DNA of 64,000 bases, from contig MWEK01000004.1 of assembly GCA_002070955.1 (NCBI GenBank), forward strand, positions 1 to 64,000, in the 5' to 3' direction. Under the pieces are notes generated by a model that searched no databases, was not told where the DNA came from, and was given only the letters and a program-made list of their open reading frames with translations. Of the stretch, positions 1 through 64,000 are shown piece after piece; positions within the stretch are counted from its first letter, which is position 1; each line of letters opens with the position of its first letter. A program made the position numbers and the translations under genes. The stretch is from Planctomycetes bacterium ADurb.Bin069 (GTDB lineage: Bacteria; Planctomycetota; UBA8108; UBA8890; UBA8898).

Positions 1-806
1 TCTTTGAACGTAATCATGTACCGCCAGCCATGCTTCTCGCAGAGCTTCAGGACCCGATCGTTCACGTAGAGGCTGTCCAGGAGCACGCAGATTCGCGTGC
101 GAGGGAATTGCGCCTTCAGGCGCGGGAGCAGCCGGTACAGCGCCTTGAGCTCGCAGTCTTGCTTCGAGGCGTTCGGATCGGCGTTCTCGACGAATTCGGA
201 CCCCACGGAGAAGGCCAGCCCGTCCGGCGTCACCAGCTTCGCCTCGAGCACGGTGTGATAGTACGTCACCCTGCCATTCTCGTGCTTCTGCGTCAGGCAC
301 GTGGCGCAGTGCCGGTCGCCGAAGGACAGGACCCCGGTGCCGTCGATGGCTATGAGATAGTGGCCCCGGACCCGTCCCTTATCCAATACGCGGTTTCGCA
401 TTAAGGTATGCACACACTTGGTCGACAGGGTCGCCAATGCCTCGGAAGACAGCCTCTCCATGAGGTACACCAGCGTATCCGGGTGAGGAACCGCTTCCTG
501 GACCGATCCTGTCAGCCGGTTAAGGTTGGCAAGATACGCCGGCGTCGCGCTCGCTGCTCCAAAATCCCGCCGTGAACGCGCCCCGCAGAGCAGCGCCAGA
601 ATTCCTGTCCACAAAACCGTCCCCACGGGGTAACATATCCTGAGCGCGTTGCGCGTATCCGGCATGTTTCCGAGCCACTTGCTAAAGTCCGGAAGTGCGT
701 GACGGACCACAGCGCGCAGCTTGTGCGCCAGATTCGGCAACTCCGGTGTTGTTTTCGGCCGTCGTCCGCGTCTGGCGCCTTTTTCGTTTCCCGCCTCATG
801 CGTCAT
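1..806 (-). CDS. DDE transposase (IS4-like superfamily), 3'-truncated by the window edge
   Basis: This frame is open from the ATG at 806 to the window edge: 268 codons without a stop, incomplete at the C terminus. The N terminus is basic (MTHEAGNEKGARRGRRPK). Two segments look like DDE catalytic strands: LIAIDGTG and ICVLLDSLYVND, each with a conserved aspartate. They are followed by an EKHGWRYMITFK stretch typical of a family usually annotated as transposase family protein, and the KQDCELKAL segment fits the same family. The third acidic residue lies beyond the edge. The start overlaps the upstream small ORF by 11 bases, which suggests translational coupling. The family name rests on remembered motifs, not a search. 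Whether the element is still active cannot be judged. Confidence 0.75.
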   Translation of the reverse strand, partial: MTHEAGNEKGARRGRRPKTTPELPNLAHKLRAVVRHALPDFSKWLGNMPDTRNALRICYPVGTVLWTGILALLCGARSRRDFGAASATPAYLANLNRLTGSVQEAVPHPDTLVYLMERLSSEALATLSTKCVHTLMRNRVLDKGRVRGHYLIAIDGTGVLSFGDRHCATCLTQKHENGRVTYYHTVLEAKLVTPDGLAFSVGSEFVENADPNASKQDCELKALYRLLPRLKAQFPRTRICVLLDSLYVNDRVLKLCEKHGWRYMITFK

Positions 807-1170
807 CCGCCACGTCCTCCACCGTCTGAAGCTCCACGATCCGTCGTGCAATCCCGGCCATTGCCTGGTTGAGCTCCTCAAGACGCTTCACGTCGCGCTT
901 GAAAGTCTGCCAATTCCCGACGAGCTTCCGGGCGCGCGCGAGGTCCTTGCGCCGGACGTAAAGCGCCGTCGTACGCCTCTTCTGACCGGCGCATGAGATG
1001 TAGTAATAGGGCGTGCTCGTCCCGTCCTTGTTCCTGTGCTCTATGGTGGCGATGCTGCCCTCGAAGTACTCCCGAGAGCACAGCATGCGCCGCTCCACGG
1101 CCGTACGCGACTCCGCCAAGCTGTGGAATTGCCGACGCAACCGGATGACCTTCTCTCGCACGTCTTCCAT
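796..1170 (-). CDS. Small IS-associated protein (DUF6788-like), transposase accessory ORF
   Basis: A 124-residue basic protein starting MEDVREKVIRLRRQFHSL. The frame is open further upstream, but the ATG at 1170 gives a start at the beginning of the conserved part, and the upstream extension reads like translated leader. The core has a PYYYIS motif followed by RRTTALYVRRKDLARAR and a helical tail (KRDVKRLEELNQAMAGIARR). That order of PYYY, a basic YV segment and a heptad-like C terminus is what I recall for the DUF6788-type proteins that precede some transposase genes. It probably binds DNA or the transposase, but no function is established. The stop overlaps the transposase start, so the two are one transcription unit. 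Confidence 0.6.
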   Translation of the reverse strand: MEDVREKVIRLRRQFHSLAESRTAVERRMLCSREYFEGSIATIEHRNKDGTSTPYYYISCAGQKRRTTALYVRRKDLARARKLVGNWQTFKRDVKRLEELNQAMAGIARRIVELQTVEDVADDA

Positions 1171-1278
1171 GACTCCCCTCCCTGCCCTCGAGATCAATCC
1201 ACTCCGTCCTCTCCGAGAAGCCTTTTTGCTGCCGTAGAGCGTGCCGGAACACCCGGCACGCGCCTCTAATGATGCGGC

Positions 1279-1306
1279 ACTATACCCTAAAGCATCATTT
1301 TGTCCA
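1279..1306 (-). promoter_or_regulatory. Promoter of the IS genes, with inverted repeat
   Basis: On the minus strand TGGACA (1301-1306) and TATAGT (1279-1284) are separated by 16 bases, a good sigma70-like promoter reading toward the small IS ORF. An 8-base inverted repeat, AATGATGC (1268-1275) and GCATCATT (1292-1299), brackets the -10 box and could be an operator. Further downstream a perfect hairpin, GCGTGCCGG/CCGGCACGC (1239-1247 and 1253-1261, 5-base loop), lies in the leader. Such leader hairpins often shield IS transposase genes from read-through translation, but that role here is inference. Confidence 0.55.
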
Positions 1307-1626
1307 TCGAAAAACCGCAAAAAAATTGCAGTGCGAAGAAAAAATCTCGTACCCTGATCGCCCTAGGTCAACCGGCAAAGAACCCCACGGCTCGTAACTC
1401 TCATCTGGGGGATGGGTTACGACGATTGCAGCCTTCCCCGGGCCGTCTTCACCTCAACGCGAAGAATCCTCATTCTTCAGCGCTGCGCCCCTCGGCGCCG
1501 CGGCAGGCCCGCGGGGCCGCGGAGGTTCGCGCCGCCGCGGACGCGCTCGGGCCCTCCGGGAGGCGCCGCGCGGCGGAGGCCGCGGGTAAGCCCGGCGGCG
1601 AAGCGGCCGTCCGCGTCGCGTTCCTC
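1307..1626. other. Intergenic stretch between the IS and the GH2 gene
   Basis: No convincing gene. The left half is AT-richer and probably contains the outer end of the insertion sequence. A perfect small hairpin, GAAGAAT/ATTCTTC with a CCTC loop, sits at 1461-1478. From about 1480 the sequence is extremely GC-rich and lies 3' of the GH2 gene; I see no U-tract terminator there. Confidence 0.4.
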
Positions 1627-4605
1627 TCAGCGCGCGCCGGCGACGGCGATGCGCACCTCCGCCGGCGCAAGCCCTTCGGCCCGCGCCGTGAGCGTCGCCT
1701 GTCCCGCCGTTCGGCCGGCCTTGAGCACCGCGAGGCAGCGGCCCCGGAACGCCTTTCGTTCCGGCTTCTGAAAGCTCTCCATGCTGCGCGGATCGCCGCT
1801 GCAAACGCCGGCGAGCGTGGCCGGACCCTCGATGGCGAAACGCACGCGATCGTCCGCATCAGGACAGAGAACGCCGCGCTCGTCGAGCACCTCGACGGTC
1901 ACGAAGGCGAGATCCTGCCCGTCGGACCGCAGCCGATCGCGGTCGGCCGCGAGGCGAAGGCGCGCGGGCGCGCCCGCCGTCGCGAGCTCCCAGCGCGCGA
2001 TTTCGTTGCCGGCGGCATCCAGGCCCGCGGCGGTCAGCGTCCCCGGCTCGTAGGGTACCTTCCAAGAGGCGAGAAAGCGCGTGGCGCGGTTCGTTTCCTT
2101 CGCGCCCACCGTCCGGCCGTTGAGGAGGAGGCGGACGCGCGGGCAGGCCGAATACACATCGACCGTCAGCGGCCTGCCCTCCAGGCCCGGCCAGGTCCAG
2201 CTCGCGCGCACGTCGGGCCAGCTCCAAACGCTCGCCGCGATGCGCGTGCCCTCCGGATAGGGCGGGTGGACAAAGGCCGCGACGCGCGCGCCCCTCTGCC
2301 AGAGGACATCGCGGTAGTACGACGGCGGGCGCTTGAAGCCGCAGAGGTCCAGATCGCCGCACTGCGCCGTGACGGCAAGCCGGCGGTCCCGGTGGGCGTC
2401 GACCTGTTCCCAGCGCGTGCCCGCGTAGGGGAGGCTCCACCCGTCCGCGCCCTGCTCGGTCACGGTGGCCACCAGGTTGATGGTCGTGCGCCCGGGGCGC
2501 TCGTCGTAGGGGCCCCAGTAGCCGAGCGCCGCCTCGCCCAGGTAGTCCATCGCCGTCCAGACGAAGTCGCCCATGACGTGCGGGTGGTCCAGGACGCCCA
2601 TCCATTGGTCGAAGGCGTAGAGGGGAAACGATTCCGTGCCGATGGTGGGCGGCGGCGCGGCGCGCTTCGCGTCGGCGGCGTAGCGTTCCCATTGGTAGTT
2701 GTAGCCGCGCACATCGACGGCGGCGTGAAGGTCCTCGGGCGCGCCGGCGCGGGGAATTTCCGTCGGGCAGTCGGCCAGCGTGACGGGGCGCGACGGATCG
2801 AGCGCGCGCACGCAGTCGGCGAGCTGCTTGGCCACGGGGATGGCCTCGGGCGAGTTCTGGCCCGGCACCTCGTTGCCGATGCTCCAGAGGAACACCGATG
2901 GGTGGTTGCGGTCGCGAAGCACCATGGCCTCCAGGTCGCGCCGCCACCACTCCTCGAAAAAGCGGCCGTAGTCCTGGGCGGTCTTGCCCTGCCGCCAGCA
3001 GTCGAAGGCCTCGTCGATGACCAGCAGGCCGAGGCGGTCGCAGGCATCGAGGAGCGCCGGAGCCGGCGGGTTGTGGCTGGTTCTGAGGGCGTTGAAGCCG
3101 TTCGCCTTGAGAAGCTCCACGCGCCGCTCCTCGGCGCGATCGAAGGACGCCGCGCCCAGGCAGCCGTGGTCGTGATGGATACACCCGCCGCGGAGGACAA
3201 GCGGGACGCCGTTCAGGAGGAGCCCGCGGGCCGCGTCGATCGCGATGGCGCGGATGCCGAACGGCGTCTCGACGCGATCGCCGTCGCCGCCGGCCGCATC
3301 GCCGGCCGGCGCCTCGCTCACGCATGTGTACAGGGCGGGCGCCTCAGGCGACCAGAGCGCCGGCGCGCGCACCTCGATCTCCTGGAAGAAGGTGTGGCTC
3401 GTCCCCGGCGCGATGCTCGCGGCCGGGGCCGCCGCCCGGGCGGCCGTCTTCCCCGCGGCGTCGAGGATCGTCGTGCGCAGGCCCGCGCTCCGCGCGGCGC
3501 CGCCGTCGTTCCGAAGCGTGGTCGCGACGCGCACGACGGCGCTCTCGGCGTCGACGCGCGGCGTCGTGACGAAGACGCCCCACAGGTCGATATGAAGGGC
3601 GGGAACGGCGATCAGCCACACGTGGCGCCAGATGCCGGAGCCGTGGTACCAGCGGCTCGGGTCGCCGCTCGCGTCGACGCGCACGGCGATGACGTTGTCG
3701 GCATCGCGCCGCAGATGCGGCGTCAAGTCGAAGAGGAAGGGCGTGTATCCGTAGGGATGCCCGCCCAGGACCGCGCCGTTGATCCAGACCCGCGCGTCCA
3801 TGTAGACGCCGTCGAAACGGATCATGACGCGGCCCTCCGGCGCGGTCCGCGGCGCCGCGAAGGTCTTGCGATACCAGCCGACGCCGTTCACGGTGTAGCC
3901 GTTGTTGCGCCCGCCGGTGGTGACGTCGGGATCGAAGGGCCCGCCGCGAAACGCCGTGGGGGCGTCCCCCTCGGCGTAGATCCCGCCCCGCCCCGCGCCG
4001 TCAAAGACGCGCACGGCGACCACGTCGCGGCCGTCGCCGCGCACGAGGGCCGGATCGACGGTGTAGCGGCGCGTTCGGTCCCACGCGCTGGCGAAGGCCG
4101 GCGGAAACGTGCCCGTGCCCCCGATTCTGACCCCGTTCAGGAAAGTCTCGTCCACATCGTCGATCTTCCCCAAGTCGAGCGCGAGGGTCTTGCCGCGCAA
4201 GTGGGCGGGAATGGCGATGCGGCGGCGGAACCAGCCGTAAGCGTTGTCCTGGACGTAACCGGAGTGATCCTCCCACGCCGCGGGGAGCGCCACCTCCTGC
4301 CAGTCCGCATCGTCGAGGTCCGGCTCCTTCCACGCGGGGTCGTCGCCGGGCTTGAAACGCCACACGCCCCGGACGATGGCGACGACGGGCGGCTGCGCGG
4401 CCGGGGGCAGGTCCTCGATGCTCCAGTCGTGCGGCAGATCAACGCGCCGCCACGAGGAGTCATCGAAGCGCGGCTCGGAGGCTTCGGCGGCGTCGCCGCG
4501 GAAAAAGCGCCAATCGGCGTCGAAGGGCATCTCGCGCTCCGGCGCCGAGGGGGCGAACGCGCCGAGAACCGAGGCGAAAGCGACGGCAAGCAGTCTCGCG
4601 CCCAT
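1627..4605 (-). CDS. Secreted glycoside hydrolase family 2 (beta-galactosidase-like)
   Basis: A 992-residue exo-glycosidase. The ATG at 4605 is preferred over an earlier in-frame one because AAGGAGG precedes it and it begins a signal peptide (MGARLLAVAFASVLGAFA). The order fits GH2: a jelly-roll sugar-binding domain, an immunoglobulin-like domain and a TIM barrel. The probable acid/base glutamate is E579 in SIGNE and the nucleophile E658 in GTESFPL. The C-terminal third carries Big-like domains as in other beta-galactosidases of this type. The N-terminal domain looks interrupted: after PHDWSIEDLPP a second DPAWKEPDLDDADWQEVALP sugar-binding-like stretch follows before the canonical YGWFRRRI strand, so two lectin-like modules may be nested. 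Substrate cannot be told (galactoside, glucuronide or mannoside are all possible). It is divergent from the isomerase-like gene. Confidence 0.88.
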   Translation of the reverse strand: MGARLLAVAFASVLGAFAPSAPEREMPFDADWRFFRGDAAEASEPRFDDSSWRRVDLPHDWSIEDLPPAAQPPVVAIVRGVWRFKPGDDPAWKEPDLDDADWQEVALPAAWEDHSGYVQDNAYGWFRRRIAIPAHLRGKTLALDLGKIDDVDETFLNGVRIGGTGTFPPAFASAWDRTRRYTVDPALVRGDGRDVVAVRVFDGAGRGGIYAEGDAPTAFRGGPFDPDVTTGGRNNGYTVNGVGWYRKTFAAPRTAPEGRVMIRFDGVYMDARVWINGAVLGGHPYGYTPFLFDLTPHLRRDADNVIAVRVDASGDPSRWYHGSGIWRHVWLIAVPALHIDLWGVFVTTPRVDAESAVVRVATTLRNDGGAARSAGLRTTILDAAGKTAARAAAPAASIAPGTSHTFFQEIEVRAPALWSPEAPALYTCVSEAPAGDAAGGDGDRVETPFGIRAIAIDAARGLLLNGVPLVLRGGCIHHDHGCLGAASFDRAEERRVELLKANGFNALRTSHNPPAPALLDACDRLGLLVIDEAFDCWRQGKTAQDYGRFFEEWWRRDLEAMVLRDRNHPSVFLWSIGNEVPGQNSPEAIPVAKQLADCVRALDPSRPVTLADCPTEIPRAGAPEDLHAAVDVRGYNYQWERYAADAKRAAPPPTIGTESFPLYAFDQWMGVLDHPHVMGDFVWTAMDYLGEAALGYWGPYDERPGRTTINLVATVTEQGADGWSLPYAGTRWEQVDAHRDRRLAVTAQCGDLDLCGFKRPPSYYRDVLWQRGARVAAFVHPPYPEGTRIAASVWSWPDVRASWTWPGLEGRPLTVDVYSACPRVRLLLNGRTVGAKETNRATRFLASWKVPYEPGTLTAAGLDAAGNEIARWELATAGAPARLRLAADRDRLRSDGQDLAFVTVEVLDERGVLCPDADDRVRFAIEGPATLAGVCSGDPRSMESFQKPERKAFRGRCLAVLKAGRTAGQATLTARAEGLAPAEVRIAVAGAR

Positions 4606-4648
4606 GGCGGTCCTCCTTCTCGCTGGCCGGCGTGAACCGGCAGCGGTC

Positions 4649-4676
4649 ATTATCCGCGCGCGCCGGCCGCCCGCAA
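4649..4676 (-). promoter_or_regulatory. Candidate promoter for the GH2 gene
   Basis: On the minus strand TTGCGG (4671-4676) and GATAAT (4649-4654) are 16 bases apart, about 45 bases before the GH2 start codon. Confidence 0.45.
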
Positions 4677-4691
4677 CACGCGGGCGCGAGC

Positions 4692-4721
4692 TTGACAGTG
4701 CTCAGGCGGGCGGCGTAGCAT
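4692..4721 (+). promoter_or_regulatory. Promoter for the isomerase-like gene
   Basis: TTGACA (4692-4697), 18-base spacer, TAGCAT (4716-4721), about 60 bases before the start at 4781. It lies back to back with the GH2 promoter, so the two sugar genes share a 175-base divergent control region. Confidence 0.6.
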
Positions 4722-4780
4722 GCCGGCGACAGGGTCGAGGATGTCCTCGCGCGTTGCCGAGCGGCAAGGAGGCGGCGGCC

Positions 4781-6205
4781 ATGAAGCACAAGGTGCGGCG
4801 GCGGGAGTTCTTGGGGGTGGCGGCGGGCGGCGCCGCGGGCGTCGGCGCCTGGACGCGTGTCGCGGCGGCCCCGGCGGCGAACGCGCTCGTGAGCCCGGGG
4901 TGCCGCGGCACGAAGGTGCGCGTCGCGAAGATCTACCTCGGACGGCACGGCGCGCTCTGGCCGTCGCCGCGCATGGACCTCGATGCCGAGGTCGCGCGCT
5001 ACCAAGGCGAGTTCGCGCGCATGCGGAAGGAGTTCGCCGACGTGGAGTTCCTGGAGGGCGGGCTCGTCGCCACGAAGGAGGCGGCGGCGGCGCTCAAGCC
5101 CGGGCTCGAGGATGTCGACGGCGTCCTCGCGATCCATCTCTCCATGGGAGGCGTCCTGCCCGCCATCCGCGAGATCCTCAGCGCGGGGAAACCCACCATG
5201 CTCTTTGCGGCGCCGTACTCCGGCCACGAGTGGGTGGGGTTCGGGGCGCTCCGCAAGGAACCGGCCGGCGCGCTGCTTGAATGCATGCTGACGAGCGACC
5301 TCGCGCAGCTCGCCGCCGCCGTGCGCCCCTTCCGCGCGATCCATCACCTCCGCGAGGCCAAGATCCTGAACGTCACCGGCCGCGACATGCCCGCGGACTA
5401 CCTCGAGGCGGTCAAGGCGAAGTTCGGGACCGAATTCGTGAAGATCGGCAAGGAGCGGGTCATCGATGCCTACGAGAGCATCGCCGACGCCGACGCGCGG
5501 GACGAGACCGAACGCTGGATCTCGGGCGCGGAGCAGGTCGTCGAGCCCACGCGCGAGGAGATCTTCAAGGCGTGCAAGCTCGCGCTCGCCCTGGAAAAGG
5601 TGGTGAACGAGGAAGGCGCGACGGGAATCACGAGCGATTGCTACGGCACCATGTACCGCCAACTGCCGGCATTTCAGTGCATCGGGTTCACGCGGCTCAA
5701 CGACCTGGGCTTGGCCGGCATCTGCGAGTCGGATCTGCGGAGCGCCATGACGCACATTATCTTTCAGGGGCTTTCAGGGCGGCCCGGCTTCATCAGCGAC
5801 CCGACGGTGGACGAGTCCTGCGGGGGAATCGTGCTGGCGCACTGCCTGGGGACGAGGAAGATGGACGGCCCCGAGGGCCGCGCATGCCCCTACCGCCTCC
5901 GCACGGTGCAGGAGCGCCAGGAGGGCGTCGTGGCGCAGGTGCGCATGGACGTCGGCCGGAAGGTCACCCAGGCGATCCTTGCCGACGTCGATCTGCTCCT
6001 CTACTTCACGGGGGAGATCATCGCCGTGCCGGATGTGGACCGCGGCTGCCGAACCCAGATCACCGTCAAGGTCGACGGCGACGCGGCGAAGCTCTGGCAG
6101 AACTGGTCGAGCGGCCTGCACCGGGTGACGTGCTACGGCGACCTGACGGCGGACCTGAAGCGCTTCTGCCGGTTCAAGGGGATCGCGCTGACCTGCGAGG
6201 CGTAG
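4781..6205 (+). CDS. Tat-exported L-fucose/L-arabinose isomerase-like protein
   Basis: A 474-residue protein. The ATG at 4781 follows AAGGAGG and starts a twin-arginine signal (MKHKVRRREFLGVAAGGAAG), so the product is probably exported folded, perhaps with its cofactor. The mature part resembles the C-terminal half of the L-fucose isomerase superfamily: GITSDCYGTMY, FTRLNDLGLAGICESDL, then LAHCLGTRKM and a closing ITVKVDGDAAKLW segment. Cytoplasmic sugar isomerases have no export signal, so a classic catabolic role is doubtful; a periplasmic binding or isomerising role is inferred. The gene faces araA (12-base gap between stop codons) and is divergent from a GH2 glycosidase. The frame is open well upstream of 4781, but the SD and Tat motif fix the start. 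Confidence 0.7.
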   Translation: MKHKVRRREFLGVAAGGAAGVGAWTRVAAAPAANALVSPGCRGTKVRVAKIYLGRHGALWPSPRMDLDAEVARYQGEFARMRKEFADVEFLEGGLVATKEAAAALKPGLEDVDGVLAIHLSMGGVLPAIREILSAGKPTMLFAAPYSGHEWVGFGALRKEPAGALLECMLTSDLAQLAAAVRPFRAIHHLREAKILNVTGRDMPADYLEAVKAKFGTEFVKIGKERVIDAYESIADADARDETERWISGAEQVVEPTREEIFKACKLALALEKVVNEEGATGITSDCYGTMYRQLPAFQCIGFTRLNDLGLAGICESDLRSAMTHIIFQGLSGRPGFISDPTVDESCGGIVLAHCLGTRKMDGPEGRACPYRLRTVQERQEGVVAQVRMDVGRKVTQAILADVDLLLYFTGEIIAVPDVDRGCRTQITVKVDGDAAKLWQNWSSGLHRVTCYGDLTADLKRFCRFKGIALTCEA

Positions 6206-6217
6206 CGCGCGCGGACC

Positions 6218-7723
6218 TCACAGCCCCCGCGCGAGGTGGTAGTAGAGCTCGTTCCAGCGCAGCTCCTTCTTGAAGGCGGAGAGCCGCGTCCCGTCGTCGA
6301 TCGCGACGAACTCGATGTCGGCCATGGCGGCGAAGTCCTCGAGGTGCGCCGCGCCGATGGCAAGGGAGTAGCCCGTGTGGTGCGCCCCGCCGGCGAGGAT
6401 CCAGGCCGTCGCGGCGGTCTGGAGATCGGGCCGCGGGACCCACACCGCCCGGGCGACGGGCAGCTTCGGGAGCGGCGCCGGCGGCGCCATCACATCCACC
6501 GTGTTGACCACCATGCGGAAGCGGTTGCCCAAATCGATCACCGTGGCGTTGACGGCGGGGCCCGTGCGCGAGTTGAAGACCAGGCGCACCGGATCGTCCT
6601 TGCCGCCGATGCCGAGGGGGTGAATCTCGCAGGAAGGCTTCCCCGCCGCGACGGACTCGCAGATCTCCAGCATGTGCGCCCCCAAGACGCTCGCGCCGCC
6701 GGGGTGGAAGTGGTAGGTGTAGTCCTCCATGAAGCTCGTGCCGCCCGGCAGGCCCGTCGCCATGACCTTCATCGCGCGCACGAGCGCCGCCTGCTTCCAG
6801 TCGCCCTCGGCGCCGAAGCCGTACCCGGCGGCCATGAGGCGCTGCACGGCGATGCCGGGAAGCTGTTTCAGGCCCTGCAGATTCTCGAAGGTGTCCGTGA
6901 ACCCCTTGAACCCGCCCTCGGTCAGGAAGGCGCGCAGACCGAGCTCGGTCCGCGCCGCGTACCGCAGCGCGGCCCGGCGTTCGCCCTGCGGGCGCAGCGC
7001 GGGGGCGACCTCGTAGCGCGCGTCGTACTCGGCGCACAGGGCGTCGATCTCCGCATCCGTGACGGCGTCGATGTAGCGCAGGACGTCGCCGACCGAGTAG
7101 CCGTTGACGGCGTACCCGAGGCGGATCTGCGCCTCGACCTTGTCGCCCTCGGTGACGGCCACCTCGCGCATGTTGTCGCCGATTCGCGCGATCTTCCCGC
7201 CCTGGGCGTCGTGCCACGCGCAGGCCGCGCGCGCCCAGACGTCCAGCGCGGCCCGGACGCCCTCATCCTCCCACGGCCCGGCGATGACCTTGCGGTTCTG
7301 CCTGAGACGGGTGCAGATGAAGCCGAACTCGCGGTCGCCGTGAGCGGCCTGGTTCAGGTTCATGAAGTCCATGTCGATGGTGGCCCACGGGATCTCGCGG
7401 TTGAACTGCGTGTGAAGGTGGACATAGGGCTTGGCGAGGATCCGCAGCCCCGCGATCCACATCTTGGCGGGCGAGAAGGTGTGCATCCACGCCACCAGGC
7501 CGACGCACTTGGCCGCGGCGTTGGCCTCCAGGCACAGGTTCTTGATGGCGTCGGGGGTCGTCAGGACGGCCTTGAAGACCACCCGGACCGGCATCCGGGG
7601 CGCGGCGTCGAGCGCCTGGGCGATCGTCTTGGAGTTGGCCGCCACCTTGGCGAGCGTCTCCGCGCCGTAGAGGTCCTGGCTGCCCGCGACGAACCACACT
7701 TCGTATTGCTTGAGGTCGTTCAT
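6218..7723 (-). CDS. araA: L-arabinose isomerase
   Basis: AraA converts L-arabinose to L-ribulose in the cytoplasm with Mn2+. The product is 501 residues, against about 500 for the E. coli enzyme. Start 7723 ([20 protein letters not shown]) is chosen because family members begin this way and GGGAG precedes it; an in-frame ATG five codons upstream is less likely. The metal and catalytic positions of E. coli AraA are conserved at almost identical numbers: E306 (EGDWK), E333 (SFMEDY), H350 (LGAHMLE) and H448/H449 (GGAHHTGY). No araB or araD is adjacent, so the rest of the pathway must be elsewhere. The gene is convergent with the exported isomerase-like gene. Confidence 0.97.
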
Positions 7724-7787
7724 GACACCGTCTCCCATCGGTTTCTAGACCTGCGCACGCCGGCGCGAAGCGCCCCGCGGCTCGACC

Positions 7788-7817
7788 AGTATAGGACGGC
7801 CCGCCGCCGCCAGGCAA
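7788..7817 (-). promoter_or_regulatory. Promoter of araA
   Basis: On the minus strand TTGCCT (7812-7817), 18-base spacer and TATACT (7788-7793), about 65 bases before the araA start. No AraR- or AraC-type operator is obvious. Confidence 0.5.
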
Positions 7818-7923
7818 GGGCGCGGCGGCCGCGCTGGGCGACCCCTCAGCGGTGCCGGGCAAGCCGGCCGCGCCGCGGCGGACCCGCCCTCAAAATTAAA
7901 GAAAACTCCCGAATTTGCCCCAC

Positions 7924-7953
7924 TTGACGTTTAAACAAACACTTGTTTAAATT
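7924..7953 (+). promoter_or_regulatory. Efflux-operon promoter with embedded TetR operator
   Basis: TTGACG (7924-7929) and TAAATT (7948-7953) are 18 bases apart. Nearly the whole spacer is a perfect palindrome: TTTAAACAA (7930-7938), ACAC, TTGTTTAAA (7943-7951). A 22-base symmetric site between -35 and -10 is the classic position for a TetR-family repressor, and the first downstream gene encodes one, so autorepression of the whole tetR-efflux operon is the natural reading. The rest of the 7724-8066 intergenic region, apart from this and the araA promoter, shows nothing else clear. Confidence 0.75.
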
Positions 7954-8066
7954 CTCGGGAGGCGGTCTGACGATAAGCAGTAATGGGAGCCCTTCACGCG
8001 GGTCCGAACGCCGCGGCTGCGGCCGGCAGTCGGCGCGGGCCCGCGAATCGCTTACCGAGGTTTGTC

Positions 8067-8708
8067 ATGACAACGACCGACGGCACGGTTGCGCTGCAGG
8101 ACACGCGCGAGCGGCTGCTCGCCGCGGCGTGCAGCCGCTTTGCCGCCCACGGCTTCCGGGGCGTCGGCGTGCGCGACATTTGCGCCGATGCCAAGGCCAA
8201 CGTCGCCGCCGTGAGCTACCACTTCGGCAGCAAGGAAGGGCTGTACCTCGAGGCGCTGCGGCATGCTTTCGCCGTGCTCCACACGCCGCTGCCCGGCCTT
8301 GCCGAGGGGAGCGATGCGCTCCAGGCTCTCGAGGAGTGGATTCAGGCCCGCGTCGTCCGGAGCCTCGCGCCTTCCCAGCCGCGCTGGCCGGCGCAGCTTC
8401 TTTGGCGCGAGCTGCTGGATCCGACCGAGGCCATGGACGCCCTCGTCCGCGAGGTCATGGCTCCCATGTTGAAAGAGTTCCAGAAGCTTCTGCGGACCCT
8501 CGCGCCGTCGCTCACGGACAAGGAGAGCATGCTCTGGAGCTTCACGATCCTGGGCCAAATCGTCCTGCACGACTTCGCGCGCACGCCGGTGCTGGCTCTC
8601 ATGGGCGCGGGGGAATATACGGAGGAGCGCATGGCGCAGATCGCCGCGCACCTGACGGACGTCGTCGTCAGGGGACTGGGTATCGGCAGGACGCGCCGGG
8701 AGCGGTGA
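8067..8708 (+). CDS. TetR-family transcriptional repressor (CecR/YbiH-like) of the RND operon
   Basis: A 213-residue regulator. Residues about 16-62 form the TetR helix-turn-helix (TRERLLAAACSRFAAHGF ... VAAVSYHFGSKEGLY). The C-terminal part, with a QPRWPAQLLWRELLDPTEAMD stretch, resembles the CecR/YbiH ligand-binding type. The ATG at 8067 has GAGG six bases upstream and fits TetR N termini; an earlier in-frame ATG at 7983 would add a low-complexity leader. It is the first gene of an operon with an RND pump, 46 bases before the adaptor gene, and probably binds the palindrome at 7930-7951. The inducing ligand is unknown. Confidence 0.88.
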   Translation: MTTTDGTVALQDTRERLLAAACSRFAAHGFRGVGVRDICADAKANVAAVSYHFGSKEGLYLEALRHAFAVLHTPLPGLAEGSDALQALEEWIQARVVRSLAPSQPRWPAQLLWRELLDPTEAMDALVREVMAPMLKEFQKLLRTLAPSLTDKESMLWSFTILGQIVLHDFARTPVLALMGAGEYTEERMAQIAAHLTDVVVRGLGIGRTRRER

Positions 8709-8754
8709 GGAAGCAAGACGCGCCGCGCGCGCGGCGATTTCAGGGAGAACAGGG

Positions 8755-9939
8755 ATGAACGACTGGAATGCAGCTTGCCGCGGATTGTCGCGGCTGATCG
8801 CGGTCTCCATGGTTGTCGGCTGCGGCTTCGCGCCCTTCGGGTGCGGGCCCGGGGGAGGCCGGCCCCTCGCCGGAGCGGGGGGGCTCATGCCCGAGGTGGC
8901 CGTGGTGACGGCGGCGCCCCAGGCGGTGGAACTGGCGACCGAATTATTGCCGGGCCGCACGGCTCCCTACCTCATCGCGGAGATCCGGCCCCAGGTCGGC
9001 GGGATTATCCAGAAGCGGCTCTTTCAGGAAGGATCGAACGTCAAGGCCGGCGATGTGCTCTACCAGATCGAGCCGGCGCCGTTCCAGGCGGCCTTCGACA
9101 ACGCCCAAGCCTCGCTGGCCAGGTCCGAGGCCAACCTGCCGGCGATCCGGTCGCGGGTCGAGCGCTACAAGGAGCTGCTTGCCGACAAGGCGGTGAGCCT
9201 GCAAGACCGCGACGATGCCGAGGCGGCCTTGAAGCAGGCCGAGGCCGATGTGGCCTACTGGAAGGCGGCCCTGGAGGCCGCCCGCATCAATCTGGGGTTC
9301 ACCCGGATCGTCGCCCCCATCTCCGGCCGCATCGGCAGGTCGGCCGTGACGGACGGCGCCCTGGTGACGGCGCACCAGCCCGCGGCGCTGGCGACGATCC
9401 AGCAGCTTGATCCCATTTACGTGGATGTGCCGCAGTCCACCGCCGAGCTGCTGCGGCTGCAACGCCGCCTGCGAGACGGCCGCCTGGACCGGGCAGGCGT
9501 GAACACGGAGGAGGTCCGCCTCTTCCTCGAGGACGGCACGGCCTACGAGCTGCCCGGCACGCTTCAGTTTCAGGATATCACCGTGGACCCGACGACCGGC
9601 TCCGTGATCCTGCGGGTCGTCGTCCCCAATCCCGCCGGGGTGCTCCTGCCCGGCATGTTCATCCGGGCGACGGTCAAGGAAGGCGTGAACCCGCGCGCCA
9701 TTCTGCTTCCCCAGCAGACCGTGGCGCGGGACATGAAGGGCAATCCGATCGCGATGGTCGTGAACGGCGAGGACGTGGTCGAGCTGCGGATGCTGGTTCT
9801 GGATCGCGCCATCGGCGATCGCTGGTTGGTCGCGTCGGGGCTCGCGGCGGGTGAGCGCGTCATCGCCGAGGGCCTCCAGAAGGTCCGGCCCGGGGCCGCC
9901 GTGAAGGTCGTTCCGTTCGAGCCCGCGGAAGCGAAGTAG
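8755..9939 (+). CDS. RND efflux periplasmic adaptor (membrane fusion protein, MexA/AcrA type)
   Basis: A 394-residue adaptor joining the inner-membrane pump to the outer-membrane channel. The N terminus is a lipoprotein signal with a lipobox-like VVGC at residues 20-23 (a second Cys lies in FGCGPG). The family order follows: first half of the lipoyl domain (IAEIRPQVGGIIQKRLFQEGSNVKAGDVLYQI is the usual beta-barrel/lipoyl block), an alpha-hairpin of about residues 110-185 rich in Ala, Glu and Lys, the second lipoyl half (TRIVAPISGRIGRS), and beta-barrel and membrane-proximal domains. GGGAGAACAGGG precedes the ATG. Second gene of tetR-adaptor-pump-channel, 11 bases before the pump gene. Confidence 0.95.
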   Translation: MNDWNAACRGLSRLIAVSMVVGCGFAPFGCGPGGGRPLAGAGGLMPEVAVVTAAPQAVELATELLPGRTAPYLIAEIRPQVGGIIQKRLFQEGSNVKAGDVLYQIEPAPFQAAFDNAQASLARSEANLPAIRSRVERYKELLADKAVSLQDRDDAEAALKQAEADVAYWKAALEAARINLGFTRIVAPISGRIGRSAVTDGALVTAHQPAALATIQQLDPIYVDVPQSTAELLRLQRRLRDGRLDRAGVNTEEVRLFLEDGTAYELPGTLQFQDITVDPTTGSVILRVVVPNPAGVLLPGMFIRATVKEGVNPRAILLPQQTVARDMKGNPIAMVVNGEDVVELRMLVLDRAIGDRWLVASGLAAGERVIAEGLQKVRPGAAVKVVPFEPAEAK

Positions 9940-9950
9940 CGGAGGCACGC

Positions 9951-12900
9951 ATGCTGTCGCGATTCTTCCTGGAGCGCCCGGTCTTTGCCTGGGTCATCGC
10001 CATCGTCATGATGGTGGCGGGCTGCCTGGCGATCTACAACTTGCCGATCTCGCAGTATCCTCCCATTGCGCCGCCCTCCATCGCCATCCAGTCCTTCTAT
10101 CCCGGCGCGTCGGCGGAGACCGTCGAGAACAGCGTGACGCAGGTCATCGAACAGAAGATGACCGGCTTCGACAAGATGCTCTATCTGTCCGCGAGCAGCG
10201 ATTCCGCCGGTTCGTCCCGCCTGGAGCTGACCTTCGCGCCCGGCACCGATCCCGATCTGGCCTGGGCGCAGGTGCAGAACAAGCTCCAGCTCGCCATGGC
10301 CAGTCTGCCGGAAGTGGTCCAGCGCACGGGCGTGCGGGTGTCCAAGTCCACCCGCAACTGGCTGATGATCGTGGGTTTGATCTCCGACGACGGCAGCCTG
10401 GAGGGCAAGGACCTGCGGGACTACGCCCAGTCCAACCTCGAGAAGGTGCTCTCGCGCGTGCCGGGCGTGGGCGAGGTGGAGATCTTCGGCAGCCAGTATG
10501 CCATGCGCGTGTGGTTGGACCCCGACAAGCTCACCAGCTACTGCTTGACGGTGGAGGACGTGATCCGGGCGCTTCGGGCCCACAACGCGGAAGTGTCGGC
10601 GGGCCAGTTCGGCGGCGCGCCCGCCGTCGAGGGCCAGCGCCTGAACGCCACCATTATCGTCCAGACTCTGCTCAAGACGCCCGAGGAGTTCGCGGCGGTG
10701 CCGGTCCGCACCAATCCGGACGGCTCCGTCGTGCGGATCAGCGATGTGGGGCGGACGGAGCTCGGAACGGAGTCCTACGACATCCAGGCCTACTTCAACG
10801 GCAAGCCCTCCGCGGGCCTGGCCATCCGCCAGGCGGCCGGCGCCAACGCCCTGGGCACGGCCGAAGCGGTCAGGGCGAAGATGGAGGAGATGAGCCGCTA
10901 CTTCCCCCCCGGCATGCGGGTCGTGTATCCCTACGACACGACGCCCTTCATCAAGGTGGCCATCGGGGAGGTGGTCAAGACGCTCTTCGAGGCGATCGTG
11001 CTCGTGTTCCTGGTGATGTACCTCTTCATGGGCAACATCCGGGCCACGCTGATTCCGACCATCGCGGTGCCGGTCGTGATCCTGGGGACCTTCGCCGTGC
11101 TGGGGCTCTTCGGGTTTTCGATCAACATGTTGACCATGTTCGCCATGGTGCTTGCCATCGGGCTCCTGGTGGACGATGCCATCGTCGTCGTCGAGAACGT
11201 GGAGCGGATCATGAGCGAGGAGGGCCTCCCCCCGCGGGAGGCCACGCGCAAGTCCATGGACCAGATCACGAGCGCGCTTATCGGCATCGGCCTGGTGCTT
11301 TCGGCGGTCTTCGGCCCCATGGCGTTTTTCAGCGGGTCGACGGGCGTCATCTACCGCCAGTTCTCGGTGACCATCATCGCGGCGATGCTCCTCTCGGTGG
11401 CCGTGGCCTTGATCCTGACGCCGGTCTTGTGCGCGGCGTTTCTCAAGCCCGTGCCCAAGGGGCACCGGCCGTCGGACGGCGGGCTCTGGCTCCTGCGGCC
11501 CTTCTTCCGGTGGTTTGACCGGGTGTTCTTCTGGGCCCGCGACCGATACATGCTCCTCGTCGGGCGGTCGCTCGCCCACCGGACGCCGTACCTGGTGGTG
11601 TTCGTCATCATCGTGGCGGCGATGGCGTACCTGTTCCAACGGATGCCCACGGCCTATCTCCCCGACGAGGACCAAGGCATGCTCATGGTGCAGGCGACGC
11701 TGCTGGCCAACTCGACGCTGGAGCAGACCGACGGCGTCATGGACCGCGTCAGGAAGCACTTCCTGGAGAACGAGAAGGAGGCGGTCGAGAGCTGCATGAC
11801 GGTGTCGGGCATCGGCTTCGCGGGGCGGGGGCAGAACGTGGGCCTGGCCTTCGTGAAGCTCAAGGACTGGGATCTGCGCGATCGCGCCGATCTGAGAGTC
11901 CTCGCCGTGGCGCAGCGGGCCATGCGCGTCTTCTCCGGAATGCGCGACGCCCTGGTGTTCGCGTTCCCGCCGCCCTCGGTCGTGGAACTCGGGCAGGCCA
12001 AGGGGTTCGATTTCCAACTGCTTGACCGCGGCGGCCTGGGCCATGACGCCTTGATGGCGGCGCGCACGCAGCTTCTCGACATGGCCTGGCGGGACGAGCG
12101 CCTGGCCAACGTCCGCCACAACGGCCTTGAGGATGTGCCCGAGTACCGCATCGATGTGGACTGGGACAAGGCCGGCGCCCTGGGCGCGCCGATCACCTCG
12201 ATTCAGACGACGATCTCGGCGGCCTTCGGCAGCGCCTACGTCAACGACTTCATTCAAGGCGGCCGCGTGAAGCGGGTGTACGTCCAGGCCGACGCGCCCT
12301 ATCGAATGCTGCCGGCCGATCTGGAACGGCTCTACGTGCGCAATCTCACCGGCGCCATGGTCCCCTTCTCTTCCTTCGCCTCCGGCCGCTGGACCTCGGG
12401 TCCTCCGAAGCTGGACCGCTACAACGGGTTCCCGTCGGTCAACATTTTGGGCGAGCCCGCGCCGGGCCGGAGCTCCGGCGAGGCCATGCGGGACATGGAG
12501 GAATTCGTCGAGAAGCTGCCCCAAGGGATCGGCTTCGACTGGACGGGGCTTTCCTACCAGGAACGGCAGGCGGGCGCCCAGGCCGCGCCGCTGTACGCCT
12601 TCTCGATCTTCGTCATCTTTCTGTGCCTTGCGGCGCTCTACGAGAGCTGGCCGATTCCGATCTCGATTCTGCTGTCGCTGCCGCTCGGCGCCATCGGCGG
12701 TGTGATCGCAACGTCGCTCCGGGCGCTCCCCAACGACGTGTACTTCCAGATCGGGATCTTGGCGACGCTGGGCCTCACCACCAAGAACGCCATTCTGATC
12801 GTTCAGTTCGCCAAGGCGCGGGTGGAGCAGGGCATGAAACTGATCGATGCGACGCTCGAGGGGGCGAAGCTGCGGCTGCGTCCCATCGTCATGACGTCGC

Positions 12901-13121
12901 TCGCCTTCGGCTTCGGCGTGCTGCCCCTGGCGATCGCGAGCGGGGCCGGCGCCGGGGCGCAGAAGGCCATCGGCACGGCGGTGGTGGGCGGCGTGGTGAC
13001 CTCGACCTTTCTCGTGACCCTCTTCGCGCCGCTTTTCTACGTGCTGATCTACCGGATGTCCTTGACGCACAAACGGGCCGAGGCGGCCAAGGCGGCCGCG
13101 GCGGATCCGCCGGGAAACTGA
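9951..13121 (+). CDS. RND multidrug efflux pump, HAE-1 family (AcrB/MexB type)
   Basis: A 1056-residue proton-driven transporter, the normal length for AcrB homologues. TM1 begins directly (ERPVFAWVIAIVMMVAG). The proton-relay aspartates D408 and D409 (LLVDDAIVVVEN) and the lysine K945 (TTKNAILIV) are present, so the pump should be active. The two large periplasmic loops have normal size (roughly residues 30-335 and 560-870). An SD of GGAGG lies about 7 bases before the ATG. The partner adaptor is immediately upstream and the outer-membrane factor starts 3 bases after the stop. The substrate range is not predictable from sequence. Confidence 0.97.
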   Translation: MLSRFFLERPVFAWVIAIVMMVAGCLAIYNLPISQYPPIAPPSIAIQSFYPGASAETVENSVTQVIEQKMTGFDKMLYLSASSDSAGSSRLELTFAPGTDPDLAWAQVQNKLQLAMASLPEVVQRTGVRVSKSTRNWLMIVGLISDDGSLEGKDLRDYAQSNLEKVLSRVPGVGEVEIFGSQYAMRVWLDPDKLTSYCLTVEDVIRALRAHNAEVSAGQFGGAPAVEGQRLNATIIVQTLLKTPEEFAAVPVRTNPDGSVVRISDVGRTELGTESYDIQAYFNGKPSAGLAIRQAAGANALGTAEAVRAKMEEMSRYFPPGMRVVYPYDTTPFIKVAIGEVVKTLFEAIVLVFLVMYLFMGNIRATLIPTIAVPVVILGTFAVLGLFGFSINMLTMFAMVLAIGLLVDDAIVVVENVERIMSEEGLPPREATRKSMDQITSALIGIGLVLSAVFGPMAFFSGSTGVIYRQFSVTIIAAMLLSVAVALILTPVLCAAFLKPVPKGHRPSDGGLWLLRPFFRWFDRVFFWARDRYMLLVGRSLAHRTPYLVVFVIIVAAMAYLFQRMPTAYLPDEDQGMLMVQATLLANSTLEQTDGVMDRVRKHFLENEKEAVESCMTVSGIGFAGRGQNVGLAFVKLKDWDLRDRADLRVLAVAQRAMRVFSGMRDALVFAFPPPSVVELGQAKGFDFQLLDRGGLGHDALMAARTQLLDMAWRDERLANVRHNGLEDVPEYRIDVDWDKAGALGAPITSIQTTISAAFGSAYVNDFIQGGRVKRVYVQADAPYRMLPADLERLYVRNLTGAMVPFSSFASGRWTSGPPKLDRYNGFPSVNILGEPAPGRSSGEAMRDMEEFVEKLPQGIGFDWTGLSYQERQAGAQAAPLYAFSIFVIFLCLAALYESWPIPISILLSLPLGAIGGVIATSLRALPNDVYFQIGILATLGLTTKNAILIVQFAKARVEQGMKLIDATLEGAKLRLRPIVMTSLAFGFGVLPLAIASGAGAGAQKAIGTAVVGGVVTSTFLVTLFAPLFYVLIYRMSLTHKRAEAAKAAAADPPGN

Positions 13122-13124
13122 TCC

Positions 13125-14564
13125 ATGAGTAGATACTCCGCTTTTCTGCTGGGCGCGGCGCTCGCCTTCGCGGGCGGTTGCACGCTGGCGCCGGAATACG
13201 AAAGGCCCGCGGCTCCGGTTCCCGACGCCTGGCCGGACGGCCAGGCGCGCCCGGACGCCGCGGACGGGCGCGAAGCGCCGCTTGCCACGGAGCTGGCGTG
13301 GCGGGAGTTCGTCGCGGATGCGCGCCTTGCGAAGCTCATCGAGACGGCGCTGGCCGGCAACCGCGATCTCAGGACCGCCGCCCTGAACGTGGAGCGGGCG
13401 CGGGCCTATTACGGCGTCGCGCGGGCCGAGCTCTGGCCGGCGGTGGACGCGGCCGCCGGCGGGAGCAAGCAGCGCATCCCCGCCGGCGTCATGGGATTCG
13501 GGCAGGCCTTGGAGATCGAGAGGTACGATGTCAACTTGGGCGTCAGCTCCTGGGAGATCGATTTCTTCGGCCGCATCCGCAGCTTGAAGGAGCGCGCGCT
13601 CCAGGAGTTCCTCGCGACGGAGCACGCGCGCCGCGGCGCGCGGATCGCCTTGGTCGCGGAGGTCGCCGGCGTGTACCTGACGTTGGCGGCGGACCGAGAG
13701 AGCCTGGCGCTGGCCGAGGCGACCCTCGAGACCCAGCAGGCGGCGTGCGACTTGATCCGCAGGCGGTTCGAGGTCGGGTTGGCCACCGAGCTCGACTTCC
13801 GCCGCGCGCAGACCACCGTCGAGGCGGCGCGGGTGGATATCGCCTTCTACACCCGCCTCGTCGCGCAGGGAAGGAACGCGCTGAATCTCCTGGCGGGCGC
13901 TCCCGTGCCCGAGGAACTCCTGCCGGCCGGCCTGGGCGACGTCGTGCCCCCCGTGGAAATCTCGCCGGGCGTCTCCTCCGAGGTGCTGCTCCTGCGCCCG
14001 GACGTCCTTCAGGCGGAAAGCGGTCTCAAGGCCGCGAACGCCGACATCGGCGTCGCGCGGGCGGCGTTCTTCCCGCGCATCTCGCTCACGGGCGCCATCG
14101 GAACGGCAAGCGACGAGCTGAAGGGGCTTTTCGAATCGGGCTCGGAGGCCTGGAATTACGGCGGGCGGATCGTGTGGCCGATCTTCGACCTTCGCACGTG
14201 GTCGGCGCTGGACGTAATGAAGGCGCAACGGGAGCTCGCCGTGGCCCGGTACGAGAAGGCCGTCCAGGCGGCCTTCCGGGAAGTCGCCGACGCGCTGGCC
14301 GCCCGGGGCACGGTCGCGGAGCAACTGGCGGCGCAGGAAGCGCTGGTTGCGGCCGTCGCGGAAACGCATCGTCTGGCTGACACGCGCTATGCGAAGGGGA
14401 TCGACAGCTTCCTCGGAGTCCTCGACGCGCAGAGGACGCTCAACGCCGCGCGGCAGGGACTGATCGCCCTCAGGCTGGCGAAGCTCGTCAACCGGGTGCG
14501 GCTCTACGCCGTCCTGGGCGGGGGCGGCGACGAGGCCGCGCCGCCCGAGGGCGACCGAGCGTGA
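13125..14564 (+). CDS. RND outer-membrane channel lipoprotein (OprM/NodT family)
   Basis: A 479-residue TolC-like factor with a lipobox (LAFAGGC, Cys19) followed by the family's TLAPEYERPAAPVP start. Two repeats of the outer efflux protein domain can be followed: ELAWREFVADARLAKLIETAL opening the first, and PDVLQAESGLKAANADIGVARAAFFPRISLTG in the second. The product forms the trimeric outer-membrane exit for the upstream pump. It starts 3 bases after the pump stop with only a weak SD, so translation is probably coupled. It is the last gene of the operon; no U-tract terminator is visible in the 120 bases before the convergent dehydrogenase gene. Confidence 0.95.
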   Translation: MSRYSAFLLGAALAFAGGCTLAPEYERPAAPVPDAWPDGQARPDAADGREAPLATELAWREFVADARLAKLIETALAGNRDLRTAALNVERARAYYGVARAELWPAVDAAAGGSKQRIPAGVMGFGQALEIERYDVNLGVSSWEIDFFGRIRSLKERALQEFLATEHARRGARIALVAEVAGVYLTLAADRESLALAEATLETQQAACDLIRRRFEVGLATELDFRRAQTTVEAARVDIAFYTRLVAQGRNALNLLAGAPVPEELLPAGLGDVVPPVEISPGVSSEVLLLRPDVLQAESGLKAANADIGVARAAFFPRISLTGAIGTASDELKGLFESGSEAWNYGGRIVWPIFDLRTWSALDVMKAQRELAVARYEKAVQAAFREVADALAARGTVAEQLAAQEALVAAVAETHRLADTRYAKGIDSFLGVLDAQRTLNAARQGLIALRLAKLVNRVRLYAVLGGGGDEAAPPEGDRA

Positions 14565-14683
14565 GGCGGCCGACCGCCGCGCAGCGCGCCCTTACCGCCC
14601 CGCGGCCGCGCGGGACGGCAGCGCCCGGGGAAGGTCTTCGCGCCGCGCGCTCTCCGCGCCGGTGCAGGGCGTGACCCGCCCGT

Positions 14684-16039
14684 CTACAATCCCTCGACCT
14701 CCCAGCCCGCGCGGTAGGACCGCTTGAGGAAGGCGTTCGCGTCCGCGATGTTCGTCACCTGCATGGCGGGGCCGTCCCACAGCAGCGTCTCGCCGGGGCA
14801 GCGCAGGGCGACGGTGCCCAGGAGCACGATCTCGGCGAGGGGGCCAGAGCGCTCGAAGGGCGCGATGGTCGCGCCGCCGCCGCGGCACGCGTCCACCCAG
14901 GCGAGGTAATGGTCGGCGGGGGGCGGCGCGGGCATTCCGCGGTCCTTGAACTTCTTCTCGGGCAGCAGCTTGGCGTCGCCTCCGTGGGGCAGGAGCAGCG
15001 CGCCGTCCTCGCCGAGGAAGAGGGCGCCTTGGGTGGGAAAATCTTTGCCGCCCAGGACCAGCTTCACGCGGCGGCGCGGATACTTGCCGCCGTCCGACCA
15101 CACGATCTTGATTGTCTTTCCGGCGGTGAGATCGGTGCCGGGGAATTCGTACTGGACGATCTCCCACGTGGGCCAGGTCTCGGACCGCCGGGCGGGCGCG
15201 GCGGCCCACGCGGGTTCCACCTGGGCCTTGACGCTGAGCGGCGCCTGGAGCCGCAGCGCCATGTAGGGCGCGGCCCAGATGTGGCAGCCCATGTCGCCGA
15301 GCCAGCCGGTGCCGAAATCCTGCCATCCCCGCCACCAGGTCGGGTGGTACGTGTCCGCCGCGAACGGCCGCGCCGGCGCCGTGCCGAGCCACAGATCCCA
15401 AGCGACGCCGGCGGGCACGGGATCCACCGCCGCGGGCCGCGGGCCGGTGGGCCGATAGCGCTCGGGCGGCTTGTTGGACCAGAGATGGACTTCCCGCACC
15501 TTCCCGATGGCGCCTTCGTGAATCAATTGAACCGCGCCGCGGTTGGCGCTCCTCGAGCTGTGCTGAATGCCCATCTGCGTGACGGCTTTCGCGCCGGCGG
15601 CGGCCGCCGCGAGGCGCCGAGCCTCGTACACGTCGTGCGCGAGAGGTTTCTGGCAATAGACGTGCTTGCCGGCGCGGAGCGCCGTCATGGCGATGGGCGC
15701 GTGCATGTGGTCGGGCGTCGCGATCGCGACGGCGTCGACGGCGGCGCCGTCCTTGGCAAACAGCTCGCGCCAGTCGACATACGTGCGCGCGCCGGGGAAG
15801 GCGCGCGCCGCCCGGGCCAGGCGCTCGGCATCGATGTCGCACAGGGCCGCGATGGAGACGCGCGGGCTGCGCGCGACGGCGTGGAGATCGGTCCAGCCCA
15901 TGCCCCCGACGCCGACGCAGGCGACGGCGAGTTTGTCGTTCGCGCCCAGGCCGCGGGCGATGCGGGGAAACGCGATCGCCGCCAGCCCGGCGGCGCCGCT
16001 GCCGGCGAGAAACCGCCGCCGGGACCATAGCCTTGCCAT
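14684..16039 (-). CDS. Tat-exported Gfo/Idh/MocA-family oxidoreductase
   Basis: A 451-residue NAD(P)-dependent sugar dehydrogenase-like protein. A twin-arginine signal opens it (SRRRFLAGSGAAGLAAIAF), then a Rossmann fold with GVGGMG (residues 43-48) and the family lysine motif as CQKP with K131, where many relatives have EKP. ATPDHMHA and the C-terminal Gfo/Idh beta-sheet domain follow. The ATG at 16039 has GAGGTGG upstream. Many exported Gfo/Idh proteins are found in Planctomycetes and related groups, probably using tightly bound cofactor in the periplasm; substrate unknown. About 45% of length is alignable by eye with the second Gfo/Idh gene at 20461-21804, so the two are paralogues. Confidence 0.9.
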   Translation of the reverse strand: MARLWSRRRFLAGSGAAGLAAIAFPRIARGLGANDKLAVACVGVGGMGWTDLHAVARSPRVSIAALCDIDAERLARAARAFPGARTYVDWRELFAKDGAAVDAVAIATPDHMHAPIAMTALRAGKHVYCQKPLAHDVYEARRLAAAAAGAKAVTQMGIQHSSRSANRGAVQLIHEGAIGKVREVHLWSNKPPERYRPTGPRPAAVDPVPAGVAWDLWLGTAPARPFAADTYHPTWWRGWQDFGTGWLGDMGCHIWAAPYMALRLQAPLSVKAQVEPAWAAAPARRSETWPTWEIVQYEFPGTDLTAGKTIKIVWSDGGKYPRRRVKLVLGGKDFPTQGALFLGEDGALLLPHGGDAKLLPEKKFKDRGMPAPPPADHYLAWVDACRGGGATIAPFERSGPLAEIVLLGTVALRCPGETLLWDGPAMQVTNIADANAFLKRSYRAGWEVEGL

Positions 16040-16080
16040 ACGCCACCTCGTTGTGCCGCGCGACCGTTCGCGGGCCGTCC

Positions 16081-16109
16081 ATTATACATTGGGGCGTCGG
16101 AGGCGTCCG
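16081..16109 (-). promoter_or_regulatory. Candidate promoter of the first Gfo/Idh gene
   Basis: A perfect TATAAT on the minus strand (16081-16086) lies 41 bases before the start. The best -35 at 17-base spacing, CGGACG (16104-16109), is weak. Confidence 0.4.
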
Positions 16110-16176
16110 CGGGCGAGCAGGGAAGGCCCGCCCTCCGCGTGCCCCTCGTCCCCCCCTCCGCTCCTCGGCGGCCGGA

Positions 16177-17238
16177 TTACTTGCCGAAGTGCGCCGTCAG
16201 CGCGTCGTATTCTTTGCGCGAAATCGGCCGCATCGAACCGTGGCGCGCCTTGGCGGTCACCTCGTACTTGTTGAACTCCTTGCGCGGGGTTCCTCCCGAC
16301 GCCTGGAACCACGGGCCGCTCAAGCGTGCCGCCACCGACAAGCCGTAGGAGACGCCGGGGTATTGCTCGTAGTAGAGATACCACGCGCTGCCGTCGGGCG
16401 AGGGAATCAGCGTCGGGGCCTCGCGGAATCCCGGACTGACCGGCGGACCGGGCTCCGTGTAAGGCCCCAGCAAAGTCGCGGCGCTGCAGATCCGAATCGT
16501 CTTGCCTGTCGTCCAGTCCAGCGTCGGATAGCGTTCGTCCTTGACGAAGGCATAGTAGCGCTCCCCTTCCCGGCGGACGATGGTGTCGATGGTGGCCATG
16601 TCCCAATCGAACAGGCGGCGCGGCGGATCGGAGAAGGTCTTCAAGTCCCGCGAAAGGACGTAGATGGTCCGCTGGCTCGCCCAATAAGGCTCGGGCAGAT
16701 CCGTCTTGCCCAAATCGTGCGGCGTGTGCCAAGTCAGCAGGAACCGCGAAGCGGCTTCATCGAAGAACAGCTTCGGCGCCCCGATGCGCGACAGGGCCTT
16801 GGGGTAATCCGGAATCCCTTTGAGATCGGGCGTGTAATCGCCGAACTTCTTCCACGCGATCAAGTCGTCGGAGACCCAGAAGTTGATATCGGGCCGGTCA
16901 TCGCCCCGGTTGCCCACGAGATAATAGCGCCCGTCCGGGCCGCGGCAGATGTCCGCGTGGCCGCGGTAGTCCTCGAATACCCGTTTGCCGCCGTTCAGGA
17001 GCGTCCAGTGCAAGCCATCGAGGCTGACGCTGTAATAGAGCCGCCAGTAGTCGTCGTCCATCATGTGCGCGAACAGGTAAGCCTCGTTTTTCGGCTTTTC
17101 CCCCGGCCGCGCCTGTCCCGGCGGATCCGGCATTTGCGCCGACGCCGCGGCGCAAAGCACGAGCGTCGTCAAGCGGGCCGCCGCGCCGGTTCGCTCGCGC
17201 AAGCGGCGGGGCAAAGTCAGGCGGCAGGCGGGCGGCAT
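16177..17238 (-). CDS. Glycoside hydrolase family 43-like secreted protein (five-bladed beta-propeller)
   Basis: A 353-residue protein. The ATG at 17238 has GGAG six bases upstream and begins an export signal (MPPACRLTLPRRLRER ... LVLCAAASAQ). The mature part reads as a GH43/GH32-like propeller: DYWRLYYSVSLDGLHW, HADICRGPDGRYYLVG, NFWVSDDLIAWKKF, APKLFFDEAASRFLLTW, REAPTLIPSPDGSAWYLYYE and a closing YGLSVAARLSGPWF. Each blade has the usual D/W-rich hairpin. Acidic residues in HADI, the APKLFFDE region and REAPTL could be the catalytic triad of GH43, but I cannot assign them safely. GH43 enzymes commonly release arabinose or xylose, which would fit araA nearby. A non-catalytic propeller is possible. 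Confidence 0.75.
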   Translation of the reverse strand: MPPACRLTLPRRLRERTGAAARLTTLVLCAAASAQMPDPPGQARPGEKPKNEAYLFAHMMDDDYWRLYYSVSLDGLHWTLLNGGKRVFEDYRGHADICRGPDGRYYLVGNRGDDRPDINFWVSDDLIAWKKFGDYTPDLKGIPDYPKALSRIGAPKLFFDEAASRFLLTWHTPHDLGKTDLPEPYWASQRTIYVLSRDLKTFSDPPRRLFDWDMATIDTIVRREGERYYAFVKDERYPTLDWTTGKTIRICSAATLLGPYTEPGPPVSPGFREAPTLIPSPDGSAWYLYYEQYPGVSYGLSVAARLSGPWFQASGGTPRKEFNKYEVTAKARHGSMRPISRKEYDALTAHFGK

Positions 17239-17320
17239 GGCGTCTCCAGCACGGGCGGATTCTTCCGGTCGGGTTCGCGATCGGGGCCGGGAGTCTACGA
17301 CAAAGTCCTTAGAGCGGCGC

Positions 17321-17349
17321 AATGTACTCCGGCGGCCCGCGGCAGTCAA
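17321..17349 (-). promoter_or_regulatory. Promoter of the GH43-like gene
   Basis: On the minus strand TTGACT (17344-17349), 17-base spacer, TACATT (17321-17326), about 83 bases before the start codon. Confidence 0.55.
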
Positions 17350-17782
17350 GCTTGCCTCGGAACCGGGACGGGCCTTGTTTGCGGTGGCCGTTCACCGTTT
17401 GCCTGAATGCCTGGAAGTGTCTAGACTTCCACGGTTGCCGGTGGTACACCGGCGAAGTAGACAACAGGGATATTCGGATTGGACAACCGGAGCGCGAGAA
17501 AGCGCTCCTGGGAAAAACGGTGGCGAATCTGACGGCGGTGCCGACCGCCATGGCGGCGGCGATCGCGGCGCCGGAACCGAGGATCCCATGCCTGCGACGC
17601 AACCCGGGCACGCGCCGCTTCCGCCGGCGGAGACCGTCAAGCCTCCGCCGTTCGGGGTGTCCGGGAAGCGGCACGAGCGAAGCCCCCTCGGGCGGCCTGG
17701 GCCGCGCGGCGTGCACGGACCGGGGTGTACCCCGCGGGCGTCGCCGCCGCGACAGGCGGGGTTTTCTGACCGGTTGGGTTCG
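17350..17782. other. Intergenic region before the DUF1566 gene
   Basis: Holds repeat copy A and its adjoining hairpin (17437-17453), then about 300 bases of GC-rich sequence in which I see no credible gene, RNA or terminator. Open frames here have no SD and no recognisable protein. Confidence 0.4.
17382..17432 (-). repeat. Dispersed repeat, copy A (inverted relative to copy B)
   Basis: Read on the minus strand from 17432 to 17382, this 51-base stretch matches the plus strand of 18692-18742 at about 75% of positions without gaps. The shared core is GGAAG-C-AGACA-TTCCAGG-ATTCAG. In one frame both copies would read as an R-HFQ-FR-V-G-R peptide, but neither lies in a credible gene. Immediately beyond copy A is a perfect hairpin GCCGGTG/CACCGGC (17437-17443 and 17447-17453). 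Confidence 0.6.
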
Positions 17783-17811
17783 TTGATTTGCCATCGCCAT
17801 GGAATTAGGAT
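17783..17811 (+). promoter_or_regulatory. Promoter of the DUF1566 gene
   Basis: TTGATT (17783-17788), 17-base spacer, TAGGAT (17806-17811), giving a leader of about 80 bases. Confidence 0.5.
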
Positions 17812-17900
17812 GGCGGAAAAGTCTCCGGGATTCACGGTACTTTGGTTTCCTGCGCTTACAGGCCTTTCGGTCGTATTTTCTCCTCGGAGAGGAGGTTGCG

Positions 17901-18479
17901 ATGCGGTGGTTTTTTGTGAGGCTCGTCGTCGGTTTGGTTCTCGGCGGCGGGGTGCTGTGCTCGTGCGCGATTTCAGTTGCGCCGGAATCGCGCGCCCTGC
18001 CCGCGACCGGGCAGACCCAGTGCTACGACAGGTTTGGAAACGTGATCGCCTGCGGCAGCGCGGATTATCCCGGTCAGGACGGTTTCTACCAGGCGGGCTG
18101 CCCGACCGCGGGGCGGTTCACCGACAACGGTGACGGGACGGTGACGGACAACCGCACGGGGCTCATGTGGCAGAAGAAGACGGCGCTCGGCACGTATATG
18201 TGGCAGGAGGCGCTCAAGTATTGCGAGAATCTGAGCCTCGCGGGGCACGACGACTGGCGCCTGCCGAACGTGAGGGAGCTTCAGAGCATCGTGGATTACG
18301 GGCGGCGGAATCCGAGCATTGATCCTGTGTTCGGCGCGGTGTCGTCGTTTTACTGGTCGTCGTCTACCTACGTCCACTATCCGCCCTACGCGTGGATCGT
18401 CAGCTTCCACTACGGCTACGTGGGCGGCCACGATAAGACGTTTGGCCACTATGTGCGCGCCGTCCGTCGTGGCTCTTGA
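17901..18479 (+). CDS. DUF1566 (Lcl C-terminal domain) exported protein
   Basis: A 192-residue protein. The ATG at 17901 sits after GAGAGGAGG, a very strong SD, and starts a signal peptide ending in a possible lipobox (GGGVLCSC). The mature part is one DUF1566 module: RFTDNGDGTVTDNRTGLMWQ, then W-EAL-YC-L-LAG-DWRLPN-EL-S-D, a YWSSS strand and a terminal YVRAVR. The domain is found in surface-exposed proteins, often many copies per genome, and is related to the collagen-like adhesin C terminus; its function is not established. The gene is flanked on both sides by inverted copies of a dispersed repeat and is less GC-rich than its neighbours, so it may be a transferred cassette. Confidence 0.85.
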   Translation: MRWFFVRLVVGLVLGGGVLCSCAISVAPESRALPATGQTQCYDRFGNVIACGSADYPGQDGFYQAGCPTAGRFTDNGDGTVTDNRTGLMWQKKTALGTYMWQEALKYCENLSLAGHDDWRLPNVRELQSIVDYGRRNPSIDPVFGAVSSFYWSSSTYVHYPPYAWIVSFHYGYVGGHDKTFGHYVRAVRRGS

Positions 18480-18767
18480 TCATTCGCTGATTTGAGTCAT
18501 TTGATTATTTTCCTTTCGGCGGAGCGAAGCGAGGGCGGACGGTTATGAAAACGGAGGGCGTCCCGTTTCCCGTTGGAATTCGGGGCAGGCCCGCGCGAGC
18601 ACACCCGCCTCCGCCGCGAACACCTCACCCCACCGACACCCCGGCGAGCAGCTCGACCTTGGGCGGCGAGAGTAGCATCGCCGCTTCGTCTGCGGAAGCC
18701 GAGACATTTCCAGGAATTCAGAAAGGCCGTGGACGGTCGCCGATTGACAATATCCCGGCCGGCGCCC
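18480..18767. other. Intergenic region after the DUF1566 gene
   Basis: The first 60 bases are AT-rich (possible transcript end, though no clean hairpin plus U-tract is visible). The middle is GC-rich without a gene. Copy B of the repeat lies at 18692-18742. Confidence 0.4.
18692..18742 (+). repeat. Dispersed repeat, copy B
   Basis: Plus-strand copy of the 51-base repeat seen inverted at 17382-17432. The two copies enclose the DUF1566 gene with its promoter. A TTGACA (18744-18749) follows directly but has no -10 at normal spacing. Confidence 0.6.
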
Positions 18768-18797
18768 TGGACCTTCGCTCGCCGGAGATGGTATGCT
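18768..18797 (+). promoter_or_regulatory. Candidate promoter of the peptide transporter
   Basis: TGGACC (18768-18773), 18-base spacer, TATGCT (18792-18797), about 80 bases before the start at 18877. Confidence 0.4.
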
Positions 18798-18876
18798 GCC
18801 CCGTCATGTGCCGGAGTTCGACGCGACCCGAACCGGAAGACGCGCCGGGCGCTTTAGGCACTCGAGGAGCCATCGT

Positions 18877-20385
18877 ATGAGTGACGCGACATGTAGACCG
18901 GGTGCGCTGGCGGGGCACCCCAAGGGGTTGTACGTCGTTTCCTTCACCGCGTTGTGGGAGCGGTTCAGCTTCTACACGATGCGCGGGATCATGACGCTCT
19001 ACATGACGTACGTGGCCTTTAAGGCCCTGGGGGAGAAAGAGGCGGGAGCCTACGCGGTTGCGGTCTACGGAGCCTACCTGGGATTCGTCTACGCCACCCC
19101 CTTGCTGGGTGGAATGCTGGCGGATCGGCTGCTGGGACAACGGCGCGCCATCTATATCGGCGGCGCGCTGATGGCCTTGGCCCAGTTCCTCCTGGCGGCG
19201 CATGCCTGGCTGGTGGTGCGGTGCGAGGCGCCCGTCGAGTCGCTCCAGTGGCTGTTCTTCCTGGGGCTGTCGTTGCTTTCCACAGGGAACGGTTTCTTCA
19301 AACCCAACATCTCGACCATGGTGGGCGCGCTGTATGAGACGGCGGACACGCGGCGCGACACCGCGTTCAACCTCTTCTACATGGGGATCAACATCGGCGC
19401 GCTGGCGGCCAGCTTCTCCGCGGGTTTCGCGCAGAAATTCGGTTGGGAGCTGGGGTTTCTGCTGGCGGGGGCCGGGATGATCGTGGGCATGATCATCTTC
19501 GCGTGCGGGCGAAAGACGATCGAGGGGCGAGGGATGCCGCCGGACGGCGCCAGCCTGCTTAAGGTCGGCCGGCTCGGCCTGCCCAACGGCATCCTTCTGC
19601 TGCTGGGGATCGCCGCGTGCATCCCGCTGTTCGCCTATCTGATCTCCCGACCCGGGTGGGTGCAGAATCTGGCGGTGATCATCGCGGGTCCGGTTCTGCT
19701 TTATCTCCTGTGGGAAGTGACGAGGGGCACGCGGGAAGAGGCGGGCCGGATGATCGTCATCCTCGTCCTGTGCGGTTTCTCCGTGGTGTTCTGGGGGTTC
19801 TACGAGCTGGCCGGCAGCACCATCACGCTGTTCACGCAGGAGGTCGTGGACCGCAACGTGTTGGGCATGGAGGTGCAGGCGGCGTTCCTGGCCAACTTCG
19901 TCAATCCGCTCTTGGTGATTGGCATGTGCATCCCCGCCGCCGCGGTGTGGGTCTGGTTGGACCGCAGGCGCCTGGAGCCGTCCTCGCCGCTGAAGTTCGT
20001 GCTGGGGCTCGGGTTCCTGTCGCTGGGATTCGTGATGCTGCTCCTGGGTGCGAAGGAAGCCCAAGCGGCGGACACGGGCAAGTGCGCCATGATCTGGCTG
20101 ATCCTCGGCTTCTTCTTCCATACGACGGGCGAGCTGTGCTTGTCGCCCGTGGGGTTGTCCACGATCACCAAGTTGTCGCCGGCGCGGTTGGTCGGTCTGT
20201 TCATGGGCGTCTGGTTCATATCCAGCGCCTTGGGCAACGTGTTGGCCCCGTGGGTCGCCGGTTCAGCCGAAGGCCGCCCGTTCGACTTCGTCTTCACGCG
20301 CATCGCCGTCATCACGGCCGTGGGCGCCGTCGTGCTGCTGGCGCTGGTGCCCCTGCTCAAGCGCATGATGCACGGGGTCAAATGA
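18877..20385 (+). CDS. Proton-dependent oligopeptide transporter (POT/PTR family)
   Basis: A 502-residue inner-membrane symporter for di- and tripeptides. The ATG at 18877 has GAGGAG upstream. The family signatures are clear: WERFSFYTMRGIMTLYM in TM1, equivalent to the ExxERFxYY motif whose charged residues take part in proton coupling, and STGNGFFKPNISTMVGALY in the TM4-TM5 region. GINIGALAASF also fits the family. About 12-14 hydrophobic segments are present. POT proteins in this size class import peptides released by extracellular proteases. It stands alone, without peptidase genes beside it. Confidence 0.93.
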   Translation: MSDATCRPGALAGHPKGLYVVSFTALWERFSFYTMRGIMTLYMTYVAFKALGEKEAGAYAVAVYGAYLGFVYATPLLGGMLADRLLGQRRAIYIGGALMALAQFLLAAHAWLVVRCEAPVESLQWLFFLGLSLLSTGNGFFKPNISTMVGALYETADTRRDTAFNLFYMGINIGALAASFSAGFAQKFGWELGFLLAGAGMIVGMIIFACGRKTIEGRGMPPDGASLLKVGRLGLPNGILLLLGIAACIPLFAYLISRPGWVQNLAVIIAGPVLLYLLWEVTRGTREEAGRMIVILVLCGFSVVFWGFYELAGSTITLFTQEVVDRNVLGMEVQAAFLANFVNPLLVIGMCIPAAAVWVWLDRRRLEPSSPLKFVLGLGFLSLGFVMLLLGAKEAQAADTGKCAMIWLILGFFFHTTGELCLSPVGLSTITKLSPARLVGLFMGVWFISSALGNVLAPWVAGSAEGRPFDFVFTRIAVITAVGAVVLLALVPLLKRMMHGVK

Positions 20386-20460
20386 GCGCCGCCGCGGGAG
20401 CGCTCAAAGCGGGCAAGGCCGCGATGTAGGCGGCGTTCGCCGCGGGCGGCCGCCTCGGTC

Positions 20461-21804
20461 TCAGAGGCTCCAGCCCTCGCGGTGTTCCCACCTGACCCAG
20501 CGCTGAGCCTCCGGGTTGTTGGTGACCTTGAGGTTCGCGGAGTCCCAGGCGATGCGGCCCTCGACGCGCTGGGCGATGCCGCCCAGGCAACACGTCTCCG
20601 CGACCGGGCCCGAGATGTCGAAGTTGGAGCACGCGGGCGGGCCGCCCTTGCAGGCCCGAACCCAGTCCATCTCGTGGCAGTCGGGCACGCGCGGCAGGGT
20701 CTTGGGCGGCGGCGTGGACTCCCGCATGCGCGCCTCGGGAAGCAGCCGCGCCCCGTTGCCGTAGACGCCGCAGGTGAGCATGCCCTCGGAGCCCTTGAAG
20801 GTGGCGCCACCCTCGGGATCGCCGACCGCGTCCGCGGCGTCGATGCCCTCCGGAAGCGGCGCGCGCATGCCCTCGTACCAGTTCAGCGTCACGGGGGGGA
20901 GGGCGCCGCGCGCGGGGAATTGGTAGGTGACGATGGCCGCCAGCGGGTGCACTTCCTCGGAATTGCCGCACGACACGGCCTGAACCGTCGCCGGCGCGCC
21001 GAGCTTGAGCGCCGCGAACACCGGGCCGAGGGTGTGCGCGCCGCGGTCGCCCATCATGCCCGAGCCGAAGTCCCACCAACACCGCCAGACGCGCGGGTGG
21101 TAGATGGGGTGGTACGGACGCATCTTCGCCGGGCCGATCCACACGTCCCAGTCGAGACCCGGCGGCGGCGCGGGCGTCTCGGCGGGCCGAACGCCGGCGG
21201 GCGCGCTCCAGCTCGCGTGGCCCCAGGGGTAGTACGAGAGGCTGCACCACGCGTCGACCTCCCTGACCGCGCCGATGGCGCCGCTCCAGATCCATTCGCA
21301 GATGAGCCGGTGGGGCTCGCCGGACATGCCCTGGTTTCCCGTTTGCGTGGCGACCTTGGCCTCGCGCGCCGCGAGGGTGAGCGCCCGCGCCTCGTAGACG
21401 TCGTGGGTAAGCGGCTTCTGGCAGTAGACATGCTTGCCGGCGCGCATGGCCGCCATCGCGATGACGGCGTGGGTATGGTCCGGCGTCGCGATGACGACGG
21501 CGTCGATGTCCGCCTGCTCCGCGAGCATGACGCGGTAGTCCTTGTACCTCTTCGCGGCGGGGTAGCGCTTGAAGGTCGGCGCCGCGTATTCGAAGTCGAC
21601 ATCGCAGAGCGCCACGATGTTCTCGGATGCCATGTTGGCGAGGTTCGCGGCGCCCATGCCGCCGACGCCGATGCCGGCGATGCAGAGCTTGTCGGAAGGG
21701 GCCGCGACCGTTCCGCCGAGCACGCGGCGCGGCAGTACCGTGAACGCGGGCGCCGCGGCGGCGGCGCCCATGAACTTCCGCCGGGAAAAGGTGGGCGATG
21801 GCAT
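20461..21804 (-). CDS. Tat-exported Gfo/Idh/MocA-family oxidoreductase (second copy)
   Basis: A 447-residue paralogue of the 14684-16039 product. The ATG at 21804 has AAAGGAG seven bases upstream and starts a twin-arginine signal (FSRRKFMGAAAAAPAF). GVGGMG (46-51) binds the dinucleotide; CQKP with K130 is the catalytic-type lysine motif. The C-terminal segment has WVRACKGGPPACSNF and LGGIAQRVEGRI, as in exported planctomycete family members. The frame is open for 137 codons upstream, but that part is GC-rich leader without family similarity. It is divergent from the NPCBM/HZS-alpha gene and shares a 140-base promoter region with it. Substrate unknown. Confidence 0.9.
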   Translation of the reverse strand: MPSPTFSRRKFMGAAAAAPAFTVLPRRVLGGTVAAPSDKLCIAGIGVGGMGAANLANMASENIVALCDVDFEYAAPTFKRYPAAKRYKDYRVMLAEQADIDAVVIATPDHTHAVIAMAAMRAGKHVYCQKPLTHDVYEARALTLAAREAKVATQTGNQGMSGEPHRLICEWIWSGAIGAVREVDAWCSLSYYPWGHASWSAPAGVRPAETPAPPPGLDWDVWIGPAKMRPYHPIYHPRVWRCWWDFGSGMMGDRGAHTLGPVFAALKLGAPATVQAVSCGNSEEVHPLAAIVTYQFPARGALPPVTLNWYEGMRAPLPEGIDAADAVGDPEGGATFKGSEGMLTCGVYGNGARLLPEARMRESTPPPKTLPRVPDCHEMDWVRACKGGPPACSNFDISGPVAETCCLGGIAQRVEGRIAWDSANLKVTNNPEAQRWVRWEHREGWSL

Positions 21805-21856
21805 CTGTGACTCCTTTCTTCGGCGCGGGAAACCCGCGCGCGCGCCTGCACGTAAG

Positions 21857-21885
21857 ATGCTATCCGGGGCTGTGCGGCGGGGCAA
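21857..21885 (-). promoter_or_regulatory. Promoter of the second Gfo/Idh gene
   Basis: On the minus strand TTGCCC (21880-21885), 17-base spacer, TAGCAT (21857-21862). Confidence 0.55.
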
Positions 21886-21907
21886 CGTGCGCGCCGGCGC
21901 GCCCGCC

Positions 21908-21936
21908 TTCAACCCGGCGCCGATCTCAGGTACCAT
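21908..21936 (+). promoter_or_regulatory. Promoter of the NPCBM/HZS-alpha gene, possibly giving a leaderless mRNA
   Basis: TTCAAC (21908-21913), 17-base spacer, TACCAT (21931-21936). The start codon is at 21944, only 8 bases after the -10 box, which is about where transcription should begin. The mRNA may therefore be leaderless, consistent with only a weak GAG before the ATG. Confidence 0.5.
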
Positions 21937-21943
21937 CGAGAGC

Positions 21944-24900
21944 ATGACGCTCCAAAGGACTGCCTTTGCGCTGCTTCTCTGGGCGGCCTCGGCCGCCGCC
22001 TTCGGGGCGGACGAGGGCGGCACTCGGTACGTGAGCGACATTGCCGAGCGCGTTGCGCTCGCGTGCGAGCAGGGATGGGGATCCCTCGGCCTGGATACCG
22101 CCGTCAAGCCGCCCGACGGCCGGCCCGCGGCACCGCTCAGGCTGGGCGAGAAGGAATACGCCAAGGGTCTCGGGCACCACGCCCCCGGCCGCATCGCGAT
22201 TCGGTGCAACGGCAAGTACGCCGAGTTCGAGGCTCTCGCCGGCGTTCACTGGCAAGGCGGGCGGCGGGGGAGCGTCATCCTCGAGGCGCTCGTTGACGGG
22301 AAGAGCGTGTTCAAGAGCGCCAGGCTCGCCGACAGCGACGCGCCCGTGCCGCTCAAGCTGCCGCTGGCCGGCGCGCGCGAACTCGTGCTCGTGGCGCGCG
22401 ACGCGGGCGACGGCATTGCGTGCGACGCCGTCGATTGGGTCGAAGCGCGGCTCACGCGCGACCTCGCCGTCCCGAAGGAGGGCCGGGCGGTCGTGACCCT
22501 CGACGGCGCCTCCGCCCCGTCGCCCAGTCCGCGCGCCTGCGGCTTCGCCCTCGTCGCCGGCGCCGACGGCCCGCAGGCGGCGTTCATGGAGCCGCCGCCC
22601 ATGCTGGCGCTCTGTCTCCGCGGGGGCGAGACGATCGACGTGGATCTTCCCATCGAGGCCGTGGGCGGCGGCCTGGCCGCCGCCGTCGAGGCGGCGGGCT
22701 GCGCGGGCGCGGCGTTCCAGGTCCTTCTGACGCTGGACGGAGACAGCGCAGGCGCGACGCTCCGCGGCGAGGAGCCCGTGCGCTTGCGCGTGGTCTCTTC
22801 CGCGCCGGGCAAGACCCACGCGCTGCGCCTGCGCGTCCGCGGCCTGGACGGCGAGGGCGTCGCCCGCGTGCACGGTTTCGCCCTGGAAGTCGGGGCGCGT
22901 TCGTTTCCGCTGGAAGTCCGGCCGGATGGCGAATCCGCGGCGGTTCCCGCCCGCGCGCCCGCGCTGCGCGATGCGCTGGCGCGGGTGTTGATCGAATGGG
23001 ACTGGCGCATGCAGGACGGCATCGGCACGCCGCGGGCGCCGAGCGGCTTCGCGCCGGCCATCGATGGCGCGCTTCAAGGCTGCGCGGAGGCCTTGGCGGC
23101 TCGCGCGGCGACGGGGGAGGTCGTGACGGAGGCCCAGGCGCGTCTCGCGGCGCTCCGCCGGGCGCGCGTCGATTTGGGCGTCGCCGGCGGGGATTCGCGC
23201 GCCTGGGAGCGCCTCTGGCGCGACGCCCGCGGCCTCAGGCGGGCAACGCTTCTTTCCCATCCCCGCGCCCGGTTGGGCTCCATCGCCTTCGTCAAGGGCG
23301 CGCCGGGCGCCTTCAGCCACCAACTGACCCAGTACTACGGACGCTATGCGCGCCCGGGCGGCGGCGTCTTCATCCTGGAACGTCCGGGCGAGTCGTTCCG
23401 GTGCCGCGAGCTTACCTCGGCGCTGCCGCTCGGCAGCTACCAGCACCTCGATGTGTCCTTCGAGGGCGACCGCCTGCTCTTCGCCTACTGCGAAACGCCG
23501 TCCCCGCCCCGCGATGCCTTCGAGGGGGAGCGCGGCCGTTATTACCACCTCTACGAGGTGCGGCTCGACGGCGCGGCCCCGCGGCGCCTGACGGGCGGCG
23601 CCTTCGATGACTTCGCGCCGCGGTTCCTCCCGAACGGGAGGATCGTGTTCGTCTCGACCCGGAGGCTCGGCTGGCACCGCTGCGGCACGCCCGGCTGCGA
23701 AAACTACACGCTCGCCCAGGCCGAGGCCGACGGCTCCGCGCCGCGGCCGATCTCCTACCACGAGACCCAGGAATGGGATCCCGCCGTTCTGAACGACGGG
23801 CGCGTCATCTACACGCGCTGGGATTACGTCGACCGCCACGCCGTGTACTACGAGCAGCTCTGGTCGGTGCATCCCGACGGATCGCTCCCGGCCGTGTACT
23901 ACGGCAACAACACCTTCAACCCCGTCGGCCTATGGGAGGCGCGGGCGGTGCCCGGCTCCGAGCGCGTCATCGCCACGGCGGGCGCGCACCACGCCATGAC
24001 CGCCGGCTCGATCGTGCTGGTGGATGTCGCGCGGGGTGTCGACGGCCTAAGCGCGCTGGAACGCCTCACGCCTGATGCGCTTTTTCCGGAAAGCGAGAAG
24101 ACGGTCGCGCCCGGCTGGCATGCCCCGGCGGGAATCGGCGCCCCGCCGCCCGTCCCCGTCGGGGAGCGGCGCTGGCCGGGGCACTGCTACCGCAGCCCGT
24201 ACCCCCTCGACGAGGATCTTTTCCTGGCGGCCTACAGCTTCGACGCCCTCATCGGCGAGCCTTCCGCCAATCCCGTCAACATGTGGGGAATCTATCTGTG
24301 CGACCGCTTCGGCGCCAAGGAGCTGCTCTATCGCGATCCCGCGATCGCGAGCCTCTGGCCCATGCCGCTCCGGCCGCGCCCGCGGCCGCCCGTCCTGTCG
24401 GCGCCGGGCGCCGAGGACGGAGGGCGGGAGGGGCTCTTCGTGCTCCAGGATGTGCACGCGAGCCTGCCCTCCGTGCCGCGCGGCGCGGTGAAGCGCCTGC
24501 GCATCCTCCAGGTGCTTCCCAAGTCGACGCCCGGCGCCAACCGGCCGACGGTGGGCCTCCCGCACGCATCGCCGGGCAAGCAGGTGCTGGGCACCGTGCC
24601 GGTGGAGGCCGACGGATCGGCTTTCTTCCGCGCCCCGGCGGGCGTGCCGCTCGCCTTCCAGGCGCTCGACGAGCGCGGGCGGGCGCTTCAGGTCATGCGG
24701 AGCCTCACGTATCTCCAGGCGGGGGAGCGCGCGGCCTGCATCGGATGCCACGAGCCGCGCACGACGGCGCCGCGGGCGGGCGGGCGGCCGCTCGCGCTCG
24801 CGCGCGAGCCCTCGGCCATCGCCCCGGCGCCCGACGGCGCCAAGCCGTTGAGCTATCCGCTGCTCGTCCAGCCGGTGTTGGACCGGGCCTGCGTGCGCTG

Positions 24901-25261
24901 CCACGGCGGGGAGAAGACCGAGGGCGGGATCGTCCTGACGGGGGCGCCCGAAGGGCGGTACACGGCGTCGTACAACGCGCTCGCGCCGCGCGTGTCGTTC
25001 TCGGCCTGGGGCGGGAAGGACGGCGATTTCCGCGTCGTCAACTGCGAACCCCTGAGCGCGCCGGGTTTCTTCGGCGCCGCCGGCTCGAGCCTGATGAAGC
25101 TGCTTGACGGCGCGCACGGGGGCGTGGCCCTGGAAGGCGAGGACCTCGAGCGCCTGGTCACGTGGATGGATGCGAACGCGCTCTTCTACGGCACGTTCGA
25201 TCCCGAGGAGCAACGCCGCCAGCAGCGCGGCGAGCGCATCGCAGGCCCGCAAATCGAGTGA
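21944..25261 (+). CDS. Secreted NPCBM / HZS-alpha-like / CXXCH multidomain protein
   Basis: A 1105-residue exported protein (signal MTLQRTAFALLLWAASAAAFGA). Residues about 30-175 form an NPCBM-type carbohydrate-binding module (LGEKEYAKGLGHHAPGRIAI ... VDWVEARL). The middle region, about 430-880, looks like a TolB/propeller fold of the hydrazine-synthase-alpha type: GGAFDDFAPRFLPNGRIVFVSTRR, HETQEWDPAVLNDGRVIYTRWDY. The C terminus has two c-type heme motifs, CIGCH (932-936) and CVRCH (983-987), so it may bind two hemes. Proteins of this design are frequent in Planctomycetes and relatives and are not evidence of anammox; the true hydrazine synthase partner subunits are absent here. A role in periplasmic redox chemistry on sugars is inference. 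It is divergent from a Tat Gfo/Idh gene. Confidence 0.82.
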   Translation: MTLQRTAFALLLWAASAAAFGADEGGTRYVSDIAERVALACEQGWGSLGLDTAVKPPDGRPAAPLRLGEKEYAKGLGHHAPGRIAIRCNGKYAEFEALAGVHWQGGRRGSVILEALVDGKSVFKSARLADSDAPVPLKLPLAGARELVLVARDAGDGIACDAVDWVEARLTRDLAVPKEGRAVVTLDGASAPSPSPRACGFALVAGADGPQAAFMEPPPMLALCLRGGETIDVDLPIEAVGGGLAAAVEAAGCAGAAFQVLLTLDGDSAGATLRGEEPVRLRVVSSAPGKTHALRLRVRGLDGEGVARVHGFALEVGARSFPLEVRPDGESAAVPARAPALRDALARVLIEWDWRMQDGIGTPRAPSGFAPAIDGALQGCAEALAARAATGEVVTEAQARLAALRRARVDLGVAGGDSRAWERLWRDARGLRRATLLSHPRARLGSIAFVKGAPGAFSHQLTQYYGRYARPGGGVFILERPGESFRCRELTSALPLGSYQHLDVSFEGDRLLFAYCETPSPPRDAFEGERGRYYHLYEVRLDGAAPRRLTGGAFDDFAPRFLPNGRIVFVSTRRLGWHRCGTPGCENYTLAQAEADGSAPRPISYHETQEWDPAVLNDGRVIYTRWDYVDRHAVYYEQLWSVHPDGSLPAVYYGNNTFNPVGLWEARAVPGSERVIATAGAHHAMTAGSIVLVDVARGVDGLSALERLTPDALFPESEKTVAPGWHAPAGIGAPPPVPVGERRWPGHCYRSPYPLDEDLFLAAYSFDALIGEPSANPVNMWGIYLCDRFGAKELLYRDPAIASLWPMPLRPRPRPPVLSAPGAEDGGREGLFVLQDVHASLPSVPRGAVKRLRILQVLPKSTPGANRPTVGLPHASPGKQVLGTVPVEADGSAFFRAPAGVPLAFQALDERGRALQVMRSLTYLQAGERAACIGCHEPRTTAPRAGGRPLALAREPSAIAPAPDGAKPLSYPLLVQPVLDRACVRCHGGEKTEGGIVLTGAPEGRYTASYNALAPRVSFSAWGGKDGDFRVVNCEPLSAPGFFGAAGSSLMKLLDGAHGGVALEGEDLERLVTWMDANALFYGTFDPEEQRRQQRGERIAGPQIE

Positions 25262-25316
25262 GGCGCGCGGCCCGCCGGAACTTCTCGGCGCTCCTCCGGG
25301 CGGCGGGCGAATCCGC

Positions 25317-25961
25317 TCAGCGCCCCGCCATGCGGATGACGCCCTCGACCCGCGCGAGCGCGTCGAGGGCCTCGAACTGCAGCGCTCCCGGCACGTTGAG
25401 CTCGAGCGTCGCCTTCCACAGCGAGCCCGCCCGCTCGATGCTGATGCCGTCGGGGTCGATCTGCAAGGCCCTGAGGGCGTCGAGCACGCCGCCCGTGTTG
25501 CTCCGGTCCAGAATGAGATCCACCGTGTACACCCCCCCGCGGCGCCTCACCGCGCGTTCGACATAGGGCACGAGGGTGAGCGTGAGGAAGATGAGCAGCA
25601 TGCCCAGGACCGAGAGCCAGTAGTATCCCGCGCCGATCACCAGGCCGAGGGCCGCCAGCGCCCAGATCGTCGCCGCGGTCGTCAACCCCGAGACGTGGAG
25701 CTGCGACCTGATGATGGCGCCCGCTCCGAGAAAGCCGATGCCGGTCACGACCTGCGCCGCGATGCGCGAGGGGTCGCCGCGCGCGCCGGCCGTCTTCGTG
25801 ATTTCCTGGGAAATGATCATGAGGAGACACGCCCCCAGGCAGATCAAGATGTTCGTGCGCATGCCCACGGCCTTGCCGCGCACCTCGCGCTCGAAGCCGA
25901 TCAACCCGCCCGCGAAGATCGCGGTGCCGAGCCGCAGCCCGTACTCAAGCCAGTTTTCCAT
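25317..25961 (-). CDS. MgtC/SapB-family membrane protein
   Basis: A 214-residue inner-membrane protein. The MgtC core is unmistakable: RLGTAIFAGGLIGFEREVRGKAVGMRTN, then QVVTGIGFLGAGAIIR and GLTTAATIWALAALGLVIGAGYY. About five hydrophobic segments occupy residues 1-130, followed by a soluble ACT-like C-terminal domain. Members affect Mg2+ homeostasis, acid resistance or virulence in some species, mostly by influencing other transporters; the role here is unknown. GGGAG lies about ten bases before the ATG. It is convergent with the preceding gene. Confidence 0.92.
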   Translation of the reverse strand: MENWLEYGLRLGTAIFAGGLIGFEREVRGKAVGMRTNILICLGACLLMIISQEITKTAGARGDPSRIAAQVVTGIGFLGAGAIIRSQLHVSGLTTAATIWALAALGLVIGAGYYWLSVLGMLLIFLTLTLVPYVERAVRRRGGVYTVDLILDRSNTGGVLDALRALQIDPDGISIERAGSLWKATLELNVPGALQFEALDALARVEGVIRMAGR

Positions 25962-26191
25962 GTGCGGGAACTCCCGGTGGGATCGCCGCCCGCCGCCGGC
26001 GCGCGGGAATCCTTCACCATTATCGGCACCCCGCCCCTGCGACTTGCGCGGGGCTCCGCGGGCGCGGATAGGATGCGTTCCGCGGGGCCGACGGCGACTG
26101 GGGAGGCGCGCGGCCGGAACCGGCCGCGTGCGCGCCGAGGAGGTTTCCCGCGCGGGCCCGCCGTGAATGCGGCGCCGCCGCGCAAGGGCGG

Positions 26192-26545
26192 CTACCGGAC
26201 GGCGAAGACTTCCAGGGCCTTTTCGCGCGATTCGACCACGGGGAACACGTGGCAGATGCCCAGCAGATCGAAGATCTCCTGCACGTTCTCCCGGGGCGCC
26301 ACGACCACGATGTTGCCATCGTTGGCCTGCGCCTTCCCGGCGGCCCCGATGAAGACTCCGGCGCCGGCGCTCGAGATGTACTCGAGCTTGGGAATCTCCA
26401 CGATCACCGTGTAGATCCCGCGGTCGAAAAAGGAGTCGAACGTCTGCTCGAGCTGCTCGTAGTTATGGGCATCGAGCACTCCCGCGACGTCGAGCACGGG
26501 AACGCCCCCCTCGACCTGGGAATGCCGAATGTCGACTGTATTCAT
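26192..26545 (-). CDS. STAS-domain anti-anti-sigma factor (SpoIIAA/RsbV-like)
   Basis: A 117-residue single STAS domain. Such proteins release sigma factors by binding anti-sigma kinases when unphosphorylated. The phosphorylation site is the serine in LEYISSAGAG, probably S59, matching the usual DSSG or SSAG pattern. The flanking helix GVFIGAAGKAQ and the NIVVVAP strand complete the fold. GGGGGAAGACGGC precedes the ATG. No anti-sigma kinase or PP2C phosphatase gene is in the window, so the partner is elsewhere. Confidence 0.92.
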   Translation of the reverse strand: MNTVDIRHSQVEGGVPVLDVAGVLDAHNYEQLEQTFDSFFDRGIYTVIVEIPKLEYISSAGAGVFIGAAGKAQANDGNIVVVAPRENVQEIFDLLGICHVFPVVESREKALEVFAVR

Positions 26546-26626
26546 GCCGTCTTCCCCCGGGAAACCGCGTTCTTACTCCTGGGAATTCTACCATCCATGT
26601 CCGGGCGCGGCGAATGCGGGCTCTCC

Positions 26627-26655
26627 TTGAACGGCAGGGGGGCTTTCGCTATTAT
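26627..26655 (+). promoter_or_regulatory. Promoter of the phosphodiesterase-thiDN operon
   Basis: TTGAAC (26627-26632), 17-base spacer, TATTAT (26650-26655), about 68 bases before the GTG start at 26724. Confidence 0.55.
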
Positions 26656-26723
26656 CGGAACGCAGTCCCGGAAAAACCACCGGCCGCCGCCGCGGCCCTT
26701 CGCCGCCGCTTTCGGAGGCGCTC

Positions 26724-27212
26724 GTGAGGATCGTCGTCATCTCGGACACGCACATGCCGCTGCGCGCGCCGGCGCTGCCCGCGGCGGTGGCCGACGCCGC
26801 CCGCGGCGCCGACCTGATCGTTCACGCCGGGGATTTCACCGCGAAATCCGTGCTCGACGAGTTGCGCGGGCTGGGACCGTTCGTGGGCGTGGCGGGCAAC
26901 ATGGATCCTCCGGCCGTCCGGCAGGCGCTCGCCGAGCGGGAGATCCTTGACATCGACGGCGTCAGGATCGCGGTGGCGCACGGTTTCGGAGCGCCGGCGC
27001 CGCTGCCCACGGCGCTGCTGCGCGAGTTTGCGAAGGACAAGGTCCGCGTGATCGTCTTCGGGCACACGCACGCGCCGTGCAACGAGGAGGTCGGCGGCGT
27101 CCTGCTCTTCAACCCCGGGAGCCCCACGGACATGCGGTTCGCGCCGTATTGCTCCTTCGGGATTCTCACGGTTCAGGAGGGCGAGGCGCGGGGCGAGATC
27201 GTGAGGCTGTGA
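26724..27212 (+). CDS. YfcE/MJ0936-family metallophosphoesterase
   Basis: A 162-residue calcineurin-like phosphodiesterase. All metal ligands of the fold are present: D8 and H10 (SDTH), D37 (HAGD), N59 (GNMD), H86 (AHG), H114 and H116 (GHTH). The start is GTG with GGAGG six bases upstream. Small family members hydrolyse phosphodiesters such as cyclic nucleotide analogues in vitro, and their physiological substrates are mostly unknown. It is followed after 26 bases by thiDN and probably shares its transcript, though no functional link is evident. Confidence 0.92.
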   Translation: MRIVVISDTHMPLRAPALPAAVADAARGADLIVHAGDFTAKSVLDELRGLGPFVGVAGNMDPPAVRQALAEREILDIDGVRIAVAHGFGAPAPLPTALLREFAKDKVRVIVFGHTHAPCNEEVGGVLLFNPGSPTDMRFAPYCSFGILTVQEGEARGEIVRL

Positions 27213-27238
27213 GCCGCCGGGCGCGGCAGGGGGGAAGC

Positions 27239-28570
27239 GTGAAACGCGTTTTGATCGTGGCGGGATCGGACTCGGGCGGCGGCGCCGGCATCCAGGCCGA
27301 CCTCAAGACCGTGAGCGCCCTCGGCGCCTGGGGATCCACCGCGATCACGGCGCTGACGGCGCAGAACACCTTGGGCGTGCGCGGCGTGCATGCCGTGCCG
27401 GCGGAGTTCGTCGCCGCGCAGATCGCCGCGATCCTCGAGGATATCGGCGCCGACGCCGTCAAGACCGGGATGCTCTTCACCGCGGATATCGCGGCGTGCG
27501 TCGCCGAGGCGGTCGCCGGCGCGAGCTCGGTGGTGGTGGACCCCGTCATGGTCGCCAAGGACGGCACGCGGTTGCTGGATGACGCCGCCGCCGCCGTCGT
27601 GCGGGAGCGGCTTCTGCCCATCGCGGCCCTCGTCACGCCCAACATCCCCGAGGCCGAGGCGCTGAGCGGCGCGCCCGTGCGCGGCATCGAGGGCATGGAA
27701 GAAGCGGGCCGGGCGATCTGCCGGCTGGGCGCGCGGGCGGTGCTCGTCAAGGGCGGCCACGGGAGCGGGGAAATCGTCACCGACGTCCTCGTCGAGGGCG
27801 ACATGGTCACGCACTTCTCGCACCGGCGCCTCGCGACGCGCAACACGCACGGCACGGGCTGCACGCTGAGCGCGGCGATCGCCGCGCTGCTGGCCCGCGG
27901 CCGCGGTCTGGCGGCGGCCATCGCCGAGGCGCGCGCCTACGTGCGTCTGGCTATGGCCGCGGCGCCCGGGATCGGCGGCGGCCACGGCCCGCTGGAGCAC
28001 CTGGCGGCGCTGCGCCGCGACGCCGAGCGCCACACGGTTATCGCGGCGCTGGAGGACGCTTTCCACGCCCTGTCCGCCCTGCCCTTCGCGCAGCTCATCC
28101 CCGAGGTGCAGAGCAACTTCGCCTACGCGCTGCCCCTCGCCGAGGAGCCCGGGGATGTGGCGGCGTTTCCGGGGCGCATCGTGCGGGTGGGGGACGGGAT
28201 CGCGATCGCGCACGGACCGGCCTTCGGCGCCTCGCGGCACTGCGCGCGGATCGTTCTGACCGCCATGCGCCGGGATCCGGAGCACCGCGCGAGCCTGAAT
28301 ATCAGGTATGGGAAGGACGTGATCGCGAGCGCCCGGGGCGCGGGCCTCGCCTGCGCGTCCTTCGACCGTTCCGCGGAGCCGCCCGATGTGAGGGATTGCG
28401 AGGGCTCGACGCTGGAGTGGGGGACGGATTTGGTGTTGGCCCGGGAAAGCGGGATTCCCGATGCGATCTACGACACCGGCGGCCCGGGGAAGGAGCCCAT
28501 GGTGCGCGTGCTGGGGCGGACGCCCGCGGAGATCGTCGCGAAGATCGGGCGGATCCTCGGGGTGCGGTGA
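27239..28570 (+). CDS. thiD: ThiD-ThiN fusion: HMP(-P) kinase and thiamine-phosphate synthase
   Basis: A 443-residue bifunctional thiamine enzyme. The GTG at 27239 follows GGGGGGAAG. Residues 1 to about 260 are ThiD, which phosphorylates hydroxymethylpyrimidine: AGSDSGGGAGIQADLKT at the N terminus, DPVMVAKDG, and GTGCTLSAAIAA with the catalytic-loop C208. The rest, about 265-443, is a ThiN domain (ALPFAQLIPEVQSNFAYALP, PGRIVRVGDGIAI, DVIASARGAGL, DTGGPGKEPMVRVLG), an alternative thiamine-phosphate synthase known mainly from archaea and some anaerobic bacteria that replaces ThiE. No thiE is seen nearby. No TPP riboswitch is visible in the 26-base gap upstream. Confidence 0.93.
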   Translation: MKRVLIVAGSDSGGGAGIQADLKTVSALGAWGSTAITALTAQNTLGVRGVHAVPAEFVAAQIAAILEDIGADAVKTGMLFTADIAACVAEAVAGASSVVVDPVMVAKDGTRLLDDAAAAVVRERLLPIAALVTPNIPEAEALSGAPVRGIEGMEEAGRAICRLGARAVLVKGGHGSGEIVTDVLVEGDMVTHFSHRRLATRNTHGTGCTLSAAIAALLARGRGLAAAIAEARAYVRLAMAAAPGIGGGHGPLEHLAALRRDAERHTVIAALEDAFHALSALPFAQLIPEVQSNFAYALPLAEEPGDVAAFPGRIVRVGDGIAIAHGPAFGASRHCARIVLTAMRRDPEHRASLNIRYGKDVIASARGAGLACASFDRSAEPPDVRDCEGSTLEWGTDLVLARESGIPDAIYDTGGPGKEPMVRVLGRTPAEIVAKIGRILGVR

Positions 28571-28585
28571 CGCGGCGGCGGCCCG

Positions 28586-29572
28586 CTACTTCTTGATCTC
28601 GGGCACGTCGCCGAGGAGCAGGGGCGGCAACTGCAGGTAGCGCGTCGTCCGGCGCTTGCCCTCGATGTCGCGGTAGACGCGCTCGATCTGGGCGGGCGTT
28701 AACCCCAGGACCGCGGCGGCCTCCCGGGCGGGCACCGCGTGGTTGTGCGCCCAAAGCGCGAGATCCATCTGCTCGTAGGGAAGGACGAAGTAGAATTCGT
28801 CCTGGCCCTGCGGCATGCTGTAGGTGTCGGTGGTGGGCCGCACGCTGCGCAGGTCCTCGGGCAGCCCGAGGTGGGCGGCGAGGGCGTAAACCTGGGTCTT
28901 GTAAAGATGCGCGATGGGCTTGATGTCCGCGGCGCCGTCGCCGTTCTTGACGAAGAAGCCCTGGTCGTACTCGAGGCGGTTGGGCGTTCCGGCGACGGCG
29001 TAGTTGAGGCGATCGGCGTGGAAATACTCCAGCGTCTTGCGGATGCGCTGCTTGAAGTTCGTGGAGGCCACGATCTGGAGATACGGCTCCAGGGGCAGGC
29101 GCCGCACGGACTCGCGCCCCTGGGGATCCTCGACGTGCAGGCGGAAATAGTTGACGCGGTCGCTCTCGTCGATGCTCCCCGAGATCGTGATCTTGTTTTT
29201 CCACCCCGGGCCGTACTCGGGGAAAACCCGGCGGATGGCCTCGTCGCGCCGGCGGTAGCAGCCGATGGCCTCCAAGGCGGGCGCGATATCCTCGACGATG
29301 GGTTCCAGGCCGAGGTGCGCCGCCAGCGCCAAACCGCGCTCCTTGCTCCGGGGCGATGAGTCGCGCTCCGGCATGACCAGCGTCGCCACGTTCCGCGGGC
29401 CGAGGGCGCGCACGGCCAGCGCGGCGCACACCGTGCTGTCGATGCCGCCCGAGGTGGCGACGACCAGTCCGCGCCGGCGCAGCGGGTCGCGTAGCGCGCG
29501 CCGCAGCTCCTCGCAGATCCGCGCCGTCTCGGCGGCGCAGTCCAGCTCCAGCACTTCGCGCGAGAACGCCAT
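28586..29572 (-). CDS. nadE: NAD+ synthase (NadE, ammonia-dependent type)
   Basis: A 328-residue ATP-dependent enzyme that amidates nicotinate adenine dinucleotide. The ATP-pyrophosphatase loop SGGIDST is at residues 41-47. No glutaminase (nitrilase) domain is present, so it should use free ammonia or an external donor. It is longer than the ~275-residue E. coli form, with inserts around FPEYGPGWKNKITIS and a C-terminal KRRTTRYLQLPPLLL extension; this type is common in polysaccharide or natural-product loci as well as housekeeping. GGAAGGATT precedes the ATG. It lies 42 bases after rbfA on the same strand and is probably the last gene of that operon; convergent with thiDN. Confidence 0.9.
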   Translation of the reverse strand: MAFSREVLELDCAAETARICEELRRALRDPLRRRGLVVATSGGIDSTVCAALAVRALGPRNVATLVMPERDSSPRSKERGLALAAHLGLEPIVEDIAPALEAIGCYRRRDEAIRRVFPEYGPGWKNKITISGSIDESDRVNYFRLHVEDPQGRESVRRLPLEPYLQIVASTNFKQRIRKTLEYFHADRLNYAVAGTPNRLEYDQGFFVKNGDGAADIKPIAHLYKTQVYALAAHLGLPEDLRSVRPTTDTYSMPQGQDEFYFVLPYEQMDLALWAHNHAVPAREAAAVLGLTPAQIERVYRDIEGKRRTTRYLQLPPLLLGDVPEIKK

Positions 29573-29614
29573 GCAATCCTTCCTTCCGCCGCGGGGCCTC
29601 CGCGGCCCCGCGGC

Positions 29615-30009
29615 TCAGTCCCCGTCTTCCTCCGGCGCGCCGGCGCCCGCGGCTTCGGCCTGCTCCTGCCGCTCGCGCCGGATGCGGTCGAAGCGCTCCT
29701 CCAGCACGGCGGCGCGCGCGGCGCGGTCGTCGAGCTCGAAGCGCAGCACGGGGGTGAAGCGCGTCTTGAGCTGCTCGCCGAGCTCGTGTTGGATGAAACC
29801 GCGCGAGTGGTTGATCGCGCGCAGCGCCCGGTGCTTCGCGGCCTCCGTACCCAGCACCGAGAGGCGCACCACGGCTTCCTTGAGGTCGGGGGTCACCTCG
29901 GCGTCGATCACCGTCACGAAGCCCACGCGCGGATCCTTGAGCCGGAAGAGAATGATCTGGCTGACGATCTCGCGCACGCGCGCGGCGATGCGCGCCGTGC
30001 GCCGGGCGC

Positions 30010-30013
<4 letters not shown>
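29615..30013 (-). CDS. rbfA: 30S ribosome-binding factor A
   Basis: A 132-residue KH-like protein that assists 16S rRNA 5'-end maturation and cold adaptation. The family core is present: RTARIAARVREIVSQIILFRLKDPRVGFVTVIDAEVTPDLKEA, then RALRAINHSRGFIQHELGEQLKTRFTPVLRFELDD. The start ATG overlaps the infB stop by four bases (ATGA), so translation is coupled. The C terminus has an acidic tail (GAPEEDGD). The order nusA-infB-rbfA is a widely conserved housekeeping operon; truB and rpsO do not follow here. Confidence 0.95.
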
Positions 30014-32823
<2,810 letters not shown>

Positions 32824-32889
32824 CTTCGGGTTCGCCTTTCACGTTCGTGTCGGGGTGCACACCGCGGCCGCTGATGGCGCCGCGGCGTG

Positions 32890-34257
32890 TCACCCTGCTT
32901 CTTCCTCCGGAGAAGCGTCCGGTTCCTCTACGGCCGGCGCCTCCGTCGCGGTCTGCTCGGGAGCGGATGCGTTCTCCGCGTCGGCGGCGGGCGCCGTGCC
33001 CGGGACTTGTCCGGGCTCGGGCTCTTCCGGCTCGGGCTCTTCCGGCGCGGGCGCTTCCGGCGCGGGCGCTTCCGGCGCGGACTCTTCCGGCGCGGACTCT
33101 TCCGGCGCGGACTCTTCCGGCGCGGACTCTTCCGGCGCGGACTCTTCCGGCGCGGGCTCGATCTCAATGTACTCGATGGCCTTGCCGGCCGCCTCTCCGG
33201 GGGCCCGTTCCTTGAGGGCGGTGTCGGCGTCCGCCCCGCCGCGCGCCGTGCCGACGAGCGTGCCGATTTCGTCGCCCTCGTCGACGTCCTCGGTCTTGAG
33301 GCGCCGGATGTCATCCTCGGACACCGTCACGACGTCCAGATCCCAGTGGGAAAGCGCCGACGCCAGGCGCACGTTCTGGCCGCGCTTGCCGATCGTGATG
33401 GACTGCTGGTCGGGGGTCACGTAGACGCGCGCCCGCCGCGTGTCGTAATCCAGGTCGATCGACACGATTTCCGCGGGCTTGAGCGCATTGACGATGAAGA
33501 GCTCCGGCACCTCGTTCCAGGGCACGATCTCGATCTTCTCGCCGAACAGCTCCTCGCGGATGCTCTTGACCCGCGAACCCCGCACCCCCACGCAGGCGCC
33601 CACGCAGTCGACGTTGGCGTCGGTGCTGGACACCGCGATCTTGGTGCGGTGGCCGGGCTCCCGCGCGATATCCAAGACCTCGATGGTCTTGTCCCTGATC
33701 TCGGGCACCTCGATCTCGAAGAGCGCGTTGACGAAGCGCGGATCGCGGCGGCTCAGGATGATCTTCACCTGGTTGCCGTTCTTCTGCACGTCGAGGATGT
33801 AGGCCTTCAGGCGGTCGTTGATGCGGAAACGCTCGGACGACACCTGCTCGCTGCGGGGCAGGTAGCCCTCGACCTTGCCCAGACCGACCACGATGGCCGA
33901 CCCCTCGTAACGCATAACCGAGCCGGTCGCGATGGTCCCGAGCTTCTTGGCGTACTCCAGGTACACCACCTCGCGGCTCGCCTCGCGGATCTTCTGAAAA
34001 AGGACCTGCTTGCCGGTCTGGGCGGCGAGGCGCCCGAGCTGCTCTCGGAGCTGCTCGTGGCCGAGGGCTTTGTCGCCCACCGTCGCCGTCACCTCGCCCG
34101 ACTTGCGATCGATAAAGACCTGGACGGCCGTCTCCTCGCCCCATTTCTTGAGGAGGGCGGAGGAGATCGCCGCCTCAAGGCCGATAAACACGGCCTCCTG
34201 CTCGATGTCCTTCTCCCGATGGATCTGGTCGACGAGTCGAAGTATTTCTGCTCGCAT
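32890..34257 (-). CDS. nusA: Transcription termination/antitermination protein NusA
   Basis: A 455-residue elongation factor that binds RNA polymerase and modulates pausing and termination. The N-terminal domain (MRAEILRLVDQIHREKDIEQEAVF) aligns with E. coli NusA from the first residue, which fixes the start. An S1 domain (TGSVMRYEGSAIVVGLGKVEGYLPRSEQ, about 110-180) and two KH domains (GACVGVRGSRVKSI; TIGKRGQNVRLAS) follow. Instead of extra NusA repeats the tail is acidic low-complexity, with runs of PEESA and PEEPE units encoded by a 15-bp tandem repeat. Unusually, no SD stands at normal distance: a terminator-like hairpin plus T-tract ends two bases before the ATG. RimP, normally upstream, is missing. 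First gene of nusA-infB-rbfA-nadE. Confidence 0.95.
   Translation of the reverse strand: MRAEILRLVDQIHREKDIEQEAVFIGLEAAISSALLKKWGEETAVQVFIDRKSGEVTATVGDKALGHEQLREQLGRLAAQTGKQVLFQKIREASREVVYLEYAKKLGTIATGSVMRYEGSAIVVGLGKVEGYLPRSEQVSSERFRINDRLKAYILDVQKNGNQVKIILSRRDPRFVNALFEIEVPEIRDKTIEVLDIAREPGHRTKIAVSSTDANVDCVGACVGVRGSRVKSIREELFGEKIEIVPWNEVPELFIVNALKPAEIVSIDLDYDTRRARVYVTPDQQSITIGKRGQNVRLASALSHWDLDVVTVSEDDIRRLKTEDVDEGDEIGTLVGTARGGADADTALKERAPGEAAGKAIEYIEIEPAPEESAPEESAPEESAPEESAPEESAPEAPAPEAPAPEEPEPEEPEPGQVPGTAPAADAENASAPEQTATEAPAVEEPDASPEEEAG
33019..33153 (-). repeat. 15-bp tandem repeat (nine units) in the nusA 3' end
   Basis: Nine in-phase units run from 33019 to 33153. Five identical ones (GGACTCTTCCGGCGC on the plus strand, 33079-33153) encode PEESA; the others are variants (two GGGCGCTTCCGGCGC and two at the 33019 end). 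They encode a Pro/Glu-rich tail. Because units are 15 bases, copy-number changes would keep the frame, so tail length may vary between strains. Confidence 0.9.
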
Positions 34258-34259
34258 GG

Positions 34260-34284
34260 AAAAAAGGAGGGCGGGGCCCTCCTT
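34260..34284 (-). terminator. Terminator-like hairpin directly before the nusA start codon
   Basis: On the minus strand a perfect 9-bp stem, AAGGAGGGC / GCCCTCCTT, with a three-base CCC loop, is followed by a run of six T (34265-34260) and then CC and the nusA ATG at 34257. It has the form of an intrinsic terminator but sits inside the leader, immediately upstream of the gene. The only good SD sequence (AAGGAGG) is in the 5' arm, about 20 bases from the ATG. This looks like an attenuator that could control nusA by termination, by hiding the SD, or both. B. subtilis NusA is known to regulate its own operon through leader termination, so autoregulation is plausible. Confidence 0.65.
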
Positions 34285-34316
34285 CCTCTCCTACCAGAGC
34301 GCTTTCTCCGAACCCC

Positions 34317-34388
34317 TGCGAAGACCGCCCGCCGCATGCGTTCGGCAACCCCGCCGCGCACAGGCCCGCGCCGCGGAAGGTCTTCGCA
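34317..34388 (-). ncRNA. Structured leader of the nusA operon
   Basis: A perfect 10-bp inverted repeat, TGCGAAGACC (34317-34326) and GGTCTTCGCA (34379-34388), closes a 52-base GC-rich loop that can form further stems. It lies in the presumed 5' leader between the promoter at 34431-34459 and the terminator-like hairpin at 34260-34284. It is not a tRNA: no acceptor CCA, T-loop or anticodon arm is visible. Together with the hairpin it suggests alternative leader folds, but no competing antiterminator pairing was demonstrated. Confidence 0.45.
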
Positions 34389-34430
34389 ACAGGCTCTGCT
34401 ATCGTGAGTTACATTAACGAAAACTAAACC

Positions 34431-34459
34431 ACTCTAAGTCACGCGCGCGCCCGTGTCAA
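34431..34459 (-). promoter_or_regulatory. Promoter of the nusA-infB-rbfA-nadE operon
   Basis: On the minus strand TTGACA (34454-34459), 17-base spacer, TAGAGT (34431-34436). Transcription from here would give a leader of about 165 bases before nusA. Confidence 0.6.
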
Positions 34460-34718
34460 GACCGGACGCTCACCTTCCGCCCGGAGGCGGACTCCCATGA
34501 TACCGCATCCGCCCGGCGATCGCCGCTCGCGCGAAGGTTTCTCCGCGAGGCAGCGGGAGGAACGCGGCGCCGCGGCCGCGCTCCGCTCGGGCGGTTTCCT
34601 CCATCTGATTCTATTGATCGGGCCGCGGCCCCGTCTTCTGAAGAATCCCGGAAGACGCGCCGCGCCCACCGGCGCAAGCGCCGGCCGGGAGCGGCCGATA
34701 TGTAGACATCGGCGTTTC
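34460..34718. other. Divergent intergenic region between nusA and mcsA
   Basis: No gene. It contains several perfect inverted repeats: GTCTTC/GAAGAC (34633-34638 and 34651-34656), CCGGCGC/GCGCCGG (34669-34675 and 34678-34684) and GCCGAT/ATCGGC (34694-34699 and 34708-34713). The last lies just upstream of the mcsA -35 box and could be an operator. No CtsR-type tandem heptamer or CIRCE element was found. Confidence 0.4.
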
Positions 34719-34747
34719 TTGACAGCGCGCTTTTCGTGAGGTACCAT
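34719..34747 (+). promoter_or_regulatory. Promoter of the mcsA-mcsB-clpC operon
   Basis: TTGACA (34719-34724), 17-base spacer, TACCAT (34742-34747). The leader is about 35 bases and has AAAGG (34776-34780) as SD before the ATG at 34789. Confidence 0.7.
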
Positions 34748-34788
34748 CGCCCTCTGTACATAAGTTATTGAAAATAAAGGATTTGTAG

Positions 34789-35307
34789 ATGCTTTGTCAG
34801 AACTGCTCCAAGCGCGCGGCCACCGTGCACCTCACGGAGGTCGTCAGCAACACGAAGAAGGAAATCCACCTGTGCGAGGAATGCGCGCAGTCCAAGGGGG
34901 TTGCCATCAAAACCCACATCCAGGGCCTGGAGATCCCGGAGTTCTTCGGCCAACTGGCCCAGAGCCACGGCCAGACACCCTCGGGCGCGAGCGCCGAGGC
35001 GCAGACGCGCTGCGATTCCTGCGGGCTGACCTTCGAGGCGTTTCGCAACTCCGGCAAGTTCGGCTGCCCGGACTGCGTCGCCAGTTTCAAGAAAGGGCTG
35101 GTGGGGTTGGTCGAGCGGATTCACGGCGGCACGCAGCACCGCGGCAAGGTCCCCAACCGGGCGACCGAACGCATCGCCAAGCAGAAGGAACTCATGGAGC
35201 TCAAGGAGGAGCTCAAGCGGGCCGTGGCGGAGGAGGCGTACGAGCGCGCCGCCCGGCTCAGGGACACGGTGCACAAGCTTGAGTCCAAGCTGGGCTACCA
35301 CACTTAA
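34789..35307 (+). CDS. mcsA: McsA, zinc-finger activator of protein arginine kinase
   Basis: A 172-residue protein that activates McsB. CxxC pairs at C3/C6, C29/C32, C75/C78 and C93/C96 give two treble zinc sites, and a UVR-type coiled coil ends it (KELMELKEELKRAVAEEAYERAARLRDTVHKLE). This is the standard McsA layout. First gene of a five-gene operon; mcsB starts 11 bases later. CtsR, the usual first gene and repressor in Firmicutes, is absent. Confidence 0.95.
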   Translation: MLCQNCSKRAATVHLTEVVSNTKKEIHLCEECAQSKGVAIKTHIQGLEIPEFFGQLAQSHGQTPSGASAEAQTRCDSCGLTFEAFRNSGKFGCPDCVASFKKGLVGLVERIHGGTQHRGKVPNRATERIAKQKELMELKEELKRAVAEEAYERAARLRDTVHKLESKLGYHT

Positions 35308-35318
35308 CAGGCGGACGC

Positions 35319-36389
35319 ATGATCGAGCTGTCTCAGCTACAAGTGCTTTCCGGCGAGTGGCTCAGCGGCGGCGGTGCGGAGGCCGATGTCGTCGTGAGCA
35401 GCCGCGTCCGGCTGGCCCGCAACGTGGCCGGATTCCCCTTCCTGACCCGCGCCGCCGAGGAGAAGCGCGCCGCGGTCGAGGGGCTCATCCGCGCCGCCGT
35501 CAAGGATAGTTCGCTCCGGTCCCGGATGACTTACCACGACCTGGCGGCCATGGAGCACGTCGAAAGGCAGTTCCTGGTGGAGCGCCACCTGATCAGCCGC
35601 GACCACGCCTTCGCGCAAGGGCCGCGCGGCGTGGCGTTCACGGCGGACGAGCGCGTCAGCATCATGGTCAACGAGGAGGACCATCTCCGGATCCAGAGCC
35701 TGCGGGCGGGCCTCGAGCTCCGGGCGGCGTTCGAACTCGCCAACGAAATCGACGATGCCCTCGAGGAGCGCGTCGACTACGCGTACTCCTCGCAGTTCGG
35801 CTACCTGACGGCTTGCCCCACCAATCTGGGGACGGGCATGCGGGTCTCGGTCATGCTGCACCTGCCGGCCCTGGTCATCACCCGGGAGATCGAGAAGGTG
35901 TTCCAGGCCGTGAACAAGATCAACCTGGCCGTGCGCGGGCTGTACGGCGAGGGCACCCAGGCCTCGGGGGATTTCTACCAGATCTCCAACCAGGTGACGC
36001 TCGGCAAGACCGAGGACGAGATCGTCGACAACCTCGTCAGCGTCATCCCGCAGATCGTGAAATACGAGCGCAAGGTGAGGCAGACGCTGCTCCAAGCCAA
36101 GCGCGTCATCCTGGAGGACAAGATCTGGCGCGCCCTCGGCGTGCTGCGCGTGGCCCGCACCATCACCTCCGAGGAGACGCTCGAGCTTCTGTCGCTCGTG
36201 CGGCTCGGGGTGCATCTGACGGTCGTCGAGGGCATCTCGACGAGCACGCTCAACGAGCTTCTGGTGCTGAGCCAGCCGGCGCACCTCCAGAAGGTCGAGA
36301 GCGCGAAGCTGAGCTCCCACGAGCGCGACGTGGTGCGGGCGCGCTACATACGCGAACGACTCGGCAAGGACATGGGGCCCGTGGGATAG
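35319..36389 (+). CDS. mcsB: Protein-arginine kinase McsB
   Basis: A 356-residue phosphagen-kinase-like enzyme that phosphorylates arginines on damaged or regulatory proteins, marking them for ClpCP degradation. The nucleotide-binding start [12 protein letters not shown] and the catalytic cysteine C166 in [22 protein letters not shown] (C167 in B. subtilis) are present, and the C-terminal dimer/pArg-binding domain is complete. Length is normal. Encoded between McsA and ClpC, it is expected to feed this ClpC. Confidence 0.96.
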
Positions 36390-36420
36390 CGGACCGCGCC
36401 CCTGCCTGGAAGGCGGACGG

Positions 36421-38934
36421 ATGGAAAATATCTTCGACCGTTTCACGGAACGGGCCAAAAAGGTTCTGGGACTCGCCCGGCGCGAGGCCCAGGAGCTGAA
36501 CCACGATTACATCGGCACCGAGCACCTGCTGCTCGGCCTCGTGCGCGAGGGCGGCGGCGTCGCCGCGAACGTGCTGCGCAACCTCGGCGTGGACAACGAC
36601 CGCATCCGCGAAGAGGTCATGAAGTACATGCAGCCGGGCCCGAACATGAAGGTCCTGAGCAAGCTGCCCTTCACCCCGCGCGTCAAGAAGGTGCTGGAGC
36701 TGTCCCTCGAGGCGGCCATTGAACTCGGCCACAATTACGTCGGCACCGAGCACCTGCTGTTGGGCCTGATCCGCGAGAACGACGGCGTGGCCGCCCACGT
36801 GCTCCTGGATCTCGGCCTCCGGCTCGAGGAGGTGCGGGACGCCGTGCTCGAACTCCTCGGCAGCCCGCAGTCCCAGGCGTCGGAGGCGTCCCCGTCGACG
36901 CCGGCGTCGCTCCTCGGCTCGTCGTCGGGGCCGAAGCGCGGCAAGTCCAAGACCCCCGCGCTGGATTCCTTCGGCCGGGATCTCACGGAGCTGGCCCGGG
37001 AGAACAAGCTCGACCCCGTGATCGGCCGGCGCGAGGAGATCGAGCGCGTGATCCAGATCCTCGTGCGCCGTTCCAAGAACAACCCCGTCCTGCTGGGCGA
37101 GCCCGGCGTGGGCAAGACCGCCATCGTGGAGGGCCTGGCCCAGGACATCGTGGATGGCAACGTGCCGGAGCTGCTCCGGGACCGGCGGCTCGTGGTGCTC
37201 GATCTCGCCATGATGGTGGCGGGCACGAAGTACCGCGGGCAGTTCGAGGAGCGCATCAAGGCCGTCATCAACGAGGTCAAGCGCTCCGGCAACATAATTC
37301 TCTTCGTCGACGAGCTGCACACCCTGGTGGGCGCGGGCGGGGCCGAGGGCGCCATCGATGCCGCCAACGTGCTCAAGCCGGCGCTGGCGCGCGGCGAGGT
37401 CCAGTGCATCGGCGCGACGACGTTGGACGAATACCGCAAATTCATCGAGAAGGACGGCGCCCTGGAGCGCCGCTTCCAGACCATCATCGTGAATCCGCCC
37501 AGCCCCGAGGAGACCGTTCAGATCCTGCAGGGCCTGCGCGATCGCTACGAGGCCCACCACCGCGTCAAGATCGAGGACGCGGCCCTGCGCGCCGCGGTGG
37601 AGATGTCGACCCGCTACATCAGCGGCCGCTTCCTGCCCGACAAGGCCATCGACGTCATCGACGAGGCCGGCTCCCGCGTCCGCATGCGCACCATGACCCG
37701 GCCGCCCGATCTGCGCTCCATCGACAAGGAGATCGAACGCCTCACCAAGGAAAAGGAGGAGGCGGTCGCCGAGCAGGACTTCGAGCGCGCGGCGCGCGTT
37801 CGCGACCAGGCCGATCAGCACAAGAAAAAGCGCGAGACCCTCAAGCGCGAGTGGCAGGAAAAGTCCCAGGAGTTCAACGGCGTCGTCGACGTCGAGGTCG
37901 TGGCGGAAACCGTGTCGAAAATGTCCGGGATTCCGCTGACGCGCCTGGAGCGCGCCGAAGCCGACCGCCTCCTCAAGATGGAGGAGGAGCTGCACAAGAC
38001 GATCGTCAGCCAGCAGGAGGCCATCAAGACCATCGCCCGGGCCGTCCGCCGCTCGCGCTCGGGTCTCAAGGACCCGCGCCGGCCGGTGGGCTCGTTCCTC
38101 TTCCTGGGGCCCACGGGCGTGGGCAAGACGCTCGTCGCCAAGTCGCTCGCGCAGTTCATGTTCGGCTCGGAGGATGCGCTCGTCCAAATCGACATGTCGG
38201 AGTACATGGAGAAGCACAACGTGTCGCGCCTGGTCGGCGCGCCGCCCGGCTACATCGGCTACGAGGAGGGCGGCCAGCTCACCGAGAAGGTCAGGCGCAT
38301 GCCCTACGCCGTGGTGCTCCTGGATGAGATCGAGAAGGCGCACGCCGACGTCTTCAACATGCTGCTGCAGATCATGGAGGAGGGCCACCTCACCGACAGC
38401 TTCGGGCGCCGCGTGGATTTCCGCAACGCCGTCGTGATCATGACCTCGAACATCGGCGCGAGCCTGATCAAGAACCGCTCCGGCCTCGGGTTCCGGCAGA
38501 CGGGCGGGGATCGCTCCTACGAGGAGATGCGCAAGGAGCTGATGGAGGAAGTCAACCACAACTTCCGGCCCGAGTTCCTCGGGCGCCTGGACGAGATCAT
38601 CGTCTTTCGCGGGCTGACCGAGCAGGACATGCGCCGGATCATCGAACTGGAGTTCGAGCGCGTGAAACAACGCTTGAACCAGCGCGGCATCGCCATCGAG
38701 CTGGGCGACAGCGCCAAGGAGTTCCTGCTGGCCATCGGCATCGAGAAGGACGCGGGCGCGCGGCCGCTCAAGCGCGCCATCGAAACGCATGTCGAGGACC
38801 CGCTCGCCGAGGAGCTGCTGCGCGGCTCCTACCCGGAGGGCGCCAAGGTGCTCGTGGTGAAGGAGGGCCCGGGCCTGAAGTTCACCTACAGCCCCATCGC
38901 CCATCCGACCGTGAGCGCGGACGTGAAGCGTTGA
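36421..38934 (+). CDS. clpC: AAA+ unfoldase ClpC
   Basis: An 837-residue Hsp100 unfoldase. Two N-terminal Clp repeats ([38 protein letters not shown]), which in ClpC bind phospho-arginine, occupy residues 1 to about 145. NBD1 has Walker A GEPGVGKT (226-233), the M-domain carries a UVR-type motif (about 441-476, [20 protein letters not shown]), and NBD2 has GPTGVGKT (563-570). The short M domain and UVR motif distinguish ClpC from ClpA and ClpB. No clpP is beside it. The C terminus is VSADVKR. The next gene starts close behind, in the same operon. Confidence 0.97.
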
Positions 38935-38972
38935 GCCCGGAGCGGCGGCCGTTGACCGGAGAAGGAGCAGGC

Positions 38973-41243
38973 GTGGTGACGGGAGAGGGGGGCGCGGGCG
39001 CCGCCCTGCGGCGGGTGCTCGTGTCGCCTTGCAAACTCGCTGCGCCCATCGACCTTCGCGTGCTGCTCGCCGCGGACGTCCTCGCCCGTTGGCGGCGCGC
39101 GCACACCGCTCGGGTGGAGGTTGCCTTCGCGCTCAATCACGGCGGCAAGTGGGCTTCCGCCGGCGTGCATGCTCTCGAGGATTTGCCCGACGCCGTCGAC
39201 CGCCGGCGGAAAAAGTTCCAGGATGACATCGCCGCCGCGATCGCACGCCTGGGCCTGAACTGCGGCGCGCAGGTGCGTTTCTCGCTGGATCCGGACTTCG
39301 CGCGGGGCGCCCAGCGGCTGTTCACGGCTCTGTTCGCCCGCGGCTGCATCACCCGGGACCGCGTCGTGGCTCCCTGGTGCTTCTCGTGTCTGACCGCGCT
39401 GGACTCCGACCGCAAGCGCCAGGCGCGGGAAGAAACCGTCGCCGCGGTGCAGGTCCTGTTTCCGCTCAAGGGCACCGACAAGAAGCTGCCGGTGCCCTTC
39501 CGATCGCCGGAGTTGCTCGGGGCCACCGTGGGTGTGGCGATCCATCCCGGCGACAAGACGCTCGAGCCCCTCATCGGCCGGACGGTTCGGGTGCCGCTCT
39601 ACGGGCGCGAGGCAAAGGTGTTCGGCCTGGCCGAGTCGGGCCTGGCGGGGACCGTCAGGCCCGTGTTGCCGGCGTATGACCAGGCGGACTTCGAGCTGGC
39701 CCAGGCGAACCACCTGGCGGTGGTCGATGTGCTCGGCGGCGACGGGAAGCTCAACGCCGCGGCGGGGAGATACGCGGGCAAGACCGCCGCGGAGGCTCGC
39801 GAGCTCATCCGCCAGGATCTGGCCGAGGCCGGCGCTCTCGGCGGAACGGAGTCGATCGCCGTCACGCGGCCGGAGTGCGAGATCTGCGGTCAACCGCTCG
39901 GGGCCCGCGCGACCTATCAGTGGTTCGTGCACCTGGAAGCGTTGGGGGGCGATTTCGATCACGCGTGGCTCCGCGCGCACGCCGCGCCCGCCGCGTTCCG
40001 GCGGGCGCTGGAGGCCGAAGCCGGCCGCGTCCGGTGGTGTGTCAGCCGGCAGTCGGAGTGGGGCGTGCCGCTCCCGGCGTGGTACTGCGGCTCGTGCGGC
40101 GAGTTCACGGTGGCGGTCGGCGCGCCCGAAAACTGCGCGGCGTGCGGCGCGACGGCTTTCGCGCAGGCGCCGGAAAAACTCTCCTCGGGCTTTCTGGCGG
40201 CGGTGTGGCCCCTGCTTGCCGCCGCGCCGGGCGCCGACGAGGACGATGAGCCCGAGCCCGCCCTCATAACGGCGCTCTTCGGCGAGCGAGAGGCCGAACT
40301 GGCCTACCTGACGCTGCGGACGGCGCGCGGCGTCGCCTCGACCCAAGAGATCGAGCGCGCCGCCGCTGTTAAGCCGAGCGCGGCGGGCGTGCCGCCGCCG
40401 GGAGCCGAGCCCGACGCGCTGCGCGTGAGCCTTCTCATGAAGGGCGCGCGGGGCGAATGGTACGAGCAGGCGCGCGACGCGCTGCGGGCGTTCGTCGCCT
40501 TTTTCGCCCGCGTCGCCGCGGCGCAGGCCGAACCGCTCCCGGCCGGCGGAGAAATGCCGCTGGTCGAGCAGTGGCTGGTCCACTCCTGCCGCCAGGGGGA
40601 GCGGTTCCTGCGGCGGGCGCTGGAGGAGGCGCGCTTGGGTTTCCTGGGCGAGACCCTCCGCCGCTTCGTCCTCGCGCCCCTCGCCGACGTGTACCTGCCG
40701 CGCCTGCCTACGCGCCCGCCCGCGGCGGCGGCGCTCGCCGCCGCCGGGCTCAAGGCGCATGCGCTTCCGTATCTGGCGCTCCTCGCGCCGGCCGCGGCCG
40801 AGGAGATCCGGCGCGCCGGGTTCCGCGATGATTCCGGCGCCGGGGATGCGGCCGCGGAAGAACCCATCGATCGCGTGCTCCTGAGACGCGTGCGCCAGCT
40901 TCTGCGGCTGGAACGGCTGTTCGGCAGGGAGCCGGCCCGCGCCGCGCGCGCGGCCATCCGCGGCCCGGCGAGCGAGGCCGCGGCGCTGCGCCTCGCCGCG
41001 GAGGCGTTCGGCGTCGCGGCGGTGTCGGCGGCCCTGGCGCGGCCGCGCGAAACCGGGACGCCCTACCGGGGCGAGATCTTCGGCGAGGTGGTGCTGCTCA
41101 CCCCCGCCGGGGAGAGCAATCTCGATGGGGTCATCGAACGGCTCAGGCGGCGCCGCGCCGCGCAACGGCGCGACGCCGCCGAGAGCAACGAATTCATCAA
41201 CGAGCTCAAGCGCGCGAGCGAGCGCGCCGGGGGCGGAGCCTAG
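38973..41243 (+). CDS. Valyl-tRNA synthetase-like pseudoenzyme lacking HIGH and KMSKS
   Basis: A 756-residue protein. GTG at 38973 is preferred, with GAAGGAG five bases upstream; a TTG overlapping the clpC stop at 38931 is the alternative. The frame follows ValRS from end to end: FTALFARGCITRDRVVAPWC and CFSCLTALDSD as in the connective region, the editing domain (LIGRTVRVPLYGREAKV), CxxC at 302/305, WCVSRQ (355-360), zinc-type pairs C372/C375 and C388/C391, an anticodon-domain-like half and a C-terminal coil. The active parts are eroded: HIGH is replaced by IDLRV (26-30), the KMSKS position reads RAAAVKPSA, the Thr-rich editing strand is PFRSPEL (175-181) and only D236 of the HDxxD motif remains. 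It cannot charge tRNA in the usual way. Role unknown; location after ClpC is suggestive. A degraded but open pseudogene seems unlikely for 756 codons. Confidence 0.8.
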   Translation: MVTGEGGAGAALRRVLVSPCKLAAPIDLRVLLAADVLARWRRAHTARVEVAFALNHGGKWASAGVHALEDLPDAVDRRRKKFQDDIAAAIARLGLNCGAQVRFSLDPDFARGAQRLFTALFARGCITRDRVVAPWCFSCLTALDSDRKRQAREETVAAVQVLFPLKGTDKKLPVPFRSPELLGATVGVAIHPGDKTLEPLIGRTVRVPLYGREAKVFGLAESGLAGTVRPVLPAYDQADFELAQANHLAVVDVLGGDGKLNAAAGRYAGKTAAEARELIRQDLAEAGALGGTESIAVTRPECEICGQPLGARATYQWFVHLEALGGDFDHAWLRAHAAPAAFRRALEAEAGRVRWCVSRQSEWGVPLPAWYCGSCGEFTVAVGAPENCAACGATAFAQAPEKLSSGFLAAVWPLLAAAPGADEDDEPEPALITALFGEREAELAYLTLRTARGVASTQEIERAAAVKPSAAGVPPPGAEPDALRVSLLMKGARGEWYEQARDALRAFVAFFARVAAAQAEPLPAGGEMPLVEQWLVHSCRQGERFLRRALEEARLGFLGETLRRFVLAPLADVYLPRLPTRPPAAAALAAAGLKAHALPYLALLAPAAAEEIRRAGFRDDSGAGDAAAEEPIDRVLLRRVRQLLRLERLFGREPARAARAAIRGPASEAAALRLAAEAFGVAAVSAALARPRETGTPYRGEIFGEVVLLTPAGESNLDGVIERLRRRRAAQRRDAAESNEFINELKRASERAGGGA

Positions 41244-41275
41244 CGCGGCGGCCGGGCCCGTCCGCAAGGAGACGC

Positions 41276-42667
41276 ATGGGACCAATCCGGTTCATTGCGG
41301 TCGCCGCGGTGGCGCTGGGCCTGCCGCTCCGAGGGCAGGAGGCGCCGGGAACCGCGGCGCTCAAGGCGCTTCTTGACGCGCCCTCGGAACGGATCGATCT
41401 GTACGCCGGCGTGCTGCTGCTGGGCGCGCAGGCGGGTCGCGCGGTGCCGCCGCACTTGGATTACCTCCTGCGCCTCACGAAAGCGGCCGGCGAATCTATC
41501 GCCGCGGGCGACGGCTCGCACGCGGCCTGCCTGGCCGCCGCGGCCGGCGTCGTGTTCGGCGCCGAAGGCTTTCGCGCCGATCACGAGGATCTGTCGCTGG
41601 AGGCTCTGACCCTGCCGCGGGCGATCGAGCAGAAACGCGGCCCGCCCATCATGATCGTCGTTCTGGTGCTGGCGGCGCTGCGGGATGCGCCGGCGGCCGC
41701 CCAGGTCATCTGCGCGGGAGGCCGTTACTTCGTGCGCATGGGCCCGGCGGGCCAGGAGCGCTTCCTGGACGTGGAGAGCGGCCGCGTCGCGGCCCCCGGC
41801 GATCCGCTGCTGCGCGGCGCGCGTCTGGAGGGTGCGCCGGCGCTCAGCACGCGCCAGATTCTCGGGCACTACGCGCTGTGTCTCGGGCGCGCGGCGCAGC
41901 GGGAGCGCCGCGATGCGCTGGCCGGCCGCTTCCTGAAGATCGCCTGGCATCTGGCGCCGCAGAATCCGGAGCTGTACGTCGTCGAGGGGCGTCGCGCCCT
42001 CCTGCGCTGGGAACTCGCCAAGGCCGAACGCTGCTTCGTGCGCGCTCTCAGGCTCGACCCGGTTCTCAGGGACGGGCACGTGGGCATGGCGGAGATCTTC
42101 GTCCGGCAGCGGCGTTTGAACGAGGCCGCTTCGGCCCTGGAGAAGGCGTTCGCCGCCGATCGTGAGGATCCGGAAGCCCTGCGCGTTCGCGGCGAGCTCT
42201 TTCTGGCGAAGGGCGACTTCCGCGCCGCGCAGGATCTCTTCGAGCGCTTCGCGCAGTGGAAGCCGCAGGACCCGCGCGCCTGGAGCGGGCTGGCGCTGGC
42301 GCACATCGGCCGCAACAATCGGGCCGGGGCCCGCGCGGCGCTGGCGCAGGCCGAGGCGCGGGCGCCCGCCGGGGTCGAGACGCAGTTCGCGGCGGGCGAA
42401 ATCCTCGCGCACGAGCAGGACTTGGACCGCGCCTTCACGGCGTTCCGCAAGACCATCGAAGCCAACGCCCGCTTCGCGCCGGGGTATCTGCGGCGCGGCG
42501 CCATCTACGAGGCCTGGAACGTGCCCGGCGCGGCGCTGCGCGACTACCGGATGTGCCTGGAGCTTCTGGAGCTGCCCCGCGAGCATCCCTTCGCGCGCGA
42601 CATTGCCGCGCGCATCGCGAAGCTGCGCGCGGACCTGGGGGCCGAGGGACCGGGGGAAATGCGGTAA
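41276..42667 (+). CDS. Exported tetratricopeptide protein with SirB1-like N-terminal domain
   Basis: A 463-residue protein with signal peptide (MGPIRFIAVAAVALGLPLRGQ). Residues about 115-180 (LPRAIEQKRGPPIMIVVLVLAAL ... AGGRYFVRM ... ERFLDVESGR) resemble the SirB1/transglutaminase-like domain often joined to TPRs; I cannot see a convincing Cys-His-Asp triad, so it is probably inactive. From about residue 200 at least six TPR units follow (AQRERRDALAGRFLKIAWHLAPQNPELYVV; KAERCFVRALRLDP; ASALEKAFAADREDP; AAQDLFERFAQWKPQDP). Probably a periplasmic scaffold. It starts 32 bases after the synthetase-like gene and ends the operon, convergent with the GGDEF-EAL gene. Confidence 0.75.
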   Translation: MGPIRFIAVAAVALGLPLRGQEAPGTAALKALLDAPSERIDLYAGVLLLGAQAGRAVPPHLDYLLRLTKAAGESIAAGDGSHAACLAAAAGVVFGAEGFRADHEDLSLEALTLPRAIEQKRGPPIMIVVLVLAALRDAPAAAQVICAGGRYFVRMGPAGQERFLDVESGRVAAPGDPLLRGARLEGAPALSTRQILGHYALCLGRAAQRERRDALAGRFLKIAWHLAPQNPELYVVEGRRALLRWELAKAERCFVRALRLDPVLRDGHVGMAEIFVRQRRLNEAASALEKAFAADREDPEALRVRGELFLAKGDFRAAQDLFERFAQWKPQDPRAWSGLALAHIGRNNRAGARAALAQAEARAPAGVETQFAAGEILAHEQDLDRAFTAFRKTIEANARFAPGYLRRGAIYEAWNVPGAALRDYRMCLELLELPREHPFARDIAARIAKLRADLGAEGPGEMR

Positions 42668-42686
42668 GGCGGCGGAGCCCCCGGAT

Positions 42687-45101
42687 TCACGCCTCGACGC
42701 TCAGCTTCTCCCCGTACGTTTCCAGGAACCGCGCGAATTCCTCGGGCGGGAGGGCGGGGCTGTAGAGAAACCCCTGCGCCTCGTCGCAGCCCGCTTCCTT
42801 GAGAAACCGCTCCTGGGCGGAGGTCTCCACGCCCTCGGCCACCACGGTGAGGCCCAGGTTGTGCGCCATGGCGATGATGGCCTTGACGATCGCGGCCGCG
42901 TCGGGGTCGTCGTTCACGTTGCACACGAAGGAGCGGTCGATCTTCAAGGTGTGAAAGGGCAGCCGCCTGAGCGCGTTGAGCGATGCGTAGCCCGTGCCGA
43001 AGTCGTCGATGGCGAGCTGAACCCCGAGGGTTTTCAGCGCGCCGAGCGCCGTGGCGATGTCGGCGGCCTCCTCCATGAGGAAGTTCTCGGTGACCTCCAG
43101 GATGAGGCGGTTGGGCTCGACGGCCGCCCTGGCGAGCGCCTTGCGCACCGTGCGCGCGATGGTGCCCCGCTGGAACTGGTAGCCCGAGAGATTGACGCTG
43201 ACATCCAGGGGGGGCGCGCCCGCCGCGTCCCATGCCTTGACCTGGGCGCAGGCCTGGGACAGCACCCACTCCCCCAGCGGCGCGATGAGCCCCGTCTCCT
43301 CCGCGAGGGGGATGAACTTCGCGGGCTCGATGAGTCCGGCGCCGCCGTGCCGCCAGCGCAGCAGCGCCTCGGCGCCGATCAGCTTCCGGTCCTTGAGCGT
43401 GACGAGGGGCTGGTAGTAAACGAAGAGCTCGTCGTGCTTCATGGCGTGCCTGAGATTGGTTTCCAGGAGCACGCGCTCCAGGGCGCTCACCGTGAGCTCC
43501 GACGTGTAGGTGCGGTAGCTGTTCTTGCCGTCGCCCTTGGCGCGGTACATGGCCGCCTCGGTGTTCTTCACCATGGTGTCGGCATCGTCGGCATCGTCGG
43601 GGAACACGCAGATGCCGATGCTCGCCGAGGTGTAGAACTCCTTGCCGTTCAGGATGAACGGCGCGGCCATGGAATCCAGGATCCGCTGGGCGAGGACCTC
43701 GGGCTCCTTGAGGGGCGACACGTCCTCGATCAGGACCGCGAATTCATCGCCGCCCAGCCGGGCGAGGGTGTCGTCGGAGCCGACGTGCGCCTGGAGGCGC
43801 GGCACGAGGGACTGCAGCAACTGGTCGCCGACGGCGTGCCCCAGGCTCTCGTTGATATGCTTGAAGCGGTCCAGGTCCAGGAAAAGGAGCGCAATTTTGC
43901 GTTGCGAGCGCCGCGCGTTCATGATCGAAAGCTGCAGCCGCGCGTTGAAGAGCAGCCGGTTGGGGAGCTTCGTCAGGGGATCGAGATTGGCCAAGCGGGT
44001 GATCTCGGCCTCGGACTCCCGCGAGGCGCTCAGGTCCTCGAAAGTGCCCACGTAGTTGATGCAGCGGCCGTCGGAGTCCCTGACCTCGTTGATCGTGAGC
44101 CAGGCGGGGAAGAAATCGCCGTTTTTGCGGCGGTTCCAGAGCTCTCCCCGCCAGTACCCGGTCTCCCTGAGCGCGGTCGAGATCTGTTCGTAGAACGCGG
44201 TGCTGTGCCGTCCCGACTTGAGCAGGCCGGCGCGCTGCCCCGCCGCCTCCTCCTTGGAATAGCCGGTGATTTCCGTGAAGGCGCGGTTGACATCGAGAAT
44301 TGTCCCGGCGGCATCGGTGATGAGGATGGCCTCGACCGTGCTCTCGAAGACCTTGGACCACAGGCGCAGATGCTCCTCCGAGGCGACGCGCTCCGTGACG
44401 TCGGTGAAGGTCACGGCGAAGCAGCCGAGCCGGGGCGCGAAAGCGCTCACCTCGAAGTGCTTGCCGAGGGACGGCGCGTGGAACTCGAAGCGCGTGGGCG
44501 TACCCGTCACGGCGACCTCGAGATAAAGGGCGGTCCACTTGGGATCGAGGTCCGGCATCACCTCCCGCGATGTCTTCCCGACGACCTGGGCGCGGGTCAA
44601 GCCCGTCAGGCGCTCGAAGGCGGGGTTCACATCGAGGTAGCGGTAATCGCAGGGCCGGCCCTGGGCGTCGCGGACGATCTCGTGGAAGGCGAAGGCGCTC
44701 ACCATTTCGTTGATGATCAGGCGCAGCGGCCGCTCGCTGGCCGATCCGGACTGAGCGTTGGGGGAACGCGTGACGACCAGGGCGTAGCGCTGCTGCTCGA
44801 AGATCTGGCGGCGGATGATCGTGCGCCCCAGGAACGTGCTGCCGTTGCGGCGGCGGAACGTCATGGTTTCCGGCGGCGCCGTCGGATCGATGTCGGCGCC
44901 GGACCGCTCCTCCGGCAGGACGCCGATGTCGCGCAGGCTCAGGCCGCGCAGCTCCTCGCAGGCATACCCGAGCTGAGCCGCGGCCGTCTCGTTGGCATCG
45001 ACGATGCGTCCGGAAGGCATCTCGGCCACAAGGATGATGTCGGCCGCGCGATCGAGCAGCGCTCGAAAACGTTGCAATTCCGCTAGGATGGGCTCTTTCA
45101 T
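42687..45101 (-). CDS. PAS-PAS-PAS-GGDEF-EAL cyclic-di-GMP turnover protein
   Basis: An 804-residue cytoplasmic signalling protein without membrane segments. Three PAS-type sensor domains occupy about residues 10-115, 130-245 and 250-370 (the third is the best: ESTVEAILITDAAGTILDVNRAFTEITGYSKEE). The diguanylate cyclase site is intact (GGDEF at 450-454) and so is the phosphodiesterase site (EAL at 578-580, DDFGTGYASL, EGVET). Both activities are possible; which dominates cannot be read from sequence. It is divergent from the glycosyltransferase operon that starts at 45380, so control of exopolysaccharide by c-di-GMP is a reasonable inference. Confidence 0.95.
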   Translation of the reverse strand: MKEPILAELQRFRALLDRAADIILVAEMPSGRIVDANETAAAQLGYACEELRGLSLRDIGVLPEERSGADIDPTAPPETMTFRRRNGSTFLGRTIIRRQIFEQQRYALVVTRSPNAQSGSASERPLRLIINEMVSAFAFHEIVRDAQGRPCDYRYLDVNPAFERLTGLTRAQVVGKTSREVMPDLDPKWTALYLEVAVTGTPTRFEFHAPSLGKHFEVSAFAPRLGCFAVTFTDVTERVASEEHLRLWSKVFESTVEAILITDAAGTILDVNRAFTEITGYSKEEAAGQRAGLLKSGRHSTAFYEQISTALRETGYWRGELWNRRKNGDFFPAWLTINEVRDSDGRCINYVGTFEDLSASRESEAEITRLANLDPLTKLPNRLLFNARLQLSIMNARRSQRKIALLFLDLDRFKHINESLGHAVGDQLLQSLVPRLQAHVGSDDTLARLGGDEFAVLIEDVSPLKEPEVLAQRILDSMAAPFILNGKEFYTSASIGICVFPDDADDADTMVKNTEAAMYRAKGDGKNSYRTYTSELTVSALERVLLETNLRHAMKHDELFVYYQPLVTLKDRKLIGAEALLRWRHGGAGLIEPAKFIPLAEETGLIAPLGEWVLSQACAQVKAWDAAGAPPLDVSVNLSGYQFQRGTIARTVRKALARAAVEPNRLILEVTENFLMEEAADIATALGALKTLGVQLAIDDFGTGYASLNALRRLPFHTLKIDRSFVCNVNDDPDAAAIVKAIIAMAHNLGLTVVAEGVETSAQERFLKEAGCDEAQGFLYSPALPPEEFARFLETYGEKLSVEA

Positions 45102-45379
45102 GCCCCGTGCACTGCCTCCCGGTGGATCTGGCGTGTGTGGGCGCGTCGCGCCTCATGGTGCGAGGATTCTCTTCCAGTGTTACATGGAACTTGCCCGGAG
45201 GCAGGAGAGCCGGGCGCGAGGATATATCCGCCGGTGCGAGCGAGCGTTGTGCCGCAAGAAATGTTTTTCACGGAAACGCGCGCGGGGACGTTACCGGAAG
45301 GACGGCGGGCGGGCTGCGCCCGCGTGGAACCGCCGCGTACAATAGGAAGAGGACGCGCCCCGGCGGAGGAATGCGCGCC
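45102..45379. other. Divergent intergenic region
   Basis: No gene. A -10-like TACAAT (45338-45343) stands 37 bases before the glycosyltransferase start at 45380, without a good -35. On the minus side no promoter is convincing for the GGDEF-EAL gene. Confidence 0.35.
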
Positions 45380-46795
45380 ATGCGCATGCTGAAAGAACAC
45401 GCTACGCTCTTTGCCCGGCTGAATCAGTGCACCGACGCCCTGGCGGCGGGCGCGGCGGCCGGAGCGGCGGCGCGCTTCGCGGCGTTGGCGGCGGGGGCGG
45501 AGCCCTCCTGGCGGCAGGACGGACTCCTGGCGCTTTGCGCCGCGGCGGCGCTGCCGCTGATCGCGCGCTTCGACGGGCTGTACGAATCGCACCGGCGCGA
45601 TCGGATCGCCGCGGTAGCCGGCGCCGCGGCGCTTGCCGCCCTTAAGACGGCGGTCGTGCTCCTGCCCGCCGGCGCGCTCGCCGGGCATCCGGCGGCGGGG
45701 GCCGCGGCCGTGCTCGGCGCGGCCGCAGCGATGCTCGCGCTCGCCGCGAAGTACGCCGCGCTGCATGGGATCCTGCGCACGGCGCGCCTGCGCGGCTACG
45801 ACCAGCGGCGCGTGCTCATGGTCGGAACGAGCGCGGAGGCCGCCGCGTACGCCGGCGCGCTGGCGGCGCGCGGCGGGTGGGGGCTCGCCGTCATCGACCA
45901 CCTCGACGAGAGCCCCCTGCTGGGCGAGCCCGGCGCCGCCGGACCTTGGCGGCCCGGCGCGGTTTCCGCCCGCGCCCCGGTCACGGCGTTGGCGGAAGTG
46001 CTGGCGCGCGAAGTCGTCGACGAGGTCGTGTTCGTGCTCCCCAGCGCTTCGCTCCCCGCCGCCGAGCCGCACCTGCGGCTGCTGGAGGCGCGCGGCGTGT
46101 CGTACCGCGTGATCTCGCCGCTCTTGTCCTCCCCCCTGGCCTTCAAGGCCGATCCGGTGCCGTCCCTCGTGTTCGAGGCGACGCGCCTGACGCCGGAGAA
46201 GCTGTTCGCGAAGCGCGCCTTCGATTGCGCCTGCGCGGCGTTCCTCGTGCTCGTCCTAGGTCCGGCGCTCGCCGCCGTTGCGCTGGCGGTGCGGCTCTGC
46301 GACGGAGCGCCGATCTTGTTCGCGCAGGAGCGCGTCGGGCTGCGCGGCCGCCGGTTCAGGCTGTACAAGTTCAGGACCATGGTGCCGGAGGCCGAGGTGC
46401 TCAAGACGGGCCTGGCGGCGCGCAACGAGGCGCAGGGACCCGTGTTCAAGATGCGGCGCGACCCCCGCGTGACGGCGCTCGGCGCCTTCCTGCGGTTCTT
46501 CTCCCTTGACGAGCTGCCCCAACTCCTCAACGTGATCAAGGGCGATATGTCGCTGGTGGGTCCGCGGCCGGCGCTGCCGGACGAGGTGGCCCAGTACGAC
46601 GCGCGGCAGCGGCGGCGGCTCTCGGTGCCGCCCGGCATGACGTGCCTCTGGCAGGTGTCGGGCCGCAGCGAGATCCCCTTCGAGCGCTGGGTGGCCCTCG
46701 ACCTGGCGTACATCGACAACTGGAGCTTTCTGCGGGATCTGGCCCTCCTTGCGGCGACGATTCCGGCCGTGCTCGTCGCCCGGGGGGCGCGCTGA
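45380..46795 (+). CDS. Polyprenyl-phosphate sugar-1-phosphate transferase (WbaP/EpsL type)
   Basis: A 471-residue initiating enzyme of exopolysaccharide or O-antigen synthesis that moves a sugar-1-phosphate from UDP-sugar to undecaprenyl phosphate. The ATG at 45380 has GGAGGA at good distance; the ATG at 45371 is too close to the SD. The N-terminal half has four hydrophobic segments and a Rossmann-like middle (RRVLMVGTSAEAAAYAG). The C-terminal bacterial sugar transferase domain is complete: KRAFDCACAAFLVLVL, LYKFRTMVPEAE, FSLDELPQLLNVIKGDMSLVGPRPALPDEV and PPGMTCLWQVSGRS. Stop and next start overlap by one base. Confidence 0.93.
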   Translation: MRMLKEHATLFARLNQCTDALAAGAAAGAAARFAALAAGAEPSWRQDGLLALCAAAALPLIARFDGLYESHRRDRIAAVAGAAALAALKTAVVLLPAGALAGHPAAGAAAVLGAAAAMLALAAKYAALHGILRTARLRGYDQRRVLMVGTSAEAAAYAGALAARGGWGLAVIDHLDESPLLGEPGAAGPWRPGAVSARAPVTALAEVLAREVVDEVVFVLPSASLPAAEPHLRLLEARGVSYRVISPLLSSPLAFKADPVPSLVFEATRLTPEKLFAKRAFDCACAAFLVLVLGPALAAVALAVRLCDGAPILFAQERVGLRGRRFRLYKFRTMVPEAEVLKTGLAARNEAQGPVFKMRRDPRVTALGAFLRFFSLDELPQLLNVIKGDMSLVGPRPALPDEVAQYDARQRRRLSVPPGMTCLWQVSGRSEIPFERWVALDLAYIDNWSFLRDLALLAATIPAVLVARGAR

Positions 46796-47928
46796 TGGCG
46801 GAGCCGCTCAGGGTGGCGATGCTGGGGCAGCGGGGCTGCCCGCCGCTTTGGGGCGGCATCGAGCGCCACGTGACGGAGATCGCGGCGGCCCTCGCCGCCC
46901 GCGGCCACCGTGTCACGGTGTACGCCCGCGCGGCGTACCGGCGCGAGGCCCGCGCGCGCGGACTCGGCGCGCCGCCCGGCGTGCGGGTGCGGGTGCTGCC
47001 CGCGGTGCGCGCCAAGCACCTCGAGGCGCTGACGCACACCCTCGCGGCGGCGGTGGCGGCCGCGGGCTCCCACGATGTCCTTCACTTCCACGGCATCGGC
47101 CCGGGAAGCGTGGCCGCGGCAGCGCGGTTCCTGGCGCCGCACGCGCGGCGCGTGCTCACCGTTCACGCCCTCGACTGGCGGCGCGACCGGTGGGAGCCCT
47201 GGGCGCGGGGGCTGCTCCGGCGCGGCGAAGCGGTCGCCGTGCGCAGCGCCCGGCGGGTGATCGCCGTGTCCGAGGACATCGCCCGCTATCTCGAGGCCCG
47301 GTACGGCGTCGCCGCCGCCGTGATTCCGAACGGCGTCGAGGCGCCCGTCCCGCGGCCGCCGGGCCCGCGTCTCGCGGCGCTTGGCCTCGCGCCGCGGCGA
47401 TACGTTCTGAGCGTCGGGCGACTCGTGCCGGAGAAAGGGCTTCACGTCCTTGTCCGAGCCTTCGCGCAACTGCGGACCGACTGGCGCCTCGTCATGGCCG
47501 GACCGGCGCAGGACCCGCGCTACGCCCGGGCGTTGCGGGCGGCGGCCGCGGCGTGCCCGCGCATCTTGTTTCCCGGGACGTTCCAGGGCGCGGACCTCCA
47601 GGAGCTGTACTCCAACGCGGGCGCGTTCGCGCTGCCGTCGCGCATCGAGGGTTTTCCCATCGCGCTTCTGGAGGCCGTGTCCTACGGGCTGCCCGTGATA
47701 GCAAGCGCCATTCCCGGCGTGCGCGAGGCGCTGGCCGCGGCAGGCGTCGAGGACGCCGAACTCTGCGCGGCCGGCGATGCCGGCGCTCTGGCGGCGGGCC
47801 TCGCCCGCGTGCTGGCGCGCCCCGCGCCCGCGCGGGTCCGCGCCCGCGGCGTGCCCGCCGGGCTTTCCTGGGAGGCCGCCGCCGCGCGGACCGAACAGGT
47901 CTACCGCGCGGCGGCTCCCGCCCGCTAG
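46795..47928 (+). CDS. GT4-family glycosyltransferase
   Basis: A 377-residue GT-B enzyme, probably adding the second sugar to the lipid-linked chain. It has the N-terminal GPPLWGGIERHVTEIAAALAARGH acceptor domain, FHGIGPGS, VSEDIARYLEARYG, and the donor site IPNGVEAP ... SVGRLVPEKGLHVLVRAF with the EX7E motif SRIEGFPIALLEA. The ATG overlaps the stop of the sugar transferase gene by one base (TGATG), so the two genes are translated together. Donor and linkage cannot be told. Confidence 0.92.
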   Translation: MAEPLRVAMLGQRGCPPLWGGIERHVTEIAAALAARGHRVTVYARAAYRREARARGLGAPPGVRVRVLPAVRAKHLEALTHTLAAAVAAAGSHDVLHFHGIGPGSVAAAARFLAPHARRVLTVHALDWRRDRWEPWARGLLRRGEAVAVRSARRVIAVSEDIARYLEARYGVAAAVIPNGVEAPVPRPPGPRLAALGLAPRRYVLSVGRLVPEKGLHVLVRAFAQLRTDWRLVMAGPAQDPRYARALRAAAAACPRILFPGTFQGADLQELYSNAGAFALPSRIEGFPIALLEAVSYGLPVIASAIPGVREALAAAGVEDAELCAAGDAGALAAGLARVLARPAPARVRARGVPAGLSWEAAAARTEQVYRAAAPAR

Positions 47929-48028
47929 GTGGCGGCGGGCGGGCTCCGCCCATATACTTGATCCTTGACGGGAGGTTCGCGCGCCGGCGGGCGCCGGATC
48001 TCCGGCCGAGATTGCGAGGAATCTCCCC

Positions 48029-49513
48029 ATGCGTGCACTTGTCGCCTTCTGCCTTGCCGGCGCGGCCGTGAATGCCGCCGATATCGATGCCGGCGGTTTC
48101 TTCCTGCGATGGATGCTGCTCGGCCCCTACGGGCAGACCGGCGGCGACAATCCCGGCTGCGTCGCCATGGAGCGCGACTACCTGACCGACGGCGTCGTGA
48201 CCGAGGCCGACGTGAAGCCGTACCCCGGCCTCGCCATCAACACGAACTACGCCGTTGCCGCCAGCACGGCCCTGCTGGCCACCCCCGGGAATCCACAGGC
48301 GAACCCCGGCGGGATCCCGACCTGGTACGACAGCCAGTCTCCCTGGGACACGATCGATTTTCAGGGCGGCGCGGCCTACAACACCGACGTCGACTACTGC
48401 ATGGCCTATGCCTGCATCTACGTCAAGAACCTGACGGGCGCGGCGATCGCGAACTGCCGCGCGCTGATGAGCAGCGACGATGGAATCCAGCTCATCGTCG
48501 GCGCCACTTCGGTATGGTGCAACAGCGTGCCGCGCGGGGTGGGCGAGGCGGGCTACACACCCGACACCAGCGGCCTCTTCACGCTGCCGGCCGGCATCAC
48601 GCGCTTCATGGTGAAGGTGTTCGAGGGCGGCGGCGGATGGGCGTTTCGCTTGAAGCTCCAAGACGGCGCGGGCGCCCCGCTCCTCGGCAACCGGATCGCC
48701 TTGACGACCCTGCCTTACGGCCCGTGTCCCACGGCGAGCACGGTGACGGCCTTCGCGGATGCGTGGTCCCGGCGCGCCGTGATCCAGTGGGAGCACCCGT
48801 ACTCCCTGGTCCGGATCTACGAGGGCGGGCTCAAGCTCGCCGAGACGAGCGACTACCGGGCGCAGGAACTCGTCGTGGGGGACCTGGACCTCGGGCCTCA
48901 CGTGCTCGAGTTCCGCGCGAATATCGGCGAGGGCGAACCGGCCTGCGCCGTCGTCACCAAGCTCGTCGAGGTCACGCCGGTGTGGCCCGCGGATTTCCAG
49001 TGCGCCTACGACGATCTGAGCGGAAGGATCCTCTTTACCTGGCGCAACATCGAGCCGTACTACGAGATCCTGAAGATCCAGGAAAACGGCGTTGATGTGT
49101 TGGGCCTGAGCTACGGCGTGGACTCGGCCGTGCTCGTTGCCGGCGCGCCCGGAACCTACACGTTCACGCTGGTCGCGGAACTGGCGGGCTACGCCAGCGG
49201 CGGGATCGCATGCACGGTGGAGGTGGCGGGCCCGTCGCCGGCGTTCCGGCGCGGCGATGCGAACGCCGACGGCGTGACCAATATCGCCGATGCGGTGTTC
49301 GCGCTGGCGTACATGTTCACGCAGGGGGCGGCGCCCTCGTGCCCCGACACGGCGGATGCCAACGATGACGGCACGCTGGACATCTCCGATGTCGTCGCCG
49401 TTCTGCGCTACCTGTTCACCGGCGGCAGCATTCCCTTGCCCGGGGCGCAGGTCTGCGGCCCGGATCCCACCTCGGACACCCTGGGCCGCTGCGTGTACAC
49501 GGCCTGCGACTGA
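48029..49513 (+). CDS. Secreted protein with C-terminal dockerin-like repeats
   Basis: A 494-residue exported protein (signal MRALVAFCLAGAAVNA). The N-terminal half, about residues 20-235, has the opening ADIDAGGFFLRWMLLGPYGQ seen in planctomycete secreted proteins and a stretch that looks lectin-like (CRALMSSDDGIQLIV). Fibronectin-like domains fill about 235-400. From D410 two EF-hand-type calcium loops (DANADGVTNIADAVF; DANDDGTLDISDVVA) form a dockerin module ending CGPDPTSDTLGRC. In Planctomycetes such dockerins are common without a cellulosome, so surface attachment of unknown partner type is inferred. A -10-like TATACT (47953-47958) precedes it. Confidence 0.8.
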   Translation: MRALVAFCLAGAAVNAADIDAGGFFLRWMLLGPYGQTGGDNPGCVAMERDYLTDGVVTEADVKPYPGLAINTNYAVAASTALLATPGNPQANPGGIPTWYDSQSPWDTIDFQGGAAYNTDVDYCMAYACIYVKNLTGAAIANCRALMSSDDGIQLIVGATSVWCNSVPRGVGEAGYTPDTSGLFTLPAGITRFMVKVFEGGGGWAFRLKLQDGAGAPLLGNRIALTTLPYGPCPTASTVTAFADAWSRRAVIQWEHPYSLVRIYEGGLKLAETSDYRAQELVVGDLDLGPHVLEFRANIGEGEPACAVVTKLVEVTPVWPADFQCAYDDLSGRILFTWRNIEPYYEILKIQENGVDVLGLSYGVDSAVLVAGAPGTYTFTLVAELAGYASGGIACTVEVAGPSPAFRRGDANADGVTNIADAVFALAYMFTQGAAPSCPDTADANDDGTLDISDVVAVLRYLFTGGSIPLPGAQVCGPDPTSDTLGRCVYTACD

Positions 49514-49544
49514 CGCGCCGCGCGCCTTTCCTCCCCGCCGCCAT

Positions 49545-49573
49545 TTGACCCCGGGGCCGTTCTGTCTTATTGT
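49545..49573 (+). promoter_or_regulatory. ileS promoter with long inverted repeat
   Basis: TTGACC (49545-49550), 17-base spacer, TATTGT (49568-49573). TGTCTTATT (49563-49571), overlapping the -10, is exactly mirrored by AATAAGACA (49629-49637), 57 bases further on. The symmetric pair could be two half-sites of a regulator or the ends of a leader stem. No T-box features were recognised. Confidence 0.6.
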
Positions 49574-49692
49574 TGAGACTTCCGTTCCCACGGCGCGGGA
49601 CGCCTTCAGGGGTCCGCGCGCCGCGCCGAATAAGACAAGGTCGGGCTGCGCCCGGCGCGCGGCCGCGTTCCCGCACAGGAGCGAAGGACGGC

Positions 49693-52600
49693 ATGTTTCC
49701 GCAGGTTTCGACGACGGTCAAATTCCCGCGCCTGGAGGAGAAGATCCTCGATTTCTGGACGGAGCGCGAGGTCTTCGCGCGCTCCATCGCCCAGCGCAAG
49801 GGCCGCCCCGAGTACGTCTTCTACGACGGGCCGCCCTTTGCGACGGGGCTCCCGCATTACGGCCACCTCCTGGCCGGCACGATCAAGGACGTGATCCCGC
49901 GCTACCAGACCATGCGGGGGAAGCTCGTCGAGCGCCGCTTCGGCTGGGACTGCCACGGCCTGCCGGTGGAATACGAGATGGAGCAGACGCTCAAGATCTC
50001 CGGCAAGCGCGAGATCGAGTGCTTCGGAATCGACCGGTTCAACGAGGCCTGCCGCGGCATCGTCCTCAGATACACCGCCCAATGGGAGGAAATCGTCGCG
50101 CGCATGGGCCGGTGGGTCGACTTCAAGAACCACTACCGCACCATGGACCCCGATTACATGGAGTCGCTGTGGTGGGTCTTCAAGACCATCTGGGACAAGG
50201 GCCTGCTCTACGAAGGCACCAAGAGCATGCCCTACTGCCCGCGCTGCGCGACGCCGCTTTCGAACTTCGAGGTCCAGCAGAACTATATCGAGGTCGAGGA
50301 CCCGGCGCTCACCGTGCGCTTCCGCTCGCGGACGCGGGAGCGCACGTACTACCTGGCGTGGACGACGACGCCTTGGACGCTGCCCTCCAACGTCGCCCTT
50401 GCCGTGGGCGCGGAGATTCCCTACGTCGTCGTCGACGACAAAGAGGACGGCAACAGCTACGTGCTCGCCGAGGCGCGCGTGGGGATGTATTGGCGCTCGG
50501 AGGAGCAGTACGCGGTCCGCGCGCGCTTCCTCGGCGCGGAGCTGGCGGGCGAGACCTACGAGCCGCTTTTTCCCTACTTCGCCGGCAAGGCGGAGGAAGG
50601 CGCCTTCCGGGTCCACGCGGCGGATTTCGTCGCGACCGACGAGGGCACGGGCATCGTCCACATCGCGCCCGGCTTCGGCGAGGAGGACCATGACCTGGCC
50701 CTGCGGAACGGCATCCCCGTGGTGTGTCCGGTGGATGCCGAGGGGTGCTTCACCGCCGAGGTTCCGGACTGGCAGGGCATGTTCGTCAAGGACGCGGACG
50801 AGGCGATCCTGGGCCGCCTGAAAGCCGAGCGGAAGCTCGTCCGCCGGGAGAAGTACGCCCACAACTACCCGCACTGTTGGCGGTGCGAGTCGCCCCTCAT
50901 CTTCCGCGCCATTGCCACGTGGTTCGTCCGGATCGAACCCATCAAGGAGGCGATGCTCGCCGCCAACCGCGCGATCAACTGGGTGCCGGCGCACATCAAG
51001 GAGGGGCGCTTCGGCAAGTGGCTCGCGGGCGCGCGGGACTGGGCCGTGTCGCGCAACCGCTACTGGGGGACGCCGCTCCCGATCTGGAGGTGCGCCTGCG
51101 GCGAGGTGGTGTGCGTGGGCTCGCGGGAAGAGCTCGAGAAGCTGAGCCGCGCGCGGCTTGCCGACCTTCACAAACACTTCGTCGACAAGGTGACGATTCC
51201 CTGCCCCGCCTGCAAGCAGGCCATGGCGCGGGTGCCCGAGGTGCTGGACTGCTGGTTCGAGAGCGGCGCCATGCCCTACGCGCAGAGCCACTACCCCTTC
51301 GAGCACAAGGCCCGGTTCGAGGCCAGCTTCCCCGCCGACTTCATCGGCGAGGGGCTGGACCAGACCCGCGGGTGGTTCTACACCTTGGTCGTCCTCGGCG
51401 CCGCGCTCTTCGGCAAGGCGCCCTTCAAGAACGTCGTCGTGAACGGCCTGGTTCTGGCGGAGAACGGGCAGAAGATGTCCAAGCGCCTCAAGAACTATCC
51501 CGAGCCGCGCGCGGTCATCGATGCCTACGGAGCCGACGCGCTCAGGCTCTACCTGCTGGACTCGCCCCTGGTCCGGGCCGAGGATCTGCGCTTCTCGGAG
51601 AAGGGCGTCCAGGACAAGCTCCGGACGATTCTCCTGCCCCTCTGGAACGCGCTGTGCTTTTTCACCGGCTACGCGAACATCGACGCCTGGACGCCGGACC
51701 AGGCGGCGGAGCCCGAGGAGCTCATCGACCGCTGGATCATGTCGAGCCTGCAGCGCTTGAAGCGCAGGGCCGCCGCGGCCATGGATGCCTACGACCTCCA
51801 AGGCGCCATCGAGCCGCTGGTCGCCTTCATCGAGGATCTCACCAACTGGTACATTCGCAGGTCGCGGAGGCGGTTCTGGAAATCGGGCGACGGCGCCGAC
51901 AAGCGCGCGGCCTACACGACGCTTTACCGCGTCCTGAAGGAACTGGCCCGGGCGATCGCCCCCTTCGTCCCCTTCATCGCCGAGGAGATCCACCGCGCGC
52001 TGCGCCGGGACGACGAACCCGAGTCGGTGCACCTGTGCGATTACCCCCTGCCCGATCCGCGCTACGAGAACGAGGCGCTGGACGCCCTCATGGGCCGCGC
52101 GATCGAGGCCGCGGGCCTGGCGCGCGCCCTCAGGGTCAAGCACAAGCTCAAGATCAGGCAGCCGCTGGCGGCGCTCATCCTCGTCACGCGGGACAAGGCC
52201 GAGCGGGAAGGCCTGGCGCGGCTGGCCGAACTCCTGCGCGACGAGCTCAACGTCAAGGCGATCCGCCTGGCGGAAAACGAGGACGACCTGGTGGACATCA
52301 CCGCCAAGGCGGATTTCAAGGCGCTCGGCCCGCGCCTGGGGCCGAAAGTCAAGCGAGCGGCGGCGCTCATCGCCGAGCTCGACCGCGCGACGCTCAGGCG
52401 CCTTGAGGCGGGCGGGAGCGTGGAACTGTCCCTCGACGGCGAGCCGGTTCCCATCGCCTTCACCGACATCGTGTTGAACCGCATCGAGAAGGAGGGCCTC
52501 ATCGTCGCGAACGCGGGCACCCTGACCGTGGGTCTGGACACGCATCTGACGCCGGAGCTCATCGCCGAGGGCCTCGCGCGGGAGTTCGTCAACAAGGTCC

Positions 52601-52824
52601 AGAACATGCGCAAGGAGGCGCAGTTCGAGGTCACGGACCGCATCGCCGTGCGCTTCAAGGCGGATGCGGAGGTGACGGCGGCCCTCGCGGCGCACAAGGA
52701 CTACGTCGCGGGCGAGGTCCTTGCCGAGGCCATCGAACCCTGCGCGAAGGCCCCGGCGGGGGCTGAAACGTGGGACTTGAACGGCCGGGAGGTGGCCATC
52801 GCGGTGGCGCGCAAGGGCCGGTGA
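49693..52824 (+). CDS. ileS: Isoleucyl-tRNA synthetase, eukaryotic-like type 2
   Basis: A 1043-residue class I synthetase. Start 49693 (MFPQVSTTVKFPRLEEKIL) has AAGGA upstream. HIGH is HYGH at 55-58 and KMSKS is KMSKR at 594-598, within KMSKRLKNYPEP; this long NYP form is typical of the type-2 IleRS that includes mupirocin-resistant enzymes, and natural resistance is possible. The CP1 editing region is complete (WTTTPWTLPSN), the zinc pairs CxxC (CRCATP, CPAC) and a normal C-terminal domain follow. Nothing near it links it to a resistance island. It contrasts with the catalytically eroded synthetase-like gene at 38973. Confidence 0.95.
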   Translation: MFPQVSTTVKFPRLEEKILDFWTEREVFARSIAQRKGRPEYVFYDGPPFATGLPHYGHLLAGTIKDVIPRYQTMRGKLVERRFGWDCHGLPVEYEMEQTLKISGKREIECFGIDRFNEACRGIVLRYTAQWEEIVARMGRWVDFKNHYRTMDPDYMESLWWVFKTIWDKGLLYEGTKSMPYCPRCATPLSNFEVQQNYIEVEDPALTVRFRSRTRERTYYLAWTTTPWTLPSNVALAVGAEIPYVVVDDKEDGNSYVLAEARVGMYWRSEEQYAVRARFLGAELAGETYEPLFPYFAGKAEEGAFRVHAADFVATDEGTGIVHIAPGFGEEDHDLALRNGIPVVCPVDAEGCFTAEVPDWQGMFVKDADEAILGRLKAERKLVRREKYAHNYPHCWRCESPLIFRAIATWFVRIEPIKEAMLAANRAINWVPAHIKEGRFGKWLAGARDWAVSRNRYWGTPLPIWRCACGEVVCVGSREELEKLSRARLADLHKHFVDKVTIPCPACKQAMARVPEVLDCWFESGAMPYAQSHYPFEHKARFEASFPADFIGEGLDQTRGWFYTLVVLGAALFGKAPFKNVVVNGLVLAENGQKMSKRLKNYPEPRAVIDAYGADALRLYLLDSPLVRAEDLRFSEKGVQDKLRTILLPLWNALCFFTGYANIDAWTPDQAAEPEELIDRWIMSSLQRLKRRAAAAMDAYDLQGAIEPLVAFIEDLTNWYIRRSRRRFWKSGDGADKRAAYTTLYRVLKELARAIAPFVPFIAEEIHRALRRDDEPESVHLCDYPLPDPRYENEALDALMGRAIEAAGLARALRVKHKLKIRQPLAALILVTRDKAEREGLARLAELLRDELNVKAIRLAENEDDLVDITAKADFKALGPRLGPKVKRAAALIAELDRATLRRLEAGGSVELSLDGEPVPIAFTDIVLNRIEKEGLIVANAGTLTVGLDTHLTPELIAEGLAREFVNKVQNMRKEAQFEVTDRIAVRFKADAEVTAALAAHKDYVAGEVLAEAIEPCAKAPAGAETWDLNGREVAIAVARKGR

Positions 52825-53075
52825 CCGCGCGGGCCTCAGGTGTGGTGAAACAACTCCGTCCGGCGAGTCCGGCAGGGCGTTCGGCGCGCGAAGCCGACAT
52901 GCGCGCCGTGGGATCGCGGTGGAGTCTGCGCAGGCGGCGGGAGCGCCTGCCGGCGCGCTTGACGGGAAACCGGCTTCCCGGCGGCCATTGCAGGCTGAAC
53001 GCGGCCGACGGAACCTCCAAGGGATCGTCGGCCGTTTGAAATCCAGAGGATCCGCGTGTAGGAGATCGAGCTGTC
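52825..53075 (+). other. Hairpin-rich intergenic region between ileS and the GH123-type gene
   Basis: Perfect inverted repeats at 52930-52936/52944-52950 (GCAGGCG/CGCCTGC) and 53002-53010/53026-53034 (CGGCCGACG/CGTCGGCCG, followed by TTTG) suggest a structured RNA or terminators for ileS. No gene was recognised. Confidence 0.4.
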
Positions 53076-56000
53076 ATGACTCCCGTCATTTGCGCGCTAG
53101 TCGCTGTGGCAAGTCCGGGCGCCGCGCCCGCCGACAGGGTTCCCTGGCACGGAGACCTGTGTTTGAGCGGCGGCGACCTGTGGCACAGTCGCCTGAGCAT
53201 CCAGGTCCATAACGACATGCCGCGCCCGGCCAAGGGCGATCCGGTGGACCTGGTGATCGGCCGCGGCCCGCGGCAAGCCGACCTGGCCGGCGTCCGGGTC
53301 GAGGCTCTCCGAGTCTGCGACGATGGCGGTCAAGAAGTGTTGTACAACGTCGTCGGGCCTGAGGGGCATGAGTTGCACGCCGGCCCGATAGCCGAGGGAA
53401 GCCGGCTGGTGTTGCCGGCCCAATGCGCGGCGGGCGCCGCGGCTCGGTATTGGGCGTACTTCGACAACCCTTCGGCCTGGGGCGTGCCCGATTGGCTGCC
53501 GGCCGGCCTGGGCGTGCGCAACGGCGGGTTCGAGCTGGGCGACGGAGCGGAGCCTGCCCAGTGGCGCAACGACCCCATGGACGCTCGGCACCGGATCGCC
53601 TGGGTCGACGAGGATCCGCGGTCGGGCCGGCGTTGCATGAAGACGATGGTGGACGCCGGTGCGCCCGCCACCTGGATCGCCACGCGACAAGGAAATCTGC
53701 GCATCACAGGCGGAGCGCGTTACGTCATGCGCGCCTGGGTCAAGGCGCACGACGTGGTGGGCTATGCCGGCTGGTACATCCACGTTGGAAACGAGCGGAA
53801 CGCCATGCTGCTTGCCCCCATGCTCTCCGGCGGCGACGGCAGCTTTGGCTGGAAGGAAGTCGTCACGGAGTTCACCGCGCCCATGGAGGCGGACCGCGCG
53901 GATTTGGGGACGGTGTTGCGCGGGACCGGTACCGCCTGGTTCGATGATGTGACGCTCGAATGTCTGGACCCCGTTCGTCTGTCGGCCGCTGCCGGGCCGC
54001 GCGAATCACTGAGCGTTGCGGAACGCGGCGCCGACGCGCCTTGGTTCCGGGACCCCGCCGCCGGCGACGCCGTCTGGGACTACCGCTTCCCCGTGCGTGT
54101 GGCGAATTTCGGCGACGCGCCGGAGCGCGCGGGCCTGATCTCCGTCGATCTGACCGGCGTTTTCGGGCGCTTGCGCGGCGAGGCGGATCGGGCAAGTCTA
54201 CGCACGGTCGTCGACGACCGTGCGGTCAGGTCGTATCGCCTCAAGAACCTGCTGCTCATCGAAGGTGAAGCGGTCCCGCCGCGCACGGTGCAGACCTACT
54301 ACGTCTATGTGGCCAAGATGACTAAGCAGGACAAGGGGGGTGCCGACCTCCCGGCGGCTGAGGCGGCACTGACGGAGCCGGCGGCGGCCGGGAGTCGGGA
54401 TTACGAGGCGCTGCTCGCGAGCCGCCGCAATCTCGTCCGCAATCCGAGCTTCGAGGCGGGCGCCGAACTCCCGGACGACTGGCTCGGCGGCGCCTCGGCC
54501 GATCATCCTCCGGCGGTCGCGATGAGTGCCGTTGCACCCGGCTTGTTCGGCGCCCGCTGCGTCCGTTTACGGGTGCCGCGGGATTCCCGGGCGAGCTGGT
54601 GCGGCTGGCGGCAAGATGTCTCGGTCGAGCCCGGCCGGTCGTATCTTTTGGCGGCGTGGCTCCGGTGCGAGGACTTGCAAGGCGGCCTGCAACTGCACGC
54701 GCATTATCGCAATGCCGCCGGCGAGTTGTGCGCCGCAGCGCAAATGACCGGCGTCGGGCCGGCCATCGCCGGCACCACCGACTGGACTCTGTTTTCCGGG
54801 CTCTTCACCATGCCCGAGGATATCGCGCACTTTCAACTCCATCTAACGATGAACGCCGGCGGCACGGCCTGGCACGACGGAGTGGTGTTGGTCGCGGTCA
54901 CCGCCGGTCGGATCGGTCCCCCGCAAGCCCGCGCGAGTGCCGTCGACCGCGGCGTTCGGGTCTGGGCCGTCAATCCGGTGGTCAAAGTGTTCCAGGAGGA
55001 CGTGCCGCCGCGCGGTGCCGAGCCCGCGCGCATCAGCCTGGCCCGCAACGAGTATGAGCCGCTGCAACTGGCGATCCGATCGGATCGCCGGCTCGAGGGA
55101 GTCCAGGTGCGGGTGGTCCCCCCGCGCCGCGCGGACGGCGCCACGCTGAGCAATCCGGCGATCGGGGTCGTGGGCTACGTGCCGATCGATTACCCCACGA
55201 ACTACTACAACACGAAGACGCCGGCCTGGGTCCGCAAGTACCCCGCGACGGCGCCGGCCTGCGACGGCTGGGCCGGTCTGTGGCCGGACCCGCTGCTGCC
55301 CCGCGACACCTTCGACCTCGCCGCGCGCAGCACGCAGCCCGTATGGGTCACCTTCCGGACCACCGCGGACACCGCCCCCGGCGACTACACGGGCGCGGTT
55401 AGTTTCGTGCGCGGCGGCGAGGAGGTCGCCCGCGCGCCGTTGACGGTGCAGGTGTGGGACTTCGCGCTGCCGCGGGAGAATCACGTCGGCGCGATCTTCG
55501 ACCTGCGGATGAACAGCCGGTGGAATATCCCGGGCAAGACGCCCGAGGAGGCCCGGCGCGACTTTCTGAAATTCATGGCGGACCGCCGCGTGTGCGCCGA
55601 CACCATCGAACCGGCGCCGGATATCCGCTACGAGAACGGCCGGGTGACCGCCGACTTCACCGCCTTTGATCGGGCGGCCCGATACGCGCTGGACGAACTG
55701 GGCATGAGGCACTTCTACACGCCCTGGTACTTCTACCTGTTCGGCTGGGGTTTTCCGCCCTCCGCGAAGTTCGGCGAACAGCCTTACGACGGCGATTACC
55801 CCTTCGCGGGCGTGGACCGCCGCAAGCTGCGCCCGCAGTTCAAGCAGGCCTATCAGGCGGTCCTCAAGACCTATTGGGATCACCTCAAAGCGCGCGGTTG
55901 GGACAAGAAATGCGTCCTGTACATCTCCGATGAGCCGTTCTACAGTCAGCCGGGGATCATCGAGCAGATGCAGGCCCTGTGCGCGATGATCCACGAGGTG

Positions 56001-56693
56001 GATCCCGGGATCTTGATCTACTGCAGCACCTGGGCCCACATCCCCCAGTGGGACGGCTACATCAACTGTTGGGGTATCGGGCACTACGGCATTGTCGCGC
56101 CGGACGTCATCGCCCGGCGGCGGGCCGCCGGAGATCGCATCCGCTGGACCACTGACGGCCAGATGTGCACGGATACGCCGTACTGCGCCATCGAACGGCT
56201 GCTGCCGGCATATTGCTTCCAATACGGCGCCGAAGCCTATGAATTCTGGGGCATCAATTGGCTGACCTACGATCCGTACAAGTGGGGCTGGCACAGCTAC
56301 ATCGCCCAGAGCGACACGCCGGAGAACTCCTATTTCGTGCGCTACCCGAACGGCGACGGGTTCCTCGCCTATCCCGGCGCGCCGATCGGCCATGACGGGC
56401 CGGTCGCCTCCATCCGCCTGGAACAGGTCCGCGAGGGCTGCGAGGACTACGAATACCTGTATCTGCTGCGCGCGCTGATTGAGGACGCGAAGACCGCCGG
56501 CCGGGACACGGCCGCGGCCGAGCAGGCCATGGCGCTGGCCGCCCGGCTCGTGACGATCCCGAACGAGGGCGGGCGCTACAGCACGCGCATCCTGCCCGAC
56601 CCCGACCTAGTCTTCACGGTCCGGCGGCACGTGGCGGAGGCGATCGAGCGGTTGAACGACGAGGCGCGGCGCTCCCGCGGCGCGCCGGATTGA
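53076..56693 (+). CDS. GH123-type (DUF4091) secreted multidomain glycosidase
   Basis: A 1205-residue protein with a modest signal peptide (MTPVICALVAVASPGAAPA). Two carbohydrate-binding-like jelly rolls (about 145-300, NGGFELGDGAEP; and about 455-620, NPSFEAGAELPDDW) precede a beta-domain. The C-terminal domain, about 800-1160, is GH123-like: LYISDEPFYSQPGII carries the D952-E953 pair expected for substrate-assisted hydrolysis, and LEQVREGCEDYEYLYLLR is the family's closing helix. The characterised relatives are beta-N-acetylgalactosaminidases, but many DUF4091 proteins are uncharacterised, so the substrate is inferred only. AGGAG lies about 11 bases before the ATG. It stands alone between ileS and a glycosyltransferase. 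Confidence 0.8.
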   Translation: MTPVICALVAVASPGAAPADRVPWHGDLCLSGGDLWHSRLSIQVHNDMPRPAKGDPVDLVIGRGPRQADLAGVRVEALRVCDDGGQEVLYNVVGPEGHELHAGPIAEGSRLVLPAQCAAGAAARYWAYFDNPSAWGVPDWLPAGLGVRNGGFELGDGAEPAQWRNDPMDARHRIAWVDEDPRSGRRCMKTMVDAGAPATWIATRQGNLRITGGARYVMRAWVKAHDVVGYAGWYIHVGNERNAMLLAPMLSGGDGSFGWKEVVTEFTAPMEADRADLGTVLRGTGTAWFDDVTLECLDPVRLSAAAGPRESLSVAERGADAPWFRDPAAGDAVWDYRFPVRVANFGDAPERAGLISVDLTGVFGRLRGEADRASLRTVVDDRAVRSYRLKNLLLIEGEAVPPRTVQTYYVYVAKMTKQDKGGADLPAAEAALTEPAAAGSRDYEALLASRRNLVRNPSFEAGAELPDDWLGGASADHPPAVAMSAVAPGLFGARCVRLRVPRDSRASWCGWRQDVSVEPGRSYLLAAWLRCEDLQGGLQLHAHYRNAAGELCAAAQMTGVGPAIAGTTDWTLFSGLFTMPEDIAHFQLHLTMNAGGTAWHDGVVLVAVTAGRIGPPQARASAVDRGVRVWAVNPVVKVFQEDVPPRGAEPARISLARNEYEPLQLAIRSDRRLEGVQVRVVPPRRADGATLSNPAIGVVGYVPIDYPTNYYNTKTPAWVRKYPATAPACDGWAGLWPDPLLPRDTFDLAARSTQPVWVTFRTTADTAPGDYTGAVSFVRGGEEVARAPLTVQVWDFALPRENHVGAIFDLRMNSRWNIPGKTPEEARRDFLKFMADRRVCADTIEPAPDIRYENGRVTADFTAFDRAARYALDELGMRHFYTPWYFYLFGWGFPPSAKFGEQPYDGDYPFAGVDRRKLRPQFKQAYQAVLKTYWDHLKARGWDKKCVLYISDEPFYSQPGIIEQMQALCAMIHEVDPGILIYCSTWAHIPQWDGYINCWGIGHYGIVAPDVIARRRAAGDRIRWTTDGQMCTDTPYCAIERLLPAYCFQYGAEAYEFWGINWLTYDPYKWGWHSYIAQSDTPENSYFVRYPNGDGFLAYPGAPIGHDGPVASIRLEQVREGCEDYEYLYLLRALIEDAKTAGRDTAAAEQAMALAARLVTIPNEGGRYSTRILPDPDLVFTVRRHVAEAIERLNDEARRSRGAPD

Positions 56694-56865
56694 TCCGCGG
56701 CCTCAGCGATCGTGAACCGTCCCTCCCGCGCGGGGACTCGTCGTCAGCCGGGCCGCGCCGCGCGCGGCGCGGCGTCGGGGACGAGCACGGGGGAGCTTCC
56801 CGGCGGCCCGGACCCTCGCGGCGCCGGGCTCCCCCGGGATGTTGCGCGAGTTCCCGCGGCGCTGT

Positions 56866-56894
56866 TTGACTGGCGAGGAGCATCCGATTATGAT
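56866..56894 (+). promoter_or_regulatory. Promoter of the small ORF-glycosyltransferase unit
   Basis: TTGACT (56866-56871), 17-base spacer, TATGAT (56889-56894). The best promoter in the last third of the window. Upstream of it, 56694-56865 is GC-rich with no gene seen. Confidence 0.65.
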
Positions 56895-56908
56895 CCCGGG
56901 TGACGACA

Positions 56909-57028
56909 ATGCCCACGAGAACTCCGATCGGGGGTGCTCAAAACGGGATTTCCGGACGGGTGATTCTGGCTGATCCTCAGGGTGCATTCGACCCGCGCGG
57001 TCTTTGGACGCGGTGCAAGCTTATATGA
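56909..57028 (+). CDS. 39-residue leader ORF coupled to the glycosyltransferase
   Basis: An ORF of 39 codons (MPTRTPIGGAQNGISGRV ...) starts about eight bases after the predicted transcription start, with GGGTGA nearby. Its TGA (57026-57028) overlaps the ATG of the glycosyltransferase by four bases (ATGA). No similarity is recognised. It may be a translated leader whose ribosomes reinitiate at the downstream gene, which has no SD of its own. It could also be a chance ORF. Confidence 0.4.
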   Translation: MPTRTPIGGAQNGISGRVILADPQGAFDPRGLWTRCKLI

Positions 57029-58140
57029 AAGAAACAGAGCCGTCGGGACTCAAAAACAGCACGATCTGTTTCTTCAACACCAACAAAGCGTGGGGCGGCG
57101 GAGAGAAGTGGCATTTCGAGAATGCCCGCGGCCTGCGGGACCGCGGCTACCGCGTGTGCGTTGTCGCCTATAAGGACGGACCCCTCCAGGCAAAAGCCCT
57201 TGAAGCCGGCATTTCCTCTTTCGGCTTGGCGCTGAACAATTTCTCGTTCCTCAATCCCCTCCATCTCAGACGAATCCGGCGGATCTTCTCGCAAACCGGG
57301 ACGGCTCTGGCGCTGTTCAACCTGGCGCGCGATATCAAGGCGGGCGGCCTGGCCGCGCGTCAGGCGGGCGTCAAGCGCCGGATCTACCGCCGGGGCAGTG
57401 CCATTCCGGTGAAGAACAGCTTTTTAAACCGGTATTTTTTCAAAACCGTGGTCACGGAGATCATCTCCAATTCCCACGAAACCGCGAGAACGCTCACCTG
57501 TCTCAACCCCGCGGCCGCGGAGAAGAAAATAACGGTGCTCTACAACGGGATCGACACCGGCCGGTTTTCCCCGTTGTATCGGCCGATCCGTCCGGACCGG
57601 CCGCTGGTTATCGGGAATGTCGGCCGCCTGTCGCCGCAGAAAGCGCAGCATCACCTCATTGAGCTCGCCGGTCTTCTGCGGGCCGGAAGGATTCCCTTCG
57701 TCATCCGGGTGGCGGGCGAGGGTGAACTGCGCGAAAACCTGGCGGCGGCGACCCGGGCCGAAAGCCTGCAGGAGCACCTTCGCTGGGAAGGTTTCGTCGC
57801 CGACATTCCGGCCTTCCTGAACAGCCTGGATGTCTTTGTCCTGACATCGCACTGGGAGGGGTTCGGCTACGTTCTGATCGAGGCCATGCTGTGCGGTCTG
57901 CCGGTCATTGCCTTCAACATCAGCAGCAACCCTGAAATCGTCGAGGATGGGAAGACGGGGTACCTGGTGCCGGCCTACGATGTTCCGGGCTTGGCCCGAT
58001 GCATTGAGCTTCTGCGCTCGGATCCCGCGCAGGCCAAGGAAATGGGCCTGAGGGGCAGAAAGAGGGCGCTTGAGCTTTTCGACTTCCAGAAATCCCTGGA
58101 CAGGCTTGAAGCTCTACTGAACGACACCGTGCCCGGGTGA
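57025..58140 (+). CDS. GT4-family glycosyltransferase (lower GC)
   Basis: A 371-residue GT-B glycosyltransferase. The ATG at 57025 is chosen; an in-frame TTG at 57004 would lengthen it by seven residues. NTNKAWGGGEKWHFENARGL opens the acceptor domain; LYNGIDTGRFSP, IGNVGRLSPQKAQHHLIELA, GEGELRENL and the EX7E motif SHWEGFGYVLIEAMLCGLPVI mark the donor side. Codon use is clearly less GC-rich than in its neighbours (for example FFKTVVTEIISNS around 57430-57470), which suggests transfer. No other cell-surface genes adjoin it. Probable acceptor: a lipid-linked glycan or lipopolysaccharide. Confidence 0.9.
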   Translation: MKETEPSGLKNSTICFFNTNKAWGGGEKWHFENARGLRDRGYRVCVVAYKDGPLQAKALEAGISSFGLALNNFSFLNPLHLRRIRRIFSQTGTALALFNLARDIKAGGLAARQAGVKRRIYRRGSAIPVKNSFLNRYFFKTVVTEIISNSHETARTLTCLNPAAAEKKITVLYNGIDTGRFSPLYRPIRPDRPLVIGNVGRLSPQKAQHHLIELAGLLRAGRIPFVIRVAGEGELRENLAAATRAESLQEHLRWEGFVADIPAFLNSLDVFVLTSHWEGFGYVLIEAMLCGLPVIAFNISSNPEIVEDGKTGYLVPAYDVPGLARCIELLRSDPAQAKEMGLRGRKRALELFDFQKSLDRLEALLNDTVPG

Positions 58141-58258
58141 TCCCGTGTCCGCGGGCGTCCGTTCGGCCCGCCGGAGGGCGGAGAGGGGCGCCGGGAGCGG
58201 GTGATCGCGGACGTGCCGCCGCCTCCCCGAACGCCGCCGGCAAAGGCGCGTTTCCCCC

Positions 58259-59227
58259 TCATGCGGCGCGTTCGACCCAGCCGTAGGCGGCCTTGGCGTT
58301 CTCGGCGAAGACCTTGCGCTCGGCGTCGCGGCCCCGGGCGCGAAAGTAGTCCGCGGCGAGCGTCTGCACGGTGGCAAGGGCCGCGAAATGTCCGCACACC
58401 GGCCAATTGCTGCCGTAAAGGAGGCGGTCGGGGCCGAAGCGGCGCCAGAGCGCATCAAGCACCGGGCGGTAGAAGGCCTGGTGCACGGGGAGTTCGCGCC
58501 CCTTGCGGCCCGTCGCCTCCACGAGCCCGGAGACCTTGACGAAGACGCGCGGGTGGCGGACGAGGGCCCCAAGCGCGGCCAGCCAGTCCTCGGGCGGGGC
58601 CTTGCCGTCGATGCGCACGCCGGCCAGGTGGTCGATGACGATGGCGAGTTCGGGCAGGCGCTCGGCCAAGAACTTCGCCTGCGCGAGGATCTCCGATCCG
58701 CCCACCAGATCGAGGGCGAGCCTCCGCTCCGCCAGAAGGGCGAGGTCCGCCAGGGCGGCCTTGTCCTCGATGCCGCGGGGCGGCTTCGGGTCGCGGATGC
58801 GCACGCCGCGGAAGAGCGGGTTCGCCGCGAAGCGCTCCAGGAGATCGGCGAAGACGTTCGTCCCCACGGGCAGGTTCCCGACGACGCCGACGATCAAAGG
58901 CTCCTCCGCGGCCAGATCCAGGATCCAGCGGTTGTCCTCCACCCAGGGGCTCGCCTCGACGACGACCACGCCCGCGACCTTGCGCGGCACGGGCTGGGCC
59001 CGGTAGTGTGCGGGCAGCGTCGTCTTGTAGAGCACGGCGTCCCGTTGGTCGGGCCACGGCACGCCCTGGGGACGCGCGGGATCGTAGAAGTGCGCGTGCG
59101 CGTCGACGATGGCAAGCGGCGGTTCCGCGCCGTCCTCCGCGACGCCGCGCGCGGGCGCGGCGCACGAACCCAGGGCGGCGCAGGCCGCGCCTCCCGCCAT
59201 GGAAGCGAGGAAATTGCGCCGGTTCAT
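58259..59227 (-). CDS. Tat-exported amidohydrolase (L-fuconolactonase-like)
   Basis: A 322-residue TIM-barrel hydrolase. GAGGAGG precedes the ATG at 59227, and a twin-arginine signal opens it (MNRRNFLASMAGGAACAALGSC, possibly with a lipobox). The amidohydrolase-2 core starts IVDAHAHFYDP, then PWPDQRDAVLYKTTLPAHY, FRGVRIRDPK, IVIDHLAGVRIDG and LLYGSNWPVCGH. These fit sugar lactonases such as L-fuconolactonase or rhamnonolactonase, which open aldonolactones after sugar oxidation. Its start overlaps the stop of the DUF4380 gene by four bases, so the two are co-expressed. An exported lactonase would pair well with the exported Gfo/Idh dehydrogenases in this window. Confidence 0.82.
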   Translation of the reverse strand: MNRRNFLASMAGGAACAALGSCAAPARGVAEDGAEPPLAIVDAHAHFYDPARPQGVPWPDQRDAVLYKTTLPAHYRAQPVPRKVAGVVVVEASPWVEDNRWILDLAAEEPLIVGVVGNLPVGTNVFADLLERFAANPLFRGVRIRDPKPPRGIEDKAALADLALLAERRLALDLVGGSEILAQAKFLAERLPELAIVIDHLAGVRIDGKAPPEDWLAALGALVRHPRVFVKVSGLVEATGRKGRELPVHQAFYRPVLDALWRRFGPDRLLYGSNWPVCGHFAALATVQTLAADYFRARGRDAERKVFAENAKAAYGWVERAA

Positions 59228-60450
59228 GGCCCCTCCTCGGCGGCCGCGGCCTTCGGCGCCGGCGGCGCGATGGGAATCTCCTGCACCGTCTGGCCGTAGG
59301 CATCCTCCATGACGAAAAGCAGCACCGGCGCCGGCGCGGATCCGGCCGCAACGGCGCCGGCGGCCAGATCGAGGAGTTCCCCGGCGCGGACCGAGCGAAG
59401 CGGGGCGCCCGCAAGGAAAAGCCGCCCGTCGCGGAAGAACACGAGCTTTCCCGCCAGCGCGCCGCCCGACCAGGCGGGCGGCTCGAAAATCGCGGTGTTC
59501 TCGGTGACGTAATAGACGGGGCCCGCGCCCCGCCCCAAGTGAAGGCGCGTCGCGAAGGCGTACTTCGAGCCGGGCGCCAGCGTGATGTAGGGCGACGAGA
59601 CCTCGCTCTCGAGGCGCGGGGGCTCGCCCGCGGCGCCGTCCGGTCCGACGGCTTCGCAAGGGCGTGTCGTGAACGCGACGCTGGCGCCATCGGGATACTC
59701 CGCGCCGGGCTGAGCCGGGAACGTGTGGGCGTAGAGGTATCCGGCGGCGTCATCCGTCACGGCAAGCCACTCGGCTGCCACATCGAGGGCGGCTTTGGCC
59801 GTCTCGCGCCCGCACTCCAGGCGGAAGAGCCTCCCGCCGGGACTGGCGATGGTGGTGAAATGCGGGTTGTCCTCGGGCCCGAGCAGTACCCGATAGCCCT
59901 GTGGATAGCGGGTGTGCCGGTAGACGGGGGCCCAAGCGCGCAGCTCGGGGCCGCCGCCGTGCCGCGTGACCTGGCGGATTCCGGACCGGACGGGCCGGCC
60001 GGCGATGTTGTCCATCGCCGCGACGAGATCGACCGAGGTCCTTCGCGGTCTGAGTCTGATCTCCCGGGAGAGGCGGATTCCGGCCGCGGGATCCTCCGGG
60101 CTCGTGAGCCGGACGGCGGCTTCCCCGGAGTGGTTCGCGAGGATCTGAAGGTCCCAGGCGGCGCGGCCGGCGCCGGTTTCCGGCCCGCGCGGATCGGCCG
60201 GCGCCGGCCGGAGCTCGTCGCCGCCGCAGTCGGCCGGGCCCCCGCCGGCAAGATCGCGGTCGCCCCGCAGATAATCGTGGCCGTCGAACCTGAGCTGGAC
60301 GATGCGTCCGCCGCGCCGCGGCGCGACGACGACGGCGATTCTGCCGTTGGTCAGCTCGACGCATCGCTCGCCGTTGTAGGCCATATCGCGCACGGCGCAG
60401 CGGTCGGCGCCGCAGCCCGCAAGAAGCGCGCAGACCAACGTCGCTCGCAT
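59224..60450 (-). CDS. DUF4380 exported lipoprotein-like protein
   Basis: A 408-residue protein. The ATG at 60450 has CGGAGGTG upstream and begins a short lipoprotein signal (MRATLVCALLAGC). The DUF4380 hallmark is clear: NGRIAVVVAPRRGGRIVQLRFDGHDYL, followed by GGDELRPAPAD. The fold is a galactose-mutarotase-like beta-supersandwich that probably binds a sugar; function is not established. The family is frequent in Planctomycetes, Verrucomicrobia and Bacteroidetes, often with polysaccharide degradation genes. It overlaps the amidohydrolase start by four bases (ATGA), a tight pairing that suggests a shared pathway. Confidence 0.82.
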   Translation of the reverse strand: MRATLVCALLAGCGADRCAVRDMAYNGERCVELTNGRIAVVVAPRRGGRIVQLRFDGHDYLRGDRDLAGGGPADCGGDELRPAPADPRGPETGAGRAAWDLQILANHSGEAAVRLTSPEDPAAGIRLSREIRLRPRRTSVDLVAAMDNIAGRPVRSGIRQVTRHGGGPELRAWAPVYRHTRYPQGYRVLLGPEDNPHFTTIASPGGRLFRLECGRETAKAALDVAAEWLAVTDDAAGYLYAHTFPAQPGAEYPDGASVAFTTRPCEAVGPDGAAGEPPRLESEVSSPYITLAPGSKYAFATRLHLGRGAGPVYYVTENTAIFEPPAWSGGALAGKLVFFRDGRLFLAGAPLRSVRAGELLDLAAGAVAAGSAPAPVLLFVMEDAYGQTVQEIPIAPPAPKAAAAEEGP

Positions 60451-60602
60451 TTCACCTCCGTGGATGGGAAACCGCTCCGGAAGATCGTACCCCGAGGGAA
60501 CCCGGTTCTCCAGGGAAATCACGGCCGCCGGCGGACGGGGCGGCGTGGCGCGAGCCCCCTCCGGCCGGTACACTCGGAGGATAGAGAAGACACGAGGACG
60601 CC

Positions 60603-63600
60603 ATGAGTTCGACTCGACGGCAGACTGGGCTCGGCATCGCTTCCGCGGGGCGGCGGCGCGGCATCGTGTGCGCCGCCGTCGCCGCGTGGTGCGCCGCGGC
60701 GTCGGCCGACGTGGTCGTGAGCGAGATCATGTACCACGACGCCGATCCCTCCCATGACTTGGAATTCGTCGAGATCCACAACAGCGCCGCGACGCCGGTC
60801 GTCCTGAGCGGGTGGACGATCCGCGGCGGCATCAACTTCGGCTTCCCCGAGGGCGCCGTCCTCGAAGGCGGCGCCTACGCGGTCATCGCCCACGATCCGG
60901 AGGATCTCGCCGCCTGCTACGGCGTCGAGGCGATCGGCCGCTTTTCAGGCCGGCTCGGCAACGGCGGAGATGCCTTCGAGCTGCGGGACCACCGCGGGCG
61001 CACGGTGACGAGCGTCGCCTACAGCGACGGGTGGCCGTGGCCGGTTCTGGCGGATGGCGGCGGACCGTCGCTGGAACGCGTCGATTTCCGCCTGGCGGCG
61101 GCGGACGACCCCGCGGCGTGGATGCACGCCGACAACGGGGAGGACTGGCGTTTGGTGGAACGCGTCGGCCACGCCACCGCGACGACCTACGTCTTCTGGC
61201 TCGACGCCGCGGGGACGTGCATGATCGACGACGTGCGCGTCACCCCCATCGACAATCCGGCGAAGGATCTGGTCCGAAACGGCGCGTTCGATACCGATGC
61301 GTCGACGTGGGTCTTCACGGGCACGCACTCCAGGTCCGGTTGGACCGGCGAGGACGGCCGCGCCGCGCCGGGGTGTCTTCAGATCGTCGCGACGAACACG
61401 GGGTCCGAAGGCGCGGGCGCGCGTTTCACGCTGGCCTCGAACCCCACGCCGTGGGGCCTGTACCGCGTGTCGTACTACGTCAAGTGGGTGGGCGGCGGCC
61501 GCTCGCTCCGCAGCCAGTTCGTGGGCGGCGGCGCGCCGGCCCATGTGTCGCTCTTGGGGTGCGGCACGCCCGGCCGCGCCAACAGCCGCGCGTACGCGGT
61601 CAGGCCGCCGGTGGTGCGGGCGCGGACGATCGCGCCCGAGCTGCCCCGCGCCGGCGACGCCGTCGTCGTGACGGCGCGGATCGAGAGCGAGGCTCTGCCC
61701 TCGGAGGTGGTCCTCACCTATCGCGTCAACTTCGGGACGGCCGTCGATCTGCCCATGACGCCGGCGGGCGCCGGCCTGTGGTCCGCCGTGGTGCCCGCGC
61801 AGGCCGCCAACGCCCTGGTGCGTTACGCCATCGCCGTCGCCACGCCCGAGGGACGGTTCACGTTTCCGCCCCCCGACGACCCGACGAACTACTTCGGCTT
61901 CATCGTCCAAGCGGCGGGCCAGGACCCCCTCATGCCCTGCGCGTGGCTTTTCATCGCGCCGGCCGACTTCGCGCGCCTCAACGGGAACCCCTCCTCCGAC
62001 TTCTACGTGCCCGCCGCGATCGCCATGGACGGCGAGGTCTACGACAACGTGCGCATCCGCTATCGCGGCGGTTCGGTGCGCAGCCACCCCAAGAAGTTCT
62101 ACAAGCTCAAGTTCAACCGCGGCCGGCGCTGGAACGGGCAGCGGACGATCAACCTCAACGCCGAGTATCCGGACTACTCGCGCATTCGCACGCACATCGC
62201 CCACACGCTGTTCGCCGAGGCCGGCGTGCTGGCCTCCATGTCCGATTTTTACCGCCTCTATTTGAACGGCTCGTACCAAGGGGTCTACCTCGCCGTGGAG
62301 GATCCCGAGGAGCCTTATCTCGCCCGCCAGGGCCGCGACGACGGCGGCAACCTCTACAAATGTTATTCCACCGACGAGATGAAGGGCTCCGTGGCCGAGT
62401 TCTATTCTTACGCGATCTACCGCAAGCAGAGCAACCAGGAGGGCGACCGCGACGACCTGATCGAGTTCATTACGAGCATGAACCAACTGCCTCAGAGCCG
62501 CCTCGAGGCCTACATCGAGGATCATGTGGAGGTCGACCGCGCGCTGGCCTATATCGCCATGAACTCGGTGCTCGGGAACCGCGACTGGGGCCACAAGAAC
62601 CACTACCTGTTCCACGACCTGAAGACGGGCAAGTGGGAGTTCGCGGTTTGGGATGTGGATCTCGTGATGGGCAAGGACTGGGATCCCAACTGCACGGGAG
62701 TCGGCGGCGCGCCCTGCGGCGGCGTCTTCTGCCACCAAGGGGGCTACATGCACGATATCGTCGGGGCGGGGGCGTTCCTCCTGGTGGCCGGGTTCATCAT
62801 CTCCGTTCCGAAGTTCAGCGCCCGCTACCAGGAGATCCTGGGGAACCTCCTCCAGGAGCTCTTCCCCTCCCAGCGCATGCTCCCCTGGATCGATGCCCTG
62901 TACTCGTACCTGGGGCCCGGCGTCGTCGAGGAGATCACGAAGTTCAGAACTCATTGGTGCCAGATGACCGAGACCCAATACTGGGGGCAGCAAGAGGCGC
63001 TCAAGCGTTGGGTGCCGCTGCGCACCGCCTATATCTCCTCCCAGATCGCGACGCCCGTGAGCGACGTGGCCTGCGCGGCGGGCCCCGCGAACTCCATCGC
63101 GGTGACGTGGACGCCCGCGGCCGGCTACAGCCGCATCAGAGTGCTCGTCGACGGCAAGATTACGGCCACGCTGGGCGGCGCCGCGTCGAGCTTCATGACG
63201 GCGCCGCTCAAGCGGGGCGCCCACGAGATCTGCGTCATCGGCGTGAACACGATGGGCAGGCAGAGCGCGCCGCGCTGCTGCGGCCTGACGCTGGATGGGC
63301 TCGCGCCGCCGGCGAAGCTCGCCGCCGCGCTCGCCGGCGCCGAAGGACGGCCGGCGTTGCGCGTGACCTGGGAGAACGCGGATGCCTACGCCGCCGTCAA
63401 CGTCTATCTCGACCGGGGCGACGGCTTCGTCCCGGCCGCGACCGCGGAGGGCGATGCCACCGAGGCGCTCCTGGAGCTGGGCGATGCCGCGGGGTTGACG
63501 GAGGTCGCCATCGGAGTGGAAGGCGTCGGCGACGGCGCCACGAGCGCCATGACCAGTCTTGTCGCGCCGGTGGAGGGCCCGCCGGTCAACGTCGTCGTCT

Positions 63601-64000
63601 GTCTGCGCGAGGGCGGCGGGCGCGGCGTGCGCATCTTCTACGACCCCGGGGAGATCCCCGGCGGCGCCTGGGACGCCATCGAGGTTCTCGCGAACGGCGC
63701 GCCCGTGGCCCGGTTCGATCCCGCGCAGTCGCCCCAGTCCTTCGTCTTCGAAGCGGACGGGAGCCTGGCGGGGCGCGTCATCTTCGCGCTGCGCGGCGCC
63801 TGGCGGGGGATCGTCTCGGCCGCGGGCGCCGAGTGCGAAATCGACCTGGGCGGCGGCGCGCTTTTCATCCGCGGCGATGTGAACCGCGACGGCGTCGTCA
63901 ACGTGAGCGATGCGGTGCGGCTTCTGCGCCAACTCTTTACGCAGGCGCCGCTTACCTGCGCCGACGCCGCCGACGTGAACGATGATGGGCGGCTGGATCT
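60603..64000 (+). CDS. Secreted LTD-CotH-dockerin protein, C-terminally truncated by the window
   Basis: An open frame of at least 1132 codons running off the right edge. The ATG at 60603 follows GAGG and starts a signal peptide (IVCAAVAAWCAAASA). Residues about 37-130 are a lamin-tail (LTD) domain (VVVSEIMYHDADPSHDLEFVEIHN). A CotH domain occupies about 480-765: VRIRYRGGSVRSHPKKFYKLKFN, RTINLNAEYPDYSRIRTHIAHTLF, YRLYLNGSYQGVYLAVEDPEEPYL, WDVDLVMGKDW. CotH is an atypical protein kinase in spore coats; planctomycete-type versions are secreted and unstudied. Fibronectin-like domains follow, then a dockerin loop from about 1090 (RGDVNRDGVVNVSDAV) cut in its second repeat. The D-x-D-type GKDWD motif suggests kinase activity may be retained. 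Confidence 0.85.
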   Translation, partial: MSSTRRQTGLGIASAGRRRGIVCAAVAAWCAAASADVVVSEIMYHDADPSHDLEFVEIHNSAATPVVLSGWTIRGGINFGFPEGAVLEGGAYAVIAHDPEDLAACYGVEAIGRFSGRLGNGGDAFELRDHRGRTVTSVAYSDGWPWPVLADGGGPSLERVDFRLAAADDPAAWMHADNGEDWRLVERVGHATATTYVFWLDAAGTCMIDDVRVTPIDNPAKDLVRNGAFDTDASTWVFTGTHSRSGWTGEDGRAAPGCLQIVATNTGSEGAGARFTLASNPTPWGLYRVSYYVKWVGGGRSLRSQFVGGGAPAHVSLLGCGTPGRANSRAYAVRPPVVRARTIAPELPRAGDAVVVTARIESEALPSEVVLTYRVNFGTAVDLPMTPAGAGLWSAVVPAQAANALVRYAIAVATPEGRFTFPPPDDPTNYFGFIVQAAGQDPLMPCAWLFIAPADFARLNGNPSSDFYVPAAIAMDGEVYDNVRIRYRGGSVRSHPKKFYKLKFNRGRRWNGQRTINLNAEYPDYSRIRTHIAHTLFAEAGVLASMSDFYRLYLNGSYQGVYLAVEDPEEPYLARQGRDDGGNLYKCYSTDEMKGSVAEFYSYAIYRKQSNQEGDRDDLIEFITSMNQLPQSRLEAYIEDHVEVDRALAYIAMNSVLGNRDWGHKNHYLFHDLKTGKWEFAVWDVDLVMGKDWDPNCTGVGGAPCGGVFCHQGGYMHDIVGAGAFLLVAGFIISVPKFSARYQEILGNLLQELFPSQRMLPWIDALYSYLGPGVVEEITKFRTHWCQMTETQYWGQQEALKRWVPLRTAYISSQIATPVSDVACAAGPANSIAVTWTPAAGYSRIRVLVDGKITATLGGAASSFMTAPLKRGAHEICVIGVNTMGRQSAPRCCGLTLDGLAPPAKLAAALAGAEGRPALRVTWENADAYAAVNVYLDRGDGFVPAATAEGDATEALLELGDAAGLTEVAIGVEGVGDGATSAMTSLVAPVEGPPVNVVVCLREGGGRGVRIFYDPGEIPGGAWDAIEVLANGAPVARFDPAQSPQSFVFEADGSLAGRVIFALRGAWRGIVSAAGAECEIDLGGGALFIRGDVNRDGVVNVSDAVRLLRQLFTQAPLTCADAADVNDDGRLD

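Follow-up and report, generated by a model that had tools for sequence, protein, structure and literature searches.

We analysed a window of 64,000 nucleotides (positions 1 to 64,000 of contig MWEK01000004.1 from Planctomycetes bacterium ADurb.Bin069) in which an open reading frame for a valyl-tRNA synthetase (ValRS)-like protein, referred to here as P0001, stands fourth in a row of five genes, mcsA–mcsB–clpC–X–TPR, all on the forward strand (Table 1). The intergenic gaps within the row are 11, 31, 38 and 32 bases and a search for terminator-like sites gave none between the genes on the forward strand; one such site lies inside the ValRS-like gene (40617–40632), and the region contains 8 in total compared with 4.7 (sd 2.4) in shuffled sequences. 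The row is flanked upstream by a divergent nusA-like gene (32890–34257, reverse strand) and downstream by a convergent GGDEF–EAL gene (42687–45101, reverse strand). A first-pass annotation of the window had described the ValRS-like gene as intact, with a strong Shine–Dalgarno sequence and a position between clpC and a TPR gene, and all of this was borne out: the frame is uninterrupted over 756 codons, AGAAGGAG ends 5 bases before the GTG start codon both here and in the genome of Planctomycetes bacterium UBA4800, and the same two neighbours are found in both genomes.

Other features of this part of the genome include a run of PEESAPEE-type repeats at the C-terminus of the nusA-like protein and a stretch resembling a signal peptide, as judged by eye, at the start of the TPR gene product. 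About 8.5 kb downstream there is an isoleucyl-tRNA synthetase (IleRS)-like gene (49741–51588; open frame of 1091 amino acids, PF00133 E 4e-146), and the source genome has four ClpP family matches (best E 5.9e-79).

Table 1. Features of the mcsA–mcsB–clpC–X–TPR row and of the ValRS-like protein P0001 (positions in the window; residue numbers of P0001).
Feature	Positions	Strand	Basis and remarks
Sigma-70-like promoter match 5' of mcsA	34719..34747	+	10/12 consensus match; by itself no evidence of function
mcsA-like gene, UvrB/UvrC motif and weak zinc-ribbon match	34789..35307	+	PF02151 E 4.6e-7; PF09723 E 0.0056, below its cut-off
mcsB-like protein arginine kinase gene	35319..36389	+	PF00217 E 2e-74; 11 bases after mcsA
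clpC-like gene with Clp_N, AAA domains and UVR motif	36421..38934	+	Pfam; 31 bases after mcsB
Ribosome-binding-site-like AGAAGGAG of the ValRS-like gene	38960..38967	+	Read from the sequence; same bases in the UBA4800 copy
ValRS-like pseudoenzyme gene (P0001), 756 aa, GTG start	38973..41243	+	Intact ORF, profile matches, alignment, predicted structure
Place of the HIGH motif, residues 18–30, no His left	39024..39062	+	Both His in 32/32 ValRS rows, 0/5 family members
NHGG, residues 55–58, at the place of DHAG	39135..39146	+	H-G-G kept in 5/5
C136-x-x-C139	39378..39389	+	Invariant in 5/5; putative zinc binding
CP1 (editing-type) domain, residues 156–295	39438..39857	+	
Y-D-x-x-D, residues 235–239, remnant of the editing HDxxD	39675..39689	+	Y, D and D invariant in 5/5
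C302-x-x-C305	39876..39887	+	Invariant in 5/5; putative zinc binding
W-C-V-S-R-Q, residues 355–360	40035..40052	+	W, S and R in 5/5; Q in 3/5
C372/C375 and C388/C391	40086..40145	+	Invariant in 5/5; putative zinc binding
Low-confidence segment at the place of the KMSKS lobe, residues 418–480	40224..40412	+	KMSKS columns a gap in 5/5; pLDDT <50 for 418–473
Helical region at the place of the anticodon-binding domain, residues 480–615	40410..40817	+	Predicted helices
C-terminal domain with shortened coil, residues 631–751	40863..41225	+	Predicted structure
Transglut_core2 and TPR protein gene, last of the row	41276..42667	+	PF13369 E 3.8e-7, TPR models; 32 bases after the ValRS-like gene

The best family match of P0001 is ValRS (TIGR00422, E 7.7e-48), with a score of 163 bits against a curated cut-off of 612, and it also matches PF00133 (E 1.8e-14). 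Similarity to ValRS can be followed in the sequence from about residue 75 to 418, including the WCVSRQ stretch reported earlier, and the remainder is ValRS-like by predicted structure, so that the likeness over the whole length claimed in the first-pass annotation stands in sequence for the former part and in predicted structure only for the rest. The predicted structure includes the CP1 editing domain fold, and the C-terminal domain was modelled with pLDDT blocks of 69–91 when family sequences alone were used and of 45–66 up to residue 750 when ValRS rows were included. Where three cysteine pairs had been noted we count four (136/139, 302/305, 372/375 and 388/391).

P0001 belongs to a small family, comprising five distinct proteins, that appears not to have been described before. 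Its four relatives in the family are 758–782 residues long and 36–82% identical to it: P0003 from UBA4800 (82%) and the metagenomic members P0004 (Logan, 36–37%), P0012 (JGI, 42–43%) and P0013 (JGI, 37%). A further sequence, P0002, is 99% identical to P0001 and was not counted separately (some 8000 candidates with the most shared words were scored in each protein search). The TIGR00422 cut-off is likewise not reached by P0004, P0012 and P0013 (145–176 bits), the members scanned besides P0001. We note that P0012 and P0013, which are 43% identical, end in a near-identical tail, GGERPLSGSRE(S/P), that P0001, P0003 and P0004 do not have, and this tail may serve in docking or degradation, or may reflect a constraint imposed by an overlapping gene start. 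A place in a defence system was considered and dropped, as P0001, P0012 and P0013 gave no PADLOC match.

Comparison of the five members with 32 ValRS and 12 IleRS rows shows that the charging motifs have been lost throughout the family. I-D-L-R-V is found at residues 26–30 of P0001 in place of HIGH, as had been reported, and the columns of KMSKS, whose catalytic lysine occurs in all 32 ValRS rows, are a gap in every member. The aspartate of DHAG, present in 32/32 ValRS rows, is retained by P0004 only, and D454, W456 and W495 (numbered as in the ValRS of the same genome) are found in all of the ValRS rows and in none of the family. Nor have the motifs been shifted elsewhere, as a string search of the five whole proteins found neither H-x-G-H nor KMSKS, and the loosest KMSKS-like pattern picked out only KWSIS and a tail KRSK, both in P0004 and neither in P0001. 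Judged from these motifs, P0001 very probably charges no tRNA.

The source genome has a separate ValRS of 915 amino acids on another contig, as the first-pass annotation would lead one to expect, with LHMGH and RMSKS motifs and a match of 996 bits covering positions 2–862 of the 863 in TIGR00422. UBA4800 also has a ValRS sequence with HMGH, PAHD, SRQVWWG and RMSKS, and this real valS (L136) is split over two frames of the draft contig. The ValRS-like gene is intact in UBA4800, the one close relative compared, and over the 750 codons compared between the two genomes there are 68, 72 and 173 differences at the first, second and third codon positions (z for pS over pN 8.7) and a dN/dS of 0.31 (clpC 0.14, mcsB 0.12, TPR gene 0.19). 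The gene is under purifying selection. Taken together with the same losses in five members and the intact real valS elsewhere, this agrees with the earlier view of a repurposed pseudoenzyme and not junk.

A phylogenetic analysis of residues 75–418 (48 rows and 342 columns, after removal of six near-duplicates and the loss of ile_L052, one of 49 rows, to the gap filter) placed the family in a single clade (support 100) outside both the ValRS clade (100) and the IleRS clade (100). A tree constrained to hold the family beside the ValRS of its own genome was not rejected by the AU test (0.24), for which the program warned that 5000 resamplings are too few to be reliable, and a tree holding it beside L034 was rejected by AU (0.019) but not by the KH or SH tests (0.089). 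The family may thus be an old branch, or it may have begun as a recent copy of the genome's own valS.

Two of the 29 genomes of the class hold the gene, both from this genus. The C-terminal half of the protein is unmatched in the other 27, where a whole-length profile scores no more than 144 bits compared with 1431 and 1449 bits for the genus pair, and it should be noted that completeness of at least 90% together with contamination of no more than 5% is reached by 16 of the 29, which leaves some of these absences weak. When the C-terminal profile was used on a sample of the phylum, scoring up to five first-look candidates per genome, 9 of 392 genomes matched, with strong matches only in the two of this genus; the remaining seven match part of the profile with best E values of 3.9e-7 to 7.3e-4 and are not counted as members. 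With the five-member profile and up to two candidates scored per genome, matches better than E 1e-50 were obtained in 119 of 391 genomes (the source genome lies outside this listing). UBA4800, at 1243 bits, was the sole member amongst them; the other 118 reach at most 246 bits and none of their matches extends much beyond position 450 of 765, which is what one would expect of ordinary ValRS.

The gene order around the ValRS-like gene is retained in UBA4800, where mcsB and clpC are followed by the copy with 82% identity and then by the TPR gene, with the same gaps of 31, 38 and 32 bases. Linkage to clpC is therefore seen in both of the gene-holding genomes with readable context, which belong to one genus; the gene was not found in the 27 other genomes of the class. 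Of the 29 class genomes, 26 have mcsB, and in stretches from 16 of these mcsA, mcsB and clpC lie together in every case, with no ValRS-like gene in any of the 16 at E 1e-4. Three of the stretches (L101, L103 and L107) end in or just past clpC and the other 13 (from L098–L113) show the gene that follows, which is always on the opposite strand and encodes an AG(T/S)KGKG stretch; we take this stretch to mark a folylpolyglutamate synthase, and thus the gene to be folylpolyglutamate synthase-like. There is no such gene after clpC in the source window. Amongst the 29 genomes the TPR gene, too, finds its one strong relative in UBA4800 (91%), with only weak matches (best E 5.4e-10) in 25 of the other 27. 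As both the ValRS-like and TPR genes are tied to the genus while mcsA–mcsB–clpC is usual in the class, the two appear to be a genus-level addition behind an older row.

The first-pass annotation had also described an editing site without its threonine-rich strand and with only D236 left of HDxxD, and here the decay is real but the second aspartate, D239, is kept as well. Amongst the positions that we take to have a role in the editing pocket of ValRS (own ValRS numbers), T221, T226, T279 and H282 are replaced in all five members, T222 in four (P0013 has threonine) and R223 in four (P0012 has arginine). The lysine column K277, occupied in 31 of 32 ValRS rows, holds arginine in 5/5 beside an inserted invariant proline, and D236, D239 and E180 are kept in 5/5. 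Also invariant are the four cysteine pairs, W355, S358, R359, G364 and P368, and on the strand of the old ligand pocket R229, P230, Y235, D236 and D239. Invariant positions number 12/75 in the N-terminal Rossmann half, 17/70 in the next region, 52/155 in CP1, 33/115 in the post-CP1 region with the cysteine sites, 8/85 in the KMSKS lobe, 13/120 in the helical region and 14/136 in the C-terminal domain.

We compared this distribution with 153 pairs of real ValRS at 35–46% identity (mean 0.43), using for the family the six pairs of P0001, P0004, P0012 and P0013 (mean 0.38; P0003 was omitted as too close to P0001). Pair identity in real ValRS and in the family, respectively, was 0.53 vs 0.35 for the N-terminal half, 0.54 vs 0.40 for the pre-CP1 region, 0.48 vs 0.52 for CP1, 0.48 vs 0.46 for the post-CP1 region, 0.44 vs 0.30 for the KMSKS lobe, 0.37 vs 0.29 for the helical region and 0.26 vs 0.31 for the C-terminal domain. 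By this measure, constraint in the family is gone from the catalytic fold and kept in CP1 and the cysteine region. This family pattern is not repeated within the genus, where the regional dN/dS values along the protein are 0.22 (N-terminal), 0.21, 0.40 (CP1), 0.30, 0.12 (residues 401–500), 0.45 and 0.45, and these speak against a simple view in which CP1 alone matters. Net charge, compared as a possible indicator of RNA binding, is −2 to +9 for CP1 in the family and −7 to −5 in four real ValRS rows, and for the helical part +1 to +3 and −1 to +1, respectively.

Gram-positive operons of this type include ctsR, and mcsA is also part of the Bacillus-type McsB–ClpC operon. The excerpted account of the Bacillus-type stress operon places mcsB and clpC together and has McsB mark proteins for ClpCP (PMC8370763), an arrangement to which the row described here adds two extra genes after clpC. 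Synthetase paralogues that no longer charge tRNA and have become regulators are already known, and excerpts from the literature describe two: HisZ, a HisRS paralogue without adenylation activity that serves as the regulatory subunit of HisG and mediates amino-acid feedback (PMC9437257), and the insect protein SLIMP, a SerRS paralogue with a collapsed active site which does not charge, binds tRNA(Ser), forms a pair with a SerRS and is associated with the protease Lon (PMC9437257, PMC10570016). SLIMP, as a dead synthetase paralogue tied to an AAA+ protease, is the nearest parallel as far as these excerpts go, but it acts in animal mitochondria as the obligate partner of a SerRS that has lost a domain, whereas P0001 is bacterial and of ValRS origin, the real ValRS is complete, and the link to a protease is drawn from gene order alone. 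HisZ is similarly a synthetase-derived regulator without adenylation, although it derives from HisRS and binds a biosynthetic enzyme, and the excerpt makes no mention of a ClpC link (PMC9437257). P0001 shares with paralogues of this kind its synthetase homology, the loss of catalytic motifs, the presence of a genuine synthetase in its own genome and maintenance by selection.

In open-licence PubMed Central papers, the titles and abstract openings of the matches listed name neither a dead bacterial paralogue derived from ValRS nor a synthetase-like gene in an McsB/ClpC row, and the 'ValRS paralog' matches there concern a second ValRS of C. elegans and Anabaena, in which there is no paralogue; the word ValRS does not occur in the synthetase-paralogue review (PMC9437257). 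Compared with bacterial ValRS itself (valS, TIGR00422), the family shares sequence similarity over residues 75–418, the CP1 editing domain, the WxxSR strand and the predicted fold, and it differs in having no HIGH or KMSKS, in the loss of the DHAG aspartate in 4/5, in its changed editing threonines and histidine, in its shorter length and in scores far below the valS cut-offs.

The reading that we tentatively favour, as possible though short of probable, is that P0001 is a regulator made from a dead synthetase, in which a rebuilt CP1 binds a tRNA-end or amino-acid ligand and signals to ClpC proteolysis. With the charging motifs gone, the rest of the synthetase would form an inert shell around the CP1 module, and CP1, with two aspartates kept, threonines and histidine changed and lysine turned to arginine, would bind an aminoacyl or tRNA-end ligand without hydrolysing it efficiently. 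P0001 would touch ClpC, McsB or McsA and act as an adaptor or anti-adaptor that passes the ligand signal to McsA–McsB–ClpC. A binding module within an inert shell is the most economical reading of a protein that has lost its charging motifs yet conserves CP1, the two aspartates included, at ValRS level, and gene order suggests the target of the signal; the sensing of uncharged tRNA and its link to McsB/ClpC, raised in the first-pass annotation, is an inference. Against the ClpC link, operon position in one genus is the sole tie between P0001 and ClpC, and mcsA–mcsB–clpC occurs elsewhere in the class without a ValRS-like gene; the genus-level dN/dS, which does not single out CP1, counts against the best reading too, as does the helical, tRNA-binding-like region (0.29 vs 0.37 in real ValRS), whose reduced conservation disfavours ordinary tRNA recognition. 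A route through ClpS and N-degrons was dropped, as the source genome (88.5% complete) has no ClpS match (5 of 14 named genomes matched in the control).

A dead synthetase might act in translation instead, binding tRNA(Val) or aminoacyl-tRNA or serving as an accessory to the real ValRS, with the clp row reflecting no more than shared timing. We regard this as doubtful but worth keeping in view, given a predicted ValRS-derived fold over the whole length, the presence in most of the class of mcsB (and, where inspected, mcsA–mcsB–clpC) but no ValRS-like gene, and the animal parallel in which SLIMP, in the excerpted account, pairs with the real enzyme (PMC10570016). However, the complete ValRS of this genome shows no complementary loss of a domain as in the SLIMP pair, and conservation has been lost from the helical region that resembles a tRNA-binding part. 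That P0001 is still an enzyme whose CP1 pocket has altered chemistry, such as a hydrolase that edits some other misacylated tRNA in trans, seems unlikely: CP1 is the best-conserved part, with its acidic residues and new arginine common to all members, but the replaced threonines and histidine speak against it. Less likely again is a protein-binding scaffold, with the synthetase shell and cysteine knuckles as its surface and no tRNA or amino-acid ligand, which would suit the four invariant cysteine pairs and a catalytic fold drained of conservation but not the inclusion of the old ligand-pocket strand in the most constrained part. That P0001 is a functional ValRS whose motifs have moved, or a pseudogene in decay, is hardly credible despite the E value of about 1e-47 with ValRS models; the former was rejected by the absence of both motifs from all five members and by the low score, and the latter by the intact frame, the dominance of third-position differences and the dN/dS.

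Returning to the regulator that signals to ClpC, its fullest form, which we hold to be rather doubtful, is a sensor of the state of translation that forms part of the arginine-phosphorylation/ClpC system, in which a hollowed editing domain would recognise either the 3' ends of tRNA or aminoacyl groups and would switch the targets of McsB/ClpC, and this would make the proteins the first ValRS-derived pseudoenzyme family. If the ClpC link is true, the state of tRNA or amino acids would be wired directly to proteolysis driven by arginine phosphorylation. The protein would also be an example of an editing domain that outlived, as a module, the gutting of the synthetase around it, and this could be tested on the single domain.
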